Assembly: GCF_020166345.1 (NCBI RefSeq)
Contig: NZ_JAIUJS010000004.1
Coordinates: forward strand, 124,001-188,000
Direction: 5' to 3'
From: Winogradskyella vincentii
GTDB lineage: Bacteria; Bacteroidota; Bacteroidia; Flavobacteriales; Flavobacteriaceae
Length of the DNA: 64,000 bases
Under the pieces are notes generated by a model. It was not told the origin of the DNA, did no database searches, and was given only the letters and a program-made list of their open reading frames with translations. The position numbers and the translations under genes were made by a program. Shown piece after piece: positions 1 through 64,000 of this stretch; position 1 is the stretch's first letter, and each line of letters starts with the position of its first letter.

Positions 1-288
1 ATCCTTCTCATTTAATGATGATGAGAATTTATAAAGGGAGGTCACATGATTCCATCCCAGAACTAATACCAATAAGGATAAAAGGAGTTGTTTCTTAACA
101 CGCAGTAACCAATAAATAAAAAACAATATGTTTAATATTATTAAAATTGGCACACTTAAACTAAGTGCAGATATCGTAGCAAAGCTTTTAGGCGGAACAT
201 AGGGCAACAAATAAGAAATCAGCAATAAAAAAGCCACCAATGAATTGATGGTGAAAACTATTTTATTCCAAAAATTTAATTTTTTCAT
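1..288 (-). CDS. Membrane protein, N-terminal part; possibly an endonuclease/exonuclease/phosphatase family protein
   Basis: Only the first 96 codons lie in the window; the gene runs off the left edge. It starts at an ATG (MKKLNFWNKI) seven bases after the rhomboid stop, so it is the last visible member of the minus-strand mutL operon. Three hydrophobic segments can be seen (about residues 9-31, 40-62 and 66-80), with a basic stretch RVKKQ between the second and third. This topology, followed by an extracytoplasmic domain, matches the membrane-anchored endonuclease/exonuclease/phosphatase proteins that I recall following rhomboid genes in Flavobacteriaceae. The catalytic domain is outside the window, so the family assignment is inference from topology and neighbourhood. 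Confidence 0.55.
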   Translation of the reverse strand, partial: MKKLNFWNKIVFTINSLVAFLLLISYLLPYVPPKSFATISALSLSVPILIILNILFFIYWLLRVKKQLLLSLLVLVLGWNHVTSLYKFSSSLNEKD

Positions 289-294
289 TAATTT

Positions 295-1167
295 TTAATC
301 CTTACCGGCTTTAAATAGAAATTCCTTTTCTTCAGAAGTAAGACTGTCGTAACCACTTTTACTAATCTTATCCAGTATCATATCAATTTTCTTTTGTTTA
401 TTAAACGCATCAAACTCTTGCTTTGTTTTACCAGTATAGCCACTTTTCCCTTTTTTTCTATGAACTGTCTTTAACTTTGATTTTGGTTTAAACCAACTAA
501 ACAATCCATCCATCATTCGTTCAAAGCCAGAACCAATATCCTTTCCCTTCAATAGATTTGATGCATATAAATAACCAAATAGGTAACCACCAAAATGCGC
601 AACGTATCCACCTTGATTAAAACCTAGAAAAAATCTAAATATATCGTATGCTACAAAAACCATAGCTATGTGCTTCCATTTTACTGTAAAGGCGTTAAAA
701 AGTCTTATTTGGGTTTCTGGCATATATACTGCAACAAACATTAATAGTGCAGAAACACCAGCTGAAGAACCCAAGAGTACGCCACGTGTTCTCAAAAAAT
801 TTGTTGGTAGAATATTTGCCACTACCAAATACGCCAATCCACCGAAAATAATACCCAAAAGAAACACATTGAGCATCATTTTAGGCCTAAATAAATTTGT
901 AGTTACTCTGGCTAGATAAAACAGCAATAACATGTTAAAAAGAATATGCCAAAAACCACTGTGGAAAAAACCATAAGTAAGAATTGACCATGGTTGAAGT
1001 ATTGCGTCCATAAAATTAGATGGTAGCACAAAATATTGTGCAACATCCCATTTTAATAAAACGTTTATCAAAAAACTTAAAACAAAAATAATGGAGTTAA
1101 CAACGATTGTTTTACCGAACAGATCAAGGTTATTATACTTGTATTTAAGATCATTAAAGTTGCTCAT
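295..1167 (-). CDS. Rhomboid family intramembrane serine protease with C-terminal cytoplasmic tail
   Basis: A membrane-embedded serine protease of 290 aa that would cleave transmembrane substrates within the bilayer. About six hydrophobic helices span residues 20-210. The likely catalytic Ser139 is in GVSA and the catalytic His191 in YVAHFGG; the family's W-x-x-x-T...H motif is recognisable as QPWSILTYGFFHSGFWH. After the last helix comes a basic tail and a charged helix ending in IDMILDKISKSGYDSLTSEE, a conserved C-terminal module of Bacteroidota rhomboids (DUF6576-like). I chose the ATG two bases after the upstream stop; an in-frame ATG four codons earlier would overlap the neighbouring rhomboid. 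It is one of two adjacent rhomboids. Substrate unknown. Confidence 0.85.
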   Translation of the reverse strand: MSNFNDLKYKYNNLDLFGKTIVVNSIIFVLSFLINVLLKWDVAQYFVLPSNFMDAILQPWSILTYGFFHSGFWHILFNMLLLFYLARVTTNLFRPKMMLNVFLLGIIFGGLAYLVVANILPTNFLRTRGVLLGSSAGVSALLMFVAVYMPETQIRLFNAFTVKWKHIAMVFVAYDIFRFFLGFNQGGYVAHFGGYLFGYLYASNLLKGKDIGSGFERMMDGLFSWFKPKSKLKTVHRKKGKSGYTGKTKQEFDAFNKQKKIDMILDKISKSGYDSLTSEEKEFLFKAGKD

Positions 1168-1169
1168 AA

Positions 1170-1931
1170 CTAATTCCAACGGTATTTATCAGTCTCATTT
1201 TTCTTCCAAAAATACATGAGTAAAAATCCTGTTAATGCACCACCAACATGAGCCATATATGCCGTATTACTCGGACTAAAAATTGAGCTACCTGTTAATG
1301 CAGAAAACAAATCCAAACCTATTATAGCAGGAATAAAATATTTTGCCTTAATGGGTATAGGCAAGAAAATAAGCATCAACTTCGATTCCGGAAACAACAT
1401 ACCAAAGGCCACTAATACACCCATAATTGCTCCTGATGCACCGACCATAGGTGCAATATAAGAACCTACGAAACTACTTAAATCTTTTCCCAAAATTGGA
1501 ACCCATCGCGTATTATACTCTCCATTTGCAAGCGTACTTAAAATCTCAGTCTCTCCAAAGCCAGCACCTAATAATGTTGATAAACCAGTGTTAAATTGGA
1601 AATATAAAAATGCAATTTGAATTGTTGCTGCACCAAATCCTGATAATAAGTAGAAAATTAAAAATTTGCGCATGCCAAATATTTGTTCTACTGCTGTCCC
1701 GAACATCCATAATGCAAACATATTAAATAAGATGTGTGCAAAAGTCGCATTGCTATGCATAAACATGTGAGTTAATACTTGCCAAGGCTGAAATAATTCA
1801 TTTTTCGGAAAGTACAAGGCAAACCACTGCATAAATAGCTCACCATTATTACCCATTAGCATCATACCTGCATACATGATAACATTAATAATCAACAAGT
1901 GCTTTACTCCTTCTGTCATTGATTGTCTCAT
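1170..1931 (-). CDS. Rhomboid family intramembrane serine protease
   Basis: Second rhomboid, 253 aa. The catalytic dyad is clear: Ser166 in GASGAIMG and His228 in YMAHVGGALTG. The L1-loop motif appears as QPWQVLTHMFMHSNATFAHILFN, so it is a canonical active rhomboid. An insertion of about 50 residues (about 112-162) lies before the catalytic serine helix and is longer than in GlpG-type enzymes. The gene starts seven bases downstream of the mutL stop and ends two bases before the next rhomboid, so all three are probably cotranscribed. In-frame Met5 is an alternative start. Role inferred as processing of membrane proteins; no substrate is indicated by the context. Confidence 0.88.
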   Translation of the reverse strand: MRQSMTEGVKHLLIINVIMYAGMMLMGNNGELFMQWFALYFPKNELFQPWQVLTHMFMHSNATFAHILFNMFALWMFGTAVEQIFGMRKFLIFYLLSGFGAATIQIAFLYFQFNTGLSTLLGAGFGETEILSTLANGEYNTRWVPILGKDLSSFVGSYIAPMVGASGAIMGVLVAFGMLFPESKLMLIFLPIPIKAKYFIPAIIGLDLFSALTGSSIFSPSNTAYMAHVGGALTGFLLMYFWKKNETDKYRWN

Positions 1932-1937
1932 ACTTCT

Positions 1938-3794
1938 TTACTTGAATTTTTTTTCAATATCATCAACACTCCATGTTATAAATGTTGGCCTATTGGTTGG
2001 TGATAAATTTGGTTCCTTACATGCAAAAAGACTATTTACTAAATGTTCTTGCTCAGTATTACCTAGAGTTTGACCATTTTTAATAGCTAAGCTTTTTGCC
2101 ATTGATTTAGCCAATAAATCCGTTGGGCTAAAATTAGCATCTGGTACTTCGTTTTCTATATCGCTAATGAGTTGCTCTAAAATAATTGAAACCTCACTTT
2201 CAGGTACACCAACTGGAATACCAGATATTATAATTCCTTCCTCATTTATATCTTTAAAATCGAATCCTGTAAACTCTAAATCGTTTTTTAATTGACTTAT
2301 AATATTCCGCTCATTTGATGTAAAATTCAATTCAATCGGAAATAATAGTTGCTGACTTGTGGCTTCTTTAATTGTAATATGTTTTAAAAAGCCTTCATAC
2401 AAAATGCGTTGATGCGCTCTATTTTGGTCTATTATTAACATACCCGATTTAATGGTGCTAACAATATATTTGTGTTGCAACTGAAAGGTCGTATTCCGTG
2501 CTTCTACCGATTGATCATTTTCAAAAATAGATTTAGTTTGAGCATCACTTTCAAATGCAGTCTCTCCAAATGGTTGTTTTAAAGTATTACTATCAGATTC
2601 TAAACCAACATATAATCCTTCCCAAGATTCTGTAGACTTTCTGGTAAAAGAATCTGTAAATGAAGAACCTTTTTTAAAGTTTTCATCTTTAAATGGATTA
2701 AAACCTCTATCTACCTGAACCTGAGGTACTTTTACCACCTTGTCCTTGTAATTATAGGGCGTATTCAATTGTTCTTGATGCTCAAAATCTAAAACTGGAG
2801 CAATATTAAATTGACCCAGACTATGTTTTATTGAAGATCTCAAAATTGCATATAAAGTATGCTCGTCATCAAACTTAATTTCAGTCTTTGTCGGATGAAT
2901 ATTGATATCTATTGTTTTAGGGTCAACCGTTAGATTTAAGAAATAACTCGGATGATAACCGTCTTTTATTAAACCTTCAAATGCTGCTTTCACAGCATGA
3001 TTTAAATAAGGACTTTTAATAAATCTATTATTAACGAAGAAAAACTGTTCTGACTTGGTCTTTTTCGAAAATTCTGGCTTACCAACAAAACCCTTAATTT
3101 TCAGTACTTCAGTAGACTCTTCAACTGGTACTAAACGCTCATTGGTTTTAGATCCAAAAACATGAACAATGCGTTGTCTATAGTTTTCTTGAGGTAAATT
3201 AAATAACTCGCCTCCATTGTGATAGAACGTAAAACTAATATTAGGATGAGCCAATGCAACACGGTGAAACTCATCTGTAATATGTCTTAGCTCTACGGTA
3301 TCAGACTTTAAAAAATTTCGTCTTGCTGGTATATTAAAAAATAGATTTTTAACTGCCACTGAAGTCCCTGATGGTGTAACAGAAACTTCTTGAGATACAA
3401 CTTTGCTACCTTCAATTTCAATTGCAGTACCAAGTTCTTCTTCTTCTTTTTTTGTCTTTAACTCTACATGTGCAATTGCAGCAATACTTGCCAATGCCTC
3501 CCCTCTAAATCCCTTAGTGTTTAGTTGGAATAAATCCTCTGCATTTCTAATTTTTGAAGTAGCATGACGCTCAAAACTTAGTCGTGCATCTGTTACACTC
3601 ATTCCCTTACCGTCATCGATAACTTGCACTAGGGTCTTACCTGCATCTTTTATAATAAGTTTGATGTCAGTTGCATTAGCATCAATAGAATTTTCTAATA
3701 GCTCTTTAACCACGGAAGCTGGTCGTTGCACCACTTCACCTGCCGCAATTTGATTCGCAACATGGTCTGGTAATAGTTGAATGATATCTGCCAT
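1938..3794 (-). CDS. mutL: DNA mismatch repair protein MutL
   Basis: A GHKL-type ATPase that links MutS mismatch recognition to downstream excision. The N-terminal half is canonical: the ATP-binding helix has ELLENSIDA, followed by DDGKGM, the lid motif TKGFRGEALASI and the SGTSV region; the MutL S5-fold domain follows to about residue 330. A poorly conserved linker (about 340-430) leads to a dimerisation domain. Length (618 aa) is normal. The C-terminal endonuclease motif is degenerate: DQNRAHQR at 456-463 replaces DQHAxxER, and SPTNR at 598-602 replaces the CPHGR-type motif, so nicking activity is doubtful. The ATG overlaps the stop of the upstream small gene by one base. Confidence 0.97.
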   Translation of the reverse strand: MADIIQLLPDHVANQIAAGEVVQRPASVVKELLENSIDANATDIKLIIKDAGKTLVQVIDDGKGMSVTDARLSFERHATSKIRNAEDLFQLNTKGFRGEALASIAAIAHVELKTKKEEEELGTAIEIEGSKVVSQEVSVTPSGTSVAVKNLFFNIPARRNFLKSDTVELRHITDEFHRVALAHPNISFTFYHNGGELFNLPQENYRQRIVHVFGSKTNERLVPVEESTEVLKIKGFVGKPEFSKKTKSEQFFFVNNRFIKSPYLNHAVKAAFEGLIKDGYHPSYFLNLTVDPKTIDINIHPTKTEIKFDDEHTLYAILRSSIKHSLGQFNIAPVLDFEHQEQLNTPYNYKDKVVKVPQVQVDRGFNPFKDENFKKGSSFTDSFTRKSTESWEGLYVGLESDSNTLKQPFGETAFESDAQTKSIFENDQSVEARNTTFQLQHKYIVSTIKSGMLIIDQNRAHQRILYEGFLKHITIKEATSQQLLFPIELNFTSNERNIISQLKNDLEFTGFDFKDINEEGIIISGIPVGVPESEVSIILEQLISDIENEVPDANFSPTDLLAKSMAKSLAIKNGQTLGNTEQEHLVNSLFACKEPNLSPTNRPTFITWSVDDIEKKFK

Positions 3795-4099
3795 TAGCTG
3801 CCTAAAGAGAATATGGATAAATCAAAATCTATAATAAACAAGAAGATTAAAATAAAAATGGCAATTAAGATTAGTATAGTACTATTGAATCCAGAATTAT
3901 TTCTAGTTCTGTTTCTTATTCTGCTTTCGTGCCATTGACCAGAAAAGTCATTCTTATTATAGGTATCTGCGTAAGCATCAAACTTAGTTGTGTATTTTGC
4001 ATGATCCGCATCTTCCTTACCCTTATAATATCTTGGCGTATAATTAAACCTCTTATTACGAGGAAGTCTTTTAATTAGCGTAAATTTTATTGGTCCCAT
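3794..4099 (-). CDS. Small single-pass membrane protein with NKRFNYTPR motif
   Basis: A 101-aa protein I cannot assign a function to. It has a basic N terminus with NKRFNYTPRYY at about residues 16-26, a charged middle segment (KGKEDADHAKYTTKFDAY), a tract SGQWHESRIRNR, and one strongly hydrophobic helix at about 75-93 near the C terminus, suggesting an inner-membrane anchor with the basic part in the cytoplasm. Its stop codon overlaps the mutL start, so translational coupling is likely. It resembles the next gene upstream in architecture and motif. From memory, automated annotations call such proteins riboflavin synthase subunit beta because ribH is next door; nothing in the sequence supports that. 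Confidence 0.8.
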   Translation of the reverse strand: MGPIKFTLIKRLPRNKRFNYTPRYYKGKEDADHAKYTTKFDAYADTYNKNDFSGQWHESRIRNRTRNNSGFNSTILILIAIFILIFLFIIDFDLSIFSLGS

Positions 4100-4107
4100 A
4101 ATCTCTC

Positions 4108-4323
4108 TTATTTCATATATCCATCAAGAATATACATTAATACAACAATTGCAACTAGCATTAAAATTAAGGCTGGCAATGATGTTAAAAAACTCCCTCT
4201 GCGCTTAGTTTCTCTTCTTGCATCATTCCACTTAGCCTCAAAACTATCTTTTGATTTTTCTTCAGAAGAATCATTAAAGCGCGGTTTATAGCTAAATCGT
4301 TTATTTTTTCTTTGCTTATACAA
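4108..4323 (-). CDS. Small single-pass membrane protein with NKRFSYKPR motif (paralogue of its neighbour)
   Basis: A 71-aa protein with the same plan as the following gene: a basic N terminus containing NKRFSYKPRF (residues 7-16), a charged linker with FEAKWNDARRETKRR, then one C-terminal transmembrane helix (about 47-67). The shared NKRF-x-Y-x-PR core and the shared W-(N/H)-(D/E)-x-R element indicate that the two genes arose by duplication. The start is a TTG: there is no in-frame ATG upstream of the motif. A TAnnTTTG-type box lies about 29 bases upstream, so this gene may open the transcript that runs through mutL and the rhomboids. Function unknown. Confidence 0.75.
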   Translation of the reverse strand: MYKQRKNKRFSYKPRFNDSSEEKSKDSFEAKWNDARRETKRRGSFLTSLPALILMLVAIVVLMYILDGYMK

Positions 4324-4351
4324 AAGGGGTTTTACTTAACCTGTTATATCT

Positions 4352-4359
4352 CAAAAGTA
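4352..4359 (-). promoter_or_regulatory. Candidate -7 box upstream of the small-protein/mutL operon
   Basis: TACTTTTG on the minus strand matches the Bacteroidota -7 consensus TAnnTTTG and lies about 29 bases before the TTG start of the first small membrane protein. No clear TTG element is found about 19 bases upstream, so support is partial. Confidence 0.4.
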
Positions 4360-4481
4360 CTTAAAATACTAAGACATATTGCTTAATGATTCCTTAAAAT
4401 TATCAACAAAAAGCCTGCCAACTTACAAACCCAATTGTCTAAAGAAAATTTAAATAAAAAGTTTTTTAAATGAAATCAACA

Positions 4482-4988
4482 CTAATTTGTAGTCTTTCTT
4501 AGTTCAGCCATTTTTATGGCTGTTATAGCTGCTTCCGTACCTTTATTACCGTGCTTACCACCAGAACGTTCTATTGATTGTTGTATGTTGTTATCCGTAA
4601 GAACGCAAAAGATTACAGGAATATCACCTTTTAGATTAAGATCTTTAATGCCTTGCGTAATACCTTCGCAGACAAAATCAAAATGCTTAGTTTCACCTTG
4701 TATTACGCACCCAATGACGATTATTGCGTCTAGCATTCCAGAATCTGCGTAAATACTCTTGGACATTCTGGCAGCACCATAGGTTAGCTCAAATGTTCCT
4801 GGAACATTCCAACGGACAATGTTTTCCTTTTGTGCGCCACAATCTATTAAAGCATCGAAAGCACCTTGCCAAAGACCTTCCGTTATCTTAGTGTTCCATT
4901 CAGAAACAACAATCCCAAACCGAAAATCTTTCGCGTTTGGGATTGTGGCTTTATCATAATCTGATAAATTCTGATTTGCAGTGGCCAT
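4482..4988 (-). CDS. ribH: 6,7-dimethyl-8-ribityllumazine synthase
   Basis: Condenses 5-amino-6-ribitylamino-uracil with dihydroxybutanone phosphate to give lumazine, the penultimate step of riboflavin synthesis. The family signatures are present in order: SEWNTKITEGLWQGA near residue 29, PGTFEL at 63-68 (substrate pocket), GCVIQGETKHFDFV at 93-106 with the catalytic His102, and HGNKGTEAA near the C terminus. Length (168 aa) is normal for the icosahedral or pentameric enzyme. It starts from an ATG three bases after the TPR gene, with which it is probably cotranscribed. No FMN riboswitch is visible upstream. Other rib genes are not in this window. Confidence 0.96.
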   Translation of the reverse strand: MATANQNLSDYDKATIPNAKDFRFGIVVSEWNTKITEGLWQGAFDALIDCGAQKENIVRWNVPGTFELTYGAARMSKSIYADSGMLDAIIVIGCVIQGETKHFDFVCEGITQGIKDLNLKGDIPVIFCVLTDNNIQQSIERSGGKHGNKGTEAAITAIKMAELRKTTN

Positions 4989-4991
4989 ATT

Positions 4992-5756
4992 CTATAAGCT
5001 TGCTTGTACTTTACCAATTAATACATCAGCCTGAGTTACTTCGGTTGATGAAGAGAATTCTTTTTTGATTCGATTTAAAAAATCTAATGCTTTAGCATTA
5101 TCTCCAAGGTCAATAGCTACTCTAGCAGCCTTTAATAAATATAGTGGTGTTGTGAAATCGTTAGTACTTGCGTTTATTGCCTTTTCGTAATATTCTAAAC
5201 CTTCCTCTAATTGTTCTAATTGAACAAATGCATCACCAATACCTCCTTTTGAGATTGGATTTAGCATTTTATCATCGCTGGAAAAATCACTTAGATAAGT
5301 AATGGCATTTTGATAATCTTTTAAATTAAGATAAGCCATACCAGCATAATAGTTTGCTAGATTTGCAGCAGGAGTTCCACCATATTCGTTTACTATATCT
5401 AACATACCATACTTTCCTTCACCACCATTTAAGGCCATGTTGTACAATGAATCAGACTCTACTCCATTTACAGCTTCTTCAAAATATTTTTTAGCTTGGT
5501 ACATTTCATTCATTGCCTCTTTTTGTTGAGGCTCAGCTACAAACTTATTGTATCCTAGGTACCCTAATACCACCAAAGCGATTGCTCCTATTACACCAAA
5601 AATATAGTTTTGATTTTTTACAACCCATTGCTCGGTTTTAGAAGCTCCTTCGTCCAAAGACTTAAATACCTCAGCTGTTGTTGAGTTTTCCTCAACAATT
5701 TCCACCTTCTCTTTTTTGGTTTTTGGTTTATAGCCTCTTTTCTTGTACGTTGCCAT
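4992..5756 (-). CDS. Membrane-anchored tetratricopeptide repeat protein
   Basis: A 254-aa protein with a lysine-rich cytoplasmic N terminus (YKKRGYKPKTKKEK), one transmembrane helix at about residues 53-71, and a periplasmic region of TPR-like helical hairpins (AANLANYYAGMAYLNLKDYQNAITYL; GDAFVQLEQLEEGLEYYEKAI). The layout resembles YfgM-type periplasmic chaperone partners, but the identity is not close enough to name it. Family knowledge suggests a role in envelope protein interactions. It is the first gene of the ribH transcript and is divergent from recF, with a candidate promoter box 22-30 bases upstream of its start. Confidence 0.85.
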   Translation of the reverse strand: MATYKKRGYKPKTKKEKVEIVEENSTTAEVFKSLDEGASKTEQWVVKNQNYIFGVIGAIALVVLGYLGYNKFVAEPQQKEAMNEMYQAKKYFEEAVNGVESDSLYNMALNGGEGKYGMLDIVNEYGGTPAANLANYYAGMAYLNLKDYQNAITYLSDFSSDDKMLNPISKGGIGDAFVQLEQLEEGLEYYEKAINASTNDFTTPLYLLKAARVAIDLGDNAKALDFLNRIKKEFSSSTEVTQADVLIGKVQASL

Positions 5757-5778
5757 ATTTTGTCAATTTATGCGTGCG

Positions 5779-5786
5779 CAAAAATA
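5779..5786 (-). promoter_or_regulatory. Candidate -7 box for the TPR-ribH transcript
   Basis: TATTTTTG on the minus strand fits TAnnTTTG and lies 22 bases before the TPR gene ATG, which would give a short leader. A -33 TTG at the expected distance is not evident. Confidence 0.4.
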
Positions 5787-5822
5787 AAATTTTTATTGGG
5801 ATTTAAAAGCCTATTTATTTGT

Positions 5823-5830
5823 TATTTTTG
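5823..5830 (+). promoter_or_regulatory. Candidate -7 box for recF
   Basis: TATTTTTG matches TAnnTTTG about 65 bases before the recF ATG. A TTG lies 24 bases further upstream, slightly beyond the usual 17-23 base spacing. With the opposite box it forms a divergent promoter region of about 140 bases. Confidence 0.4.
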
Positions 5831-5894
5831 AATAAATTTTTACTCGAAAAACCATCAGCTAGGACAACAAAAATAAGCGAAGCATTCGTTTTAT

Positions 5895-6974
5895 ATGAAT
5901 CTAAACACACTATCCTTAGTTAATTATAAAAATTTTGAAAGTCAGGTTTTTGATTTTGATTCTAAAATCAACTGTTTTGTGGGTGCAAATGGAATTGGTA
6001 AAACAAATGCATTAGATGCCATTTATCATTTGGCTTTTGGTAAAAGTTATTTTAATCCTGTAGCGCTTCAAAATATTAGACATGGTGAAGAATTCTTCGT
6101 AATCGACGGATCATTCACTAAAAATGAGCGTAAAGAAAAAATAGTTGTTTCCCTTAAAAGAGGTCAAAAGAAAGTTATAAAAAGAAACGGCAAAGCTTAT
6201 GAGAAGTTCAGTGAACATATTGGTTTTATTCCACTAGTAATTATTTCACCAGCCGATCGTAATTTAATTATAGAAGGTAGTGATACACGAAGAAAATTTA
6301 TAGACAGTGTTATTTCCCAAAGCGACAAGAGCTATTTAACCACCTTAATTTCTTATAATAAGGTGTTGTCGCAGCGTAATGCACTTTTAAAGTACTTTGC
6401 TCTTAACAATACATTTAATGCCGATACTCTGGCCGTATACAATGAGCAAATGACAGGTTATGGTAACGAAATTTTCAAAAAGCGTGAGGAGTTTTTAAAG
6501 ATTTTTATTCCCATTTTTCTTCAACGGTATAATGCTATAAGCTTAAGTAAAGAATCTATCAACTTAGAATACAAAAGTGATTTATTTCAAAATGATCTGA
6601 ATCAGCTTTTAGACCAAAATCTTAACAAGGATAAAGCACTTCAATATACAAGCGTTGGTATTCACAAAGATGATTTGGTTTTTTTAATTGACGGATTTCC
6701 AATTAAAAAGTTTGGTAGCCAAGGGCAACAAAAGTCTTTTTTAATTGCTCTTAAGTTAGCTCAATTCGATTTTATTAAACAACAAAGTGGTGTATCTCCT
6801 ATTCTTCTTCTTGATGATATTTTTGATAAACTAGATGAAAATAGAGTGTCTCAAATAATAAGTTTGGTTGACGATGATCATTTCGGACAAATATTTATAA
6901 GTGATACACATGCTGACCGTACCGAAAATATTGTAAAGCAGATACATCAATCTTATAAACTTTTTAAATTATGA
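5895..6974 (+). CDS. recF: DNA replication and repair protein RecF
   Basis: An SMC-like ATPase that helps load RecA at single-strand gaps. The Walker A loop GANGIGKT is at residues 30-37, the ABC-type signature SQGQQKS at 275-281, and the Walker B segment [13 protein letters not shown] lies near the C terminus with the D-loop following. Length (359 aa) is normal. The protein opens with the typical LSLVNYKNF. It is the first gene of a plus-strand operon: its stop overlaps the ATG of the next gene as ATGA. Unlike many bacteria, it is not next to dnaN or gyrB here; association with a DUF721 gene two positions downstream is common in Bacteroidota. Confidence 0.97.
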
Positions 6975-7390
6975 AAAAGTTTGTTCTGATTTTTTTCATG
7001 GTGGTAATGTCTTGTTCAAATAATCCAGAAGGATATATTGAACACTTAAATGGTTATTGGGAAATAAAAGAGGTTGTTTTTTCTGACGGCAAAAAACGAG
7101 AATATTCAATCAATGAAACTATTGACTATATTCAACTCAATGACAGTCTTAAAGGGTTTAGAAAAAAAATGAAACCAGGAATAAATGATACTTATTTTAC
7201 TTCTGATGACGCTGAAGCCATTACAGCTAAAATTGAGGACAATGAATTGAATCTATATTACTCAACATTATATTCCAATTGGAAAGAAACTGTATTAGAT
7301 GCAGATGAGAATCAATTAAAAGTACGCAATGAGAATAACGTTGTATATTTATATAAGCGTTATCAACCAATTAATATAGAGATCGAATAA
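6971..7390 (+). CDS. Small lipoprotein of unknown function
   Basis: 139 aa with a lipoprotein signal: [15 protein letters not shown], lipidated Cys at residue 15, followed by SNNPEGY. The mature part has the pattern of lipocalin-like lipoproteins of Bacteroidota ([15 protein letters not shown] near the start, [24 protein letters not shown] in the middle), so a small beta-barrel is likely, but I cannot confirm it. The start overlaps the recF stop by four bases, which indicates translational coupling. No function can be assigned. Confidence 0.8.
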
Positions 7391-7416
7391 CTAGACCATT
7401 ATATTAAAACCAAATA

Positions 7417-7713
7417 ATGTCCAAGCGAAAAAACGATAATCAACCCATTCAAGACATCCTTAAGGAATTTGTGCAAAGCAATAACCTTCAATCTGGATTA
7501 GATAAGGTTAACGTTCGTGAGGCATGGGCTAATCTTATGGGTAATGGTGTGAATAATTATACCACGGCCATAGAGCTAAAACATGATACATTATATGTTC
7601 AACTGAGTTCAAGTGTTTTGCGAGAAGAATTAAGCTATGGCAATGAAAAAATCGTGAATATGCTCAACGAATCTCTTGGTAAAGAAATAGTAAAAAAATT
7701 AGTCTTGAGATAG
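7417..7713 (+). CDS. DUF721 (DciA-like) protein
   Basis: A 98-aa protein matching the DUF721 domain: an N-terminal helical part (IQDILKEFVQSNNLQSGLDKVNVREAW) and the beta-alpha core LYVQLSSSVLREELSYGNEKIVNMLNE. Proteins with this domain include DciA, which helps load the replicative helicase DnaB in bacteria lacking DnaC. Bacteroidota members are short single-domain proteins such as this one. Its position two genes after recF fits a role in replication. Assignment of the domain is firm; helicase-loading function is inferred from the family. Confidence 0.85.
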   Translation: MSKRKNDNQPIQDILKEFVQSNNLQSGLDKVNVREAWANLMGNGVNNYTTAIELKHDTLYVQLSSSVLREELSYGNEKIVNMLNESLGKEIVKKLVLR

Positions 7714-7717
7714 TCCC

Positions 7718-8422
7718 ATGGAAGATATGATTTCTAGCAACTTCCCTATTCCATGGTCCATGACTAGGGCTGAAAAAGCTACATTAATTCAACTGCTACA
7801 AAATATACGACCAGAAGTTGCCATAGAAATAGGGACATACAATGGTGGTAGCTTGCAGGTTTTGAGTGAATTTTCAGAAAAAGTCTATGCGATAGATATT
7901 ACTCCAGAATATAGGGATGAGCAATGTAATAGGCTCAAAAATGTAGAATACCTTTTAGGAGATTCTAAAGTAATGATTCCACAATTAATTAATAAAATCA
8001 ACGATTCAAATGAAAATATAGAATTTGTTTTGATAGATGGCGACCATAGCACAAAAGGTGTTTTAGAAGATATTACCAATATTTTAAAAATTGTACCTAA
8101 AAAACCTATCACAATAATTCTCCATGATAGTTTTAACCCAGCGTGCAGAAAAGGAATGAAAGCCTATGACTACAGTAACAATGATTATGTACATAAAGTT
8201 GAGCTAGACTATGTAACAGGTGCATTCAATCATGATGGTTTGTACCGAGAAATGTGGGGCGGATTCGGACTAATTCAATTAAGACCTGATAAAAGAACAG
8301 AGTCGATAGCAGTTTCAGAGTATCAAGGAAAACTCTATAGGGTAACATACTTCAGGTCAATTCACTTCTTCAGAAAGTTGTTTTGGTTTTTAAAACCAAT
8401 TTATAAAATTTTCAAAAAGTAA
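7718..8422 (+). CDS. Class I SAM-dependent methyltransferase (CmcI/Methyltransf_24-like)
   Basis: 234 aa. A Rossmann-fold S-adenosylmethionine site is visible: motif I VAIEIGTYNGGSLQVLSEF (about residues 34-52), the acidic residue of motif II in VYAIDITPEY, and FVLIDGDHSTKGVLEDI (about 107-123). The layout (D-G-D-H metal-like motif and HDSFNPA) resembles the cephalosporin hydroxylase/CmcI group, which methylate sugars or small molecules. The C terminus is basic and aromatic (FRKLFWFLKPIYKIFKK), suggesting membrane association. It starts four bases after the DUF721 stop. The substrate is unknown. Confidence 0.8.
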   Translation: MEDMISSNFPIPWSMTRAEKATLIQLLQNIRPEVAIEIGTYNGGSLQVLSEFSEKVYAIDITPEYRDEQCNRLKNVEYLLGDSKVMIPQLINKINDSNENIEFVLIDGDHSTKGVLEDITNILKIVPKKPITIILHDSFNPACRKGMKAYDYSNNDYVHKVELDYVTGAFNHDGLYREMWGGFGLIQLRPDKRTESIAVSEYQGKLYRVTYFRSIHFFRKLFWFLKPIYKIFKK

Positions 8423-8467
8423 AATCCGAATTGATACTGCGATTGTATCTTTACAAAAAGCACTGAA

Positions 8468-8995
8468 ATGAGGTATTTATACATATTAATAATTTCAATT
8501 TTTACACAAAATATGACCATTTTCGATTTTAATGAAAACAGTAGTTTAACAAATTGGAATATTGTTGATGACGTAGTAATGGGTGGAAGATCTGATGGAA
8601 AATTTAGGATTAACAATGGCGGTCATGGAGAATTTTTTGGAAAGGTTTCTTTAGAAAATAATGGTGGATTTTCTTCAGTTAGATACAATTTCAAAAAAAT
8701 TGATAGCCATAACTATTCAAAGTTTGTATTGAGAATTAAGGGTGATGGGAAAAACTACCAATTCAGAGTGAAAGACAACACATACAATCGCTATTCTTAC
8801 ATTTCTGAGTTTAAGACCAATGGAGAATGGCAAACAGTAGAGATTCCATATAATAAAATGTACGCATCTTTTAGAGGATATAGATTAGATATTCCAAACT
8901 TTAAAGGTGACCAGATACAAGAGATAGCCTTTTTAATTTCTAATAAAAAACAAGAAGAATTTAGACTTCTCATAGATTCAATTTCCATAGAATAA
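8468..8995 (+). CDS. CIA30 family protein
   Basis: 175 aa. The CIA30 signature (complex I intermediate-associated protein 30 family, galactose-binding-like jelly roll) is clear: NWNIVDDVVMGGRSDGKF, then FFGKVSLENNGGFSSVRY, and KFVLRIKGDGKNYQFRVKD. Mitochondrial members assist complex I assembly; bacterial ones are common and mostly uncharacterised, some secreted. A hydrophobic N terminus (MRYLYILIISIFTQNMTIF) could be a signal peptide without an obvious lipobox. It lies 45 bases after the methyltransferase and 40 bases before the acylase gene. Family assignment is strong; function here is unknown. Confidence 0.85.
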   Translation: MRYLYILIISIFTQNMTIFDFNENSSLTNWNIVDDVVMGGRSDGKFRINNGGHGEFFGKVSLENNGGFSSVRYNFKKIDSHNYSKFVLRIKGDGKNYQFRVKDNTYNRYSYISEFKTNGEWQTVEIPYNKMYASFRGYRLDIPNFKGDQIQEIAFLISNKKQEEFRLLIDSISIE

Positions 8996-9035
8996 ATAAT
9001 ATTTGGTACTTTAGATACTTCATAAACAATAACTA

Positions 9036-11456
9036 ATGAAATACCTCAAAATTCTGATTTCCTTGGCACTTACCATAGGAATTTTTTATGCCCTAAACAC
9101 AAAGTTTGGCTCAATTCCACCTATAGGGAAATTTCTAAATCCATACTCGGGAGTTTGGCAAAATGAGACTGATGAATCCTTATCTGGTGAAGTTTTGATA
9201 AAAGGATTAAAGGACGAAGTAACTGTACATTACGACAAACAAATAATTCCACATGCCTTCGCTCAAAACGAGGAAGATTTATATTTAACCCAAGGCTATC
9301 TTACAGCAAAACACCGACTATGGCAAATGGATTTTCAGACTTATGCTGCTGCAGGAAGACTGTCGGAAATACTTGGTGAAAAGGCTCTAAATTATGACCG
9401 ACAGGAGCGAAGACGAGGAATGGGTTATGGCGCCGATCAAGCGGTAAAGGTAATGAAAGAGAATCCTGAAACTTTTAAATTGGTACAAGCTTATGCTAAT
9501 GGTGTAAACGCCTATATAGATCAATTAACTCCTGAAAGTTATCCTGTTGAATATAAATTATTAGACTACAAACCAGAACCTTGGAGTGTTGATAAAACTG
9601 CATTACTCCTAATGTATATGACAAAAATGCTGGCTGGTGCAGACTCTGATATGCAATATACCAATGCCTTAAGGCTTTTTGGAAAAGAACGGTTTGATAT
9701 GCTGTTTCCTGATTTTTTTGACATCACTGATCCTGTAATACCAAAAGAAACAGATTGGAGTTTTATAGATGTACCTCAAACTCCATTTCCTGCAAACCAG
9801 CAAATTGCATTAGATACAATCCGTGAAGTTATAGATCAACCAAATCCAGATAATGGCAGTAATAATTGGGCTATCTCTAAGGAAAAATCTGCCACTGGGA
9901 ATACTATATTGGCTAACGATCCTCATTTAGGCCTTAATCTACCTTCCATATGGTTTGTAATGCAACTTAGCACACCAAATCATAAAGCCTTTGGAGCTAC
10001 AATACCTGGTGCGTTAGGTATAATTTCAGGATTTAATGAGCACATAGCTTGGGGTGAAACCAATGCAACAAGAGATGTTATAGACTGGTACAAAATAGAA
10101 TTTAATGAAGACCGTAGTAAGTATAAATTTGATGGTGAATGGAAAGATGTAAGAATTAGAGTTGAACACATAAAAATTAAAGGTAAAGAAAGTTACAAAG
10201 ACACTGTATTATATACACATCATGGTCCTGTAGTATATTACAAAAACTTCAAATCTGACATGGAATTAGCAGGCTACGCCATGAAATGGGTTGGACATAT
10301 GGGAGGTAATAACCAACGCACATTTATAGATTTAAATAAAGCTAAAAATTATGACCAATATACCGAAGCATTGCAATACTGGAATGCACCTGCTCAGAAT
10401 TTTGTATTTGCTTCTGTAGAAGGTGATATTGCGCTTTGGATTCAAGGTAAACTACCTAATAAGTGGGAAGGTCAAGGCAAATTTGTAATGGATGGAAGTG
10501 TTTCTGAAAATGATTGGCAAGGCTTTATTCCTCAAAAATATAATGCCCACTCAAAGAATCCTGAACGGGGGTTTGTTAGTTCTGCTAACCAACATCCGGT
10601 AGATGAAAATTATCCATATTTTGTTTTTAATGATCGCTATGAAACATACAGAAATAGAGTGATCAACAATTATTTTAATTCAAAGGAAAAAATTAGCGTT
10701 GAAGATTTCAAGGCCTTACATAATAACAATTACAATCTTAAAGCTGCTGAGTTAATGCCACATATGCTTGATAACCTAGACACAAGTAAATTAAATGAGG
10801 CTGAAAAAGAAGTATACAATCAGGCTAAATCATGGCAATTTAACAATGATATAAATGAAGTTGGACCAAGTATATGGCGCGAATGGTGGAAAGCCGTTTA
10901 TAATCTAACATGGGACGAATTTGATATGGAAGATAGTGTCATGAAGTCTCCTTTTGCATACCAAACCATTCATATGTTAAAAAATAATGGCGATAACGAG
11001 TTTATGGATATCGTTGATACGCCAGAAAAAGAGACCTCAAAGGATTTATTTCAATTAAGTTTTAGTGAGGCAGTTACATCGTTAAACAATTGGAAAAATG
11101 AGAACGGAGACTATAATTGGTATAATTACAAAGCCACTTACGCAGGTCACCTTTTACAAGCATTACCGGCATTTTCAGTATTTGATATACCTATAGGAGG
11201 AGATCGCAATATAGTTAATGCTACATCAGAAAATCACGGTCCATCTTGGCGAATGATTGTTGAGATGACCTCACCTCCCACTGCCTTAGGAATATATCCT
11301 GGTGGGCAGTCAGGAAATCCAGGAAGTAAGTATTACGATAATTTCATTGATGAATGGGCCGAAGGTTCATATCATGAGCTTAATTTTCTTCAATCTAACA
11401 AAGCAACTGACAAAATTATTGGCAGTCAAATCCTAAAACCAATTTCAAATGAATAA
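9036..11456 (+). CDS. Penicillin acylase family protein (N-terminal nucleophile amidohydrolase)
   Basis: 806 aa. The precursor layout is intact: an N-terminal signal anchor (about 1-20), an alpha-chain region with the typical VHYDKQIIPHAFAQNEEDLYLTQGY segment, a linker, and the autoproteolysis site where Ser275 of GSNNWAIS becomes the catalytic N terminus of the beta chain. Downstream landmarks GFNEHIAWGETNA and the late NGPSWR-like segment NHGPSWRMIVE are present. Members hydrolyse amide bonds of penicillins, acyl-homoserine lactones or other N-acyl compounds; the natural substrate is not predictable here. Likely periplasmic. The next gene starts inside its last three codons. Confidence 0.93.
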   Translation: MKYLKILISLALTIGIFYALNTKFGSIPPIGKFLNPYSGVWQNETDESLSGEVLIKGLKDEVTVHYDKQIIPHAFAQNEEDLYLTQGYLTAKHRLWQMDFQTYAAAGRLSEILGEKALNYDRQERRRGMGYGADQAVKVMKENPETFKLVQAYANGVNAYIDQLTPESYPVEYKLLDYKPEPWSVDKTALLLMYMTKMLAGADSDMQYTNALRLFGKERFDMLFPDFFDITDPVIPKETDWSFIDVPQTPFPANQQIALDTIREVIDQPNPDNGSNNWAISKEKSATGNTILANDPHLGLNLPSIWFVMQLSTPNHKAFGATIPGALGIISGFNEHIAWGETNATRDVIDWYKIEFNEDRSKYKFDGEWKDVRIRVEHIKIKGKESYKDTVLYTHHGPVVYYKNFKSDMELAGYAMKWVGHMGGNNQRTFIDLNKAKNYDQYTEALQYWNAPAQNFVFASVEGDIALWIQGKLPNKWEGQGKFVMDGSVSENDWQGFIPQKYNAHSKNPERGFVSSANQHPVDENYPYFVFNDRYETYRNRVINNYFNSKEKISVEDFKALHNNNYNLKAAELMPHMLDNLDTSKLNEAEKEVYNQAKSWQFNNDINEVGPSIWREWWKAVYNLTWDEFDMEDSVMKSPFAYQTIHMLKNNGDNEFMDIVDTPEKETSKDLFQLSFSEAVTSLNNWKNENGDYNWYNYKATYAGHLLQALPAFSVFDIPIGGDRNIVNATSENHGPSWRMIVEMTSPPTALGIYPGGQSGNPGSKYYDNFIDEWAEGSYHELNFLQSNKATDKIIGSQILKPISNE

Positions 11457-11805
11457 GAATATCTTAAATTTTATTGCAACAATTATCATTGCCTATATTC
11501 TTTCATTATTTATGGATTGGTATTCTGTGATGGTGGCATCTATTTTAACGGCACTATTAATTCCACTCAAACGTGTTGCTGTTTTCTTTGTTCCGTTTTT
11601 GGCAATATTTGTGTTTTGGGTAATCTATAGTTTCATTTTAGGGTCTAACAATGACTTTATTTTAGGTAAGCGAATTGCAGAACTACTAGATCTACAAGGA
11701 AATATCTATTTATTACTTACTATTACAGGATTAGTGGGTGGTATTGCAAGTGGAATTGCTGCGATATTTGGTAAACAGCTCAGTACACTTAATAAAAAGA
11801 CATAA
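11449..11805 (+). CDS. Small integral membrane protein
   Basis: 118 aa and almost entirely hydrophobic, with about four transmembrane helices (residues about 6-22, 27-41, 45-67, 88-108) and a short basic C terminus (NKKT). It overlaps the acylase gene by eight bases, so the two are very likely translated together. I recognise no named family. Its role may be connected with the acylase or with envelope maintenance, but this is inferred only from linkage. Its stop lies four bases from the stop of the convergent glycosyltransferase gene, with no terminator hairpin visible between them. Confidence 0.8.
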   Translation: MNKNILNFIATIIIAYILSLFMDWYSVMVASILTALLIPLKRVAVFFVPFLAIFVFWVIYSFILGSNNDFILGKRIAELLDLQGNIYLLLTITGLVGGIASGIAAIFGKQLSTLNKKT

Positions 11806-11809
11806 ATAT

Positions 11810-13033
11810 TTATTTTCTGTTTTTTTCTTCAATCCACTTACTCATATACTTAGTGCTTTGCATAGTTTGATGCATCAGCATTTGACCTATAAAATTGTGT
11901 TCGCGATGATTAAATAATGAATGGCATAATACGGAAAGTTTCGCACTAAATTTTTCTTCAAAAACAGGTTTTGAGAAATTTTTATTCAATATTTTAAATC
12001 CAATATCTTTAGCTTCATTCCATTCATTCGAATCTTTATAGAGTTCAATTGCTTTCTTTGCAAATAACTCAGGATCATCTTGAATTAAATGTGAATTCTC
12101 AATTATACCTTCAGAGGCAATAGAAGACAAAACACAAGGTGTTCCATTAATAAATGCATCAATAACCTTTCCCTTTAATCCTGCCCCAAATCTCAATGGA
12201 ACCAAACATACTCTACTATTCTGCATAACAACGTTTACATCGTCTGCAAAACCCTTGATTATAAATCCTTCTTGGCTATTTGATAATTGTGAAACCTTTT
12301 GAGACTCATAAGCTCCATAAACATGTAATTGAGCATTTGGTAACTCCTTTTTTATTAATGGCCAAATGGAATTCTTTAAATAGATAATACTATCATAATT
12401 AGGTGCATGTAAAAAATTACCAATTATTATGAAATTTTGTCGTGAATCAAAGTTGGGCAAATCATCTCTTTCCTTGTTTGCATCCTCAATTAGAAATGGT
12501 AAATATTGAAGTATTTCTTGAGGTAGTTTAAAGTCATTAACTAAAAGATCCATCTCAAACTTAGAAATTATCAAGGTTAAATCACATCTATATATACTTG
12601 CAATCTCACGTTTTGTTACATCATTATAAAGATGTTGTGTGCTAAATTCTTCCTTTGCTTTTAATGCAATTTCCCTGCCTTTTCTTAGACCATGTAAATC
12701 CTCAGTATCTAATATTTTAAGAGCATTAGGGCATTGCTCTGATACGCGCCAACCAAATTGTTCTTCGGTCATAAACCGGTCAAATAAAACGATATCTGGG
12801 TTCAACTTTTTTATAAAATCATCAAAGGATGCATCATTTAATAAAATTGAATCTGTACACACCCCAATTTGTTCCAAATCAAATGATTTGTCTGTTTTAT
12901 TTGCTGTACAACAGAACGTGATTTTATAGTCTTGCTTTTGAAAAAATGAAATCAGTTGACACATTCGGCTTCCTGCTGCAGAGCTCTTAGGCTCAGGCCA
13001 CACAAAACCGATAATCAGAAGCTTTTTAATCAC
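11810..13033 (-). CDS. Family 4-like glycosyltransferase (GT-B fold)
   Basis: 407 aa. The start of the N-terminal domain is LLIIGFVWPEPKSSAAGSRM, where a nucleotide-sugar enzyme of GT-B type usually begins, and the donor-binding C-terminal domain shows FIIIGNFLHAPNYDSI, VYGAYES, GFADDVNVVMQNSRVCLVP and LRFGAGLKGKVIDAFINGTPCV with the E of ASEGI. This matches glycosyltransferases that build surface polysaccharides. The start codon is GTG, and it overlaps the TGA of the haem-binding gene (GTGA), so the two form an operon. The sugar donor and acceptor cannot be predicted. No other polysaccharide genes adjoin it. Confidence 0.85.
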   Translation of the reverse strand: MIKKLLIIGFVWPEPKSSAAGSRMCQLISFFQKQDYKITFCCTANKTDKSFDLEQIGVCTDSILLNDASFDDFIKKLNPDIVLFDRFMTEEQFGWRVSEQCPNALKILDTEDLHGLRKGREIALKAKEEFSTQHLYNDVTKREIASIYRCDLTLIISKFEMDLLVNDFKLPQEILQYLPFLIEDANKERDDLPNFDSRQNFIIIGNFLHAPNYDSIIYLKNSIWPLIKKELPNAQLHVYGAYESQKVSQLSNSQEGFIIKGFADDVNVVMQNSRVCLVPLRFGAGLKGKVIDAFINGTPCVLSSIASEGIIENSHLIQDDPELFAKKAIELYKDSNEWNEAKDIGFKILNKNFSKPVFEEKFSAKLSVLCHSLFNHREHNFIGQMLMHQTMQSTKYMSKWIEEKNRK

Positions 13034-13509
13034 TCTGCTTCTTTTAAAAAGGCATATTTTATTCTAGCCGTTTTCACCCATGCCACAACCGCATCGATTT
13101 GCTCTTGAGTTAAATCAGCATCGGAATGAGTCCAGGTATAACTTGGCAAAGGCATGTGCTTTTCTTCAACTTCTTCTGCCAGTTCCTCAAGTTTGTGATC
13201 CTTCTTTTTGTCTGAATACTCGGTCCATTTAGATACATTAAAATCACCCTTACCATGTCTTACATGATCCGCAAGCCAATAATTTACTGGAGTAATATTA
13301 TTGTACCAAGGATAACGAGTATGGTCACTGTGGCAATCAAAACATGCGTTTTTCAAAATTAAATTCACATCCTCTGGCGGATTAGTATCTGCCAAGAAAG
13401 GTTCAATACTTGCAATATCTCCATCATTTTTATCTGGTCCAAAAAATTGAGCTATAATTAATACAATTAGAGCTACCCAGCCTATTTTTTTAAGAAGTGA
13501 TTTTATCAT
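13030..13509 (-). CDS. Haem-binding domain protein (single c-type haem site)
   Basis: 159 aa. One transmembrane segment or uncleaved signal (about residues 7-24) is followed by a CxxCH haem attachment motif at Cys56-Cys59-His60 in NACFDCHSDHTRYPWYNN. The following NYWLADHVRHGKGDFNVSKW and the late MPLPSYTWTHSDADLTQEQ fit the Haem_bd family (PF14376) found in Bacteroidota, where the Met of MPLPSY may act as the second axial ligand. The likely role is periplasmic electron transfer or haem sensing; the partner is unknown. It is divergent from the next gene with only 41 bases between the starts. Confidence 0.88.
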   Translation of the reverse strand: MIKSLLKKIGWVALIVLIIAQFFGPDKNDGDIASIEPFLADTNPPEDVNLILKNACFDCHSDHTRYPWYNNITPVNYWLADHVRHGKGDFNVSKWTEYSDKKKDHKLEELAEEVEEKHMPLPSYTWTHSDADLTQEQIDAVVAWVKTARIKYAFLKEAE

Positions 13510-13550
13510 GATTTTTAATTAATTTAGAAGGATTAAAAATAATAAACGTT

Positions 13551-14132
13551 TTGACAAAAGACCAACTTTATGATGAATTAAATTATGTAAATGCAACGCG
13601 AGTATGTAGAACAAAATATGCCAATTTAATCCTCAATAATTCTGAGTTAATAAAACCCTTACTAGATATTCTGTTTATGATAGATGACAAAATTTCTACA
13701 CGTGCTGCTTGGGTGTTAGAATTTGCATGTAAACAAAATATTAATCTCATTTTACCGCACTTGGACTTTTTTCTAGAAAATCTGCCAAAACTTAAATTAG
13801 ACTCAGCCATTAGACCCTGCGCAAAAATTATTGAAATTATAATTGAGCTTTATTACAAAAAGGAAAATCCAGTAATTAAAAAATCTTTAAGTAAAAAGAA
13901 TAAAGAAGACATCATAGAAGTTAGTTTTGATTGGATGATAAGGGATGAAAAAATTGCTGTAAAAGCATACAGTATGAATTCATTATATTATTTAGGTATC
14001 GAATATGATTGGATTTATCCTGAACTGAGTGAAATATTGGGTAGAGAATATGCAAATCAAAGTGCTGGATATAAAGCCAGAGCCAGACACATTTTAGGAA
14101 GAATTAATACACAAAAAACCAATAATCTATAA
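13551..14132 (+). CDS. Helical (HEAT-like) protein preceding purB
   Basis: 193 aa, no recognised enzyme motif. The predicted secondary structure is alpha-helical, with HEAT/ARM-like units (LIKPLLDILFMIDDKISTRAAWVLEFAC; KIAVKAYSMNSLYYLGIEYDWIY; AGYKARARHILGRI). The start is a TTG, since no in-frame ATG occurs before the conserved part. It ends 50 bases before purB on the same strand. From memory, this family in Flavobacteriaceae is sometimes mislabelled adenylosuccinate lyase because of this linkage; it has none of that enzyme's signatures. A scaffold or protein-binding role is a guess from fold only. Confidence 0.75.
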   Translation: MTKDQLYDELNYVNATRVCRTKYANLILNNSELIKPLLDILFMIDDKISTRAAWVLEFACKQNINLILPHLDFFLENLPKLKLDSAIRPCAKIIEIIIELYYKKENPVIKKSLSKKNKEDIIEVSFDWMIRDEKIAVKAYSMNSLYYLGIEYDWIYPELSEILGREYANQSAGYKARARHILGRINTQKTNNL

Positions 14133-14153
14133 AATACTCTTAACTATCTTCGT

Positions 14154-14161
14154 TATATTTG
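14154..14161 (+). promoter_or_regulatory. Candidate -7 box for purB
   Basis: TATATTTG matches TAnnTTTG 22 bases before the purB ATG. No TTG at the expected upstream spacing. It suggests purB has its own promoter in addition to any read-through from the preceding gene. Confidence 0.4.
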
Positions 14162-14182
14162 ATGCTTCAAAATTTATAACAA

Positions 14183-15526
14183 ATGGCAATTACAACGCTC
14201 AATGCAATTTCACCAATAGACGGCAGATACAGATCTAAAGTTGATGCCTTAGGAAAATACTTTTCTGAAGAGGCCCTTATAAAATATAGAGTCTTGGTTG
14301 AGATTGAGTATTTCATTGCGCTTTGCGAAATTCCATTACCTCAGTTAAAATCAATCTCACCTTCTAGTTTTGAAGATCTTCGGGCTATTTATCAAAATTT
14401 CACTCCAGTCGATGCTTCTGAAATAAAAGAAATTGAAAAGGTTACAAACCACGATGTTAAGGCTGTTGAATATTTTATAAAAGAGAAATTTAATAAGCTT
14501 GGTTTATCAGAATTCAAGGAGTTTATTCATTTTGGGTTAACATCTCAAGATATTAACAACACTGCAATTCCATTAAGCATCAAAGATGCTATGAATGATG
14601 TTTACGTTCCTGAATATTTTACACTTTTAGAAAAGATTGAGGGGTTAGCAAATGAATGGAGCAATGTACCAATGCTTGCTAGAACTCATGGTCAACCTGC
14701 ATCACCCACTAGATTAGGTAAAGAAATAATGGTTTTTACGGTGAGGTTAAAGGAGCAATTCAATTTACTTAACGACGTACCAAGTGCAGCTAAGTTTGGT
14801 GGAGCTACAGGTAACTTTAATGCTCATAACGTTGCATATCCAGATATAGATTGGAAGGCTTTCGGAACAAAATTTGTACAAGAGAAATTGGGACTCCAAC
14901 ACTCATTCCCTACAACTCAAATAGAGCATTACGATCATATGGCCGCCCTTTTTGATGCCTTAAAAAGAATTAACACAATAATTATTGACTTAGATCGAGA
15001 TATATGGACATATGTTTCCATGGACTATTTTAAGCAAAAAATAAAGAAGGGTGAAGTTGGTAGCTCGGCGATGCCACATAAAGTTAACCCTATTGATTTT
15101 GAAAATAGTGAAGGAAACTTAGGAATTGCAAATGCAATCTTTGAGCACTTATCTGCCAAACTACCGGTTTCAAGATTACAACGTGATCTAACAGACAGCA
15201 CAGTTTTACGTAATGTAGGCGTGCCTTTTGGACATACTATAATTGGATTTAAATCTACATTAAAAGGATTAGGTAAGTTATTACTCAATGCCTCCAAATT
15301 TGAACAAGATTTAGAAAACAATTGGGCTGTAGTAGCTGAAGCAATACAAACTATATTGAGACGCGAAAACTATCCAAATCCATATGAAGCATTAAAGGGT
15401 CTTACAAGAACTAATGAAGCAATTACAGAGCAATCGATATCGAGTTTTATTGATTCTTTAGAAGTTAACGACTCAATTAAAACCGAATTAAAAGCTATAT
15501 CACCAAGTAACTATACTGGTATATGA
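14183..15526 (+). CDS. purB: Adenylosuccinate lyase
   Basis: Cleaves SAICAR to AICAR plus fumarate in IMP synthesis and adenylosuccinate to AMP plus fumarate. The fumarase/aspartase superfamily signature GSSAMPHKVNP is present with the catalytic serine at 294-295, and the other active-site segments TSQDINNTA (about 123-131) and RTHGQPASPT (about 171-180, catalytic His) are intact. Length (447 aa) is close to the E. coli-type enzyme, and it begins with the usual LNAISPIDGRY. The next small gene overlaps its stop by four bases. purL is also in this window, 38 kb away. Confidence 0.97.
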   Translation: MAITTLNAISPIDGRYRSKVDALGKYFSEEALIKYRVLVEIEYFIALCEIPLPQLKSISPSSFEDLRAIYQNFTPVDASEIKEIEKVTNHDVKAVEYFIKEKFNKLGLSEFKEFIHFGLTSQDINNTAIPLSIKDAMNDVYVPEYFTLLEKIEGLANEWSNVPMLARTHGQPASPTRLGKEIMVFTVRLKEQFNLLNDVPSAAKFGGATGNFNAHNVAYPDIDWKAFGTKFVQEKLGLQHSFPTTQIEHYDHMAALFDALKRINTIIIDLDRDIWTYVSMDYFKQKIKKGEVGSSAMPHKVNPIDFENSEGNLGIANAIFEHLSAKLPVSRLQRDLTDSTVLRNVGVPFGHTIIGFKSTLKGLGKLLLNASKFEQDLENNWAVVAEAIQTILRRENYPNPYEALKGLTRTNEAITEQSISSFIDSLEVNDSIKTELKAISPSNYTGI

Positions 15527-15744
15527 AGTGGTTTCCAATAAATAAAAATACAATTGCCTTACTATTTGTAATAATAGTGACACTTGGTTTTTTTATAGCT
15601 GGACTTTTTGAAGTTTTAGACTATTTGATTATCAAATTTCTATTGATTTGCGGTTTTATTGGTCTGGTTGCTGTTGCAATTTTCTTTGCGGTTAAAAACA
15701 GAAAAAATCGCCTTGAAGATAAACTTCAAGACGATTCTCATTAA
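15523..15744 (+). CDS. Small two-helix membrane protein coupled to purB
   Basis: 73 aa with two hydrophobic helices (about residues 10-30 and 34-55) and a charged C-terminal tail (KNRKNRLEDKLQDDSH). The ATG overlaps the purB stop as ATGA, so translation is probably coupled. I recognise no family. A hairpin formed by the last codons (the DNA encoding LEDKLQDD) probably acts in transcription termination. Confidence 0.7.
   Translation: MKWFPINKNTIALLFVIIVTLGFFIAGLFEVLDYLIIKFLLICGFIGLVAVAIFFAVKNRKNRLEDKLQDDSH
15706..15736. terminator. Hairpin at the end of the purB operon
   Basis: AATCG-C-CTTGAAG, loop ATAAA, CTTCAAG-A-CGATT: a 12-bp stem with one mismatch, lying inside the last codons of the small membrane protein and between convergent genes. 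The T-run after it is poor, so it may be a weak bidirectional terminator or protect the 3' end. Confidence 0.5.
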
Positions 15745-15764
15745 CATTTTAAATAATTGTCAGT

Positions 15765-16310
15765 TTATTTAAAAAATTCCGTTAGGCCATTTAGTTGAGA
15801 ATCTTCTATATTGGCATTCTGAAGAACTTCTCCTAATTGAATTATTTTTCCGGCATTCATGTCATCACCCAAAATTCGTGCTATTGCAAACCCCTTGTCA
15901 CTTGCACTTCCAAACAGTATTAATTCATCAATACTAGTTTCAGACTCCCCAAGAAATTTAACTACAAACCTACCCTCTGCTGTAGACCCTCGCATCAATT
16001 CCTCGTATTTTGGATTCTTTAAAATAGTATTAACCTTGTCTAATTCAACTTTATAGTCATCTGCATTAGTGTCATTTAACACAAAGGTTAGTACGTTGAG
16101 TTTGTCAACAGAATTATATGCTTCGCGTTGCTCGTCTGTCATTTCAACTTTTTCTACATTGACCACACTAGTTGGAACATCAAAAGAAGAAAATCCAGGT
16201 TGCAACTCATTATCTACATAATAAGTCTGTAATGTAGGCCCTTGGTTACAACTTGTATAAGCTGTAACCAAAAGCAACATTACCATTAATTTTTTGATTG
16301 ATTTTATCAT
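15765..16310 (-). CDS. DUF4252 domain lipoprotein
   Basis: 181 aa. Signal peptide with lipobox: LLLVTAYTSC, lipidated Cys at about residue 21. The mature region fits DUF4252 (KYEELMRGSTAEGRFVVKFLGESETSIDELILFGSASDKGFAIARILGDDM), a Bacteroidota family of secreted proteins often located beside ECF sigma factor genes. It is the last gene of a four-gene set (sigma factor, membrane protein, two DUF4252 proteins) with six bases to the preceding gene. Function is unknown; location in the envelope and possible role as an output or input of the sigma pathway are inference. Confidence 0.85.
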   Translation of the reverse strand: MIKSIKKLMVMLLLVTAYTSCNQGPTLQTYYVDNELQPGFSSFDVPTSVVNVEKVEMTDEQREAYNSVDKLNVLTFVLNDTNADDYKVELDKVNTILKNPKYEELMRGSTAEGRFVVKFLGESETSIDELILFGSASDKGFAIARILGDDMNAGKIIQLGEVLQNANIEDSQLNGLTEFFK

Positions 16311-16316
16311 GTTTCA

Positions 16317-16886
16317 TTAATTTTTCTTCCCAGCTTTCTTAAGCTGCTCACCACCTGGAATATCCATTTGATTAGTGATTTTTGACACTTGTCTTAAATC
16401 TATATCTCCTGTTAATGTCATAACTACGGTTTCAAATTCACGCTTCTGACCATTAATTTCAATATTAGAGTCTTTAGTCATTTCTTTAAGACCTGTGATA
16501 TACATCAGCAATTCCTTAACATGGTTATCGTCCTTACCTTCTTTTACATAGAACTTAACAGTTTGGTCACCATCTTTAATTCTCATTAATTCTTCAAGGT
16601 CAGATGACTTAAGGTATCTATTTACAGTTGCTTTCATATCTGCAGATACTTTTTCATCTCCAGTTGTGAAAACTTTAAATCCTGTAATGCTACTTGCCAT
16701 TTCTGCATATTCTTTCATTTCTGGATCATCTATGTCCACTCCCATGGTAGCTAACATTTTAAACATTTTCTGATTCAAAATAACAGAAGCTACTTCTTCA
16801 TTATCCTCAAACTTATCGAATACACTCTGACTAAATGCAGTCATAGATGTAAACACTACTGCGATGATTAAAACTAATTTTTTCAT
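16317..16886 (-). CDS. DUF4252 domain secreted protein
   Basis: 189 aa with a cleavable signal peptide (MKKLVLIIAVVFTSMTAFSQ) and no lipobox. The DUF4252 core is visible as SDLEELMRIKDGDQTVKFYVKEGKDDNHVKELLMYITG, aligning with ELMRGSTAEGRFVVKF and DELILFG of its neighbour, so the pair are paralogues, one soluble in the periplasm and one lipid-anchored. It lies 12 bases after the anti-sigma-like gene. No enzymatic motif is seen. Confidence 0.87.
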   Translation of the reverse strand: MKKLVLIIAVVFTSMTAFSQSVFDKFEDNEEVASVILNQKMFKMLATMGVDIDDPEMKEYAEMASSITGFKVFTTGDEKVSADMKATVNRYLKSSDLEELMRIKDGDQTVKFYVKEGKDDNHVKELLMYITGLKEMTKDSNIEINGQKREFETVVMTLTGDIDLRQVSKITNQMDIPGGEQLKKAGKKN

Positions 16887-16898
16887 GATTTCTTGTTT

Positions 16899-17393
16899 TT
16901 AATTCTTTAATAATTTGTTTGTTGTTTCACTAAATTCTGTAATGTGGTTAGCTTTTTCTAAACCAACATTAAAGTTTTCGGAAGCCAAGTTCAATGTATT
17001 TATACTTGTAGTCCCTTGATTGAAATTATTCGAAAGCATTGCTAAAGCTTCTTTAGCTTCCAAATACATTTCTTGTTCTTCTTGCGAGTAATCTGCAAGA
17101 GTCTTTGGTCCTCCAAACCAATTTGGTATGAAGATGCCTAGCATTAGAATTGCGACCGCTGCGACAGAAATCCACTGATAAAATACTGTTCTGTTCTTAG
17201 GTTTTAATGGAACGTCTTTTGTGTACTGCTCTTCTTGTGCCATAGAGAAATATTGAAATAATGGCTTATAGTGCTCTAAGTGAGGCGCTACATTATCGCT
17301 TTTAAAATATGCTCTTAATTGAGCTTCCTCCTTAAGCGATGTTTCAGCATTATTATACTTCTCTATAAGTTTATCTATATTATTTAATACCAT
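16899..17393 (-). CDS. Putative anti-sigma factor, single-pass membrane protein
   Basis: 164 aa with a cytoplasmic helical region (IDKLIEKYNNAETSLKEEAQLRAYFKSDNVAPHL, typical of Bacteroidota sigma-linked proteins), one transmembrane helix at about residues 73-90, and a short periplasmic helical part. It overlaps the end of the sigma factor gene by 14 bases, which is the usual arrangement for an anti-sigma factor controlling its partner. No zinc-finger (H-x3-C-x2-C) motif is present. The anti-sigma role is inferred from context and topology. Confidence 0.75.
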   Translation of the reverse strand: MVLNNIDKLIEKYNNAETSLKEEAQLRAYFKSDNVAPHLEHYKPLFQYFSMAQEEQYTKDVPLKPKNRTVFYQWISVAAVAILMLGIFIPNWFGGPKTLADYSQEEQEMYLEAKEALAMLSNNFNQGTTSINTLNLASENFNVGLEKANHITEFSETTNKLLKN

Positions 17394-17889
17394 AACTATG
17401 TGTATTAGTTAACTTTTCTCTTATCGTTTTACGTGCTCTAGATAACGCTACTCTAATTGCAGTTTCGTTCATATCCAACATTTTAGAAATTTCTGCAAAA
17501 TCGTATTGTTCTATATCTCTTAGTTGCACTATTATTTTTTGTTGTTCTGGTAATTCTTCCATTATTTTAGAAACCCAGTCGATACTATCCTTTGCCTCTA
17601 CTTGTTTCTGTAATGACGAATTGCTATCCGTATAATTACTGTGAACAATTTTTAAATTTTGGGCTTGTTTAGACTTTAACCTATCTAGGCAAAAATTCTT
17701 GGTCATTGTCATTGAAAAAGCCTCAACATTTTTATACTCACCAATCTTTTCCTTATTTCTCCACAGCTTAAGTAAAATCTCTTGTGTGGCATCTTCTGCT
17801 TCTTCTCTAGAAACCAGTAATCGTTTTGCTAAACGAAACACTTTATCCTTAAAAGGCATTACTAAGCTTACAAAATCTGCTTGTTTCAT
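17380..17889 (-). CDS. ECF-type RNA polymerase sigma factor
   Basis: 169 aa. Region 2 is recognisable as SREEAEDATQEILLKLWRNKEKI followed by FSMTMTKNFCLDRLKSK (-10 recognition), and region 4 as LPEQQKIIVQLRDIEQYDFAEISKMLDMNETAIRVALSRARKTI, a helix-turn-helix. No regions 1.1 or 3, hence an extracytoplasmic-function sigma factor. It heads an operon with an anti-sigma-like protein and two DUF4252 proteins. The target promoters are not known. Its start is 155 bases from the divergent S41 peptidase gene. Confidence 0.93.
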   Translation of the reverse strand: MKQADFVSLVMPFKDKVFRLAKRLLVSREEAEDATQEILLKLWRNKEKIGEYKNVEAFSMTMTKNFCLDRLKSKQAQNLKIVHSNYTDSNSSLQKQVEAKDSIDWVSKIMEELPEQQKIIVQLRDIEQYDFAEISKMLDMNETAIRVALSRARKTIREKLTNTHSYGIK

Positions 17890-18044
17890 TACTAATTTGA
17901 TTGGTGGTAAAGTTGGTTTTTATCCTTCTTCAACATTACGACGATAGACATTACATTTTGTTACAAAGTTTTTTTTTTCACAATAATGTAAGTAAATTTA
18001 GAGTTTTACAGACAGAAGTAAAATATTGCTACTTTAAAAAGGAA

Positions 18045-19481
18045 ATGATGAAAAAGATACTGACCCTAACAATAGGTTGTCTGGTGCTGTTTTTTGCTAC
18101 CAGTTGTTTTGAAGACCTTGACGACAATGCTATTAATGCCTCAGAGATTACCGATTTTATTTGGAAAGGCATGAATGCCGCTTACTTATACAAATCTGAG
18201 ATACCTGACCTAGCGAATGATAGATTTTCTTCTGACGAAGAGTATGCAGAATACCTTAATGGATTTGAATCTCCAGAAGATTTATTTGAGTCATTAATAT
18301 ACTTGCCTGAAGATATAGATAGATTTAGCCGATTGTTTTCAAATTATTTTGATCTTCAAAATTTATTACAAGGCAATTCAATAACTAATGGTCTTGAATT
18401 TAACCTATACTTTGTGCCTGGAAGTGAATTCGAAGTTTTTGGTGCTATAACATTAGTGTTAAATAATAGTGTTGCGGATAACGAAGGTTTAGAAAGAGGA
18501 ATGATATTTAGAGCCATTGATGGTGAAGATTTAAACACAAGCAATTTAAGTAGTCTATTAGGTCAAACAACTTACACTCTTAATTTTGCAGAATACAATG
18601 ATAATGGCACTCCAGAGGCGGAAGATGATTCAGTTACATCAAATGGAGAGAGCATTACACTGACTAAGCAAGGTTTTTCTGAAAACCCAATTCATTATAC
18701 AGACGTATTGGAAATAGACAATACCTCAATAGGATATTTAGTATATAATAGTTTCTTAAGTAGTTTTGATGACGAATTGAACGACGCTTTTGGAACATTT
18801 CAAAATGCAAATATTGATGAACTTGTTATTGATTTGAGATATAATGGTGGTGGGTCTGTTGAAACAGCTGCTTATTTAGGAAGCATGATTACTGGGCAGT
18901 TCAATGGTGAAGTATATTCGCAATTAAGGTATAATGATAACTTAACTAGTCGTAACAGAGATTATCTTTTCACTACTTCTATTGAAGGTGGTGGATCTAT
19001 TAACAGCTTGAATCTATCAAGAATATATGTGTTGACCACAAATAGAAGAACGGCTTCTGCTAGTGAATTATTAATTAATAGTTTAAAACCTTACATAGAG
19101 GTAATTGTGATTGGTGAAAATACCGCAGGAAAGACTCAGGCATCTCTCACTGTTTATGATACACCAGTATTATTCTCTACCCAAAATATTAACCCAAATC
19201 ATACTTATGCAATGCAACCGTTAGTTGCCAATTCATCAAATGTAAATAATCAATTAGTACCTTCTGATGGGCTAGTGCCAGATATTTTTCTTTCTGAGTT
19301 TCCTGGTAATCTTGGTAGATTCGGTAACGTTGACGAGCCGTTATTGGCAGAAGCTATTTTTCAAATCACCGGATCAACTGGAAGAAATGCATTAGAATAT
19401 TATGATTATCCAACTCCTCCCAAAGAAGTTAACATGAGTAAATTCTTCCATCCATTAGAATTTGAAATGTATATAGATTAA
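18045..19481 (+). CDS. S41 family peptidase lipoprotein (C-terminal processing/tricorn-type)
   Basis: 478 aa from the chosen ATG, which begins MMKKILTLTIGCL and gives a proper lipoprotein signal with lipobox ATSC; an open frame continues upstream but has no signal. The mature protein has a helical N-terminal segment with DFIWKGMNAAYLYKSEIPDL, a PDZ-like part (NSVADNEGLERGMIFRAIDGEDL, about 145-167) and the S41 domain: DLRYNGGGSVETAAYLGS, the catalytic-serine motif TASASE at 336-341, and Lys363 in ENTAGKTQ. It is probably a periplasmic or surface-anchored protease. It is divergent from the sigma factor operon. Confidence 0.9.
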   Translation: MMKKILTLTIGCLVLFFATSCFEDLDDNAINASEITDFIWKGMNAAYLYKSEIPDLANDRFSSDEEYAEYLNGFESPEDLFESLIYLPEDIDRFSRLFSNYFDLQNLLQGNSITNGLEFNLYFVPGSEFEVFGAITLVLNNSVADNEGLERGMIFRAIDGEDLNTSNLSSLLGQTTYTLNFAEYNDNGTPEAEDDSVTSNGESITLTKQGFSENPIHYTDVLEIDNTSIGYLVYNSFLSSFDDELNDAFGTFQNANIDELVIDLRYNGGGSVETAAYLGSMITGQFNGEVYSQLRYNDNLTSRNRDYLFTTSIEGGGSINSLNLSRIYVLTTNRRTASASELLINSLKPYIEVIVIGENTAGKTQASLTVYDTPVLFSTQNINPNHTYAMQPLVANSSNVNNQLVPSDGLVPDIFLSEFPGNLGRFGNVDEPLLAEAIFQITGSTGRNALEYYDYPTPPKEVNMSKFFHPLEFEMYID

Positions 19482-19483
19482 AA

Positions 19484-19513
19484 AAAAGCCACTTTAAACA
19501 AGTGGCTTTTTTT
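19484..19513. terminator. Bidirectional intrinsic terminator
   Basis: GCCACTT, loop TAAAC, AAGTGGC flanked by A- and T-runs on both sides, between the convergent S41 peptidase and TonB receptor genes. Confidence 0.9.
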
Positions 19514-21381
19514 TATAAGTTTAGGTTAAACCCAACACTAACATTTCGCCCTCGAGTGGTGTAACCAAGAATTTCAAAATAATCCTCATTTAAGATATTA
19601 TCAAGTGTGATAAATAGTTTCATTTTATCATCTAATATTTTATGACTGAAGTATAGATTGAATAGAGCATATGCATCCAATTCTGTATTTGAAAATGTAG
19701 AAAAATCTAAATCACTTCGTTCACCAACATATTGAAGATTAATTGACGCATAAGTTTCATTTGAAAAATCATATCCCAAATAAGCATTGGCTCTATGTTT
19801 AGGCAATCTAATGCGTTCTCCATCTATTAGCTCGGTAAAGGTATAATTTGCTGTTAATTGAAGATTTTCAATTAAATCAAGCTCAGCCTCGACCTCAAAA
19901 CCTTGAACTGTGGCGTCTTCTTCGGAGTTTTCATATTCAGAGGTAAATATAATGGTGCTCTTTTCATTTCTATTGAAATAAACACCACTAAGTCTTATAC
20001 CATCCTTAGAATTATATTCTAGACCACCTTCTATGGTTTTATTTTCTTCTGGTTCTAAATCTGGATTAGCGCCAAAAAACCCAAATAACTGGGACAAATT
20101 AGGAGCAATAAATGAAGTAGCATAAGAACCAAATACTTTAGTATACCCCTTGTTTAAATCAAAATTATAAGAAGGATTGATATTGTAAACAAACTGAGAA
20201 CCATACTCGCTGTGATTGTTTAATCTTCCACCAATATTTAGATTTAAGCCGTAATCGGAAACATAAACCACATTTGCATAAGGATCTGAATTTGAGAAAC
20301 TTTCTTCTTCGGCAAAGATGCTGTTATAATCACCATAGTTTATTCCAATTATAGTGTAGAATTTATCATTAATTACGTATTTATTGAATGCATCAACTAT
20401 AATACTTTCTGCATCATTGACTGTACTAAATGCGGAAATGGTTTCTCGATTAATTTTGGTAAATGATGCATTAACCTGAAAACTTCCATTTTTATATTCA
20501 AATTTTGGTGCTAATCCAAATCTAAATTGTTCTGAAGTAAATGTATCATCCGTATCAGCTAATGTAAAATTTGGTGGAGGGAAACCATCAATATCCGTTT
20601 TAAATTTATCGATACTTGTAAATGCAGACAAACTAAATTTATCTGAAAATTCATATCCTAATTTTATACCAGTATTGTATCTAGAAAATGGATCTATTTC
20701 AGGATTATCAGACTTTGCAGCCGATAACCCATCCATATACTGATTCCCAAAACTAGCTACATATGAAAATTTATGCAATGTTCCATTTAATGATATATTA
20801 TTAGTGAAACTTGATACGTTGTAGTTAAGATTATCTTGAGTTTGATTGGTTCCAAAAACACTTAAGATACTCGCAGAAAATTCTTCCTCAGCTGCCTTTC
20901 TCGTAGTAATATTTATAACCGCAGTAGAAGCACTATTACCATATAATGTACTAGACGCTCCTTTTAAGATTTCAATAGAGTCAATGGTGTTTAGGTCTAA
21001 TAATCGTAAATCGAATTCATTCGATACCAATGACGGATCATTGACTTGAATACCATCAATTAAAACTAATACTTGCCTATTGTTACCACCCCTTATGAAA
21101 TAACCAAGATTTTGACCGGCTACACTCCTACTGCCATTAATTTCAATACCACTTTTGGTATTAATTAATTCTGCAACAGTTTTACCTTGGTTACGTTCTA
21201 TCTCATCTCTGGTAATTTTAACAACTGTTTTACCAGAGTTTTCACGTTTAATTTTAAAACGTGTGTCTGACAGCACTACTTCGCCCAACGTTTCTACTTT
21301 TACTGAATCCTTTTTTGTTTGTGCAAATCCAGCAGTTAGCATACCAATAGTTAGCATGCAAAACCATTTAGTTTTGTTCAT
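19513..21381 (-). CDS. btuB: BtuB-like TonB-dependent receptor for cobalamin
   Basis: 622 aa. A signal peptide ends in AGFAQ. The plug domain is clear (GKTVAELINTKSGIEI, IDSIEILKGASSTLYGNSASTAVINI) and the beta-barrel follows with a C-terminal strand ending VSVGFNLNL. The length and the plug resemble BtuB-type receptors. The cobalamin riboswitch about 75 bases upstream and the divergent btuF-btuC-btuD genes make vitamin B12 or cobamide the likely ligand. Energy would come from TonB-ExbBD, not present here. The specific cobamide is not predictable. Confidence 0.9.
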   Translation of the reverse strand: MNKTKWFCMLTIGMLTAGFAQTKKDSVKVETLGEVVLSDTRFKIKRENSGKTVVKITRDEIERNQGKTVAELINTKSGIEINGSRSVAGQNLGYFIRGGNNRQVLVLIDGIQVNDPSLVSNEFDLRLLDLNTIDSIEILKGASSTLYGNSASTAVINITTRKAAEEEFSASILSVFGTNQTQDNLNYNVSSFTNNISLNGTLHKFSYVASFGNQYMDGLSAAKSDNPEIDPFSRYNTGIKLGYEFSDKFSLSAFTSIDKFKTDIDGFPPPNFTLADTDDTFTSEQFRFGLAPKFEYKNGSFQVNASFTKINRETISAFSTVNDAESIIVDAFNKYVINDKFYTIIGINYGDYNSIFAEEESFSNSDPYANVVYVSDYGLNLNIGGRLNNHSEYGSQFVYNINPSYNFDLNKGYTKVFGSYATSFIAPNLSQLFGFFGANPDLEPEENKTIEGGLEYNSKDGIRLSGVYFNRNEKSTIIFTSEYENSEEDATVQGFEVEAELDLIENLQLTANYTFTELIDGERIRLPKHRANAYLGYDFSNETYASINLQYVGERSDLDFSTFSNTELDAYALFNLYFSHKILDDKMKLFITLDNILNEDYFEILGYTTRGRNVSVGFNLNL

Positions 21382-21421
21382 TTTAATTTAATTGCTCGAG
21401 AACATACAGCGAACTATACGT

Positions 21422-21442
21422 AAACTTTTATCCCGAAAGTTT
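21422..21442 (-). other. Hairpin between riboswitch and btuB
   Basis: On the minus strand AAACTTT, loop CGGGATA, AAAGTTT forms a 7-bp stem after the riboswitch. No U-run follows, so it is not a normal intrinsic terminator; it could be the expression-platform element, but this is inference. Confidence 0.4.
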
Positions 21443-21454
21443 GACTTATTTGTT

Positions 21455-21621
21455 GAAATTGGCAGGTCTCCTGACTTGCGTCTTGTTATTAGTCTTCCCA
21501 GAATAATTCCAGTGACATTGAAGAAATAACAAGCGTAATAGCTTACAGTTGCGGGAACAGTTCTGGATTTTCACCAGATTCCCTTTTAATCAACTTTTAA
21601 TAAAAAGTCGAACCAGATTTC
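21455..21621 (-). promoter_or_regulatory. Cobalamin riboswitch
   Basis: Read on the minus strand, the conserved parts appear in the right order: GGTTCGAC near the 5' end, GGGAATCTGGTGAAAATCC, then CCCGCAACTGTAAGC, the GTCACTGG stem region, GGGAAGAC, and the terminal B12 box AGTCAGGAGACCTGCC (21461-21476). The ends GAAAT and ATTTC can pair as P1. It lies upstream of the TonB receptor and would lower its expression when adenosyl- or other cobalamins bind. Motif order and sequence make this secure. Confidence 0.95.
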
Positions 21622-21637
21622 GATGCGAAAATAATAC

Positions 21638-21661
21638 TTATAATCCTTTAGCAGATTATAA
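21638..21661 (-). other. Hairpin between miniprotein gene and riboswitch
   Basis: Perfect 8-bp inverted repeat TTATAATC, 8-base loop, GATTATAA just after the miniprotein stop. It is AT-rich and only loosely followed by T residues, so it may be a weak terminator or a structural separator before the riboswitch. Confidence 0.4.
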
Positions 21662-21663
21662 TC

Positions 21664-21771
21664 TTACTTTTTATTATTCAATTTATATATGAGATATATA
21701 AATCCAACTAAAAAATGCAGAATGATAACACCTGCAACAATATATAGTGTTAAATTTGAATCACCTCTCAT
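21664..21771 (-). CDS. Candidate 35-aa single-pass membrane miniprotein upstream of the cobalamin riboswitch
   Basis: A short frame from ATG to TAA that encodes MRGDSNLTLY, a continuous hydrophobic helix (about residues 8-29) and a basic tail YKLNNKK. The composition is exactly that of a single-pass membrane peptide rather than random sequence. A TAATTTTG -7-like box lies 22 bases upstream, and the riboswitch follows on the same strand 42 bases after the stop, so one transcript could carry the miniprotein, riboswitch and btuB. No homologue is recalled. It may be a small partner of the B12 importer or an upstream leader; either is inference. Confidence 0.55.
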   Translation of the reverse strand: MRGDSNLTLYIVAGVIILHFLVGFIYLIYKLNNKK

Positions 21772-21792
21772 TGTAATGGGTAATATTTAAAT

Positions 21793-21800
21793 CAAAATTA
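21793..21800 (-). promoter_or_regulatory. Candidate -7 box for the miniprotein/riboswitch transcript
   Basis: TAATTTTG on the minus strand matches TAnnTTTG, 22 bases before the 35-codon frame. The -33 element is not convincing. Confidence 0.4.
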
Positions 21801-21820
21801 AAAATTGCACGAGTTATTAT

Positions 21821-22972
21821 ATGCCACTTAAGTTACATACCATACATATTGTATTGTTAATAATGCTTATTTGTTTAGTCTCTTGTATAAGTGAAACTTC
21901 AAAAGAGCTTTCTCAGAATAATAATGGTAATAATTTAAATCTAAAATATGCTACAGGTTTTTCTGCCAATGACTACGGTACTCACATAGTATTGGAAATT
22001 AAAAATCCTTGGCCAAAAGCTACTAAAACATACAAATACGCTCTACTCAAGGATAATGGCACGACTCCCCAAATAGGTAATAGTTTTGATGGGATTATAA
22101 AGCCCATCAATAATTTGGTGGTTACTTCTACAACTCATATTCCATCTTTAGAATTATTAGGTGTTGAAAACGGTTTGGTTGGATTTCCTGGTACAGACTA
22201 TATATCCTCTGAAAAAACAAGAAAACGAATTGAGACTGGAGATATTAGAGAACTAGGAAAAAATGAAGGGATTAATACAGAAGTATTACTAGAATTAAAT
22301 CCAGATGTTGTTATAGGATTTGGTGTTGATGGTGTAAATAAAACCTTTGAAACAATAAAGAAAGCCGGTATCCCAGTTATTTACAATGGTGATTGGGTTG
22401 AATCTTCTTCATTAGCCAAAGCTGAATGGATTAAGTTTTTTGGTGTTTTGTTTAATAAGGAAAAGGAAGCAGATTCAATTTTTCAATCTATAGAAAGGAA
22501 TTATTTAGAGGCAAAAAGCCAAGCAAAACAAGCATCAAATAGACCAACCGTAGTTAGTGGTGCTATGCACAAAGATGTTTGGTATTTACCGAATGGCTCA
22601 AGTCCAGAAGCAGAATTTCTAAAGGATGCTAATGTAGATTACCTATGGAGTGATACAACAGGTAATGGGAGCTTGTCATTAAGTTTTGAAGCTGTTCTGG
22701 CCAAAGCAAAGAATGCTGAAATATGGTTAAGTCCTTCTTATTACACCAGTTTCGATCAACTTAAAGAAGCAAGTGAATTGTATACTAATTTTGAAGCCTT
22801 TAAATCAAAAAATATTTATACTTTTTCAAGAACTACAGGTTCAACAGGAGGTGTGTTGTATTACGAACTTGGAACTTCAAGACCAGATTTAATCCTAAAA
22901 GATCTGATTAAAATTTGCCACCCAGAACTCCTAAAAGATTACTCACCATATTTTTTTAAAAAGCTTAAATAA
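21821..22972 (+). CDS. btuF: ABC transporter substrate-binding lipoprotein, cobalamin type
   Basis: 383 aa. Lipoprotein signal with lipobox LVSC (Cys at about residue 22). The periplasmic-binding domain follows: RIVVTS-like NLVVTSTTHIPSLELLGVENGLVGFPGTDY, the GINTEVLLELNPDVVIGFG strand and the later ARPTVVSGAMHKDVWYLPNG segment, all typical of the iron-siderophore/B12 binding-protein family (BtuF/FhuD class). It heads btuF-btuC-btuD and is divergent from the riboswitch-controlled TonB receptor, so B12 delivery to the BtuC permease is the best reading. Bacteroidota members carry this extra N-terminal extension. Confidence 0.88.
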   Translation: MPLKLHTIHIVLLIMLICLVSCISETSKELSQNNNGNNLNLKYATGFSANDYGTHIVLEIKNPWPKATKTYKYALLKDNGTTPQIGNSFDGIIKPINNLVVTSTTHIPSLELLGVENGLVGFPGTDYISSEKTRKRIETGDIRELGKNEGINTEVLLELNPDVVIGFGVDGVNKTFETIKKAGIPVIYNGDWVESSSLAKAEWIKFFGVLFNKEKEADSIFQSIERNYLEAKSQAKQASNRPTVVSGAMHKDVWYLPNGSSPEAEFLKDANVDYLWSDTTGNGSLSLSFEAVLAKAKNAEIWLSPSYYTSFDQLKEASELYTNFEAFKSKNIYTFSRTTGSTGGVLYYELGTSRPDLILKDLIKICHPELLKDYSPYFFKKLK

Positions 22973-24001
22973 TTGAACAATAATAAGACATACCGAATTC
23001 AATTTTTGACACTATTAATTGTGTTGTTATTATGCTTTTTAGTTAATATTAGTCTAGGTTCCATAAGCATTCCGTTAGGTAATGTTATTGAAGGGTTATT
23101 TGGTTCATTAGAAAATGAAACTTGGCAAATAATAATTAAGGATTTTAGACTTCCAAAGGCCATTACTGCAATACTAGTTGGATCAGGATTGGGCATTTCA
23201 GGTTTATTAATGCAAACCTTGTTTAGGAACCCTTTAGCAGGTCCATTTGTACTAGGTATTAGTTCTGGAGCAAGTTTAGGTGTTGCAATTATAATTTTAG
23301 GTTCTGGATTATTCGGTGGTGTTTTTGCGACCTACTTAATTTCAAAATGGAGCATTGTAATTGCGGCAAGTCTCGGTAGTTTTTTGGTGTTATTGGCTGT
23401 ATTGGCTGTTTCGAGCAAGGTAAGGGATACGATGGCCATTCTCATCATTGGATTAATGTTTGGTAGCATTACTGCAGCAGTTGTTAGTGTATTATCGTAT
23501 TTCAGCACAGCCGAACAATTACAACAATACATTTTCTGGGGTTTTGGCAGTTTAAGTAATCTCTCGTGGAATGAATTATCATTGTTTTTTGGGCTTTATA
23601 TTTTAGGATTGTTTTTAGCAGTTTTTTCAATTAAAAACTTGAACAGTCTCTTATTGGGCGACAACTATGCCAAGAGCTTAGGGTTGAGTTTAAAACGTAG
23701 CAGGCTAGTAATAATATTAGCAACAAGTCTAATTGCAGGAACCATTACAGCTTTCGCAGGGCCAATTGCCTTTATTGGTTTGGCAATACCTCATTTAACC
23801 AGACAAATATTTAGAACCTCAAACCATCGGATACTTTTACCTGCAGTTTTATTATTTGGAGCAATCGTAATGCTAGTTTGTGATAGCATAGCTCAACTAC
23901 CATCTAGCGACTATGTATTACCAATAAATGCTATTACAGCCTTAGTTGGTGCTCCTGTTGTTATCTGGCTGTTAGTAAGGCAAAGAAAAATGATGTTTTA
24001 A
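22973..24001 (+). CDS. btuC: Cobalamin ABC transporter permease
   Basis: 342 aa with about ten transmembrane helices of the FecCD/BtuC family. Signatures: RLPKAITAILVGSGLGISGLLMQTLFRNPLAGPFVLGISSGASLG (about 62-105), and the later GLAIPHLTRQIFRTSNHRILLPA with the EAA-like coupling region. The start is a TTG immediately after the btuF stop. Its last base overlaps the ATG of the ATPase gene, so the three genes are one transcription unit. The substrate is inferred as B12 from the adjacent riboswitch and receptor; siderophore is the alternative. Confidence 0.9.
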   Translation: MNNNKTYRIQFLTLLIVLLLCFLVNISLGSISIPLGNVIEGLFGSLENETWQIIIKDFRLPKAITAILVGSGLGISGLLMQTLFRNPLAGPFVLGISSGASLGVAIIILGSGLFGGVFATYLISKWSIVIAASLGSFLVLLAVLAVSSKVRDTMAILIIGLMFGSITAAVVSVLSYFSTAEQLQQYIFWGFGSLSNLSWNELSLFFGLYILGLFLAVFSIKNLNSLLLGDNYAKSLGLSLKRSRLVIILATSLIAGTITAFAGPIAFIGLAIPHLTRQIFRTSNHRILLPAVLLFGAIVMLVCDSIAQLPSSDYVLPINAITALVGAPVVIWLLVRQRKMMF

Positions 24002-24795
24002 TGACAAAAAAGAATATAAATATCATACTAAAAACAGAAAACCTTTCAATTGGTTACAAAACCAAGAGAGAAGATCTTGTGGTTGCTTCAAATATTAATA
24101 TTGAACTAGAAAAAGGGAAACTTATAGGTTTAGTAGGTGCAAATGGAATTGGAAAATCCACATTGCTTAGAACTTTAATAAAAGTTCAACCATCGCTCTC
24201 AGGTTTAATACACATTAATAATAAGGATTTAAATCAAACTAGTGTTCAAGAATTGGCTAAACAATTGAGTATTGTTTTAACTGAACAGATGACTTCTAAA
24301 AATCTTTCTGTTTATGAACTGGTTGCCTTAGGAAGACATCCCTATACCAATTGGATTGGGAATTTATCTCAAAATGATATAGAGATCATTAATAGATCTT
24401 TAGAATTGGTAAATATCTCAAGTTTAAAAGACAAAAAGTGCTTTGAGCTAAGTGATGGGCAACTACAAAAAGTCATGATTGCCAGAGCCTTGGCCCAAGA
24501 TACAGATATTATAGTCTTAGATGAACCTACTACGCATTTGGATATGTATCATAAGGCCTATATATTAAAGTTATTGCAAAGGCTTACAAAAGAAACAGGA
24601 AAAACGATATTATTTTCATCACATGAAATTGAGCTAGCGATTCAACTTTGTGACACCATGATTGTAATGACGGACAATGACGTTATTTGTGACCAACCAT
24701 GCAATTTAATTTCAGAAGGTATATTTGAAACTCTCTTTCCTAAAGACCTTATTACATTCGATAATTCAACTGGAAGTTTCAGGGTGAGTAAATAA
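24001..24795 (+). CDS. btuD: Cobalamin ABC transporter ATP-binding protein
   Basis: 264 aa. Walker A GANGIGKST (about 47-55), Q-loop region in VLTEQMTSKNLSVYELV, signature segment LSDGQLQKVMIARAL (C-loop LSDGQ, with D in place of the second G of LSGGQ, a common variant in the BtuD/FecE class), Walker B IIVLDEPTTHLD, and the H-loop in LFSSHEIELA. It starts with an ATG overlapping the permease stop. It energises the BtuC permease in import across the inner membrane. Confidence 0.9.
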   Translation: MTKKNINIILKTENLSIGYKTKREDLVVASNINIELEKGKLIGLVGANGIGKSTLLRTLIKVQPSLSGLIHINNKDLNQTSVQELAKQLSIVLTEQMTSKNLSVYELVALGRHPYTNWIGNLSQNDIEIINRSLELVNISSLKDKKCFELSDGQLQKVMIARALAQDTDIIVLDEPTTHLDMYHKAYILKLLQRLTKETGKTILFSSHEIELAIQLCDTMIVMTDNDVICDQPCNLISEGIFETLFPKDLITFDNSTGSFRVSK

Positions 24796-24798
24796 AAT

Positions 24799-24850
24799 AA
24801 AGTTTGTAATCGTTAAGTAAATACCATTTTATTTTAGGTATTTAAACTTT
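24799..24850. terminator. Nested hairpin after btuD
   Basis: An inner stem TAAATACC/GGTATTTA is enclosed by an outer pair AAAGTTT/AAACTTT. It ends at the rmuC promoter box and lacks a T-run, so termination is possible but not certain. Confidence 0.4.
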
Positions 24851-24857
24851 ATCTTTG
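24850..24857 (+). promoter_or_regulatory. Candidate -7 box for rmuC
   Basis: TATCTTTG matches TAnnTTTG and lies 19 bases before the ATG. It contains the TTG that would be an upstream start codon, which argues for the ATG start of rmuC. Confidence 0.5.
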
Positions 24858-24875
24858 AGAAATACACTTTTCAAC

Positions 24876-26198
24876 ATGAATGACACACTCATACTTTTTA
24901 TTACAATTATAATATCAGCCGGTATTGGAGCTTTTCTTGGTTTACAATTTGCCGTATTAAAAAGTAAAGGAGATAAGAGCGCTTTAGAAGAACGCCAACA
25001 CCAATTAAGCAACACAATAGAAGATTTAAAACAAAATGTTGAAAAGATTGAATCAGAACGCGAAGCCATTAGAAGGGACAAGGAATTTTTAAACTCTGAA
25101 CTTTCTAAACGTAATACAGAAATTGAAAACCTACAGCAACAGAACTTACGACGAGATAAGGAATTAGAAGAACGCCAAGAACAATTACGTAAAGATTTTG
25201 AATTATTAGCAAATAAAATTCTTGAAGAAAAATCCAACAAGTTCACAGAGCAGAATAAAGAAAATATTAAAAACATATTAAATCCTTTACAAGAAAAGAT
25301 CCAAGGTTTTGAGAAGAAGGTTGAAGATACCCAAATGCGAAGTGTCAAGATGCATACAGCACTAGAGGAGCAATTAAAAGGCCTTAAGGACCTCAACCAA
25401 CAAATGGCGAAAGAGGCAACCAATCTCACAAAAGCTTTAAAAGGAGACAGTAAAACTCAAGGTAATTGGGGAGAATTAGTTTTAGAACGTGTATTAGAAA
25501 AGTCTGGTTTAGAAAAGGATAGAGAATATTTTGTACAACAAAATTTTCAAAGAGAAGATGGTACGCGAGTAATGCCAGATGTTGTTTTACATCTCCCAGA
25601 TTCTAAAAAAATGATCATTGACTCCAAGGTATCCTTAACCGACTATGAGCGCTTGGTTAATGCAGATGGTGATGACAGAGATACATATCTTAAAGCACAT
25701 GTAAATTCAATTAAGAAACATGTAGATCAGTTATCAGCAAAAAACTATCAAGATTTGTACGATATTGAGTCTCCTGATTTTGTCTTAATGTTTATACCAA
25801 TAGAACCAGCCTTTGCCGTGGCAATAAACGAAGACAATTCATTATACAATAAAGCATTTGAACAAAATATTGTTATTGTAACCCCTTCTACATTATTAGC
25901 AACATTACGGACTATTGATACAATGTGGAATAACGAGAAACAACAACAAAATGCCATTGAAATAGCAAAACAAGCAGGTGCTTTATACGATAAATTTGAA
26001 GGATTAGTTACAGATTTAACTGGTGTTGGTAAAAAGATTGACGCCGCCAAAAACGACTACTCCTCTGCGATGAACAAACTTGTTGAAGGAAAGGGTAACC
26101 TTATTTCACGTGTAGAAAAAATCAAGAAAATGGGTGCCAAAGCTAAAAAATCTTTACCTGAGAGTATCATTAAGCGAGCGACTGAAGACCTCGATTAA
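24876..26198 (+). CDS. rmuC: DNA recombination protein RmuC
   Basis: 440 aa from the ATG chosen because the in-frame TTG seven codons earlier sits in the promoter box. One N-terminal transmembrane helix (about 3-24) is followed by a long coiled coil (about 35-150, EERQ/QLSN repeats), then the RmuC nuclease-like domain: QGNWGELVLERVLEKSGL, DGTRVMPDVVLHLPDSKKMIIDSKVSL (PD-(D/E)xK-like core) and later TPSTLLATLRTID. RmuC limits DNA inversion and rearrangement in E. coli. Length is normal. Confidence 0.93.
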   Translation: MNDTLILFITIIISAGIGAFLGLQFAVLKSKGDKSALEERQHQLSNTIEDLKQNVEKIESEREAIRRDKEFLNSELSKRNTEIENLQQQNLRRDKELEERQEQLRKDFELLANKILEEKSNKFTEQNKENIKNILNPLQEKIQGFEKKVEDTQMRSVKMHTALEEQLKGLKDLNQQMAKEATNLTKALKGDSKTQGNWGELVLERVLEKSGLEKDREYFVQQNFQREDGTRVMPDVVLHLPDSKKMIIDSKVSLTDYERLVNADGDDRDTYLKAHVNSIKKHVDQLSAKNYQDLYDIESPDFVLMFIPIEPAFAVAINEDNSLYNKAFEQNIVIVTPSTLLATLRTIDTMWNNEKQQQNAIEIAKQAGALYDKFEGLVTDLTGVGKKIDAAKNDYSSAMNKLVEGKGNLISRVEKIKKMGAKAKKSLPESIIKRATEDLD

Positions 26199-26219
26199 AA
26201 TAAATCATTTTAAAAACAT

Positions 26220-26756
26220 ATGTTCAAGTCACCTGACGAATCACGTATTCAAATTTCAGAATTAATGCTACCATCTTACACTAATTTTGGAGGTAAAATA
26301 CATGGTGGCTATATCTTAAGTTTAATGGATCAAATTGCCTTTGCATGTGCATCCAAACATTCGGGAAGCTATTGTGTAACAGCTTCTGTAGACAAGGTTA
26401 ATTTTTTAAACCCAATAGAAGTTGGTGAATTGGTTACCATGATGGCCTCAATTAACTACGTCGGGAGTTCATCTATGGTAGTTGGTATTAGAGTAGAATC
26501 TGAGAATATTAGGACTGGAACAAAAAAACATTGTAATTCCTCATATTTTACAATGGTTGCCATTGATGATAATGGTCAAACCACTCAGGTTCCAGGGTTA
26601 AAACTAGAAACCAAAATAGATGCCAAACGTTTTATTAAAGCTATCAAAAGACGGGAAAGTGAGGAAAGAAAGAAGGAGGATTTGAGTTTGGTCTACAAGA
26701 ATGTTAATAATTATTTAGATCAACTAAAAGATTACCGAGTAGTCATAGATTTCTAA
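26220..26756 (+). CDS. Acyl-CoA thioesterase (hotdog fold)
   Basis: 178 aa. The hotdog core of the YciA/BACH acyl-CoA hydrolase group is evident: LMLPSYTNFGGKIHGGYILSLMDQIAFACASKHSG with the characteristic N-FGGxxxGG pattern, followed by VDKVNFLNPIEVGELV and SSMVVGIRVESENI. It would hydrolyse fatty-acyl-CoA to free acid and CoA. A C-terminal helical extension (about 140-178) is longer than in YciA. It begins 21 bases after rmuC. Confidence 0.88.
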   Translation: MFKSPDESRIQISELMLPSYTNFGGKIHGGYILSLMDQIAFACASKHSGSYCVTASVDKVNFLNPIEVGELVTMMASINYVGSSSMVVGIRVESENIRTGTKKHCNSSYFTMVAIDDNGQTTQVPGLKLETKIDAKRFIKAIKRRESEERKKEDLSLVYKNVNNYLDQLKDYRVVIDF

Positions 26757-26761
26757 AAACA

Positions 26762-26789
26762 AAAAGCCACTTTAATTAAAGTGGCTTTT
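26762..26789. terminator. Bidirectional intrinsic terminator
   Basis: A perfect 28-base palindrome, AAAAGCCACTTTAA followed by its complement, between convergent thioesterase and T9SS-cargo genes. The stem core GCCACTT/AAGTGGC is the same as in the terminator at 19.5 kb. Confidence 0.9.
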
Positions 26790-26811
26790 ATAGTACGTAT
26801 CTTATTTGAGT

Positions 26812-27675
26812 TTATTGCTTAATAAAGCGTTTGGTTTGTACTATTTCGTTGTTTGATACTCTTACCAAATAAACACCACTTTTCCAATTAGTAACGTTTA
26901 CTGATGATTCTAATTGAGTAATTAATCCCTTGTACACTCTTTTGCCTAAGACATCATATACCTCAAGAATCATTTCTCCATCCGAAGATGGTAATTTTAT
27001 ATTTAATTTATTTCTTCCTGGATTAGGAGAAATTGTAAATTCTGTTTTAGCCAATGAAAATTCATCAGTACTTAATGAAGAAGAAGCTAAAATATTATCC
27101 ACTTGAATAACTGCCGAAATAATATCCGCATTCGCCCATGTTGGTGTAGAACTACTCAAAATTCGAATAGTAAAAACATCCGTAAGTACCGAAGCAGCAT
27201 CACCTCCACCAGAAACAATAGAGAAATCAGAAGCATCAATAGGAATAGTAATATTTGACCAGGTTCCATTTGAAGGAACATTTATAGCGTTTGTAGTACA
27301 AATACGAGTACCATTAGTTCCTTGCATTGCTATTCTTAGGTTTAAGTCATTTGTTTGAACATTAACATCAAAATTAATTTCATCCACACCAGCTGTAGTA
27401 AAGTCTCCACTCCATTGGCTGTTTTGAGAATAAAAAACCATTTTACTTGCGACTGTACCTGAGCCTAAAGAAGTGTATTGCAAACAGTTATCACCAACTC
27501 CACTAGGGCCAGCATCTGCTACATTAATGGGACCATTAGAAGCATTACCAGCACCACCAATTCTCCAATTTTCTGTAGTTCCACCTTGGAAATCATCTAC
27601 TTGATTTAAGACAACTTGAGCAGTAAGACCAAAAGAGATTAAACAAATGGAAAATAAAAGTAAAGTTCTTTTCAT
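26812..27675 (-). CDS. Secreted protein with T9SS type A C-terminal sorting domain
   Basis: 287 aa. Signal peptide ending in SFGLTAQ, a beta-rich middle domain resembling carbohydrate-binding modules (WRIGGAGNASNGPINVADAGPSG near the start; ISAVIQVDNILASSS at the end) and the C-terminal type IX sorting domain: FTISPNPGRNKLNIKLPSSDGEMILEV, YDVLGKRVY, WKSGVYLVRVSNNEIVQTKRFIKQ. The cargo would be exported by the Bacteroidota type IX system to the surface. No catalytic residues recognised in the middle domain; a binding role is possible but not shown. Confidence 0.85.
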   Translation of the reverse strand: MKRTLLLFSICLISFGLTAQVVLNQVDDFQGGTTENWRIGGAGNASNGPINVADAGPSGVGDNCLQYTSLGSGTVASKMVFYSQNSQWSGDFTTAGVDEINFDVNVQTNDLNLRIAMQGTNGTRICTTNAINVPSNGTWSNITIPIDASDFSIVSGGGDAASVLTDVFTIRILSSSTPTWANADIISAVIQVDNILASSSLSTDEFSLAKTEFTISPNPGRNKLNIKLPSSDGEMILEVYDVLGKRVYKGLITQLESSVNVTNWKSGVYLVRVSNNEIVQTKRFIKQ

Positions 27676-27747
27676 ATGTAGGTTATTTTAAGCTAAGTTA
27701 ATAATAATATGGCAAATACCATGCTAACTTTAACAAATAGAAAGAAT

Positions 27748-30603
27748 TTACTTACTTAAATACATCTTTCGACGCGAATATAAATCATAGAATTCATCAT
27801 CTTTCAGACTATCTATAAACAATATACTCTCTCCAGTACTTTTCATTTCTGGCCCTAATTGCTTGTTAACATTTGGGAATTTATTAAAAGAGAATACTGG
27901 CTGTTTAATGGCATATCCATCAAGCTTTGGATTGAAATTGAAGTCAGTAACTTTTTTCTCACCAAGCATAACTTTAGTGGCATAGTTAACATATGGTTCT
28001 TTATAAGCTTTTGCTATAAATGGAACAGTACGAGACGCTCTTGGATTAGCTTCAATTATAAATACCGTATCATCTTTAATGGCAAATTGAATGTTTATTA
28101 AACCAACAGTATTTAATGCTCTCGCAATAGTATGCGTATGATCAATTATTTGTTGCATAACTAAATCACCAAGATTAAATGCTGGTAGTGTTGCATTACT
28201 ATCTCCAGAATGTATACCGCAAGGTTCTATATGCTCCATGATACCTATTATGTAGACATTTCCGTCAGCATCACATATGGCATCTGCCTCTGCCTCTATT
28301 GCACCATCAAGATAATGGTCTAATAACAATTTATTTCCTGGAATAGATTTTAATAAGTCAATAACATGTTCTTCTAGCTCTTGCTTATTAATAACAATCT
28401 TCATCCCTTGACCACCAAGTACATAAGAAGGTCTTACCAATATTGGGAAGTTTAATCTATCTGCAACTTCTAGTGCTTGTTCTGCACTTTCTGCTGTGTC
28501 AAATTCTGGATACGGAATATTATTTTTCTTTAATAATGTTGAGAAGCTTCCTCTATCTTCAGCCAAATCCAATGATTGGAAACTTGTTCCCATAATTTTC
28601 ACGCCCCATCTTTCTAACTTTTCTGCTAGTTTTAAAGCTGTTTGACCACCTAACTGTACTATAACACCTTCAGGCTTTTCATGCTGTATAATATCATAAA
28701 TATGCTCCCAAAAGACAGGTTCAAAATAAAGCTTGTCGGCAATATCAAAATCAGTAGAAACTGTTTCAGGATTACAGTTTATCATAATAGTTTCGTAACC
28801 ACACTCCGCCGCAGCTAAAACACCATGAACACAACAGTAGTCAAACTCAATTCCTTGACCAATTCTATTTGGTCCAGAGCCTAGAACTATAATTTTCTTA
28901 CGATCCGTTACTTTACTTTCATTGTGAACTGATACTTCACCTTCAGCAGTTTCAACTTCACTTTCAAATGTTGAATAATAATATGGTGTCTCTGCTTTAA
29001 ACTCCGCAGCACATGTATCAACCAACTTATATACCCTATTAATATTAAACTCACGTCTTTTATTATATACTTGGCTTTCTAAACATCCTAACATGTGGGC
29101 TATCTGACGGTCACCATATCCTTTTTGCTTGGCTTCAAGTAACAATTCTCTTTCAATAGTCTGAATACTATAATTAGAAATTTCCTTTTCTAAATGGAAT
29201 AATTCTTCATATTGTTTTAAGTACCACATATCAATTTTTGTGATCTCATGAATACGACTTAATGGTATACCCATTTGTATTGCATCATAAATCACAAATA
29301 CCCTATCCCAACTTGCATTTGTAAGTTTATCTATTACTTGTTCGTAGTTCTTATAGCCTTTTCCGTCCGCTCCTAAACCATTGCGTTTAATCTCTAATGA
29401 TTGTGTGGCTTTGTGCAAAGCCTCTTGGAATGAACGGCCTATTGCCATAACTTCACCTACTGCCTTCATTTGAAGTCCAAGTGTTCTATCTGAACCTTCG
29501 AACTTATCGAAATTCCAACGTGGTATTTTAACAATTACATAATCTAAGGTTGGTTCAAATAAAGCTGAAGTCGATTTTGTTATCTGGTTGCTTAATTCAT
29601 CTAAAGTATAACCTAAGGCTAATTTAGCTGCCACCTTCGCAATAGGATATCCTGTTGCTTTACTTGCTAATGCAGATGAACGAGATACACGTGGATTAAT
29701 TTCAATTGCTATAATTTCTTCTTCTTCATCAGGACTTACTGCAAACTGAACATTACAACCACCTGCAAAATCTCCAATACTACGCATCATATGGATTGCC
29801 ATATCACGCATCTTTTGGAACGTCTTATCTGATAATGTCATTGCTGGTGCAACTGTAATCGAATCACCTGTATGAATACCCATTGGATCCATATTCTCTA
29901 TTGTACAAATAATAACAACATTATCATTTTTATCTCTTAACAACTCAAGCTCATACTCTTTCCAGCCCATCATTGCCTTATCAATCATTACCTCATGGAT
30001 TGGAGAAATTTCCAACCCTCTTGTTAATGCTTCGTCAAATTCTGCTTCATCGTAAACAATTGAAGCTCCAGCACCTCCCAAGGTAAATGACGCTCTAATA
30101 CATAATGGAAAACCAAATTCTTGAGCGATTTCTTTACCCTTTAAGAAAGATGTTGCCGTTTCCTGTGGTGCCATGCCAACACCAATCTCTAACATCAATT
30201 CTCTAAACTTCTCTCTATCCTCTGTTATATTAATCGCGTCGATATCAACACCAATAATCTCTACATCAAAATCGTCCCAAATACCCTTGTCATCAGCCTC
30301 TATACATAGATTAAGAGCAGTTTGTCCTCCCATGGTTGGTAATACAGCATCAATCTGAGGGTGTTCCTTTAATATTTTAATGATAGACTTGGTTGTTAAT
30401 GGCAAAAGATATACATGATCCGCCATAGTAGGGTCCGTCATTATTGTTGCTGGGTTGGAATTAATTAATATGGTTTCAATTCCATCCTCTCTTAAAGATC
30501 TTAAAGCCTGGGAACCTGAATAGTCGAACTCACATGCTTGACCTATGATTATTGGACCTGAACCGATTAGTAAAATTGATTTGATGTTTTTGTTTTTTGG
30601 CAT
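27748..30603 (-). CDS. carB: Carbamoyl-phosphate synthase large subunit, without C-terminal regulatory domain
   Basis: Makes carbamoyl phosphate for pyrimidines and arginine. 951 aa from the ATG of MPKNKNIKSILLIGSGPIIIGQACEFDYSG. Both ATP-grasp halves are present: N-terminal (LCIRASFTLGGAGASI, GDSITVAPAMTLSD, EINPRVSRSSALASKATGYPI) and C-terminal (VLGSGPNRIGQGIEFDYCC, ILVRPSYVLGGQGMKIV, IEANPRASRTVPFI). It ends soon after KQLGPEMKSTGES, so the MGS-like domain (about 120 residues) that binds UMP and ornithine in E. coli is missing. The start in a longer open frame 15 codons upstream was rejected for lack of homology. carA is not adjacent. Confidence 0.95.
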   Translation of the reverse strand: MPKNKNIKSILLIGSGPIIIGQACEFDYSGSQALRSLREDGIETILINSNPATIMTDPTMADHVYLLPLTTKSIIKILKEHPQIDAVLPTMGGQTALNLCIEADDKGIWDDFDVEIIGVDIDAINITEDREKFRELMLEIGVGMAPQETATSFLKGKEIAQEFGFPLCIRASFTLGGAGASIVYDEAEFDEALTRGLEISPIHEVMIDKAMMGWKEYELELLRDKNDNVVIICTIENMDPMGIHTGDSITVAPAMTLSDKTFQKMRDMAIHMMRSIGDFAGGCNVQFAVSPDEEEEIIAIEINPRVSRSSALASKATGYPIAKVAAKLALGYTLDELSNQITKSTSALFEPTLDYVIVKIPRWNFDKFEGSDRTLGLQMKAVGEVMAIGRSFQEALHKATQSLEIKRNGLGADGKGYKNYEQVIDKLTNASWDRVFVIYDAIQMGIPLSRIHEITKIDMWYLKQYEELFHLEKEISNYSIQTIERELLLEAKQKGYGDRQIAHMLGCLESQVYNKRREFNINRVYKLVDTCAAEFKAETPYYYSTFESEVETAEGEVSVHNESKVTDRKKIIVLGSGPNRIGQGIEFDYCCVHGVLAAAECGYETIMINCNPETVSTDFDIADKLYFEPVFWEHIYDIIQHEKPEGVIVQLGGQTALKLAEKLERWGVKIMGTSFQSLDLAEDRGSFSTLLKKNNIPYPEFDTAESAEQALEVADRLNFPILVRPSYVLGGQGMKIVINKQELEEHVIDLLKSIPGNKLLLDHYLDGAIEAEADAICDADGNVYIIGIMEHIEPCGIHSGDSNATLPAFNLGDLVMQQIIDHTHTIARALNTVGLINIQFAIKDDTVFIIEANPRASRTVPFIAKAYKEPYVNYATKVMLGEKKVTDFNFNPKLDGYAIKQPVFSFNKFPNVNKQLGPEMKSTGESILFIDSLKDDEFYDLYSRRKMYLSK

Positions 30604-30646
30604 GAGTATTTGTTTTGGTGTGCAAAAATAATTATCACTTGGGTAC

Positions 30647-30677
30647 AAAAAAAGGTGTTACATCTAAGTAACACCTT
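30647..30677 (-). terminator. Intrinsic terminator after rpmH
   Basis: AAGGTGTTAC, loop of six, GTAACACCTT: a perfect 10-bp stem, and the minus strand continues TTTTTTT, so it ends the rpmH transcript before carB. Confidence 0.9.
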
Positions 30678-30701
30678 AAAAATATTAACAATTGTTAATC
30701 A

Positions 30702-30863
30702 TTATTTCTTATGTCTTGATTCTGAAGATACAGACAACTTCTTTCTACCTTTAGCTCTTCTACGTGCTAAAACTTTTCTTCCATTAACAGAAGCCATTCT
30801 TTCTCTGAAACCGTGCTTGTTTCTTCTCTTTCTTTTCGACGGTTGAAACGTTCTTTTTGGCAT
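30702..30863 (-). CDS. rpmH: 50S ribosomal protein L34
   Basis: 53 aa, too short for many gene finders: starts [19 protein letters not shown] and ends with RHKK; the [24 protein letters not shown] core is the near-invariant L34 sequence. It contains about 40% basic residues, as required for its place near the exit of the 23S rRNA. The strong promoter and the dedicated terminator make it a monocistronic gene. In most bacteria rpmH neighbours dnaA and rnpA; that synteny is not seen here. Confidence 0.98.
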
Positions 30864-30925
30864 TGTCCTATCTTTTTAAAATCTAAATATCTTTTTAAGT
30901 TTGAGCCTTATCTCAAAACTGCGTG

Positions 30926-30955
30926 CAAATATACAACAAGTTTTTACTTTAACAA
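30926..30955 (-). promoter_or_regulatory. Promoter of rpmH
   Basis: On the minus strand TTG, 19 bases, TATATTTG: a full match to the Bacteroidota -33/-7 consensus (TTG, TAnnTTTG), about 63 bases before the ATG. Spacing equals that of the rpmE2 promoter. Confidence 0.75.
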
Positions 30956-30989
30956 GTACCTAAATAAAAATATTTCTATTACTTTTTAT

Positions 30990-30997
30990 TAACTTTG
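30990..30997 (+). promoter_or_regulatory. Candidate -7 box for the TPR-like gene
   Basis: TAACTTTG matches TAnnTTTG, 25 bases before the ATG. It includes the TTG of a possible upstream start, which argues for the ATG start. Confidence 0.45.
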
Positions 30998-31021
30998 CCC
31001 TTCCAAAAAATATACAACTAC

Positions 31022-31600
31022 ATGTTTAATAAAAATATAAAACTAGTTATTACCGCACTAATAGTTGCATATGCCATATATCAGTTCACTGAAGGATACA
31101 TTGGTAATGGTATTATGTATATTCTATTATCTACAATATTCATATTTCTTTATTTTAAAAATGAAATAATACTACTTGCCTTTTTAAGATTGCGCAAGCA
31201 AGATTTTGTAGGTGCAAAAAAATGGCTTGATAAAATTAAAAACCCTAAAGCCTCACTAGTAAGGAAGCAACAAGGATATCTGAACTATCTTAATGGTATA
31301 ATGGTTTCACAGACCAATATGAACGAGGCAGAAAAGTACTTTAAGAATGCTATTAATTTAGGATTGTCAATGGATCATGATTTAGCTATGGCAAAATTAA
31401 ATCTTGCTGGAATAGCCTTCTCTAAAAGACGAAAGCAAGAAGCACAAAAACTATTGTCTGAGGCAGAAAAGCTTGATAAGAGAGATATGATTGCTGATCA
31501 GATTAAGATGATGAAGCAACAAATGAAAAAGGCTTCAATACCTCGACAACATTACGGACAGCCAACTTCATCTAGACAAAACAGAAGAAGTAGAAGATAA
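31022..31600 (+). CDS. TPR-like membrane protein
   Basis: 192 aa. Two N-terminal hydrophobic helices (about 6-22 and 27-48), then TPR-like helical repeats on the cytoplasmic or periplasmic side (LNYLNGIMVSQTNMNEAEKYFKNAINLGL; LAMAKLNLAGIAFSKRRKQEAQKLLSEAEKL) and a strongly basic C terminus (SSRQNRRSRR). It is divergent from rpmH and converges on cardiolipin synthase with six bases between stops. No named family is recognised. Start chosen by the promoter box that overlaps an earlier TTG. Confidence 0.8.
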   Translation: MFNKNIKLVITALIVAYAIYQFTEGYIGNGIMYILLSTIFIFLYFKNEIILLAFLRLRKQDFVGAKKWLDKIKNPKASLVRKQQGYLNYLNGIMVSQTNMNEAEKYFKNAINLGLSMDHDLAMAKLNLAGIAFSKRRKQEAQKLLSEAEKLDKRDMIADQIKMMKQQMKKASIPRQHYGQPTSSRQNRRSRR

Positions 31601-31605
31601 TAATT

Positions 31606-33054
31606 TTACAGTAATGGTGCCATTAAACGCGCTAGACCCTCAAGAAATTTGTTCTTGGTAGAACGTTTTTGCCATTCTTCTAGGTCTACTTGACTTGAAT
31701 TACATAAATCTTCTTTAAACATTTTTTTCACCTCACTACTAACATCCTTATTGTAAATTAAAGCATTGACCTCAAAGTTAATATTAAAGCTCCTATAATC
31801 CATGTTAGCCGTTCCAACAGAAGAAAAGACATCATCCACAACCATAGTTTTAGAGTGGATAAATCCCTTGTGGTATTGGTACACCTTAACACCAGCAGTC
31901 AATAGTTTTTCTATATAGGAATTTGTTGCATATTCAGCAATCCAAGAGTCTGACTTCTTTGGCAATATCATCTTAACCTCTATATTACTTCTGGTAGCTA
32001 CTTGCAAAGCGGTCACTATTTCATCATTAGGAATAAAATATGGTGTTGTTAAGTAAATAAACTCTTCAGCATTGGTAATAGCCACAAAAATTGCCTCCAT
32101 TATGTTAGACCAATCTGTATCTGGCCCACTAGCCGCAATTTGTAGAGGGATTTTAGAATCTATTTCTAGTTTTGGAAAGTGAGATTCATCTACTTTGAGT
32201 TCTCCATTGCTAACAAAATCCCAAGTTGTAAAAAATAATATTTGAAGTTGATGAACAGCTTCTCCATATATTCTCAAGTGAGCGTCTCGCCAAAATCTTT
32301 TATTTCTTTTGTTAAGGTAATTGTTTGAAATATTAATGCCACCGACATAACCAATTTTACCATCAATTATTAAAATTTTTCTGTGATCACGATAGTTCAT
32401 CTTACCTGTAAAACGGCTAAAGAGAACTGGCATAAATTTATATATTTCGACACCACTATTTTTAAGCTGAGAAATGTGCTTTCTTGAAATAGAACTTCCA
32501 ACATCATCAATTATCAGCTTAACTTCTAGGCCGTCTTTTGCCTTTTGATACAATATATCTAGTACTTCTTTACCTGTTTTGTCATCCTTAAAAATAAAGT
32601 ACTCTAGATGAATATGGCTCTTTGCTTGATCTAGATCTTTTAACAATAGCTCTAATTTTTCATCACCACTACCTATAACCTTAACATCATTTTTTAAGGT
32701 TAACTTAGATTGTTCACTATTATATAAAAGCGGAATTAGTTTAGATTTTTCCTCGAGCAATTCATCGATTTCAGAAATTGTATTGAAATCAATTTCCAGC
32801 TCATTCTGAATTTTGGCTATTATTGATTGATTTAAAACACGTTTTCTGTTAAATAGCTTGGTTTTCCTATAGTCTTGTCCAAAAAGATAATACACTATGA
32901 GCCCAAAGAAGGGAAAAACCAATAAAACGATTATATACGTCAATGTCTTGGTTGGATTTATCTTTTTGAAAAGCAACGTAATAGTTGCAGATAAGGCCAA
33001 GAAATAATTAAGCCCAAATAATACATAAAGGAGGTTATCTTTTACAAACTCCAA
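31606..33054 (-). CDS. cls: Cardiolipin synthase (phospholipase D family)
   Basis: 482 aa. Two N-terminal transmembrane helices (about 6-27 and 37-58) precede two phospholipase D active sites: HRKILIID (in YRDHRKILIIDGKIGYVGGINI) and HSKTMVVD (in FIHSKTMVVDDVFSSVGTANMD), each the required HxK-x4-D. The enzyme joins two phosphatidylglycerol molecules to make cardiolipin at the inner membrane. The start is a TTG, three bases after the lytic transglycosylase stop; its placement before the first helix is typical. Length normal. Confidence 0.93.
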   Translation of the reverse strand: MEFVKDNLLYVLFGLNYFLALSATITLLFKKINPTKTLTYIIVLLVFPFFGLIVYYLFGQDYRKTKLFNRKRVLNQSIIAKIQNELEIDFNTISEIDELLEEKSKLIPLLYNSEQSKLTLKNDVKVIGSGDEKLELLLKDLDQAKSHIHLEYFIFKDDKTGKEVLDILYQKAKDGLEVKLIIDDVGSSISRKHISQLKNSGVEIYKFMPVLFSRFTGKMNYRDHRKILIIDGKIGYVGGINISNNYLNKRNKRFWRDAHLRIYGEAVHQLQILFFTTWDFVSNGELKVDESHFPKLEIDSKIPLQIAASGPDTDWSNIMEAIFVAITNAEEFIYLTTPYFIPNDEIVTALQVATRSNIEVKMILPKKSDSWIAEYATNSYIEKLLTAGVKVYQYHKGFIHSKTMVVDDVFSSVGTANMDYRSFNINFEVNALIYNKDVSSEVKKMFKEDLCNSSQVDLEEWQKRSTKNKFLEGLARLMAPLL

Positions 33055-33057
33055 ATT

Positions 33058-33993
33058 TTAGGGTATGGTTTTGTAATATCCTTCTACAGGAATTTCAATT
33101 TGGTACATTTTCCTTGATTTATTATTGAGGTGCTTTTCTCGCAACCAAGGATTGTGAAGCTTTAAAATCTTATAATTAATACCAAAACGTTCAGCAAACT
33201 GAGTAAAATCAGTTACGGCTGTATCAACTTCTATTTTATAAGTTGGTATTGGTTTGTACAGGTGATCCTTATTAAAGTTAAAACCATACTTGGCAGGGTT
33301 ATTTAGAATTTCCTTTAGAGCAACAATTCTAAACATGTAGCGTCCTGTCTCTTCTCCAAGTAATAAATCGTAATAATTATCAACATCTTGTTCGTTTAAT
33401 CTTCTTGAAATTCCAGCATTACCAGCATTATATGCTGCGGCAGCCAAAGTCCAAGAACCAAGTTTTTCTTTAGCCTTTTTTAAATAATTACAAGCAACTT
33501 CAGTAGCCAATTCTAAATTATAGCGTTCATCAACATTGCTATTGACCTCTAATCCGTTTTCACGACCAGTTGTTTTCATTATTTGCCAAAAACCCCTTGC
33601 TCCAGCTGGTGATACTGCATTAGTCAAACCACTCTCTATAACGGCTAAATATTTAAAATCATTAGGGACACCATTTTTTTCTAATATTGGTTCAATAATC
33701 GGAAAATATTTTTGAGCTCTTTTAAACATCAACAATCCATTTGATTGCCAATAAGTATTAACTAAAAGTTCTCTGTCCATTCTCTCATATATGTCAGGAT
33801 TCTCAACTGGTACGGCTTCCCCAGCAAAATTTAAGTCCTCTGGCATTTCAAGTGCGTAGACGTTATAATCGTTTAAAATAGGTTGTTCTTTGCCTAATGT
33901 TTCATCAGAAGGTGCCTTCTGCATTGCAAAGATGAATAAACCTGAAATACAGATTAATCCAATACCGGCTAATACGTTTTTTAAGATTTGCAT
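33058..33993 (-). CDS. Lytic transglycosylase (SLT domain)
   Basis: 311 aa from the ATG chosen over a TTG three codons upstream. Signal anchor at about residues 4-24, then the SLT/goose-lysozyme-type domain with catalytic Glu120 in YLAVIESGL, followed by AVSPAGARGFWQIM and AAAAYNAGNAG, and a C-terminal LysM-like stretch (DFTQFAERFGINYKILKLHNPW) that should bind peptidoglycan. The arrangement is like MltD. It cleaves the glycan strand to 1,6-anhydro-muropeptides in the periplasm. It is cotranscribed with cls. Confidence 0.9.
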   Translation of the reverse strand: MQILKNVLAGIGLICISGLFIFAMQKAPSDETLGKEQPILNDYNVYALEMPEDLNFAGEAVPVENPDIYERMDRELLVNTYWQSNGLLMFKRAQKYFPIIEPILEKNGVPNDFKYLAVIESGLTNAVSPAGARGFWQIMKTTGRENGLEVNSNVDERYNLELATEVACNYLKKAKEKLGSWTLAAAAYNAGNAGISRRLNEQDVDNYYDLLLGEETGRYMFRIVALKEILNNPAKYGFNFNKDHLYKPIPTYKIEVDTAVTDFTQFAERFGINYKILKLHNPWLREKHLNNKSRKMYQIEIPVEGYYKTIP

Positions 33994-34042
33994 GGCTTTC
34001 AATTTTGTCTAAATGTAAAAAATCTATTTAATTCTTTCAAAT

Positions 34043-34705
34043 TCAGGACTCTATAAGTTTTGGTAAATTTTCATTAAACCACTTATATTTATTAATAATC
34101 ATAATATGTGTACCTCCTTTAATTACTATACAATCTCCAACACAAGAATGAGGAAATACAGAATCATTATCACCATTAATATATATAGCATTTGGGTTTG
34201 GTTCATCTTGTGACCAACATAATACTTGCTTTATTGACCAGTCTAGGTAAACTTTGTCATTAACCGACAAATATTTTTTATAAAGGTCAACACGTTTTTT
34301 AATAGTTTCTCCAAAAGCATACTTTGCCAAAAAATCAACATTTCCAACCAATTGGGTGGGTAATATTTTATATGCTTTTGTAATTTTTAAAAGTTTAAAC
34401 CTCTTTGGTAATTCATGACGAGATTTAATACTTGAAACCACAAATAATTTTTTAATATTTAAAAACTTACTCATTTCTTGCACCAAAATACCTCCAAATG
34501 AGACACCTAAAAGCACTATATTGTCTTCAGTAATAAAATTGCACATTCGTTTAGCGTATTCCTCTAAAGTTTCGTTCTTTCCAGGAATTTGCCACTCTAA
34601 CCAATGAATTTTGTATTTGTCCTCCGGTAGTTTTATATACTCAAAAATAGTTGGGCTCGCAGCCATACCTGGCATTAAATAGACATGTGTAATTTCAGAA
34701 GCCAT
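34043..34705 (-). CDS. Alpha/beta hydrolase
   Basis: 220 aa. The oxyanion loop appears as YLMPGMAASPTIF, the nucleophile elbow as GVSFGG with Ser69, the acid as INGDNDSVFP and the catalytic His in KGGTHIMI near the C terminus. These define an alpha/beta hydrolase of the esterase/lipase kind. The protein is shorter than average and lacks a signal peptide, so it is cytoplasmic. The start chosen (MASEITHV) is the first ATG; an upstream TTG is possible. Its substrate is unknown. Confidence 0.85.
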   Translation of the reverse strand: MASEITHVYLMPGMAASPTIFEYIKLPEDKYKIHWLEWQIPGKNETLEEYAKRMCNFITEDNIVLLGVSFGGILVQEMSKFLNIKKLFVVSSIKSRHELPKRFKLLKITKAYKILPTQLVGNVDFLAKYAFGETIKKRVDLYKKYLSVNDKVYLDWSIKQVLCWSQDEPNPNAIYINGDNDSVFPHSCVGDCIVIKGGTHIMIINKYKWFNENLPKLIES

Positions 34706-34807
34706 TTTCAGTTTCAATTTAGAGCTTATAATGTTGTTAGGCCTTTATAAATGCCCATTTCAGAAGCATTTAACAGTTATAACTTAGGAGAATTCCCTAA
34801 TAATTTG

Positions 34808-34815
34808 TACCTTTG
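34808..34815 (+). promoter_or_regulatory. Candidate -7 box for the GNAT-like gene
   Basis: TACCTTTG matches TAnnTTTG about 64 bases before the ATG. A near-match TTA lies about 21 bases upstream. Confidence 0.45.
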
Positions 34816-34878
34816 CACTGCAAATCTATATAAATTATAGAATCTACACGCCAACCGCTAATCTTAAATAACGTAAAT

Positions 34879-35175
34879 ATGACAGAAACTGTTGAATTGA
34901 TTGATAATGATTTCCTACGTCAATTTGAATTAAAGGTAGATAACGACATGGCTGTTATTGAATATTCCCTTCAAGAACGCAAAATATTCCTGACTAAAAT
35001 GGTAATTCCAGACGTAATGAAGTCTGACACTTTTGAAAAAGAATTTTTGGCGATGGTATTTGATAATATTAAAGATAGAAATATCAGTGTGGTACCAACA
35101 AGTCCAGAAATAGCAAAATTTGTAAGAAGTAATAGAAAATATAAGCGAATGTTACCAGTAGGTATTCGTATATAA
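34879..35175 (+). CDS. Small GNAT-like N-acetyltransferase (YjdJ type)
   Basis: 98 aa, monodomain. The core has the beta-strand pattern of YjdJ-type GNAT proteins: FELKVDNDMAVIEYSLQERKIFLTKMVIPDVM, and the short acetyl-CoA region FEKEFLAMVFDNIKDRNISVVPTSPEIAKFVRSNRKY. These compact acetyltransferases are widespread in Bacteroidota and their substrates are mostly unknown. It has its own promoter and a terminator at its 3' end, which suggests monocistronic expression. Confidence 0.8.
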   Translation: MTETVELIDNDFLRQFELKVDNDMAVIEYSLQERKIFLTKMVIPDVMKSDTFEKEFLAMVFDNIKDRNISVVPTSPEIAKFVRSNRKYKRMLPVGIRI

Positions 35176-35196
35176 TTTGAAAAAGAAATACATTTT

Positions 35197-35230
35197 AAAA
35201 ACCCATGACTTATTATAGTTGTGGGTTTTT
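35197..35230. terminator. Intrinsic terminator
   Basis: AAAAACCCATGAC, eight-base loop, GTTGTGGGTTTTT: 13-bp stem with two G-U pairs and T-run, between convergent GNAT-like gene and mtaB. Confidence 0.85.
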
Positions 35231-35234
35231 TATT

Positions 35235-36563
35235 TTAATGGACTAGAGCTTCTTTAAAATTAAAGCGTACCAAACCATCTTCATCAATTTTGGTTAGTTT
35301 AACCTTGTGTAGTGTATTCACTAATTCGGGATTCCAAGGTGCCTTGACCTTTACATAATTTTCAGTAAATCCATGTATATAGCCTTGTTTGTTTTCACCT
35401 TCAAATAATACTACGCGATCGGTGTTCAGTTGACTTTCATAAAATGCTCTACGCTTCTTAACTGATAGCCCTCTAAGCATTTTACTTCGCTTTGCCCTTA
35501 TATTATTAGGTACAACACCATCCATTTCCGCAGCTTCTGTATTGTCTCTTTCAGAATAAGTAAATACATGTAGGTACGAAATATCGAGTTCATTTAAAAA
35601 GTTATAAGTCTCCAAAAACAACTCATCTGTTTCTCCCGGGAAACCAACTATAACATCTACACCAATGCATGCATGAGGCATTACTTGTTTTATTTTCGAA
35701 ACCCTATCAACATATAATTCCCGCATGTAACGGCGTTTCATTCTTTTTAGCAACTCATTACTCCCACTTTGAAGTGGCACGTGAAAATGTGGTACAAATG
35801 CCCTGGATTTAGAAACAAGGTCTATAGTTTCATTCTTTAATAAATTGGGTTCAATGGATGATATTCTTAAACGTTCTATCCCTTTTACTTTATCAAGTTC
35901 TGTAACTAAATCTAAAAAAGTATGTTCGTGTTTCTTATTACCAAATTCACCCTTGCCATAATCACCAATATTTACACCAGTTAAAACAATCTCCTTGATA
36001 CCTTTTTGAGATATTTCTTGCGCATTCTTTAACACATTCTCCATAGTATCACTTCTCGATATGCCACGAGCTAATGGAATTGTACAGTACGTACATTTAT
36101 AATCACATCCATCTTGTACTTTTAAAAATGCTCTTGTTCTATCTCCAATGGAATAACTACCAACATAGAAATCTGCTTCTTCAATTTCACATGAGTGTAC
36201 TTCGCCAAAATCATTTTTAGAAAGATCATTCAGGTAATCAGTAATTTTAAACTTCTCGGTGGCTCCTAATACCAAATCTACTCCATTAACATCAGCAAGT
36301 TCTTCAGGTTTAAGCTGAGCATAACAACCAATAGCAGCAACAAAAGCTTCCGGATTTACTTTTTGAGCTTGTTTAACAATAGTTTTAAATCTTTTATCGG
36401 CATTTTCAGTTACAGAACAGGTATTTATGACGTAGATATCTGCCTTCTCCTTGAAATCAACACGCTGAAATCCTTCATCATTAAAACTCCTAGAGATAGT
36501 TGAAGTTTCAGAGAAATTAAGTTTACAACCTAGTGTATAAAAAGCTACTTTCTTTGTTTCCAT
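35235..36563 (-). CDS. mtaB: tRNA threonylcarbamoyladenosine methylthiotransferase MtaB
   Basis: A radical-SAM enzyme that converts t6A37 of tRNA to ms2t6A37. 442 aa. The N-terminal UPF0004 domain carries its three cluster cysteines (YTLGCKLNFSE, INTCSVTENAD, AIGCYAQ), the radical SAM motif CDYKCTYCTIP (CxxxCxxC) is intact, and the C-terminal TRAM domain is recognisable in VVLFEGENKQGYIHGFTENYV. Subfamily MtaB rather than MiaB is shown by CKLNFSET and QDGCDYKCTYCTIP. Length normal. Confidence 0.93.
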   Translation of the reverse strand: METKKVAFYTLGCKLNFSETSTISRSFNDEGFQRVDFKEKADIYVINTCSVTENADKRFKTIVKQAQKVNPEAFVAAIGCYAQLKPEELADVNGVDLVLGATEKFKITDYLNDLSKNDFGEVHSCEIEEADFYVGSYSIGDRTRAFLKVQDGCDYKCTYCTIPLARGISRSDTMENVLKNAQEISQKGIKEIVLTGVNIGDYGKGEFGNKKHEHTFLDLVTELDKVKGIERLRISSIEPNLLKNETIDLVSKSRAFVPHFHVPLQSGSNELLKRMKRRYMRELYVDRVSKIKQVMPHACIGVDVIVGFPGETDELFLETYNFLNELDISYLHVFTYSERDNTEAAEMDGVVPNNIRAKRSKMLRGLSVKKRRAFYESQLNTDRVVLFEGENKQGYIHGFTENYVKVKAPWNPELVNTLHKVKLTKIDEDGLVRFNFKEALVH

Positions 36564-36657
36564 GTTTTGGTCTCTTGAACTTGTTTCAAGATCATTAATG
36601 GTATATATTTACTCTTCTCTAAATTTAGAGTCTGCAAATTTACAATATATAAGTTAT

Positions 36658-38283
36658 ATGCTAAAACACAGGAGATTCTTATTCAACTACTTACTAGCAG
36701 TGTTTAGTTGTTTAATTTTGGTTTCTTGTTTTTCAAAAAACGAATCTGAAAAAGACCACCTTGTTTTCAGGTATAATGAACATAAAAATATAAGTTCACT
36801 AGATCCTGCATTCTCAAAGGATATAGCAGATATCTGGGCAACACACCAATTATTTAATGGACTAGTGCAAATGGATGACTTACTGAATGTAAAGCCATGT
36901 ATTGCAACGAATTGGAAGATTACTGATAGTGCCAGAGTTTATACTTTCAAACTTAGAGACGATGTGTATTTTCATAAGCACCCTCTATTTGGTAAGGATT
37001 CTTCCCGAATCGTTAAAGCTTTAGATTTTGAATATAGTCTGGATAGACTAAAAGACAATTCCTTAGCATCACCTGGTAGCTGGGTTTTAAATAAAGTTGA
37101 TAGTTTTAAAGCAATTAATGACACAACTTTTCAGATTAGACTTAAACAACCGTTTCCTGCATTTTTAGGACTCTTAACAATGAAGTATTGCTCAGTTGTA
37201 CCAAAGGAGATTGTTGAACATTACGGTAGTGAATTTAGGTCTAACCCTATCGGTACAGGTCCTTTTAAATTTAAAAGATGGGAGGAAAATATTAAGCTTG
37301 TATTTCGAAGGAACAATAATTATTTTGAAACTTCTAGTGATGGTAATCAATTACCTTATTTAGAAGCTGTTGCCGTAACCTTTTTACCGGATAAGCAAAG
37401 TGAATTCTTGCAATTTGCACAAGGTAATATTGATTTTGTTTCTGGATTAGACGCTTCTTACAAGGATGAAATTTTGACGACCGATGGTAAACTAAAACCG
37501 TTGTATGAAAATGATGTAAACATGATAAGGGGTCCGTATCTCAATACAGAATACCTAGCCTTTTTTATGGAAACGAAGGTTAAACCTATTCAGAATCTTA
37601 AATTAAGAAAAGCAATCAATCTTGGGTTTGATCGTAATAAAATGATTACCTATTTACGAAATGGAATAGGTACACCTGCCAATGGTGGTTTTATTCCTAA
37701 AGGGCTCCCAGGGTATAATAAGGAAATAGGCTTCTCTTATAACCCAGAACTAGCTAGCCAACTTATTGAAGAGTTTAAAAAGGAAACAGGTATTTTAAAT
37801 CCAGAAATTACTTTAACCACTACTAGCAACTATCTAGATTTTTGCGAATTTATACAAAGAGAAATTCAGAAAATAGGCTTAAATGTAAATGTGGATGTAA
37901 TACCAGCTTCAAGTTTAAAAGATGCTAAAGCAAATGGACAGTTAGATTTTTTTAGAGCAAGTTGGGTGGCTGACTATCCTGATGCAGAAAATTATTTATC
38001 ACTTTATTACAGTAATAATTTTGCTCCAAATGGACCAAATTACACACATTATAAAACCGAAATTTTTGATAAATTATATGAAGCATCTTATTTAGAGACT
38101 GATCCTGGAGAACGATCTAAACTTTATACAAGAATGGATTCCCTTGTAATGACATCAGCTCCCGTTGTACCGATGTTCTATGATGAAGTTGTAAGATTTA
38201 CACGTAAAACAGTGAACGGTCTTGGTATAAACGCAACTAACTTATTAGAATTAAAATCAGTTAAAAAATCTAAAATTTACTGA
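36658..38283 (+). CDS. Peptide-type ABC transporter substrate-binding lipoprotein
   Basis: 541 aa from the ATG giving MLKHRRFLFNYLLAVFSCLILVSC, a lipoprotein signal with Cys at about 24; the longer open frame upstream has no signal. The mature part is a family 5 extracellular solute-binding protein (peptide/nickel/oligopeptide class): YNEHKNISSLDPAFSKDIADIWATHQLFNGLV, GTGPFKFKRWEENIKLVFRRN, ANGGFIPKGLPGYNKEIGF. No permease or ATPase genes are adjacent, as is common for these proteins in Bacteroidota. The ligand is probably a peptide but is not established. Its 3' end overlaps the convergent propeller gene by 14 bases. Confidence 0.88.
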   Translation: MLKHRRFLFNYLLAVFSCLILVSCFSKNESEKDHLVFRYNEHKNISSLDPAFSKDIADIWATHQLFNGLVQMDDLLNVKPCIATNWKITDSARVYTFKLRDDVYFHKHPLFGKDSSRIVKALDFEYSLDRLKDNSLASPGSWVLNKVDSFKAINDTTFQIRLKQPFPAFLGLLTMKYCSVVPKEIVEHYGSEFRSNPIGTGPFKFKRWEENIKLVFRRNNNYFETSSDGNQLPYLEAVAVTFLPDKQSEFLQFAQGNIDFVSGLDASYKDEILTTDGKLKPLYENDVNMIRGPYLNTEYLAFFMETKVKPIQNLKLRKAINLGFDRNKMITYLRNGIGTPANGGFIPKGLPGYNKEIGFSYNPELASQLIEEFKKETGILNPEITLTTTSNYLDFCEFIQREIQKIGLNVNVDVIPASSLKDAKANGQLDFFRASWVADYPDAENYLSLYYSNNFAPNGPNYTHYKTEIFDKLYEASYLETDPGERSKLYTRMDSLVMTSAPVVPMFYDEVVRFTRKTVNGLGINATNLLELKSVKKSKIY

Positions 38284-39175
38284 AATAATATAGATCGTCA
38301 CCTCCTGCTCCTTTAAGACGTCTAGATGATAAATAACCAGTTGTTAAATCATCATTTAAGAAAAAAGAGAAATCATCACCAGGACTATTTATTGGAGTTT
38401 CCAGAGAAACTGGTATTTGCTCTGGGTCGCTTGATTCTAAGTCATAACTATAAATGTCTAACCCACCCTTACCATATCTACGATTAGATGTAAAGTATAA
38501 GACGTTATCTGCACTAACAAATGGAAATATTTCAGTTCTTGAAGAGTTTATAGTTTCGCTCAATTTTGTAACCTCACCATAAGTCTTGTGATTTGATACA
38601 GACACTTTATAAAGATCTGATTTTCCCTTTGTTCCTCTGATATCAGCAATAAAATATAGTGTGTTGCCATCTGGACTTAAAGCCGGATGCGCAAAATTAT
38701 TATTCGGTTTACAGAATGGTAAAGTTTCAAAATTTGTCCAACCCTTTCCTTCAACATACTCAGCTCGTTGTATTAAAAGATTGTAAGTTTCAATTCCTTT
38801 TAATTTATTAGATCCTTTACCCGAATGATTAGAAGTAAAATACATGAATTTGCCATCTTTTGAATAGGTTGCAGCAGACATATTAAATTGTCCAAGTTCT
38901 GTCTTTACTATTGGCTTTGAATTGATAATTTCACCATCTTTAGACATTTCACCTTCATAGATACCATATACAAATCCCGAATACTTATCTTTTATTGGTC
39001 TTCCTCTTTTTGTAGTAAGATTATGGCTAAAAAAAACTTTATCGCCAACAACTCTAGCCGCGAAATGATCTAGATTTGAATTTATTGATAATTGTGTCAC
39101 TTCCACATCCTTACTTTGGGAAAAAGAAAAGGTGAGCGTGAATAATAATAGAAAAGTAATCTTAATTCTAAACAT
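38270..39175 (-). CDS. WD40-like (PD40) beta-propeller secreted protein
   Basis: 301 aa. Signal peptide ending in SFSQ, then PD40 (TolB-like) beta-propeller blades: SKDGKFMYFTSNHSGKG, ALSPDGNTLYFIADIRGTKGKSDLYKV, VLYFTSNRRYGKGGLDIYSYDL, GYLSSRRLKGAGGDDLYYF. Such repeats appear in Bacteroidota OmpA-type and secreted proteins and usually bind partners. No C-terminal OmpA or T9SS domain is present. It is two bases from the GlmU-like gene upstream, so the two form an operon. Function unknown. Confidence 0.85.
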   Translation of the reverse strand: MFRIKITFLLLFTLTFSFSQSKDVEVTQLSINSNLDHFAARVVGDKVFFSHNLTTKRGRPIKDKYSGFVYGIYEGEMSKDGEIINSKPIVKTELGQFNMSAATYSKDGKFMYFTSNHSGKGSNKLKGIETYNLLIQRAEYVEGKGWTNFETLPFCKPNNNFAHPALSPDGNTLYFIADIRGTKGKSDLYKVSVSNHKTYGEVTKLSETINSSRTEIFPFVSADNVLYFTSNRRYGKGGLDIYSYDLESSDPEQIPVSLETPINSPGDDFSFFLNDDLTTGYLSSRRLKGAGGDDLYYFSKF

Positions 39176-39177
39176 GG

Positions 39178-40353
39178 TTATTCTCTTCGGTATTGTTTTG
39201 TTTGTTCAAAAACGTGTACTAATATTGCTTTGTCTTTATTTGTAAATTTCTCGCCTCGCCTCGCCATAACAACCTCTGCTACTTCAAAAGCCTTGTTCGT
39301 TTTATAGGTTACAAAACCTTTGCTTCCGCCCCAAGAAAAACTTGGAACAAAATTACGAGGGAATCCACTTCCAAATATATTTGAACTAACACCAACAACC
39401 GTACCAGTATTAAACATAGTATTAATACCGCACTTACTATGGTCTCCCATCATTAGTCCACAAAATTGAAGACCTGTTTTAGCAAACCCTTCTGTTTTAT
39501 AATCCCAAAGTCTAACTTCGGCATAATTATTTTTTAAATTTGAATTATTGGTATCCGCTCCTAAATTGCACCATTCTCCAAGAACAGAATTACCTAAAAA
39601 TCCATCATGTCCTTTATTTGAATAACCAAACAGCACCGAATTATTTACCTCTCCACCAACCTTGCTATATGGTCCAACGGTAGTAGGTCCATAAATTTTA
39701 GAGGCCAACTTAACAGTTGCGTTTTGGCAAAGTGCAAACGGGCCTCTAATTACAGAGGCCTCCATTACCTCTGCATCCTTACCGATATAAATAGGGCCAG
39801 AACTAGCATTTAGAGTCACATACTCCAATTTTGCACCTTTTTCAATAAAAATATTTTCAGGCTTAATAGTATTTAATGTTGTTGGTATAGGTTGTGATTG
39901 ACGGCCTTTTGTTATTAGATTAAAATCTTCTGAGATTGCATCTCCATTTTTTGAAAAAATATCCCACGTGTGTTCAATTTTTATTATTTCACCATTAAAA
40001 TCAATCGCCTCGAAATTTGAAAAATCCTTGACCTCTTCACCTTCCTTCGCAAAGAACGCAATAACATCCTCTCCATTAAATAATGCCTGATTATGTTTAA
40101 GCCCCTTAACAAGCTCTGACACTTCCATATTTGGAAGAAAAGAGGCGTTAATCATTATGTTATCCTCCATTTCTACCATTGGATACTTATCTGCCAGATA
40201 ATCCTCTGTAACTGTTGTTGTTGTATACTCTAAATATGATTCCCATTTCTGACGTATTGTAAGAATCCCAACTCTAATGTCTGCAACAGGTCTTGTATAT
40301 GTAAAGGGTAATAGGTTGTTTCGGTATGGACCATCAAATAATATGTAATTCAT
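39178..40353 (-). CDS. GlmU-like sugar nucleotidyltransferase
   Basis: 391 aa. The N-terminal part (YILFDGPYRNNLLPFTYTRPVADIRVGILTIRQKW) differs from the GlmU pyrophosphorylase loop LAAGxGTRM and matches the diverged group labelled GlmU family protein in Bacteroidota. The C-terminal half is a left-handed beta-helix (hexapeptide pattern from about residue 170: VIRGPFALCQNATVKLASKIYGPTTVGPYSK). The enzyme may make or transfer to a nucleotide sugar or act as an acetyltransferase; which is not clear. It is followed two bases later by the beta-propeller gene. Confidence 0.85.
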   Translation of the reverse strand: MNYILFDGPYRNNLLPFTYTRPVADIRVGILTIRQKWESYLEYTTTTVTEDYLADKYPMVEMEDNIMINASFLPNMEVSELVKGLKHNQALFNGEDVIAFFAKEGEEVKDFSNFEAIDFNGEIIKIEHTWDIFSKNGDAISEDFNLITKGRQSQPIPTTLNTIKPENIFIEKGAKLEYVTLNASSGPIYIGKDAEVMEASVIRGPFALCQNATVKLASKIYGPTTVGPYSKVGGEVNNSVLFGYSNKGHDGFLGNSVLGEWCNLGADTNNSNLKNNYAEVRLWDYKTEGFAKTGLQFCGLMMGDHSKCGINTMFNTGTVVGVSSNIFGSGFPRNFVPSFSWGGSKGFVTYKTNKAFEVAEVVMARRGEKFTNKDKAILVHVFEQTKQYRRE

Positions 40354-40405
40354 AATAAGGACGTTGCTTTAGTTACTTATCAAAAGTAGCGTAATTGTAT
40401 AAAAC

Positions 40406-40440
40406 AAAAAAGCCTTTCTGTTGTAAGAAAGGCCTTTTTT
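40406..40440. terminator. Bidirectional intrinsic terminator
   Basis: GCCTTTCT, six-base loop, AGAAAGGC with A- and T-runs on both sides; ends the rpmE2 transcript on the minus strand. Confidence 0.9.
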
Positions 40441-40461
40441 AATATGTTGTTGTAGCTAAAC

Positions 40462-40713
40462 TTATTTTTTAAACTTAGCGTATTTGTTTTTGAATTTATC
40501 AATACGACCAGCAGTATCTACTAATTTAGATTTACCAGTATAGTATGGATGAGATGTTCTAGAAATCTCCAACTTAACCAATGGATATTCAACACCATCT
40601 ACTTCAATAGTTTCATTTGTATCAGCAGTAGACTTAGTTAAAAACACATCATCATTAGACATATCTTTAAACGCTACTAATCTATAATTTTCTGGATGTA
40701 TTCCTGCTTTCAT
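40462..40713 (-). CDS. rpmE2: 50S ribosomal protein L31, type B
   Basis: 83 aa starting [20 protein letters not shown]. The type B form is identified by the absence of the zinc-binding CxxC of type A L31 and by the conserved [15 protein letters not shown] near the C terminus. The start was chosen by homology; an upstream ATG would add nine residues not found in the family. The promoter upstream is a good consensus match and a terminator follows, so it is monocistronic. Zinc-independent L31 is used when zinc is scarce in organisms with both forms. Confidence 0.97.
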
Positions 40714-40753
40714 CACTAAATTGTTTAAACTTACATTCAATTTTTTCGAGGTG

Positions 40754-40783
40754 CAAATTTAAGTATTTTTTGTAAATGTACAA
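40754..40783 (-). promoter_or_regulatory. Promoter of rpmE2
   Basis: On the minus strand TTG, 19 bases, TAAATTTG: a full match to the Bacteroidota -33/-7 consensus, 41 bases before the ATG. Confidence 0.75.
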
Positions 40784-40877
40784 TCTTTTTATTCTTTTTT
40801 ATTTGTTATTTATGATGTAACAATTCCTTATATTTATATACTAACTAGACAATTAACTAAAAAATCAAAATTCAATC

Positions 40878-41399
40878 ATGGAAAATCAGAAACCAACAGC
40901 TGGTAAATTCGCACTTAATTATGGAGTAATTCTTGGTGTATTAATGATAGCAATAGGTGTTGTAACCTACGTAACTGGCTTAGCACTCCAAGGAGAGCAA
41001 TGGCCAAATATCATTTATTACATAGCCTTCCCAGTTGTTATTATGTATGCAATTAGTCAATACAAAAAAGCCAATGCGAATACCCTTAGCCTTGGTGATG
41101 CAATAAAAGTTGGATTATCTATTGCAGTAATAAGTGCAATTGTTTATTTAATTTATGGGTTACTTTTTAACTATGTAATTGACCCAGATTTTATGCCCCA
41201 AATGATGGAGGTTATTCGAGATAAAACTATTGAACAGAATCCTAACATGTCACAAGCACAGTTAGACCAAAGTATGAAAATGGTAGAAATGATGTTTAAC
41301 CCATTTATCGGATCTGCTTTTTGGGTAGCTATGAGTGCATTCTTTGGATTAATTTATTCAATAATAGGTGGTTTAGTAATGAAAACTAAATCTAACTAA
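40878..41399 (+). CDS. DUF4199 membrane protein
   Basis: 173 aa with four transmembrane helices (about 11-33, 40-59, 70-95, 140-164), the arrangement of DUF4199. The N-terminal MENQKPTAGKFALNYGVILG and a hydrophilic loop with MMEVIRDKTIEQNPNMSQAQLDQSM between helices three and four are typical. Members are common in Bacteroidota, often next to a family 2 glycosyltransferase, as here. A role with lipid-linked sugars is possible but unproven. Confidence 0.85.
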   Translation: MENQKPTAGKFALNYGVILGVLMIAIGVVTYVTGLALQGEQWPNIIYYIAFPVVIMYAISQYKKANANTLSLGDAIKVGLSIAVISAIVYLIYGLLFNYVIDPDFMPQMMEVIRDKTIEQNPNMSQAQLDQSMKMVEMMFNPFIGSAFWVAMSAFFGLIYSIIGGLVMKTKSN

Positions 41400-41416
41400 T
41401 GCTTAAATAATTTAAT

Positions 41417-41424
41417 TATTTTTG
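41417..41424 (+). promoter_or_regulatory. Candidate -7 box before the glycosyltransferase
   Basis: TATTTTTG matches TAnnTTTG, 28 bases before the ATG. No -33 TTG at expected spacing. Confidence 0.4.
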
Positions 41425-41451
41425 AGGTCTACTTACGAAGACTTTTAAAAT

Positions 41452-42405
41452 ATGAACATATCAGTAGTAATACCACTACTTAATGAAGAAGATTCTTTAA
41501 AAGAATTACACGATTGGATTGTATCAGTGATGCAATCCAATTCGTTTTCATACGAAATTCTATTTATTGATGATGGTAGTACTGATAATTCTTGGGATGT
41601 AATCCAACAACTTTCTATTTCCAATAAAAGCGTAAAAGGCATCAAGTTCCTCAGAAACTTTGGTAAGTCTCAAGCATTGCATGCTGGCTTTGCCAAAGCG
41701 GAAGGAGATGTTATAATTACAATGGATGCAGATTTACAAGATAATCCTGAAGAAATCCCTGAGCTTTATAATTTGATTATAAATGATGGATATGACTTAG
41801 TTTCTGGTTGGAAGAAAAAGCGGTACGATTCGGTTATAGCAAAAAATATTCCTTCTAAATTATTTAATTGGGCCGCAAGAAAAACGTCTGGAGTTAAACT
41901 CAATGATTTTAATTGTGGTTTAAAGGCTTATAAGAAGGCAGTGGTTAAAAACATAGATGTTTACGGAGAAATGCATCGTTACATACCAGTTCTGGCAAAA
42001 AATGCCGGATTCACAAAAATAGGTGAAAAGGTAGTACAGCATCAAGCTCGTAAATATGGACATACAAAATTTGGCATGAATAGATTTATTAATGGTTTTT
42101 TAGACCTCGTAACCGTATGGTTTATTTCTAAATTCGGAAGGCGACCAATGCACTTATTTGGAGCTCTCGGTGTAATAATGTTTATAATAGGATTTGGCTT
42201 CGCCTTTTATCTTGGAATAGACAAACTCTTTTTAAATCCTAAAGGAAGGCTAATAACTGACAGACCACAGTTTTTCATTGCATTAGCAACAATGATAATT
42301 GGTGTTCAGTTTTTTATTGCAGGTTTCTTAGGAGAACTAATACTTAGAACAAAAAGACAACAACAACGCTATAACATAGACAAAGAATTAAATTCACCAA
42401 AATAA
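41452..42405 (+). CDS. Family 2 glycosyltransferase (polyprenyl-phosphate sugar transferase type)
   Basis: 317 aa. GT-A domain: NISVVIPLLNEEDSLKEL, the nucleotide-binding FIDDGSTDNSWDVI, the DxD-like MDADLQDNPEEIPELY (about 86-101), then DFNCGLKAYKKAV and a C-terminal pair of transmembrane helices (about 232-253 and 272-297). This is the arrangement of GtrB/DPMS enzymes that move a sugar from UDP or GDP to polyprenyl phosphate. The sugar and later steps are unknown; the MsbA-like exporter two genes on may carry the product. Confidence 0.88.
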   Translation: MNISVVIPLLNEEDSLKELHDWIVSVMQSNSFSYEILFIDDGSTDNSWDVIQQLSISNKSVKGIKFLRNFGKSQALHAGFAKAEGDVIITMDADLQDNPEEIPELYNLIINDGYDLVSGWKKKRYDSVIAKNIPSKLFNWAARKTSGVKLNDFNCGLKAYKKAVVKNIDVYGEMHRYIPVLAKNAGFTKIGEKVVQHQARKYGHTKFGMNRFINGFLDLVTVWFISKFGRRPMHLFGALGVIMFIIGFGFAFYLGIDKLFLNPKGRLITDRPQFFIALATMIIGVQFFIAGFLGELILRTKRQQQRYNIDKELNSPK

Positions 42406-42456
42406 CATTAACAAAATCGGTAATTGTTTACCTTTATACTATAAATATTTTACAGC

Positions 42457-44181
42457 ATGATTTATATAAAACCAGAAATTCTAAAGCGTGTAAACACTTG
42501 GCTAACACCAAGTTTTGATGAAGAGACTCAAACTCAAATAAAGAACCTTATTGCATCTAATCCTAAAGAATTAGAAGAAAGCTTTTATAAAGATTTGGAG
42601 TTTGGAACTGGAGGTATGCGCGGCATTATGGGACTGGGAACCAATCGCATAAATAAGTACACATTAGGTAAAAATACTCAAGGCCTTAGTAACTATTTAA
42701 AAAAGGTGTTTCCAAATGAAGATATAAAAGTAGCAATTGCATATGATTGTAGACATAATAGCCAAACATTTGGTAAGGTCGTTGCAGATGTTTTTTCGGC
42801 AAATGGAATCAAGGTTTACCTTTTTGAAGATTTAAGACCAACACCAGAATTATCGTTTGCCCTTAAACATTTAAATTGCCATTGTGGTATTGTATTAACG
42901 GCATCTCATAACCCACCAGAGTATAATGGATATAAGGTATATTGGCAAGATGGTGGTCAATTAGTACCTCCACAAGACGCAGAAATTATTGCTGAGATAA
43001 ATAGTTTGAATTATGATCAAATTAAATTTGATGCTAACGAAAACCTAATCCAATACATAGGTAAAGATGTAGATGATGTATTCATTAATGCTTCTGTTAA
43101 CAAGGGAAGTTTTACGTCTCAAGAAGCAAGAGGTAATCTAAAAATTGTATTCACCTCACTTCACGGTACATCCATTACTACCATTCCAGAAACCTTAAAA
43201 CGTGCAGGATACAGTAATGTACAAATCGTTGAAGAACAGGCTGAACCTAACGGGAATTTCCCAACAGTTGTTTCACCAAACCCTGAAGAACCAGAAGCAC
43301 TTAAAATGGCTATGGAACTTGCTGAAAAAACTAATGCTGATATTGTAATTGGCACTGATCCTGATAGCGATAGATTAGGAATAGCAATACGCGATTTAGA
43401 AGGCAACATGAAACTTCTAAACGGAAACCAAACCATGGTTGTAATGACTGAGTTTTTACTAAACAATTGGAAAAAAGAAGGCAGATTGAATGGCAACGAG
43501 TTTATTGGCTCTACCATTGTTTCAACACCAATGATGCAAGCTTTGGCAGATGGTTATAATACTGAACTTAAAATTGGATTAACCGGTTTTAAATGGATTG
43601 CCAAAATGATAAAAGATTTTCCAGATATGGATTTTATTGGTGGTGGTGAAGAAAGTTTTGGCTATATGGTAGGTGATTTTGTAAGAGATAAGGATGCAAA
43701 TACTTCAACCTTATTAGCTTGTGAAATTGCTGCAGAAGCTAAATCAAAAGGAAGTTCATTCTACAAAAGTTTAATAGGACTATATTCAGAATTTGGGTTC
43801 TACAAAGAACGTTTGGTTTCGCTTACTAAAAAAGGTATTGAAGGTGCGCAGGAGATTAAACAAATGATGGTTGATGCTCGGGAAAACCCACTAAGTGAAG
43901 TAAATGGATCGAAGGTGATTAGAGTAGAAGATTATCAATTGTCAATTGCAAAGGATATGGTCAACAACTCCCAAAGTAACATTGATATACCAAAATCTAA
44001 TGTATTGATCTACTATACTGAAGACGGAAGTAAAATTGCATTAAGACCAAGTGGTACTGAACCAAAAATTAAATTCTACGTAAGCGTTAACACCAAATTA
44101 GACAATGTGTCCGATTTTGAAAAAACGGAGCAGTATTTGGAAGCTAGAATTGACGCTATCCTTAAGGATATGAATTTATAA
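42457..44181 (+). CDS. Phospho-sugar mutase (phosphoglucomutase/phosphomannomutase)
   Basis: 574 aa of the alpha-D-phosphohexomutase superfamily. Active-site phosphoserine Ser150 lies in [16 protein letters not shown]; metal-binding [12 protein letters not shown], sugar-binding [12 protein letters not shown] and phosphate-binding [14 protein letters not shown] are all intact. It opens with [11 protein letters not shown], characteristic of the PgcA/PGM2 type. It interconverts glucose-1- and 6-phosphate (or mannose or pentose equivalents), linking glycolysis to polysaccharide synthesis. It is in the same run as a glycosyltransferase and an exporter. Confidence 0.92.
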
Positions 44182-44184
44182 TTA

Positions 44185-46011
44185 ATGGATTATATCAAAA
44201 AACTTGCGAGATTTATTGTTCCTTACAAGCGTTATGGAATATTAAATATAATCTCAAATATTTTTTATGCCTTGTTCAGTACATTGGCAATGGTTTCTTT
44301 AATGCCAATGATAAATGTATTATTTGGCGAAGGTAAAAAGGTAACAGAAAAGCCAATTTATGAAGGGATAAGAAACCTAAAGGACTATGTTGAGAATTTT
44401 ATCAATTACATAATAACGTCAACATCAGAACAATACGGAGCACAACGTTCCTTATTGTATATGATTGTTCTAATCATTAGTCTGTTTCTACTTAAAAACT
44501 TGTTTAACTATTTAGGTCTTTATTTTATTACCTTTCTAAGAAATGGCGTACTTAAGGATTTACGAAATGAAATTTATACTAAGGTTACAAGTCTGCCAAT
44601 TTCCTATTATTCAGAAAAGAAAAAAGGTGATATAATCGCGAGGATTTCCGGTGATGTTAATGAGGTGAAAAATTCTCTTTTGGCCATTTTGGAGCTAATA
44701 GTAAAGGAGCCGTTGACTATTTTATTTGCAATTATTGCAATGTTTACAATTTCTGTGAAACTCACCATTTTTGTATTTCTATTCATTCCTATATCAGGAT
44801 TTATCATTTCGAGAATAGGTAAAAGCTTAAAGAAAAAATCCGATCGCGTTCAAAGAGAACAAGGAATATTCCTATCGACGTTGGAAGAAACGCTTGGTGG
44901 ATTGAAGGTAATTAAAGGATTTAATGCCGAAGAAAAATTTAATAATAGATTTAAGGATTCAACCAATAGATTTTACAATTTTTCAAATACATTAATTAAT
45001 CGTCAAAATTTAGCCTCTCCCACTAGTGAGTTTTTAGGTATTGTTACAATTGCAGCATTGCTTTGGTATGGTGGCAGTATGGTATTGGTAGAAAAAACAC
45101 TTTCTGGTGGTGCGTTTATTGGTTATATGGCATTAGCCTATCAAATATTAACACCTGCAAAAGCGATAAGTAAGGCAAGTTATAAGGTTAAAGCAGGTAA
45201 CGCTGCCGCAGACCGTGTACTAGAAATATTAAATACTGATTCTCCTCTTGAAGATAAACCTAACGCTAAAATCAAAGAAAGTTTCAATTCTGAAATAACA
45301 CTGGACAATGTTTCATTTAAATATGAAGAGGATCTTGTGCTTAGGAATTTTAATTTGACAGTAGCTAAGGGTAAAAGTGTTGCTTTAGTAGGTCAATCTG
45401 GAAGCGGTAAAAGTACAATAGCAAATTTGGTAACTCGTTTTTATGATGTAAATGAAGGAAATATCACTATTGATGGTGAAAACATTAAAAATCTAACCAA
45501 ACATTCCTTAAGGAACCTATTGGGATTAGTCACGCAAGATTCAATATTATTTAATGACAGTATTAAGAATAATGTTCTTTTAGGTAAAGAAAATGCCACT
45601 GATGAAGAAATAATCGACGCGTTAAAAATTGCCAATGCTTGGGAATTTGTTAAAGATTTACCTAATGGCATAGATTCAAATATTGGTGATTCAGGAAATA
45701 AACTATCCGGAGGACAAAAACAACGTATCAGCATTGCTAGAGCAGTATTGAAAAACCCTCCTATTATGATACTTGATGAAGCAACCTCAGCTTTAGACAC
45801 TGAAAGTGAACGTTTAGTTCAAGAAGCACTTGAAAATATGATGCGCAATAGAACGTCAATAGTCATTGCTCACAGATTGTCTACAATTCAAAATGCTGAT
45901 CAAATTGTTGTTATGCAAAAAGGACAGATTGCAGAGCAAGGCACGCACCAAGAGTTAATTGACAAGAATGCTGTTTACAAAAAGCTTGTTGAGATGCAAA
46001 GTTTCGAATAA
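44185..46011 (+). CDS. ABC transporter, fused permease-ATPase (MsbA-like)
   Basis: 608 aa half-transporter. An N-terminal six-helix domain (about 17-330) precedes a nucleotide-binding domain with Walker A GQSGSGKST, Q-loop VTQDS, signature LSGGQKQR, Walker B PPIMILDEATSALD and H-loop in IVIAHRLSTI. It is typical of the MsbA/lipid A exporter group. It starts three bases after the mutase gene and is followed by a terminator. A lipid or polysaccharide precursor is a plausible substrate, given the neighbours. Confidence 0.9.
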   Translation: MDYIKKLARFIVPYKRYGILNIISNIFYALFSTLAMVSLMPMINVLFGEGKKVTEKPIYEGIRNLKDYVENFINYIITSTSEQYGAQRSLLYMIVLIISLFLLKNLFNYLGLYFITFLRNGVLKDLRNEIYTKVTSLPISYYSEKKKGDIIARISGDVNEVKNSLLAILELIVKEPLTILFAIIAMFTISVKLTIFVFLFIPISGFIISRIGKSLKKKSDRVQREQGIFLSTLEETLGGLKVIKGFNAEEKFNNRFKDSTNRFYNFSNTLINRQNLASPTSEFLGIVTIAALLWYGGSMVLVEKTLSGGAFIGYMALAYQILTPAKAISKASYKVKAGNAAADRVLEILNTDSPLEDKPNAKIKESFNSEITLDNVSFKYEEDLVLRNFNLTVAKGKSVALVGQSGSGKSTIANLVTRFYDVNEGNITIDGENIKNLTKHSLRNLLGLVTQDSILFNDSIKNNVLLGKENATDEEIIDALKIANAWEFVKDLPNGIDSNIGDSGNKLSGGQKQRISIARAVLKNPPIMILDEATSALDTESERLVQEALENMMRNRTSIVIAHRLSTIQNADQIVVMQKGQIAEQGTHQELIDKNAVYKKLVEMQSFE

Positions 46012-46035
46012 ATTATAAATGGATTATATAAAATC

Positions 46036-46066
46036 AAAAAGGATGCGCCTTTCGGTACATCCTTTT
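46036..46066 (+). terminator. Terminator of the mutase-exporter operon
   Basis: AAAAGGATG, a 12-base loop that can extend the pairing (GCC...GGT), CATCCTTTT; nine-bp stem or more with a T-run after it. Confidence 0.8.
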
Positions 46067-46072
46067 CTGTTT

Positions 46073-46099
46073 GTTACCAGATTTGGGGACACTGGTAAC
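46073..46099. repeat. Inverted repeat in the gap before the second sigma factor
   Basis: GTTACCAG, 11 bases, CTGGTAAC: a perfect 8-bp inverted repeat just after the terminator. It has no T-run and could be a protein-binding site. It lies about 208 bases upstream of the sigma factor start. Confidence 0.5.
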
Positions 46100-46158
46100 G
46101 GTTAATAGGTTAAGCGGGTCAAACATATAACAAAATATGGTACAATCCAAGAAAAAAG

Positions 46159-46190
46159 TGCTTTTTATCGTGTTTTTTTGCTTTTTATCG
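46159..46190. repeat. Direct repeat TGCTTTTTATCG
   Basis: Two copies of the 12-mer TGCTTTTTATCG, 20 bases apart (46159-46170 and 46179-46190), i.e. about two helical turns, in the 295-base gap between the exporter and the sigma factor. It could be a tandem operator. The rest of the gap is AT-rich with no other feature seen. Confidence 0.5.
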
Positions 46191-46306
46191 GTATTAATTA
46201 ATGTAACTCATTGATTATCAGTATTTATTCAAATTACTGGGAAATTAAAAATATTTCTAATTAAACTTTTATTAATTTACAGAGTCAAAAAAGCAAAACA
46301 ATTTAA

Positions 46307-46849
46307 TTGACCGACGAATCAGAATTCATATTGCGTCTAAAAGACCCCAAGTCTAAAGAAGCCGCTTTTAGAGAGTTATTACAACTTTATAAAGAAAGGT
46401 TGTATTGGCATATAAGAAAGATTGTTATTAGCCATGATGATGCAGATGATGTATTACAAAACACCTTCATAAAGGTATATAGGAGTATAGATAAGTTCAA
46501 AGGAGAAAGTAAATTGTTTTCGTGGCTTTATCGCATTGCTACTAACGAATCTATTACGTTTATCAATAAAAATGCAAAACGTTTACAGATTAATAATGAA
46601 GAACAAAAAACCAATGCAATAGACAACTTAACTGCTGATGTGTATTTTGAAGGTGATGAAATTCAACTTAAATTACAAAAAGCAATTGCATCCTTACCAG
46701 AAAAGCAACAAATTGTGTTTAATATGAAATATTTCGATGAGATTAAATATAAGGATATGGCAGATATATTAGAGACAAGTGAAGGCGCATTAAAGGCATC
46801 ATATCATATAGCGGTTAAAAAAATAGAAACCTATTTAACTTCAAATTAA
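46307..46849 (+). CDS. ECF-type RNA polymerase sigma factor
   Basis: 180 aa. Region 2: ELLQLYKERLYWHIRKIVISHDDADDVLQNTFIKVYRSIDKF and SKLFSWLYRIATNESITFI; region 4: LPEKQQIVFNMKYFDEIKYKDMADILETSEGALKASYHIAVKKI. The start is a TTG (MTDESEFILRL); no in-frame ATG is near. It heads a three-gene module with a membrane anti-sigma-like protein and a secreted Spy-like protein. The upstream gap holds an inverted and a direct repeat that may regulate it. It differs in sequence and partners from the other sigma factor at 17.4 kb. Confidence 0.92.
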   Translation: MTDESEFILRLKDPKSKEAAFRELLQLYKERLYWHIRKIVISHDDADDVLQNTFIKVYRSIDKFKGESKLFSWLYRIATNESITFINKNAKRLQINNEEQKTNAIDNLTADVYFEGDEIQLKLQKAIASLPEKQQIVFNMKYFDEIKYKDMADILETSEGALKASYHIAVKKIETYLTSN

Positions 46850-46881
46850 ACCATTGAGAAAATTTGAAGTCCAATAAATAA

Positions 46882-47382
46882 ATGAAAAAAGGTAATTTAC
46901 ATAACATCAATGACCCAGGTTTTAAAACACCTGAAAACTACTTTGAGTCTTTTGAAGAAAACCTTATGAAAAAGCTTGAAGGAACAGAGTCAATCCCTAA
47001 TCTTAATGACCCAGGATTTACTGTACCTAAAGACTATTTCAATTCAGTGGATGATGAGATTTTCAATAAGCTTAATAAGGAGGATACTCCTGTTATAAGT
47101 TTAAACTCAAGAAAACCTTTGTATTATATAGCCGGTATTGCTGCTTCAATAGTATTAATTCTTGCTATTTTCATAAACAAACCATTTGAGGATGAAATAT
47201 CTGTTGAAATGGTTGAGGCTTATTTAGAAGATAGAGATTTAAGTAGTTATGAATTAGCAGAACTATTATTAGATTCTGACCTTTTAGAAGATGATTTTGT
47301 AATAACCGAAACAAGTTTTGAAGAAGATAATTTAGAATCTTATCTTTTAGAAAACTCAGAAATAGACTTAATTATAGAATAG
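46882..47382 (+). CDS. Putative anti-sigma factor with duplicated N-terminal motif
   Basis: 166 aa. The cytoplasmic N-terminal part has two copies of a 23-residue unit: residues 10-32 and 42-64, both beginning NDPGF and continuing with P-x-x-Y-F and ending K-L. Then a transmembrane helix (about 80-98) and an acidic periplasmic tail (EDRDLSSYELAELL, SFEEDNLESYLLENSE). The unit GFxxPxxYF is known from Bacteroidota proteins beside ECF sigma factors. Binding of region 2 or 4 of the sigma factor by the repeats is an attractive but unproven reading. Confidence 0.8.
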   Translation: MKKGNLHNINDPGFKTPENYFESFEENLMKKLEGTESIPNLNDPGFTVPKDYFNSVDDEIFNKLNKEDTPVISLNSRKPLYYIAGIAASIVLILAIFINKPFEDEISVEMVEAYLEDRDLSSYELAELLLDSDLLEDDFVITETSFEEDNLESYLLENSEIDLIIE

Positions 47383-47396
47383 AACTTTACAATATT

Positions 47397-47849
47397 ATGA
47401 AGCGATTAATCCCAATATTAGTATTACTAATAGGTCTCTCAAGCTATGCGCAACGTGATGGCAGAATGAACGAGCGTATAAAAGCACAAAAAGTAGCTTT
47501 TATAACTGAGAAACTTAGTCTTACGGCAGAAGAAGCACAGCAATTCTGGCCAATATATAATGCATTTGAAGAAAAGCGAGAAGGTATTAAATCCGGTAAA
47601 CTTAGAGAGGTGAAAATGAAGATAAGACAAAACCCGGACATGTCTGACAGCGAAGCTAGTAAGCTGTTAGAACAAATTTTAAATGCTGAGAACGAAATCC
47701 ATAATGCTAAAATGAAATTGGCCAAAGACTTGCAATCGGTTTTGTCACCAAAGAAAATTATAAGGTTAAGAGCAGCTGAAGATGAATTTAACCGCATACT
47801 ATTAGAGCGGTTAAAACAGATGCGCCAAAAACGGGGGAACAGAAATTAA
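47397..47849 (+). CDS. Periplasmic Spy/CpxP-like protein (sensor of ECF sigma type)
   Basis: 150 aa. Signal peptide ending in SSYAQ, then a long helical protein with EKLSLTAEEAQQFWPIYNAFEEKREG and a later KLAKDLQSVLSPKKIIRLRAAEDEFNRILLERLKQ, resembling the LTPEQ-type repeats of Spy/CpxP stress sensors. A highly basic C terminus (KQMRQKRGNRN) follows. It is the third gene of the sigma module and may report envelope stress; in databases such proteins are often called sensor of ECF-type sigma factor. Confidence 0.83.
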   Translation: MKRLIPILVLLIGLSSYAQRDGRMNERIKAQKVAFITEKLSLTAEEAQQFWPIYNAFEEKREGIKSGKLREVKMKIRQNPDMSDSEASKLLEQILNAENEIHNAKMKLAKDLQSVLSPKKIIRLRAAEDEFNRILLERLKQMRQKRGNRN

Positions 47850-47850
47850 A

Positions 47851-47876
47851 AAAAGGAAGCTTTTTGGCTTCCTTTT
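47851..47876. terminator. Bidirectional intrinsic terminator
   Basis: AAAAGGAAGC, six-base loop, GCTTCCTTTT with flanking A- and T-runs, between convergent Spy-like and YCF48-like genes. Confidence 0.9.
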
Positions 47877-47877
47877 T

Positions 47878-48960
47878 TTATCTAAATATTAGCTTGCTGA
47901 TTCTTCCCCTTCCTGCGGCAAAGGCCATAGAATCATTTACAAATCTTATGGTATAGTAACCTTCGTCACTAATATGCGACCAAGTACTACCTGCATCATT
48001 GCTAAAATCAATTCCTTTAAACCCAACGGCAACCATCTCCTTCCCTTCTCTATTTGGTATGTATTGTATACAACTTCTGTATCCAGGTTCTTTTCCATTG
48101 GCTACAACTTGCCAAGACTTACCACCATCAGTTGTTCTTATTTTATTAGCTATTGTATCATTAGGCTTAGTATAGTCTCCGCCAATGGCAAAGCCGTTAT
48201 TTTCATCATAAAAATCAATAGAATACATTCCTGTGGTTGATTTCCCTTGAATAATTGGAGTTTCAAAAACTTGCCATGTAATACCTTTATCTGGTGAATA
48301 TAAAACTCTACTTGACTTTCCTCCAGTTGCAACCCAAGTATGATCACCCACAATAGTTATGTTTGTATCACTCGCAGCAAAAGCAGCTTCACCATCCAAG
48401 GCAGGTGGTAAATCCGAACAGCTAATTTTAGACCACGATTCTCCACTATCTCTGGTAATAATAATACTCATACAATTTTCAGTTGGGTCACCTATCGCAA
48501 TACCTTCATTCTCGTTCCAAAAAACCATTGAATCATAAAATACTTTTTCATTTACTTCCTCATAAACTAATTTAGGCTTTCTGGCTTTTCTGTAAAGTTT
48601 AAATAGTCTGGAAGGGTTTCCTATAGACAAGGCAAATAAATTACCATTCACTTCCTCAATTGCCCTAAAATGCAGATAAAGAGAATCATTTTTCATTTGA
48701 TATCTGTCATGTACTTTTTGATCACTAATAACAATTTCAGTTAAGTCTATTTTAAACTCCGATTGCAATGCCTTCCTTCCAAAATGATCAGAACTACCGT
48801 AAAATATATATTCATCATTAAAATCTAAGGCCCTAATACTAAAAGTAGAATCGGTTAAAATATCTTCAATTTCAACTTGAGTAATGTTAGGGGATCTTTT
48901 GTATTCATCTTTGCAACCAAAGAAAATCAGTAAAATAAATATTAAGGTAATACTTCTCAT
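47878..48960 (-). CDS. YCF48-like beta-propeller lipoprotein (BNR repeats)
   Basis: 360 aa. Lipoprotein signal MRSITLIFILLIFFGC (Cys16). The rest is a beta-propeller with the repeated pattern of BNR/Asp-box units: ITRDSGESWSKISC, YSPDKGITWQVFETP, RTTDGGKSWQVVANG, FSNDAGSTWSHISD. Related YCF48/HCF136 proteins assist photosystem II assembly; bacterial homologues of this sort are annotated as oxidoreductase or YCF48-related, but no enzymatic residues are evident. A surface or periplasmic binding role is likely. Confidence 0.83.
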   Translation of the reverse strand: MRSITLIFILLIFFGCKDEYKRSPNITQVEIEDILTDSTFSIRALDFNDEYIFYGSSDHFGRKALQSEFKIDLTEIVISDQKVHDRYQMKNDSLYLHFRAIEEVNGNLFALSIGNPSRLFKLYRKARKPKLVYEEVNEKVFYDSMVFWNENEGIAIGDPTENCMSIIITRDSGESWSKISCSDLPPALDGEAAFAASDTNITIVGDHTWVATGGKSSRVLYSPDKGITWQVFETPIIQGKSTTGMYSIDFYDENNGFAIGGDYTKPNDTIANKIRTTDGGKSWQVVANGKEPGYRSCIQYIPNREGKEMVAVGFKGIDFSNDAGSTWSHISDEGYYTIRFVNDSMAFAAGRGRISKLIFR

Positions 48961-49033
48961 AGATCAATTTTCCATAAAAATAGAAAAGTCTCGTGATTAA
49001 TCGAATATACCTTCAGGCATTTAAACATTTATG

Positions 49034-49041
49034 TACCTTTG
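49034..49041 (+). promoter_or_regulatory. Candidate -7 box for the RsmB-like gene
   Basis: TACCTTTG matches TAnnTTTG, 18 bases before the ATG; a TTC lies at the -33 position with the expected 19-base spacing. Confidence 0.45.
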
Positions 49042-49058
49042 CGTCTTAATTAATTATA

Positions 49059-50273
49059 ATGCGACTACACAGAAATTTATGCTTTGCGGTAATTGATGGA
49101 TTACATAAAATCTTCAATGAAAATGAGTATGCAGATAAAGTTGTTCAACAATTGTTGAGACGAGATAAACGCTGGGGAAGCAGAGATAGAGGATTTATTG
49201 CAGAAACTGTATATGAAATTGTTCGTTACAAAAGGCTTTATGCAGAAATTGCCAATGTGAAAGAGCCTTTTGACAGAGATAATCTTTGGCGCATGTTTGC
49301 AGTTTGGGCAACATTGAAAGGTATCAAACTTCCAGACTGGAAATATTTTGAAACGACACCAACTCGTAAGATTAAAGGGCGGTTCGATGAACTTTCCAAA
49401 ACCAGAAAATATAAAGAATCTATACCTGATTGGATTGATGATTTGGGTATTGAAGAACTTGGTGAGTCTGCATGGGCAAAAGAAATTGAAATGCAGAATG
49501 AGCAAGCTGATGTCATTCTTCGTGTTAATACCTTAAAAACAAATAAAAAGGATTTACAATTAAAACTTCAATCTGAAAATATTGAAACTGAAGTTATCCC
49601 AAATTATCCAAGTGCGCTAAAACTAATAGAGCGTGCAAATGTATTTAAAACTGAGGCATTTAAAAATGGATGGTTTGAGGTACAAGATGCATCATCTCAA
49701 CTTGTTGCAGACTTCTTAGATGTTAAGCCAGGCATGAAAGTTGTAGATGCTTGCGCTGGTGCTGGTGGAAAAACACTTCACTTGGCCTCTCTAATGGAAA
49801 ATAAAGGGCAAATTATAGCAATGGATATTTATGAGAGTAAATTAAAAAAGCTAAAAATTAGGGCAAGAAGAAATGGTGTACATAATATAGAGTTAAAGGT
49901 GATCGATTCCACAAAACCAATTAAAAAATTATATGGAAAAGCGGATAGATTATTAATTGATGCACCATGTTCTGGATTGGGCGTATTAAGACGTAATCCT
50001 GATGCGAAATGGAAATTGCAACCTGAGTTTATTGAAAACATTAAAAAAGTACAATCTGAAGTTTTAGAAAAATATTCAAAAATGGTTAAACCTGGTGGCA
50101 AAATGGTCTATGCGACATGTTCTGTTTTACCGTCTGAAAATCAGGACCAAGTTGAAAAATTCTTAACTTCAGAGGCAGGAAAAGATTTTAAATTTGTGAA
50201 AGACAAAAAAATATTGGCGCATAAATCTGGATTTGACGGATTTTATATGGCTCAATTAGAGAAAAACAAATAG
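49059..50273 (+). CDS. RsmB/NOP family rRNA methyltransferase
   Basis: 404 aa. An N-terminal NusB-like helical domain (LHKIFNENEYADKVVQQLLRRDKRWGSRDRGFIAETVYEIV) precedes the Fmu methyltransferase domain: QDASSQLVADFLDVKPGMKVVDACAGAGGKTLHLA (SAM motif I), DAPCSGLGVLRRNPDAKW (motif IV, Cys) and YATCSVLPSENQDQV (motif VI, catalytic Cys). It makes 5-methylcytosine in RNA, most likely 16S rRNA C967 as RsmB does, though the exact position is not determined. Confidence 0.9.
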   Translation: MRLHRNLCFAVIDGLHKIFNENEYADKVVQQLLRRDKRWGSRDRGFIAETVYEIVRYKRLYAEIANVKEPFDRDNLWRMFAVWATLKGIKLPDWKYFETTPTRKIKGRFDELSKTRKYKESIPDWIDDLGIEELGESAWAKEIEMQNEQADVILRVNTLKTNKKDLQLKLQSENIETEVIPNYPSALKLIERANVFKTEAFKNGWFEVQDASSQLVADFLDVKPGMKVVDACAGAGGKTLHLASLMENKGQIIAMDIYESKLKKLKIRARRNGVHNIELKVIDSTKPIKKLYGKADRLLIDAPCSGLGVLRRNPDAKWKLQPEFIENIKKVQSEVLEKYSKMVKPGGKMVYATCSVLPSENQDQVEKFLTSEAGKDFKFVKDKKILAHKSGFDGFYMAQLEKNK

Positions 50274-50300
50274 CCCAAATCATCAATACAATAGGATAAT

Positions 50301-52163
50301 ATGAAACACTTTTACATTTTATTTTTATTTATATCTAGCTTAGCATACAGTCAAATACCTTCAAATTACTACGATAGTGCAAATGGTTTAAGCGGTTACA
50401 CACTTAAAACTGAGCTTAAAAATATCGTATCAAATGGACACATAGCTCGTACCTATGACCAATTATATGACGGTAACGGTATTTCGGGTTCTAATGGCTA
50501 TGTAGATACACATTCAGATATAAATGTGTCTTCAGGTAATAATTATGAAAATGATGGGACCATCCTAGATTTCTATTCAGAAAATCCGATTGGTGCAGAC
50601 CCATACAATTATACACATGGTAACGATCAATGTGGCAATCAAATGGCAGAAGGCGATTGTTATAACAGAGAGCATTTAGTACCACAATCATCTTTTAGCA
50701 GTGCATTTCCTATGCAAAGTGATATTCACCATGTTATACCAACAGACGGTAGAGTAAATAACTTTAGAGGATCTTTACCATTTGGTATCGTTGATAATAG
50801 CGATCCTGATTTATGGGTTTCAATGAATGGTTCAAAGCGAGGTGATAGTGATGTTAGTGGTTACTCAGGTGATATGTTTGAACCAATTGATGAGTTTAAA
50901 GGTGATATCGCAAGAGCACTACTTTACTTTGCAGTACGTTATGAAGATACTGTAGACGACTATACAAGTTTTGTAATGTTTAATGGCACTAATGATGAAG
51001 TCTTCCAGACTTGGGCTATCGATTTACTTTTAGACTGGCATAATAATATAGATCCTGTAGACCAACGTGAAATTGATAGAAATAATGAAGCATACAATTT
51101 TCAAGGAAATGCAAATCCTTTTGTAGATCACCCTGAATATGCTTCAATGATATGGAATCCAACAGCAGACACAGAAGCCCCTACAGCACCAACTAATTTA
51201 GTGGCATCCAACCCAACCTTAAGTACCATTGATTTAACTTGGACAGCATCAACCGATAATGTTGGAGTAACTCAATATGATATATACATTGGTGGTTCTT
51301 ATTCAGAAAGTGTTGTTGGCACAAGTACAACTATTACTGGTCTAGTTTCGAATACCCCATATTGTTTCACTGTTTTTGCAAGAGATGCTGCAATGAATAC
51401 TTCCGCGTCAAGTAACCAATCATGTGAAACCACCTTAGATACTTCTGGTGGTACAAATGATCTTTTTTTCTCTGAATATGTAGAAGGGTCAGGTACAAAC
51501 AAAGCCCTTGAAATTGCAAATTTTACTGGTGGATCAGTTAATTTGTCTAATTACACCTTAAAACTAGCATTTAATAGCAATTCATTTAGTACTGTGTATA
51601 ATTTCCCAAATATATCGATTGCAAATGGTGATGTATTTGTTGTTGCGAATAGCGGTTTAGATAGCGCTTGCCAACCTCAACAAGATGATGTTAATAATGG
51701 TATAACTTCATTTAATGGTAATGATGCAATAGGATTGTTTAAAAATAATGTATTAATAGATATCATAGGTATTGAAGGTGATGGCAATGATTTTGCTGAG
51801 AATGTAACTTTACAACGACAAGAGTCAATAGAATTTCCCACTACAACCTATAACAGTGCAGAATGGAATATTCTTCCAAATAATGATTGCTCGGGTTTAG
51901 GTAGCCACTCTCAGGTTTTAAATATTGAAAGTTTTGAAGTTTTAAATTTCAGTATTTATCCAAATCCTACAAGAGGAAACACGTTATATCTTAGCACCAA
52001 TACAAATCTTCAATTTGAGGTTTTTTCAATTTTGGGCAAGAAGGTTTCTGAAGGGAATCTCATTAGAAATCAAATAGATATTAGCGATTTGAAAAAAGGG
52101 ATATACCTAATAAAATTTACGGTAGGTGAAAATAGTAAAACCTATAAATTAGTTCGTCTATAA
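50301..52163 (+). CDS. Secreted endonuclease I with fibronectin, lamin-tail and T9SS sorting domains
   Basis: 620 aa. Signal peptide ending in SLAYSQ. Domains in order: endonuclease I (about 20-280) with CYNREHLVPQSSF, DIHHVIPTDGRVNNFRGSLPFG and a late NGNANPFVDHPEYASMIW; a fibronectin type III domain (TEAPTAPTNLVASNPTL..., about 290-385); a lamin-tail domain (DLFFSEYVEGSGTNKALEI, about 390-530); and a type IX sorting domain (FSIYPNPTRGNTLYL to the end). It would be a surface or extracellular DNase, perhaps for phosphate scavenging or DNA feeding. Each domain is clear; the biological use is inferred. Confidence 0.92.
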   Translation: MKHFYILFLFISSLAYSQIPSNYYDSANGLSGYTLKTELKNIVSNGHIARTYDQLYDGNGISGSNGYVDTHSDINVSSGNNYENDGTILDFYSENPIGADPYNYTHGNDQCGNQMAEGDCYNREHLVPQSSFSSAFPMQSDIHHVIPTDGRVNNFRGSLPFGIVDNSDPDLWVSMNGSKRGDSDVSGYSGDMFEPIDEFKGDIARALLYFAVRYEDTVDDYTSFVMFNGTNDEVFQTWAIDLLLDWHNNIDPVDQREIDRNNEAYNFQGNANPFVDHPEYASMIWNPTADTEAPTAPTNLVASNPTLSTIDLTWTASTDNVGVTQYDIYIGGSYSESVVGTSTTITGLVSNTPYCFTVFARDAAMNTSASSNQSCETTLDTSGGTNDLFFSEYVEGSGTNKALEIANFTGGSVNLSNYTLKLAFNSNSFSTVYNFPNISIANGDVFVVANSGLDSACQPQQDDVNNGITSFNGNDAIGLFKNNVLIDIIGIEGDGNDFAENVTLQRQESIEFPTTTYNSAEWNILPNNDCSGLGSHSQVLNIESFEVLNFSIYPNPTRGNTLYLSTNTNLQFEVFSILGKKVSEGNLIRNQIDISDLKKGIYLIKFTVGENSKTYKLVRL

Positions 52164-52165
52164 AA

Positions 52166-53035
52166 ATGCATTTAATTGAAGGCTTACAGAGACATATTGA
52201 GGATTTACTTGATACGTCAATAGTAGGCTCTAGATCACTTTCAGGTGGTGATACAGCTTCTGTTTACAAATTAGACTTTGCTGATAAGACGTCTTCTATA
52301 CTTAAATATAGTCGGAATATTGGTTCTGTGAATATGTTTGAAGCAGAGGTCTCTGGACTTCAACATATTGCGAGTACAAACACCATCGCAACACCAAGTA
52401 TTTTGAATTACGGAACTCATAGTGACATCTCCTTCATCCTTATGGAGTATGTCAAAGGAAAATCTCCATCTAAAGAAGACTACGAAAAACTCGGATATCA
52501 ACTCGCACAACTCCATTTCCACACATCTGATAATTTTGGCTTAGACGATGATAATTTTATTGGAAGTCTTGAACAAAAAAACAATCTCATTGATAATTGG
52601 GTTGACTTTTATAGTGAACAACGTTTAGGATTTCAAATAAAAATGGCCATTATAAAAGGGCTTTTAATAAACTCAGAGATTCCATCAATTGATGATATCA
52701 AAACTTGTTTACAATCTTATTGCAAGAAGGTAAAACCATCCTTAATACATGGCGATTTATGGAACGGTAATTTTATAGTTTCAGAAGACGGAAGACCATA
52801 TTTAATTGACCCTTCGGTATCATACAGTCATTCTGAAATGGATATCGCAATGAGTAGACTTTTTGGAGGGTTTGATTCAAGTTTTTACCAAGCCTATCAT
52901 AATGAAAAACCAATTACTGAATATTATGAAGAACGTATTGAGATTTATCAATTATATTATTTACTCGTTCATTTAAATATTTTTGGCACCTCTTATTATG
53001 GCTCAGTAAAACGTATCTTAAACAATCATTTTTGA
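52166..53035 (+). CDS. Fructosamine kinase family protein
   Basis: 289 aa. Aminoglycoside phosphotransferase-like kinase fold: GGDTASVYKLDF, the lysine strand, LMEYVKGKSPS (hinge), the catalytic HGDLWNGNFIV and LIDPSVSYSHSEMDIAMSRLFGGF (metal-binding Asp). This is the fructosamine/ketosamine-3-kinase group, which phosphorylate glycated amines so that they decompose and proteins are repaired. Starts two bases after the endonuclease I stop. Confidence 0.9.
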   Translation: MHLIEGLQRHIEDLLDTSIVGSRSLSGGDTASVYKLDFADKTSSILKYSRNIGSVNMFEAEVSGLQHIASTNTIATPSILNYGTHSDISFILMEYVKGKSPSKEDYEKLGYQLAQLHFHTSDNFGLDDDNFIGSLEQKNNLIDNWVDFYSEQRLGFQIKMAIIKGLLINSEIPSIDDIKTCLQSYCKKVKPSLIHGDLWNGNFIVSEDGRPYLIDPSVSYSHSEMDIAMSRLFGGFDSSFYQAYHNEKPITEYYEERIEIYQLYYLLVHLNIFGTSYYGSVKRILNNHF

Positions 53036-53125
53036 TTTTATTTTCGTGTAGGTTTTTTGTTCAAAACATGTTGAATACTTAAACATTTGAAATTGATTTT
53101 TAAGTCAGTTTATCACAATTTCGAT

Positions 53126-53133
53126 TAACTTTG
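53126..53133 (+). promoter_or_regulatory. Candidate -7 box for purL
   Basis: TAACTTTG matches TAnnTTTG, 36 bases before the purL ATG. No -33 TTG at the normal spacing. Confidence 0.4.
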
Positions 53134-53168
53134 TGTTTTTATTTTTCACACCAAATACTAAGACATAA

Positions 53169-56100
53169 ATGATTCATTTCTTTGGAAACCAAAACAGCAA
53201 AGTTTTTGCTGTTCAAGCAACAAAAGAATTATCAACTGAAACAACATCTAAATTGGTATGGCTATTTGGCAACCAATCTAAAATAGAACAAGCATCAATT
53301 GATGCTTTTTTTGTTGGTCCGAGAGCAGCAATGATAACACCATGGAGTACAAATGCTGTTGAGATTACCCAAAACATGGGAATAGATGGAATTGTTCGTA
53401 TTGAAGAATTCATGTCAGTGACAAAGGATTTTAAGGACTATGATCCTATGATTTCCGAAAAATTCAACCAATTACATCAAGATATTTTCACAATTGATAT
53501 TCTGCCTGAAGCTATTAAAGATATTAATAATATTGAGGCTTATAATCAACAGGAAGGTTTAGCCCTGAGTAAAGAAGAAGTTGAGTATTTAGAAGGTGTA
53601 TCTAAGAAAATTGGTCGTCCACTAACAGACTCTGAAGTTTTTGGTTTTTCTCAGGTAAATTCAGAACACTGTAGACACAAAATTTTTAATGGTACGTTTG
53701 TCATAGATGGTGAGGAAATGCCAACTTCATTGTTTAAGCTTATCAAAAAAACTTCAGAAAAACATCCAAATGATATTGTATCTGCCTACAAAGACAATGT
53801 CGCCTTTATCAAGGGACCTGTTGTTGAACAGTTCGCACCAAAAAGAGCAGATATCCCAGATTATTATACAACAGAAGATTTTGAATCTGTAATTTCTTTA
53901 AAAGCAGAAACGCACAATTTCCCAACTACTGTAGAGCCATTTAATGGTGCGGCAACTGGTTCGGGAGGTGAGATTAGAGACAGACTAGCCGGTGGAAAAG
54001 GATCTATCCCACTTGCCGGAACAGCAGTATATATGACATCATATTCTAGACTAGAAGAAGAACGTCCTTGGGAAAAAGCCTTTCCTGAACGCAAATGGTT
54101 GTATCAAACTCCAATGGACATTCTAATTAAAGCAAGTAATGGTGCATCAGATTTTGGAAATAAATTTGGCCAGCCTTTAATCTGTGGTTCCGTATTAACG
54201 TTTGAGCATCAGGAACAAAAGGATAGACTCGGTTTTGACAAAGTAATAATGCTAGCCGGTGGTATCGGTTATGGCAAAAACGATCAAGCCCTTAAAGACA
54301 CTCCGAAAACCGGAGATAAAATTGTAATTCTTGGTGGTGATAATTATCGTATTGGTATGGGAGGTGCGGCAGTGTCCTCTGCTGATACGGGAGAATTTGA
54401 ATCGGGAATTGAGCTTAATGCCGTACAGCGTTCAAATCCAGAAATGCAAAAGCGTGCTGCTAATGCTGTTAGAGGAATGGTTGAAAGTGAAGAGAATTAT
54501 ATTGTATCAATACACGATCATGGTGCAGGCGGTCATCTAAATTGTCTATCGGAATTAGTAGAAGATACAGGAGGTAAGATTAATCTTGATAATTTACCAA
54601 TTGGTGACCCAACACTTTCAGCTAAGGAGATTATTGGAAACGAGTCTCAAGAGCGTATGGGCTTAGTTATTTCAGAAGAACACCTCAATATATTACACAA
54701 CATAGCCGATAGAGAGCGCTCTCCAATTTATGACGTTGGTGACGTTACAGGGAATGATCGTTTCACTTTTGAGTCTGAAAAGTCTGGTGCTAAGCCTATG
54801 GATTTGGCATTAGAAGATATGTTTGGCAGTTCACCAAAAACAATAATGTCAGATTCAAAAATTGAAAAACAGTACACTGGTATATCATACGATATTGACA
54901 GGTTATATGATTATTTAGATCAAGTGCTTCAATTAGAAGCGGTTGCTTGTAAAGATTGGCTAACAAATAAAGTAGACCGTTGTGTTGGTGGTAAAGTTGC
55001 GAAACAACAATGTGCCGGACCATTGCAATTACCCTTAAATAATGTTGGAGTTATGGCTCTAGATTATAAAGGAAAAGAAGGTATTGCAACTTCAATTGGT
55101 CATTCACCTATTTCAGGGCTAATAAATCCTGAAGCAGGTAGTCGAAATTCGATAACGGAAGCACTAACCAATATTATTTGGGCACCACTTAAAGATGGCT
55201 TAAAAAGTGTATCATTATCTGCAAATTGGATGTGGCCTTGTAAGAACGAAGGTGAGGATGCTAGATTATATGAAGCGGTTAAAGCAGTTTCTGATTTTGC
55301 CATTGACTTGGGTATAAATGTCCCAACAGGGAAAGATTCGCTTTCAATGAAGCAAAAGTATCCTGATGGTGATGTTATAGCTCCTGGTACAGTAATAATC
55401 TCTGCAGCTGCAAATTGTAATGATATTTCAAAAGTAGTTGAACCCGTTTTTCAAAAGAATAAAGGTTCCATTTATTACATCAATTTATCGCAAGACACCT
55501 ATAAATTAGGTGGAAGCTCTTTTGCGCAGATTAATAATAAAATTGGAAGCAATACTCCAAATGTAAGAGATGCCAATTATGTAAAAACTGTTTTCAATAC
55601 TATACAAAACCTGATTAAAAATGATAAAATAGTTGCAGGGCATGATGTTGCTTCAGGTGGTTTAATAACTACCCTTTTGGAAATGTGTTTTGCTACTAAT
55701 AATTTGGGCGCAGAGATAGATCTTACAAATCTTGGTGAGAAAGATTCATTTAAGGTCCTCTTTGCAGAGAATGCGAGTATTGTTATTCAATCTAAAGATG
55801 ACTCTATTGAGGCAGAGTTATCAGATGCAAATATTGAATTCCATAATATAGGAGAAGTTACTGAAAGTGATGTATTAGGTGTTATCAATAGCAACCAAGT
55901 ATACACCATGACAATATCTCGTTTAAGAGATGTTTGGTATAAAACCTCGTATTTATTAGACCAGAAACAAACCGCTAATAACTTGGCGACCGATCGTTAT
56001 AACAATTTCAAGCATCAACCTTTAGAGTATAATTTCCCAGAACATTTTACTGGCAAGCTACCGAAGATAAATTCAGGCCAACCAAAGCCAAAGGCTGCCA

Positions 56101-56831
56101 TATTAAGAGAGAAAGGAAGTAATTCTGAACGGGAAATGGCTAATGCCATGTTCTTAGCTGGATTTGATGTCAAGGATGTCCATATGACTGATTTAATCTC
56201 AGGTAGAGAAAATCTTGAAGATATCCAGTTTTTAGGAGCGGTTGGCGGTTTTAGTAATAGTGATGTTTTAGGCTCAGCAAAAGGTTGGGCTGGAGCTATA
56301 AAGTATAACGAAAGGGCCAATAGAGTTATCCAAAATTTCTTTGACAGAAAAGACACATTATCTGTAGGTATCTGTAATGGTTGTCAATTATTTATGGAAC
56401 TCGAAGAGATTTACCCAGAACATGAAGTTCATGGTAAAATGGTTCATAACGATTCACACAAACACGAAAGTAGTTTTACCTCAGTAAAAATTCAAAAGAA
56501 TAATTCGGTGATGCTTTCAACTTTAAGTGGTTCTAAATTAGGAGTTTGGATATCTCATGGTGAAGGTAAATTTGATTTACCATATTCAGAAGACAAATAC
56601 AATATTGTTGCCAAATATGGTTACGAAGGATATCCTGCTAACCCAAATGGATCAGATTTTAATACCGCTATGATGTGCGATAAAACAGGTAGGCATTTGA
56701 TAACTATGCCACATATTGAACGTTCTACTTTCCAATGGAATTGGGCGCATTATCCGAGTGATAGAAAAGATGAAGTTTCTCCATGGCTCGAAGCGTTTGT
56801 AAATGCCAGAAAATGGATTGAAAGCAGATAA
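53169..56831 (+). CDS. purL: Phosphoribosylformylglycinamidine synthase, single-chain
   Basis: 1220 aa; converts FGAR to FGAM with glutamine as nitrogen donor in purine synthesis. The N-terminal PurS-like and linker regions precede the AIRS-type ATP domains (SQVNSEHCRHKIFNGTF, DHGAGGHLNCLSELVEDTGGKI, VPTGKDSLSMK, HDVASGGLITTLLEMCF), and the C-terminal glutaminase has the nucleophile in GICNGCQLF, with the catalytic His and Glu later (MPHIERSTFQWNW). This is the large single-chain form of Proteobacteria and Bacteroidota rather than PurQ/PurL/PurS. Length normal. No riboswitch is visible. Confidence 0.96.
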   Translation: MIHFFGNQNSKVFAVQATKELSTETTSKLVWLFGNQSKIEQASIDAFFVGPRAAMITPWSTNAVEITQNMGIDGIVRIEEFMSVTKDFKDYDPMISEKFNQLHQDIFTIDILPEAIKDINNIEAYNQQEGLALSKEEVEYLEGVSKKIGRPLTDSEVFGFSQVNSEHCRHKIFNGTFVIDGEEMPTSLFKLIKKTSEKHPNDIVSAYKDNVAFIKGPVVEQFAPKRADIPDYYTTEDFESVISLKAETHNFPTTVEPFNGAATGSGGEIRDRLAGGKGSIPLAGTAVYMTSYSRLEEERPWEKAFPERKWLYQTPMDILIKASNGASDFGNKFGQPLICGSVLTFEHQEQKDRLGFDKVIMLAGGIGYGKNDQALKDTPKTGDKIVILGGDNYRIGMGGAAVSSADTGEFESGIELNAVQRSNPEMQKRAANAVRGMVESEENYIVSIHDHGAGGHLNCLSELVEDTGGKINLDNLPIGDPTLSAKEIIGNESQERMGLVISEEHLNILHNIADRERSPIYDVGDVTGNDRFTFESEKSGAKPMDLALEDMFGSSPKTIMSDSKIEKQYTGISYDIDRLYDYLDQVLQLEAVACKDWLTNKVDRCVGGKVAKQQCAGPLQLPLNNVGVMALDYKGKEGIATSIGHSPISGLINPEAGSRNSITEALTNIIWAPLKDGLKSVSLSANWMWPCKNEGEDARLYEAVKAVSDFAIDLGINVPTGKDSLSMKQKYPDGDVIAPGTVIISAAANCNDISKVVEPVFQKNKGSIYYINLSQDTYKLGGSSFAQINNKIGSNTPNVRDANYVKTVFNTIQNLIKNDKIVAGHDVASGGLITTLLEMCFATNNLGAEIDLTNLGEKDSFKVLFAENASIVIQSKDDSIEAELSDANIEFHNIGEVTESDVLGVINSNQVYTMTISRLRDVWYKTSYLLDQKQTANNLATDRYNNFKHQPLEYNFPEHFTGKLPKINSGQPKPKAAILREKGSNSEREMANAMFLAGFDVKDVHMTDLISGRENLEDIQFLGAVGGFSNSDVLGSAKGWAGAIKYNERANRVIQNFFDRKDTLSVGICNGCQLFMELEEIYPEHEVHGKMVHNDSHKHESSFTSVKIQKNNSVMLSTLSGSKLGVWISHGEGKFDLPYSEDKYNIVAKYGYEGYPANPNGSDFNTAMMCDKTGRHLITMPHIERSTFQWNWAHYPSDRKDEVSPWLEAFVNARKWIESR

Positions 56832-56843
56832 TCAAATTAATAA

Positions 56844-56873
56844 AAAAAGCCTGAAGAAATCTTCAGGCTTTTT
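56844..56873. terminator. Bidirectional intrinsic terminator
   Basis: GCCTGAAG, loop AAAT, CTTCAGGC with A- and T-runs on both sides, between convergent purL and ppdK. Confidence 0.93.
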
Positions 56874-56888
56874 GGAACCAAAAAATAT

Positions 56889-59618
56889 TTACATAGTTGT
56901 CTTGATAGCCGCTTGCGCAGATACCAACCTTGCAATTGGAACTCTAAAAGGGGAACAACTAACGTAATCCATTCCTGTGTTATAGCAGAACTCTACTGAA
57001 CTTGGCTCTCCACCATGTTCTCCACAAATACCAACTTTTAAGTTTGGTTTTGTAGCTCTACCTCTTTGTGTACCCAATTTAATTAATTGACCAACGCCTT
57101 CTTGATCAATTACCTCAAAAGGATCTACTTTTAATATGCCTTTTTCAATATAAATAGGCAAGAACTTACCAGCATCATCACGAGAATAACCAAATGTCAT
57201 CTGGGTTAAATCGTTAGTACCAAATGAGAAGAAGTCTGCTTTTTCAGCAATAAGATCTGCAATTAAAGCAGCTCTTGGTACTTCAATCATTGTACCGACC
57301 AAATATTCAATTTTATCATTGCGTTCTTCAAAAATTGCATTAGCAGTACGTCTAACGATCTCTTCTTGTGCTTCAAATTCTTTTACTGTACCTACTAAAG
57401 GAATCATTATTTCTGGTTTACAAATAATACCTCTTTCCTTCAAATTTAATGCTGCTTCAATAATGGCTCTTGTTTGCATTTCAGTAATTTCTGGATAGGT
57501 ATTACCTAATCTACAGCCTCTATGCCCAAGCATTGGGTTAAACTCTTCTAATTCTGCTACCTTATTCTTAACCGCTTGCAATGAAATATGCATATCCTCG
57601 GCCAACTCCTTTTGTGTAGCCAATTGGTGAGGTACAAACTCATGTAATGGTGGATCTAATAATCTGATAGTAACGGAATGTCCTTGCATAGCTTCAAAGA
57701 TTCCTTCAAAATCCTCTCGTTGCATTGGTAATAACTCCTCTAAGGCATGCTTACGTCCTTTAACAGTATTGGCTAAAATCATTTCGCGCATGGCCTTTAT
57801 TCTATCCATTTCAAAGAACATATGCTCGGTTCTTGTTAAGCCTATACCTTGTGCACCAAAATTACGTGCCACTTTAGCATCCTTTGGAGTATCTGCATTA
57901 GTACGTACTTTGATTTCACCATACTTATCAGCCAATTTCATTAATTCTGCAAACTCTCCACTGAGTTCTGGTTCCATCGTAGCCACTTTACCTTCTATAA
58001 TATTTCCGGTCGTTCCGTTCAATGAAATCCAGTCACCATCATGAAACTCTTGGTCTCCAACTTTTAAAGTACGAGTCTTATAATTTATATTTAAGGCTCC
58101 TGCTCCAGATATACAGCACTTACCTATACCTCGAGCAACAACTGCAGCATGTGATGTCATACCTCCCCGTGCAGTTAGGATACCTTTGGCAATATTCATA
58201 CCTTCTAAATCTTCTGGAGAAGTTTCTATTCGTACCAGGATACTATGTTTATACTTTTTCGCTTCATCTGCAAAGAATACAATTTTACCAGTGGCTGCAC
58301 CAGGTGAAGCTGGTAATCCTTGAGCTATAATATTTGAACGTTTTAATGCATTAGGATCAAATATTGGATGTAAGAGTTCATCAAGTTTATTCGGCTCAAC
58401 CAACAGTAAAGCCTCTTTTTCATTAATCATTCCTTCCTTAAGTAAATCCATGGCAATTTTGACCATTGCAGCACCTGTACGTTTACCATTTCTAGTTTGA
58501 AGAATCCAAAGTTTACCATCTTGAATAGTGAACTCCATATCTTGCATATCGCGATAATGTTTTTCTAAAATATCTTGATACTCATTTAATTCTTTAAAAA
58601 TGGGTGGCTTAAGTTCTTCAAGAGAAGGATAATTTTCTCTTCGGTCTTCTTCTTCAATTTTGGCTAATTCTGCCCAACGTTTTGATCCTAGTTTTGTGAT
58701 TTGTTGTGGTGTACGTACACCTGCAACTACATCTTCACCTTGAGCATTTATTAGATATTCGCCATTGAAAACATTTTCACCGGTACCAGCGTCACGTGTA
58801 AAACATACACCAGTACCAGAATTGTCACCCATATTACCATAAACCATGGCTTGTACATTTACCGCTGTTCCCCAATCTGCAGGGTAACCATTCATATTAC
58901 GGTAATACACAGCTCTATCACCATTCCAACTATTGAAAACTGCCATAATCGCACCCCAAAGTTGGTCCCAAGGATCCGTTGGAAAGTCATGCCCTGTTCT
59001 TTTCTTTACTGCATCTTTAAAATCATAAACCAAATCTTGTAAATCTTGAATTGTAAATTCGGTATCCAATTGAATATCTCGTTTATGTTTAAGATGTTCC
59101 ATGATTTCCTCAAAAGGATCTATATCATCCTTTGATTCAGGTTTCATACCTAAAACTACACCTCCATACATTTGGATAAATCTTCGGTAAGAATCCCACG
59201 CAAATTGTTCATTATTAGTTCGTTTTGCTAAACCAAGAACAACCTCATCATTCATACCTAAATTTAATACGGTATCCATCATTCCTGGCATAGATACTCT
59301 TGCACCAGATCTAACAGATATTAATAATGGATTTTCTTTATCACCAAAGGCGGTTCCCATTTGAGATTCAATATTCGCAACAGATTGCTCTACTTCTTCT
59401 CTAATCAGTTCAATCACAGACTCTTTACCTAATTCATTGTATTCGGTACATACTTCTGTTGTAATTGTAAACCCAGGTGGTACAGGGATTCCTATGGCAC
59501 TCATTTCTGCTAAATTTGCACCTTTACCACCCAACAAATTTTTCATTTTACTGTTTCCATCTGCAGTTTTGTTTCCAAATCTGTAGACTCGAGTTTTTAA
59601 CTCTTTTAGTAGTTCCAT
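56889..59618 (-). CDS. ppdK: Pyruvate, phosphate dikinase
   Basis: 909 aa; interconverts pyruvate, ATP and phosphate with PEP, AMP and pyrophosphate. N-terminal ATP-grasp: GNSKMKNLLGGKGANLAEMSAIGIPVPPGFTI and later VSMPGMMDTVLNLGMN; phosphohistidine domain with the catalytic His in GGMTSHAAVVARGIGKCC; C-terminal PEP/pyruvate barrel with GTMIEVPRAAL, FFSFGTNDLTQMTFG and the cysteine in MDYVSCSPFRVPIARL. Length and all active-site residues are normal. It can supply PEP for gluconeogenesis or pyruvate in glycolysis. Confidence 0.97.
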   Translation of the reverse strand: MELLKELKTRVYRFGNKTADGNSKMKNLLGGKGANLAEMSAIGIPVPPGFTITTEVCTEYNELGKESVIELIREEVEQSVANIESQMGTAFGDKENPLLISVRSGARVSMPGMMDTVLNLGMNDEVVLGLAKRTNNEQFAWDSYRRFIQMYGGVVLGMKPESKDDIDPFEEIMEHLKHKRDIQLDTEFTIQDLQDLVYDFKDAVKKRTGHDFPTDPWDQLWGAIMAVFNSWNGDRAVYYRNMNGYPADWGTAVNVQAMVYGNMGDNSGTGVCFTRDAGTGENVFNGEYLINAQGEDVVAGVRTPQQITKLGSKRWAELAKIEEEDRRENYPSLEELKPPIFKELNEYQDILEKHYRDMQDMEFTIQDGKLWILQTRNGKRTGAAMVKIAMDLLKEGMINEKEALLLVEPNKLDELLHPIFDPNALKRSNIIAQGLPASPGAATGKIVFFADEAKKYKHSILVRIETSPEDLEGMNIAKGILTARGGMTSHAAVVARGIGKCCISGAGALNINYKTRTLKVGDQEFHDGDWISLNGTTGNIIEGKVATMEPELSGEFAELMKLADKYGEIKVRTNADTPKDAKVARNFGAQGIGLTRTEHMFFEMDRIKAMREMILANTVKGRKHALEELLPMQREDFEGIFEAMQGHSVTIRLLDPPLHEFVPHQLATQKELAEDMHISLQAVKNKVAELEEFNPMLGHRGCRLGNTYPEITEMQTRAIIEAALNLKERGIICKPEIMIPLVGTVKEFEAQEEIVRRTANAIFEERNDKIEYLVGTMIEVPRAALIADLIAEKADFFSFGTNDLTQMTFGYSRDDAGKFLPIYIEKGILKVDPFEVIDQEGVGQLIKLGTQRGRATKPNLKVGICGEHGGEPSSVEFCYNTGMDYVSCSPFRVPIARLVSAQAAIKTTM

Positions 59619-59704
59619 TTATATATATTTTTTGATTCTTATTAATTATTTGAAAATTGTTCCAAAAGATGATGTAAAAGTAGTCTGAATACCTTAAAAT
59701 TAAC

Positions 59705-59718
59705 ATGATAATTATCAT
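59705..59718. promoter_or_regulatory. Candidate operator, 14-bp palindrome
   Basis: ATGATAATTATCAT is perfectly self-complementary and lies 87 bases upstream of ppdK. It resembles Fur-type or other dimer binding sites by shape, but AT-rich palindromes arise easily by chance in this genome. Confidence 0.35.
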
Positions 59719-59844
59719 CTAATAAGAAAAGGCTCGCCCTGATTTTGAGATATTAAATTGAAATTAATTTAGCATAGTACAATATGAAGAATTATGCTTC
59801 TACATAAGATTTGTTCAATTTAAAACAGGATTAAATATCTGATT

Positions 59845-59872
59845 AAGCCAACTTCAGTTTTTAGTTGGTTTT
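59845..59872 (+). terminator. Terminator-like hairpin with no gene upstream
   Basis: AAGCCAACT, nine-base loop, AGTTGGTTTT: stem with one G-U pair and T-run on the plus strand. The nearest upstream gene on this strand is more than 3 kb away (purL, with its own terminator), so it may be a leader attenuator of the acyl-CoA ligase or the end of an unseen small RNA. Confidence 0.45.
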
Positions 59873-60055
59873 ACTTTATCGGATTTTATATAAAATGATA
59901 ATACTTTAGATATTCAATTGGAGAAAACATTAATAAAAATGTTCAATTGTTGCTAATTTGTAAAAAAAACCGACTACAAAAGTCATATTATAATATTTAT
60001 AACCTAGATTTTTATATTTTCGTAATATTCCGACTAATTATTTGCATAAACGATT

Positions 60056-61831
60056 ATGATTGAAGTTACACGTCTTTTTGATTTCCCTTATTATCAATTA
60101 GAAAATAAACCAAACGATTCTGCCCTGGTGACTAAATACGATGGGAAATGGACTCCTATGTCAACTAAGGAGTATTTAGATAAAGCTAATGCGGTAAGTA
60201 GAGCACTATTAAAACTTGGTGTTCAAAAAAATGATAAAATCGCAGTGATTTCATCAACTAACAGAACTGAATGGAATATCATGGATATTGGTGTATTACA
60301 AGTAGGTGCACAGAATATTCCTATTTATCCAACAATATGTTCGGAAGACTATGAATATGTATTGAACCATAGTGAATCCATATATTGCTTTGTTTCTGAT
60401 GAAGAAGTTTTGGAAAAGGTTAACAAGATCAAAAACAACACAAAACTAAAGGAAGTATATTGTTTTGATCATATTGAAGGTTGTAAACACTATTCTGAAT
60501 TGTTTGAAATTGGTAAGGATGAAAGTACACAGGGAGAAGTTGAAAAGAGAAAAGATGAAGTAAAGCCTGAGGACTTAGCAACAATTATATACACATCAGG
60601 AACAACTGGTAGGCCAAAAGGTGTAATGCTATCTCATTGGAATATTACTAGTAACGTTCTGGCAAGCTCACCTCGAGTTCCCCTTCCACCAATAGGTGAA
60701 ACAAGGGTCTTAAGTTTTTTACCAATTTGTCACATTTTTGAAAGAGTACTTATATACGTTTATCAATACGCAGGGACATCGATTTACTTCGCGGAAGCAC
60801 TAGATAAAATTGGAGATAATGCAAAAGAAATTCATCCTCATTTAATGAGTGTCGTTCCTCGACTTCTAGAAAAAGTATTTGATAAGATAATGCTTAAAGG
60901 GGAAGACTTAACAGGAATTAAAAAAGCACTATTCTTTTGGGCAGTACGTCTAGGTGAAAAGTGGGAACCTTATAATGCAAATGGGAGCTGGTACGAATTT
61001 AAATTGAAAATTGCCAACAAATTGATATTTAGTAAGTGGCGAGAAGCTTTAGGTGGCGAATTAGGTACAATGGTTTCTGGTAGTGCTGCATTACAAACTA
61101 GATTAGCTAGAGTATTTGGAGCTGCTGGTATGAAGGTGATGGAAGGTTATGGACTTACTGAAACTTCTCCTGTTGTCTCAGTAGGAATGTATAACGATAA
61201 AAATTATAAAATTGGGACAGTTGGCAAACCTATAGATAATGTTGAAGTAAAAATTGCTGAAGACGGTGAGCTCTTAATTAAAGGGCCTAATGTAATGATG
61301 GGTTACTATAAAGATCCAGAGAAAACAGCCGATGTAATGACTAATGATTATTTCCACACAGGAGATAAAGGTGTAATTGATGAAGAAGGATTTTTAAAAA
61401 TAACTGGGCGTAAAAAAGAAATGTTTAAAACTTCAGGAGGTAAATATGTAATTCCGCCTCTTCTGGAAAATGACATGAAGCAATCACTTTTCATTGAGCA
61501 AATTATGGTGGTAGGTGAAGGAGAAAAAATGCCAGCCGCAATTATTCAACCAAATTTTGAATATATCAAAGATTGGATTGATGATAATGATTATGAGATC
61601 GGAACTTCAAATGCTGAAATCGCTTCTTCTTCCATTGTCATTGAGCAAATACAAGAAGACATTACCAAGTTTAATAAAAACTTTGGTAAATGGGAGCAAA
61701 TCAAACGCTTTGAGCTTACACCGGATGTTTGGAGTATTGATGACGGCCACCTTACCCCTACTATGAAAATGAAACGAAACGTCATTCGTAAAAAATACGA
61801 CGATTTATACGAAAAAATCTATCGTCCTTAG
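60056..61831 (+). CDS. Long-chain fatty-acid-CoA ligase (AMP-binding)
   Basis: 591 aa; activates fatty acids with ATP and CoA. AMP-binding motifs: ATIIYTSGTTGRPKGVMLSH (about 176-195), EGYGLTETSPVVSVG, and the C-terminal KITGRKKEMFKTSGGKYV with the catalytic lysine region. It belongs to the FadD15-like group with the FLPICHIFERV segment. It lies upstream of the MarR regulator and the 3-hydroxyacyl-CoA dehydrogenase gene on the same strand, so a role in beta-oxidation is likely. No signal peptide; membrane-associated cytoplasmic enzyme. Confidence 0.92.
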   Translation: MIEVTRLFDFPYYQLENKPNDSALVTKYDGKWTPMSTKEYLDKANAVSRALLKLGVQKNDKIAVISSTNRTEWNIMDIGVLQVGAQNIPIYPTICSEDYEYVLNHSESIYCFVSDEEVLEKVNKIKNNTKLKEVYCFDHIEGCKHYSELFEIGKDESTQGEVEKRKDEVKPEDLATIIYTSGTTGRPKGVMLSHWNITSNVLASSPRVPLPPIGETRVLSFLPICHIFERVLIYVYQYAGTSIYFAEALDKIGDNAKEIHPHLMSVVPRLLEKVFDKIMLKGEDLTGIKKALFFWAVRLGEKWEPYNANGSWYEFKLKIANKLIFSKWREALGGELGTMVSGSAALQTRLARVFGAAGMKVMEGYGLTETSPVVSVGMYNDKNYKIGTVGKPIDNVEVKIAEDGELLIKGPNVMMGYYKDPEKTADVMTNDYFHTGDKGVIDEEGFLKITGRKKEMFKTSGGKYVIPPLLENDMKQSLFIEQIMVVGEGEKMPAAIIQPNFEYIKDWIDDNDYEIGTSNAEIASSSIVIEQIQEDITKFNKNFGKWEQIKRFELTPDVWSIDDGHLTPTMKMKRNVIRKKYDDLYEKIYRP

Positions 61832-61876
61832 ATAGTTAATTCCTTCATAAATAGATTTAGTAAACTTTTTATTTAC

Positions 61877-61888
61877 TATGCGTGCATA
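61877..61888. promoter_or_regulatory. MarR-type operator, copy 1 (TATGCGTGCATA)
   Basis: Imperfect palindrome TATGC-GT-GCATA, 76-65 bases before the marR start; one of two identical copies 27 bases apart. Probably a regulator-dimer binding site. Confidence 0.65.
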
Positions 61889-61898
61889 ATTTTTTTAA

Positions 61899-61926
61899 TT
61901 TGTTATGCGTGCATAGTATATTTTTG
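61899..61926 (+). promoter_or_regulatory. Promoter of the marR-3-hydroxyacyl-CoA dehydrogenase operon
   Basis: TTTG, 16 bases, TATTTTTG: matches -33/-7 consensus, though the spacer is slightly short. Operator copy 2 fills the spacer, so binding would block RNA polymerase. Confidence 0.6.
61904..61915. promoter_or_regulatory. MarR-type operator, copy 2 (TATGCGTGCATA)
   Basis: Identical to copy 1 and lies between the promoter elements of the marR operon. The outer bases ACTATGC and GCATAGT make the pair of sites an inverted arrangement. Confidence 0.65.
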
Positions 61927-61952
61927 CTATATTTGGAAACTACCGAAAAACT

Positions 61953-62414
61953 ATGAAAGACAAAACGATAGATTACATACTGAGAACCACGTGGTTAGCA
62001 GTCAATAAAATGTATAATGAGGAGGCCTCAAAGTTTGGCACTACAATGGCCACAGGGTTTGCTTTGTTAAGTATTGACCCTGAAAAAGGGACACCTTCAA
62101 CCTCTTTGGGCCCAAAAATGGGCATGGAAGCCACTAGTCTCTCACGTACTCTAAAAGCAATGGAAGAAAAAGGGCTGATTGAGAGAAAACCAAATCCAGA
62201 AGATGGACGAGGAGTGTTAATACATTTAACCGAGTTTGGTAGAGAGAAACGAGAATATTCTAAAGAGCGTGTTTTAATTTTTAACAATGCTATAAAATCG
62301 AATATCACAACAGAAAAACTTGAGAATTTTTATGAGGTAGCTGAGGTTATAAACAATATGATTTCCAACAAAAAAATATATCCTAAAAAAGAACAGACTA
62401 TAAATAATGAGTAA
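61953..62414 (+). CDS. MarR family transcriptional regulator
   Basis: 153 aa. Winged helix-turn-helix: FGTTMATGFALLSIDPEKG, then PKMGMEATSLSRTLKAMEEKGLIERKPNPEDGRGVLIHLTEFG (about 56-98), where the recognition helix and the wing D-G-R are canonical. Dimerisation helices at both ends. It most likely represses the fatty-acid oxidation genes and itself, with acyl-CoA or fatty acid as inducer, by analogy with FadR-like MarR proteins; the ligand is inferred. The twin operator upstream supports autoregulation. Its stop overlaps the next gene by eight bases. Confidence 0.9.
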   Translation: MKDKTIDYILRTTWLAVNKMYNEEASKFGTTMATGFALLSIDPEKGTPSTSLGPKMGMEATSLSRTLKAMEEKGLIERKPNPEDGRGVLIHLTEFGREKREYSKERVLIFNNAIKSNITTEKLENFYEVAEVINNMISNKKIYPKKEQTINNE

Positions 62415-64000
62415 ACGTAGAATTAAAAAAATAGCCATTATTGGATCTGGTATAATGGGAAGCGGTATTGCTTGCCATTTTGCCAATATCGGTGTCGATG
62501 TCTTATTATTAGATATTGTACCTAGAGAACTTAATGACAAAGAGAAAGCAAAAGGCTTAACTCTTAATGATAAGGTTGTTAGAAACAGATTGGTTAATGA
62601 TGCTTTAATGACATCGATTAAATCTAAACCAGCACCTCTTTATCATCCTTCCTTTAAAAATAGAATTACAACAGGTAATTTAGAAGATGATATTGCAAAG
62701 GTTGCTGATGTAGATTGGATCATGGAGGTTGTTGTAGAACGCTTGGATATTAAGCAACAAGTATTCGAAAAACTTGAAAAACACAGAACGCCAGGTACGC
62801 TTATAACATCTAATACTTCTGGTATTCCTATTAAATTCATGAGTGAAGGTCGCAGTGAAGATTTTCAAAAGCATTTCTGTGGTACCCACTTTTTTAATCC
62901 AGCGAGGTATCTCAGATTATTTGAAATTATTCCTGGCCCAAAAACTGATGCTTCAGTAATAGAGTTTTTGAATGGCTACGGAGAACAATTTCTTGGCAAG
63001 ACCTCTGTCGTCGCCAAGGACACACCAGCATTTATTGGTAATCGTATAGGGATTTTTAGCATAATGAATGTCTTCCATGTTGTAGAAGAATTAGGAATGA
63101 CAATAGAAGAGGTAGATAAATTATCTGGTCCTGTTATAGGTCGTCCTAAATCTGCAACTTTCCGTACTGTTGATGTTGTTGGGTTAGATACACTTGTTCA
63201 CGTTGCAAACGGAATCAAGGATAACTGCCCTGATGATGAGCGTCTTGAACTATTTACCATACCAGGTTTTATCAATACCATGATGGAGAACAAATGGTTA
63301 GGAAGTAAAACTGGTCAAGGTTTTTATAAGAAAAGTATATCTGCAGAAGGTAAAAAAGAAATACTTTCCTTGGATCTGAAAACGTTAGACTACAGATCAA
63401 AACAGAGAGCAAAATTTGCTACACTAGAGCTTACCAAAACCATTGACAAAGTAGCAGATAGATTTAAAGTTCTTGTTAGTGGTAAAGACAAAGCTGCAGA
63501 ATTCTACAGAAAGCACTTTGCTGCTCTATTTGCATATGTATCCTATCGTATACCAGAAATTACTGATGAAATATATAAGATTGATGATGCGATGAAAGCT
63601 GGTTTTGGCTGGGAAGACGGTCCATTCCAAATTTGGGATGCAATAGGTGTTGAAAAAGGAATTGAAATGATAAAAGCTGAAGGTTTAGAGCCTAATTCTT
63701 GGGTAACTGAGATGCTTGATGCAGGAAGTACTTCATTCTACACTGTTAAAAATGGTGCGTCATTTTGCTATGACATACCTAACAAATCACAAGAAAAGAT
63801 ACCAGGTCAGGATAGCTTTATAATCTTAGATAACATCCGTAAAACGAATGAAGTATTTAAAAATTCAGGTGTAGTTATTGAAGATTTAGGTGACGGGATT
63901 CTAAACTGTGAATTCCAATCTAAAATGAATACCATTGGAGGTGACGTTTTAGCTGGATTAAACAAAGCAGTTGATCTTGCTGAAAAAGATTTTGATGGTT
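62407..64000 (+). CDS. 3-hydroxyacyl-CoA dehydrogenase/enoyl-CoA hydratase, N-terminal part
   Basis: The first 531 codons of a gene running off the right edge. NAD-binding motif GSGIMGSGIACHFA at about 12-25 with the acidic end of beta-2 in VLLLDI; catalytic region GTHFFNPARYL and AFIGNRIG, then the second dehydrogenase domain. In Flavobacteria this fusion continues with a hydratase domain, not yet seen here; the visible part reaches the hydratase start (NCEFQSKMNTIGGDVLAGL). It catalyses NAD-dependent oxidation of 3-hydroxyacyl-CoA and hydration of enoyl-CoA in beta-oxidation. It overlaps marR by eight bases. Confidence 0.9.
   Translation, partial: MSKRRIKKIAIIGSGIMGSGIACHFANIGVDVLLLDIVPRELNDKEKAKGLTLNDKVVRNRLVNDALMTSIKSKPAPLYHPSFKNRITTGNLEDDIAKVADVDWIMEVVVERLDIKQQVFEKLEKHRTPGTLITSNTSGIPIKFMSEGRSEDFQKHFCGTHFFNPARYLRLFEIIPGPKTDASVIEFLNGYGEQFLGKTSVVAKDTPAFIGNRIGIFSIMNVFHVVEELGMTIEEVDKLSGPVIGRPKSATFRTVDVVGLDTLVHVANGIKDNCPDDERLELFTIPGFINTMMENKWLGSKTGQGFYKKSISAEGKKEILSLDLKTLDYRSKQRAKFATLELTKTIDKVADRFKVLVSGKDKAAEFYRKHFAALFAYVSYRIPEITDEIYKIDDAMKAGFGWEDGPFQIWDAIGVEKGIEMIKAEGLEPNSWVTEMLDAGSTSFYTVKNGASFCYDIPNKSQEKIPGQDSFIILDNIRKTNEVFKNSGVVIEDLGDGILNCEFQSKMNTIGGDVLAGLNKAVDLAEKDFDG

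Follow-up and report, generated by a model that had tools for sequence, protein, structure and literature searches.

A conserved single-span miniprotein gene beside a cobalamin riboswitch in Winogradskyella vincentii: probable member of a Crp-type sulfur regulon and candidate partner of an RND pump

The window analysed here, a 64,000-nt stretch of the Winogradskyella vincentii genome, contains on its minus strand a gene for a 35-aa single-span membrane miniprotein (21664–21771), recognised by translation, homologues, and pN/pS. The frame starts with ATG, ends with TAA, and translates to MRGDSNLTLYIVAGVIILHFLVGFIYLIYKLNNKK. On one side it is flanked by a B12-uptake operon that runs divergently, and on the other by a cobalamin riboswitch. 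The operon is btuF-btuC-btuD-like (21821–24795, plus strand; Pfam Peripla_BP_2, FecCD, and ABC_tran), and the riboswitch aptamer (21444–21633, minus strand; RF00174, 114.1 bits) is followed by a btuB-like TonB-dependent receptor gene (19513–21381, minus strand; Pfam Plug and beta-barrel). The preliminary description of the locus had reported a frame with an ATG, a stop, and its own -7 box, followed by the riboswitch on the same strand, and all of these elements were found in the sequence. Immediately 3′ of the miniprotein stop, between the gene and the riboswitch, a hairpin with an A+T-rich stem (21638–21661, minus strand; −6.9 kcal/mol, z −3.3) could act as a weak terminator. When a longer stretch of one relative, L206, was folded, no comparable excess was seen (z −0.3), so the hairpin is not general. 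The receptor behind the riboswitch in four family loci (L102, L108, L109, and L124) was 23–27% identical to that of the window, as if it had been exchanged, and btuFCD and the miniprotein were conserved there. No Pfam or NCBIfam family matched the miniprotein over the cut-off in scans of both collections, and the sub-cut-off matches at E≤1 were EssA, DUF2970, DUF6126, STM3941, and T7SS EssA. No homologue of solved structure was found, the best match (E 0.15) being to an unrelated receptor.

The genomes compared were drawn species representatives, some of them incomplete. A single-sequence search at E≤0.01 gave homologues in 61 of 299 Flavobacteriaceae genomes, and a profile built from 35 rows matched 86 of the 299 at the same threshold. 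For the family count, 66 genomes were retained at E≤4e-7 and the 20 weaker rows were dropped. Within the genus, single-sequence matches were obtained in 38 of 68 genomes and none in the other 30; 34 genomes formed the intact set, and G322, G304, G337, and G319 were placed among the 34 others. The pN/pS of the frame was 0.151, whereas the two shifted frames gave 1.19 and 1.33; the sample was the window plus the best 29 of the 38 genus matches by score, so that the damaged G304, G337, and G319 copies lie outside it. Alignment A1, with 35 rows, showed invariant H19, L27, and K30 and almost invariant G23 and F24, and the length of the family ranged from 34 to 48 residues. Comparative sequence analysis thereby confirmed the frame as a real, conserved gene. 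A profile search of the phylum matched 28 of 395 genomes at E≤0.01, many of them weakly. The best match outside the family (G470:C6:53416-53520, same class, other family) reached E 1e-13, and therefore the miniprotein may occur beyond Flavobacteriaceae. Disruption of the frame in relatives, which the preliminary description had named as an observation that would count against its proposal, was indeed found in some of them. The closest relative, G322, with 98% DNA identity over the stretch, has ATT instead of ATG at the miniprotein start; stops interrupt the genus copies in G304, G337, and G319 and the family copies in L121 and L139, and in L135 an ATG is missing around the expected start position. 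The 66 family genomes counted include at least three damaged copies (L121, L139, and L135). As the ATT start, the stops, and the 30 genus genomes without a match show, the gene is also undergoing loss.

The miniprotein gene has, as far as can be read from its upstream region, promoter elements of its own that are separate from those of the riboswitch. Its -7 box TAATTTTG (21793–21800, minus strand) predicts a start at about 21788 and a 17-nt leader, given the placement of this box at −12 to −5 relative to the start in the cited part of the source (PMC9723704). A putative Crp/Fnr-type operator GTAACTTAAGTGGC (21823–21836, minus strand) lies 22 nt from the -7 box, with its centre at −41.5 and its second half-site one base off GTnAC. 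The position −41.5 is the classical place for a Crp/Fnr-type activator (class II site). The strict palindrome GTnAC-N4-GTnAC was present in 53 of 89 miniprotein upstream regions, compared with a mean of 0.03 in shuffled sequence, and in 52 of the 89 it stood 21–23 nt before the -7 box (TAnnTTTG, or TTTA). The 36 regions in which it was absent were the window, the 15 most distant homologues (L137–L151), and 20 others; none of those 15 had the operator at the fixed distance before the -7 box. In the window, the btuF start codon overlaps the miniprotein operator (21821–21836). The changed half-site GTGGC is complementary to the beginning of the btuF coding sequence (ATGCCAC), and a shift of the btuF start may thus have altered the operator. 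The miniprotein promoters of L112 and L115, read by eye, had the FNR-like TTGATTAATATCAT in the palindrome's stead at 22-nt spacing, and those of L110 and L125 had it in part. The pump operons of G286 (L192) and G184 (L191) keep GTAAC-N4-GTTAC. With FNR-like sites at the miniprotein and the palindrome at the pump, rewiring between Crp-family regulators is possible.

By searching the 68 genus genomes for GTAAC-N4-GTnAC-N20-24-TAnnTTTG, 195 matches were obtained, compared with 17 for the backwards control. The gene content behind these sites was taken from 20 + 12 regions picked by hand among the matches listed. It included a metallo-beta-lactamase/rhodanese protein, TauE, sulphur-transport proteins, rhodanese, and SQR-like flavoproteins, which score below the NCBIfam cut-off, together with thioredoxin, peroxiredoxin, a Tll0287-like protein, CydAB, and TolC-HlyD-AcrB; the names "AcrB", "SQR2", and "regulator" are given by similarity. 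In the window's own genome, palindromes also occur before a peroxiredoxin gene and inside the start of a rhodanese frame (L185:15474-15487 and 17395-17408); they misfit the spaced pattern, which therefore probably captures only part of the regulon. The candidate regulator is a 211-aa Crp protein with cNMP_binding and HTH_Crp_2 domains, matched at E≤1e-25 in 61 of the 68 genus genomes. The six genomes without any site were all among the seven without a Crp match (p 6e-8), the seventh being G342 (75% complete), with three sites. All 34 intact-miniprotein genomes had a Crp match of at least 70% identity (partial in G361), and the match in the window's own genome was 76%. Some genus genomes have a second Crp protein of about 43–48% identity, and the best matches of G335, G341, and G362 were merely 43–48% identical. 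The co-occurrence of regulator and sites suggests that this Crp protein binds the operator, and the gene content suggests that it senses sulfur species. The Crp gene was found directly before a site in L163, L164, L167, L169, and L172. There its end lies at or a few bases from the operator of a sulphur-transport operon, with TauE and/or the metallo-beta-lactamase protein further on (in L172 only the latter). Such operons can be read as a compact sulfur regulon with its regulator. Literature searches gave no Flavobacteriaceae report of this Crp-type sulfur regulon among the matches listed. The miniprotein probably belongs to the Crp-controlled sulfur regulon.

Among the genes behind the sites, the RND pump operon showed the closest association with the miniprotein. 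In the genus, AcrB (E≤1e-200) was present in 32 of the 34 intact-miniprotein genomes and in 7 of the 34 others (p 4e-10). The exceptions were an intact miniprotein without the pump (G358 and G311), the pump with a broken miniprotein (G304 and G319), and the pump without a miniprotein gene (G299, G302, G314, G343, and G349). In the family, AcrB was found in 51 of 66 genomes with the miniprotein and in 66 of 233 without it, with a p of 2e-12 that ignores relatedness; at E≤1e-150, this AcrB is missing from the other 15 of the 66, and the pump occurs in 66 genomes that have no miniprotein. A Pagel-type test over 58 genomes, with poorly determined fitted rates and a genus tree built from btuF, btuC, btuD, and rmuC, i.e., the btu region only, gave LR 33.2 for AcrB (p 1e-6), 18.7 for SQR2 (p 9e-4), and 9.6 for CydA (p 0.049). 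The tree took 58 of 61 sequences, three being too short, and seven further genus genomes were left out. The ten genus genomes outside the tree include G299, G343, and G349 (79–86% complete), whose pump without the miniprotein speaks against the link.

Of the 51 family genomes with both the miniprotein and AcrB, 10 have them within 8 kb of each other. These ten represent about three arrangements and are therefore not ten independent events. In the first, the miniprotein gene is directly behind the pump operon, with TolC-HlyD-AcrB-p101-YgaP-like-miniprotein on one strand (G228). In the second, it is near SQR2, with CydAB on the far side in four of five genomes (G054, G076, G184, G286, and G287). 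In the third, it stands before a block with a purB-like gene (G003, G047, G238, and G269). In G273, the miniprotein gene follows the adaptor gene of a different RND operon and begins 11 nt after its stop, and the layout is the same in G053. Among the family loci, it lies after an RND operon in L130, after another such operon in L141 and L142, and near succinate dehydrogenase-like genes in L120 and L126. An AcrB of 92% identity and a site before TolC are present in the window's own genome, and its sister G322, with the broken miniprotein start, gave no pump match. In each of 20 pump regions (L185–L204), AcrB was followed by at least one of two proteins, a 101-residue protein that belongs to no Pfam family and a YgaP-like transmembrane protein, and these two seem to form a set with the pump. 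From co-occurrence and linkage, the chances that the miniprotein is a partner of the pump appear about even. Since SQR2 and CydA also co-occur significantly with the miniprotein, its association could be with the entire regulon; the associations with the several regulon members are confounded with each other.

We hypothesize that the miniprotein is a conserved single-span inner-membrane protein with its own promoter. A Crp/Fnr-family regulator would switch it on together with sulfide/persulfide detoxification and respiration genes and the TolC-HlyD-AcrB (RND) operon. The protein would most likely sit in the inner membrane with its N terminus outside and its lysine-rich tail inside, and most likely modulate the RND pump by binding to it as a small subunit, in the manner of AcrZ with AcrB. 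Its placement before the B12 riboswitch would follow from the location of the gene in the btuF-btuB intergenic gap, with no part in B12 control. Taken as a whole, the reading as a sulfur-regulon membrane protein and AcrZ-like partner of the RND pump may be right or wrong with about equal chances. The preliminary description had offered a small accessory subunit as one possibility, and this kind of protein is still the likeliest one; the promoter element and the co-occurrence point to a Crp/Fnr-type sulfur regulon and an RND pump. More tentatively, the unannotated Flavobacteriaceae miniprotein family could be an independently evolved AcrZ-type RND partner that is co-induced with the pump by a sulfide/persulfide-responsive Crp-family regulator, the pump acting in reactive-sulfur defence and the invariant His tuning it.

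A rather unlikely alternative is that the miniprotein works alone within the regulon, protecting or altering the membrane during sulfide stress without any fixed partner, or that it is a toxin-like small membrane peptide. The short single span with its charged tail would suit such a role, as would the many different contexts of the gene, often alone between genes of other orientation, and the 15 of 66 family genomes that have the miniprotein without the pump. However, strong purifying selection and the invariant H, L, and K suit a specific contact, and gain and loss of the gene are correlated with the pump.

It is also unlikely that, within the same Crp-type sulfur regulon, the miniprotein serves the respiratory side, where cytochrome bd (with a CydX-like role for the miniprotein) or the SQR-like flavoprotein would have it as a small subunit or an assembly factor. 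The gene stands between SQR2 and CydAB in L110, L112, L116, and L119 (with an OsmC-like gene also in between in L116 and L119) and beside SQR2 alone in L123. CydA was found in 26 of the 34 intact-gene genus genomes compared with 7 of the 34 others, and SQR2 in 21 compared with 3; the invariance of the in-membrane H19 in all 35 rows would also fit a respiratory function. On the other hand, CydA was absent in 8 of the 34 intact-gene genomes, the miniprotein is on the strand opposite to cydAB in L110, L112, L116, and L119, and the tree-aware p values were weaker for CydA and SQR2 than for AcrB. A cytochrome bd or SQR subunit is weakened as a candidate because the window's own genome, which is 100% complete, matches neither CydA nor SQR2 at the thresholds used.

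The earlier idea of a B12-linked accessory protein or of a leader peptide of the riboswitch transcript is very improbable. It is favoured by the 33 of 60 family loci in which the riboswitch lies directly behind the miniprotein on the same strand, an arrangement that spans many genera. Against it, the riboswitch is absent from that place in the other 27 loci (one of which, L152, gave no miniprotein), and this argues against the supposed tie of the miniprotein to B12. In the genus, the riboswitch was found at 55 of 60 scanned loci, and the five without it (L248, L253, L254, L255, and L257) all come from genomes with the miniprotein. Furthermore, some genus members, such as those of L040, L043, and L044, have btuF and the riboswitch but no miniprotein; the miniprotein and riboswitch occur together in L106, L111, and L133, where btuFCD was not found within the 8-kb locus; and in L104 the miniprotein occurs with btuF, and no riboswitch was found. 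The riboswitch and btuB also have their own -7-like box TATTTTCG (21626–21633, minus strand), downstream of the miniprotein stop, which places the predicted start near 21621, 43 nt past the miniprotein gene. Across the loci, the 5′ end of the riboswitch had a TAnnTT(T/C)G box in 50 of 66 loci with the miniprotein, a group that includes broken copies, and in 18 of 21 without it; the strict TAnnTTTG was found in 33 of the 66 and 10 of the 21. As controls, the TAnnTT(T/C)G box occurred in 4.6% of shuffled sequence and in 47 of 655 and 8 of 210 background windows. From the 60 genus loci, this count left out L236 (cut off), L238 (model start not reached), and the five loci without a riboswitch match. 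In all, 68 of 87 loci have a separate -7-like box where the riboswitch begins, which argues against a shared transcript; the common transcript considered in the preliminary description, made up of miniprotein and riboswitch, is not supported, and neither is the leader-peptide role. That description had also considered a transcription start downstream of the frame as evidence against its proposal. The predicted btuB start does lie there, and it concerns the riboswitch and btuB, which are read, from this predicted start, as a transcription unit separate from the miniprotein. Because the riboswitch has a -7-like box of its own and 27 of 60 family loci are without a riboswitch behind the gene, the B12-linked leader peptide or accessory protein was set aside, and the position of the miniprotein before the B12 riboswitch looks incidental. 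That the frame is a chance one without a product is hardly conceivable: it is short and damaged in several relatives, including the closest, but its pN/pS is far below the values above one in the other frames and homologues in several contexts are spread over 66 of 299 family genomes.

If the miniprotein is indeed a sulfur-regulon partner of the RND pump, the pump would belong to reactive-sulfur defence, through sulfur-compound export or membrane protection. Small membrane proteins are easily overlooked in annotation, and here both a regulon and a candidate partner were assigned from sequence alone; both yield direct predictions. The Crp-type operator delimits a sulfur regulon of Flavobacteriaceae that can be put to the test. 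Moreover, a riboswitch neighbourhood can mislead, since no B12 reason was found for the place of the miniprotein.

Peptides from frames near B12 riboswitches are represented by the uORF of M. tuberculosis (PMC11260477), which shares with the miniprotein a small frame near a cobalamin riboswitch. By comparison with that uORF as presented in the cited sections, the miniprotein differs in its position upstream of the aptamer, its putative own promoter, and its membrane span, and no coupling would be expected. CydX, the small subunit of cytochrome bd (PMC4325964), resembles the miniprotein in size and single span, and the miniprotein and cydAB have a regulon in common. In contrast to CydX as outlined in that source, the miniprotein is present without a CydA match, also in the window's genome, and lies outside a cyd operon. 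Crp/Fnr-family regulons with a class II site share with the present one the palindrome at −41.5 and the regulator with cNMP_binding and HTH_Crp_2. Unlike them, it is characterised by its sulfur-gene content and the GTAAC-N4-GTTAC half-site arrangement, for which no literature match was found among those listed.

The comparison that bears most on the proposed pump partner is that with AcrZ of Escherichia coli, a small partner of the RND pump AcrB (PMC7267776). The miniprotein is likewise a single-span protein, tied to an RND pump here by co-occurrence. Pfam holds an AcrZ model, yet the miniprotein matched no AcrZ model in the Pfam and NCBIfam scans at E≤1. AcrZ needs its helix-bending proline P16 for binding to AcrB, according to the cited part of the report (PMC7267776), whereas the miniprotein has no proline in the hydrophobic stretch of any of the 35 rows and an invariant His instead. 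Because of the missing sequence match and helix proline, the miniprotein was not filed in the AcrZ family. It also differs in its occurrence in Flavobacteriaceae and in its still putative binding to AcrB, and literature searches gave no AcrZ-like protein in Flavobacteria among the matches listed. On the other hand, the Lys-rich C-terminal tail in the 35-row alignment suggests by the positive-inside rule that the C terminus is inside, and the N-out/C-in orientation predicted here is the one reported for AcrZ in the sections cited (PMC7267776). If the link to the pump holds, the miniprotein would be a second case, unrelated in sequence and found outside the enterobacteria, of a single-helix protein acting as partner of an RND pump.
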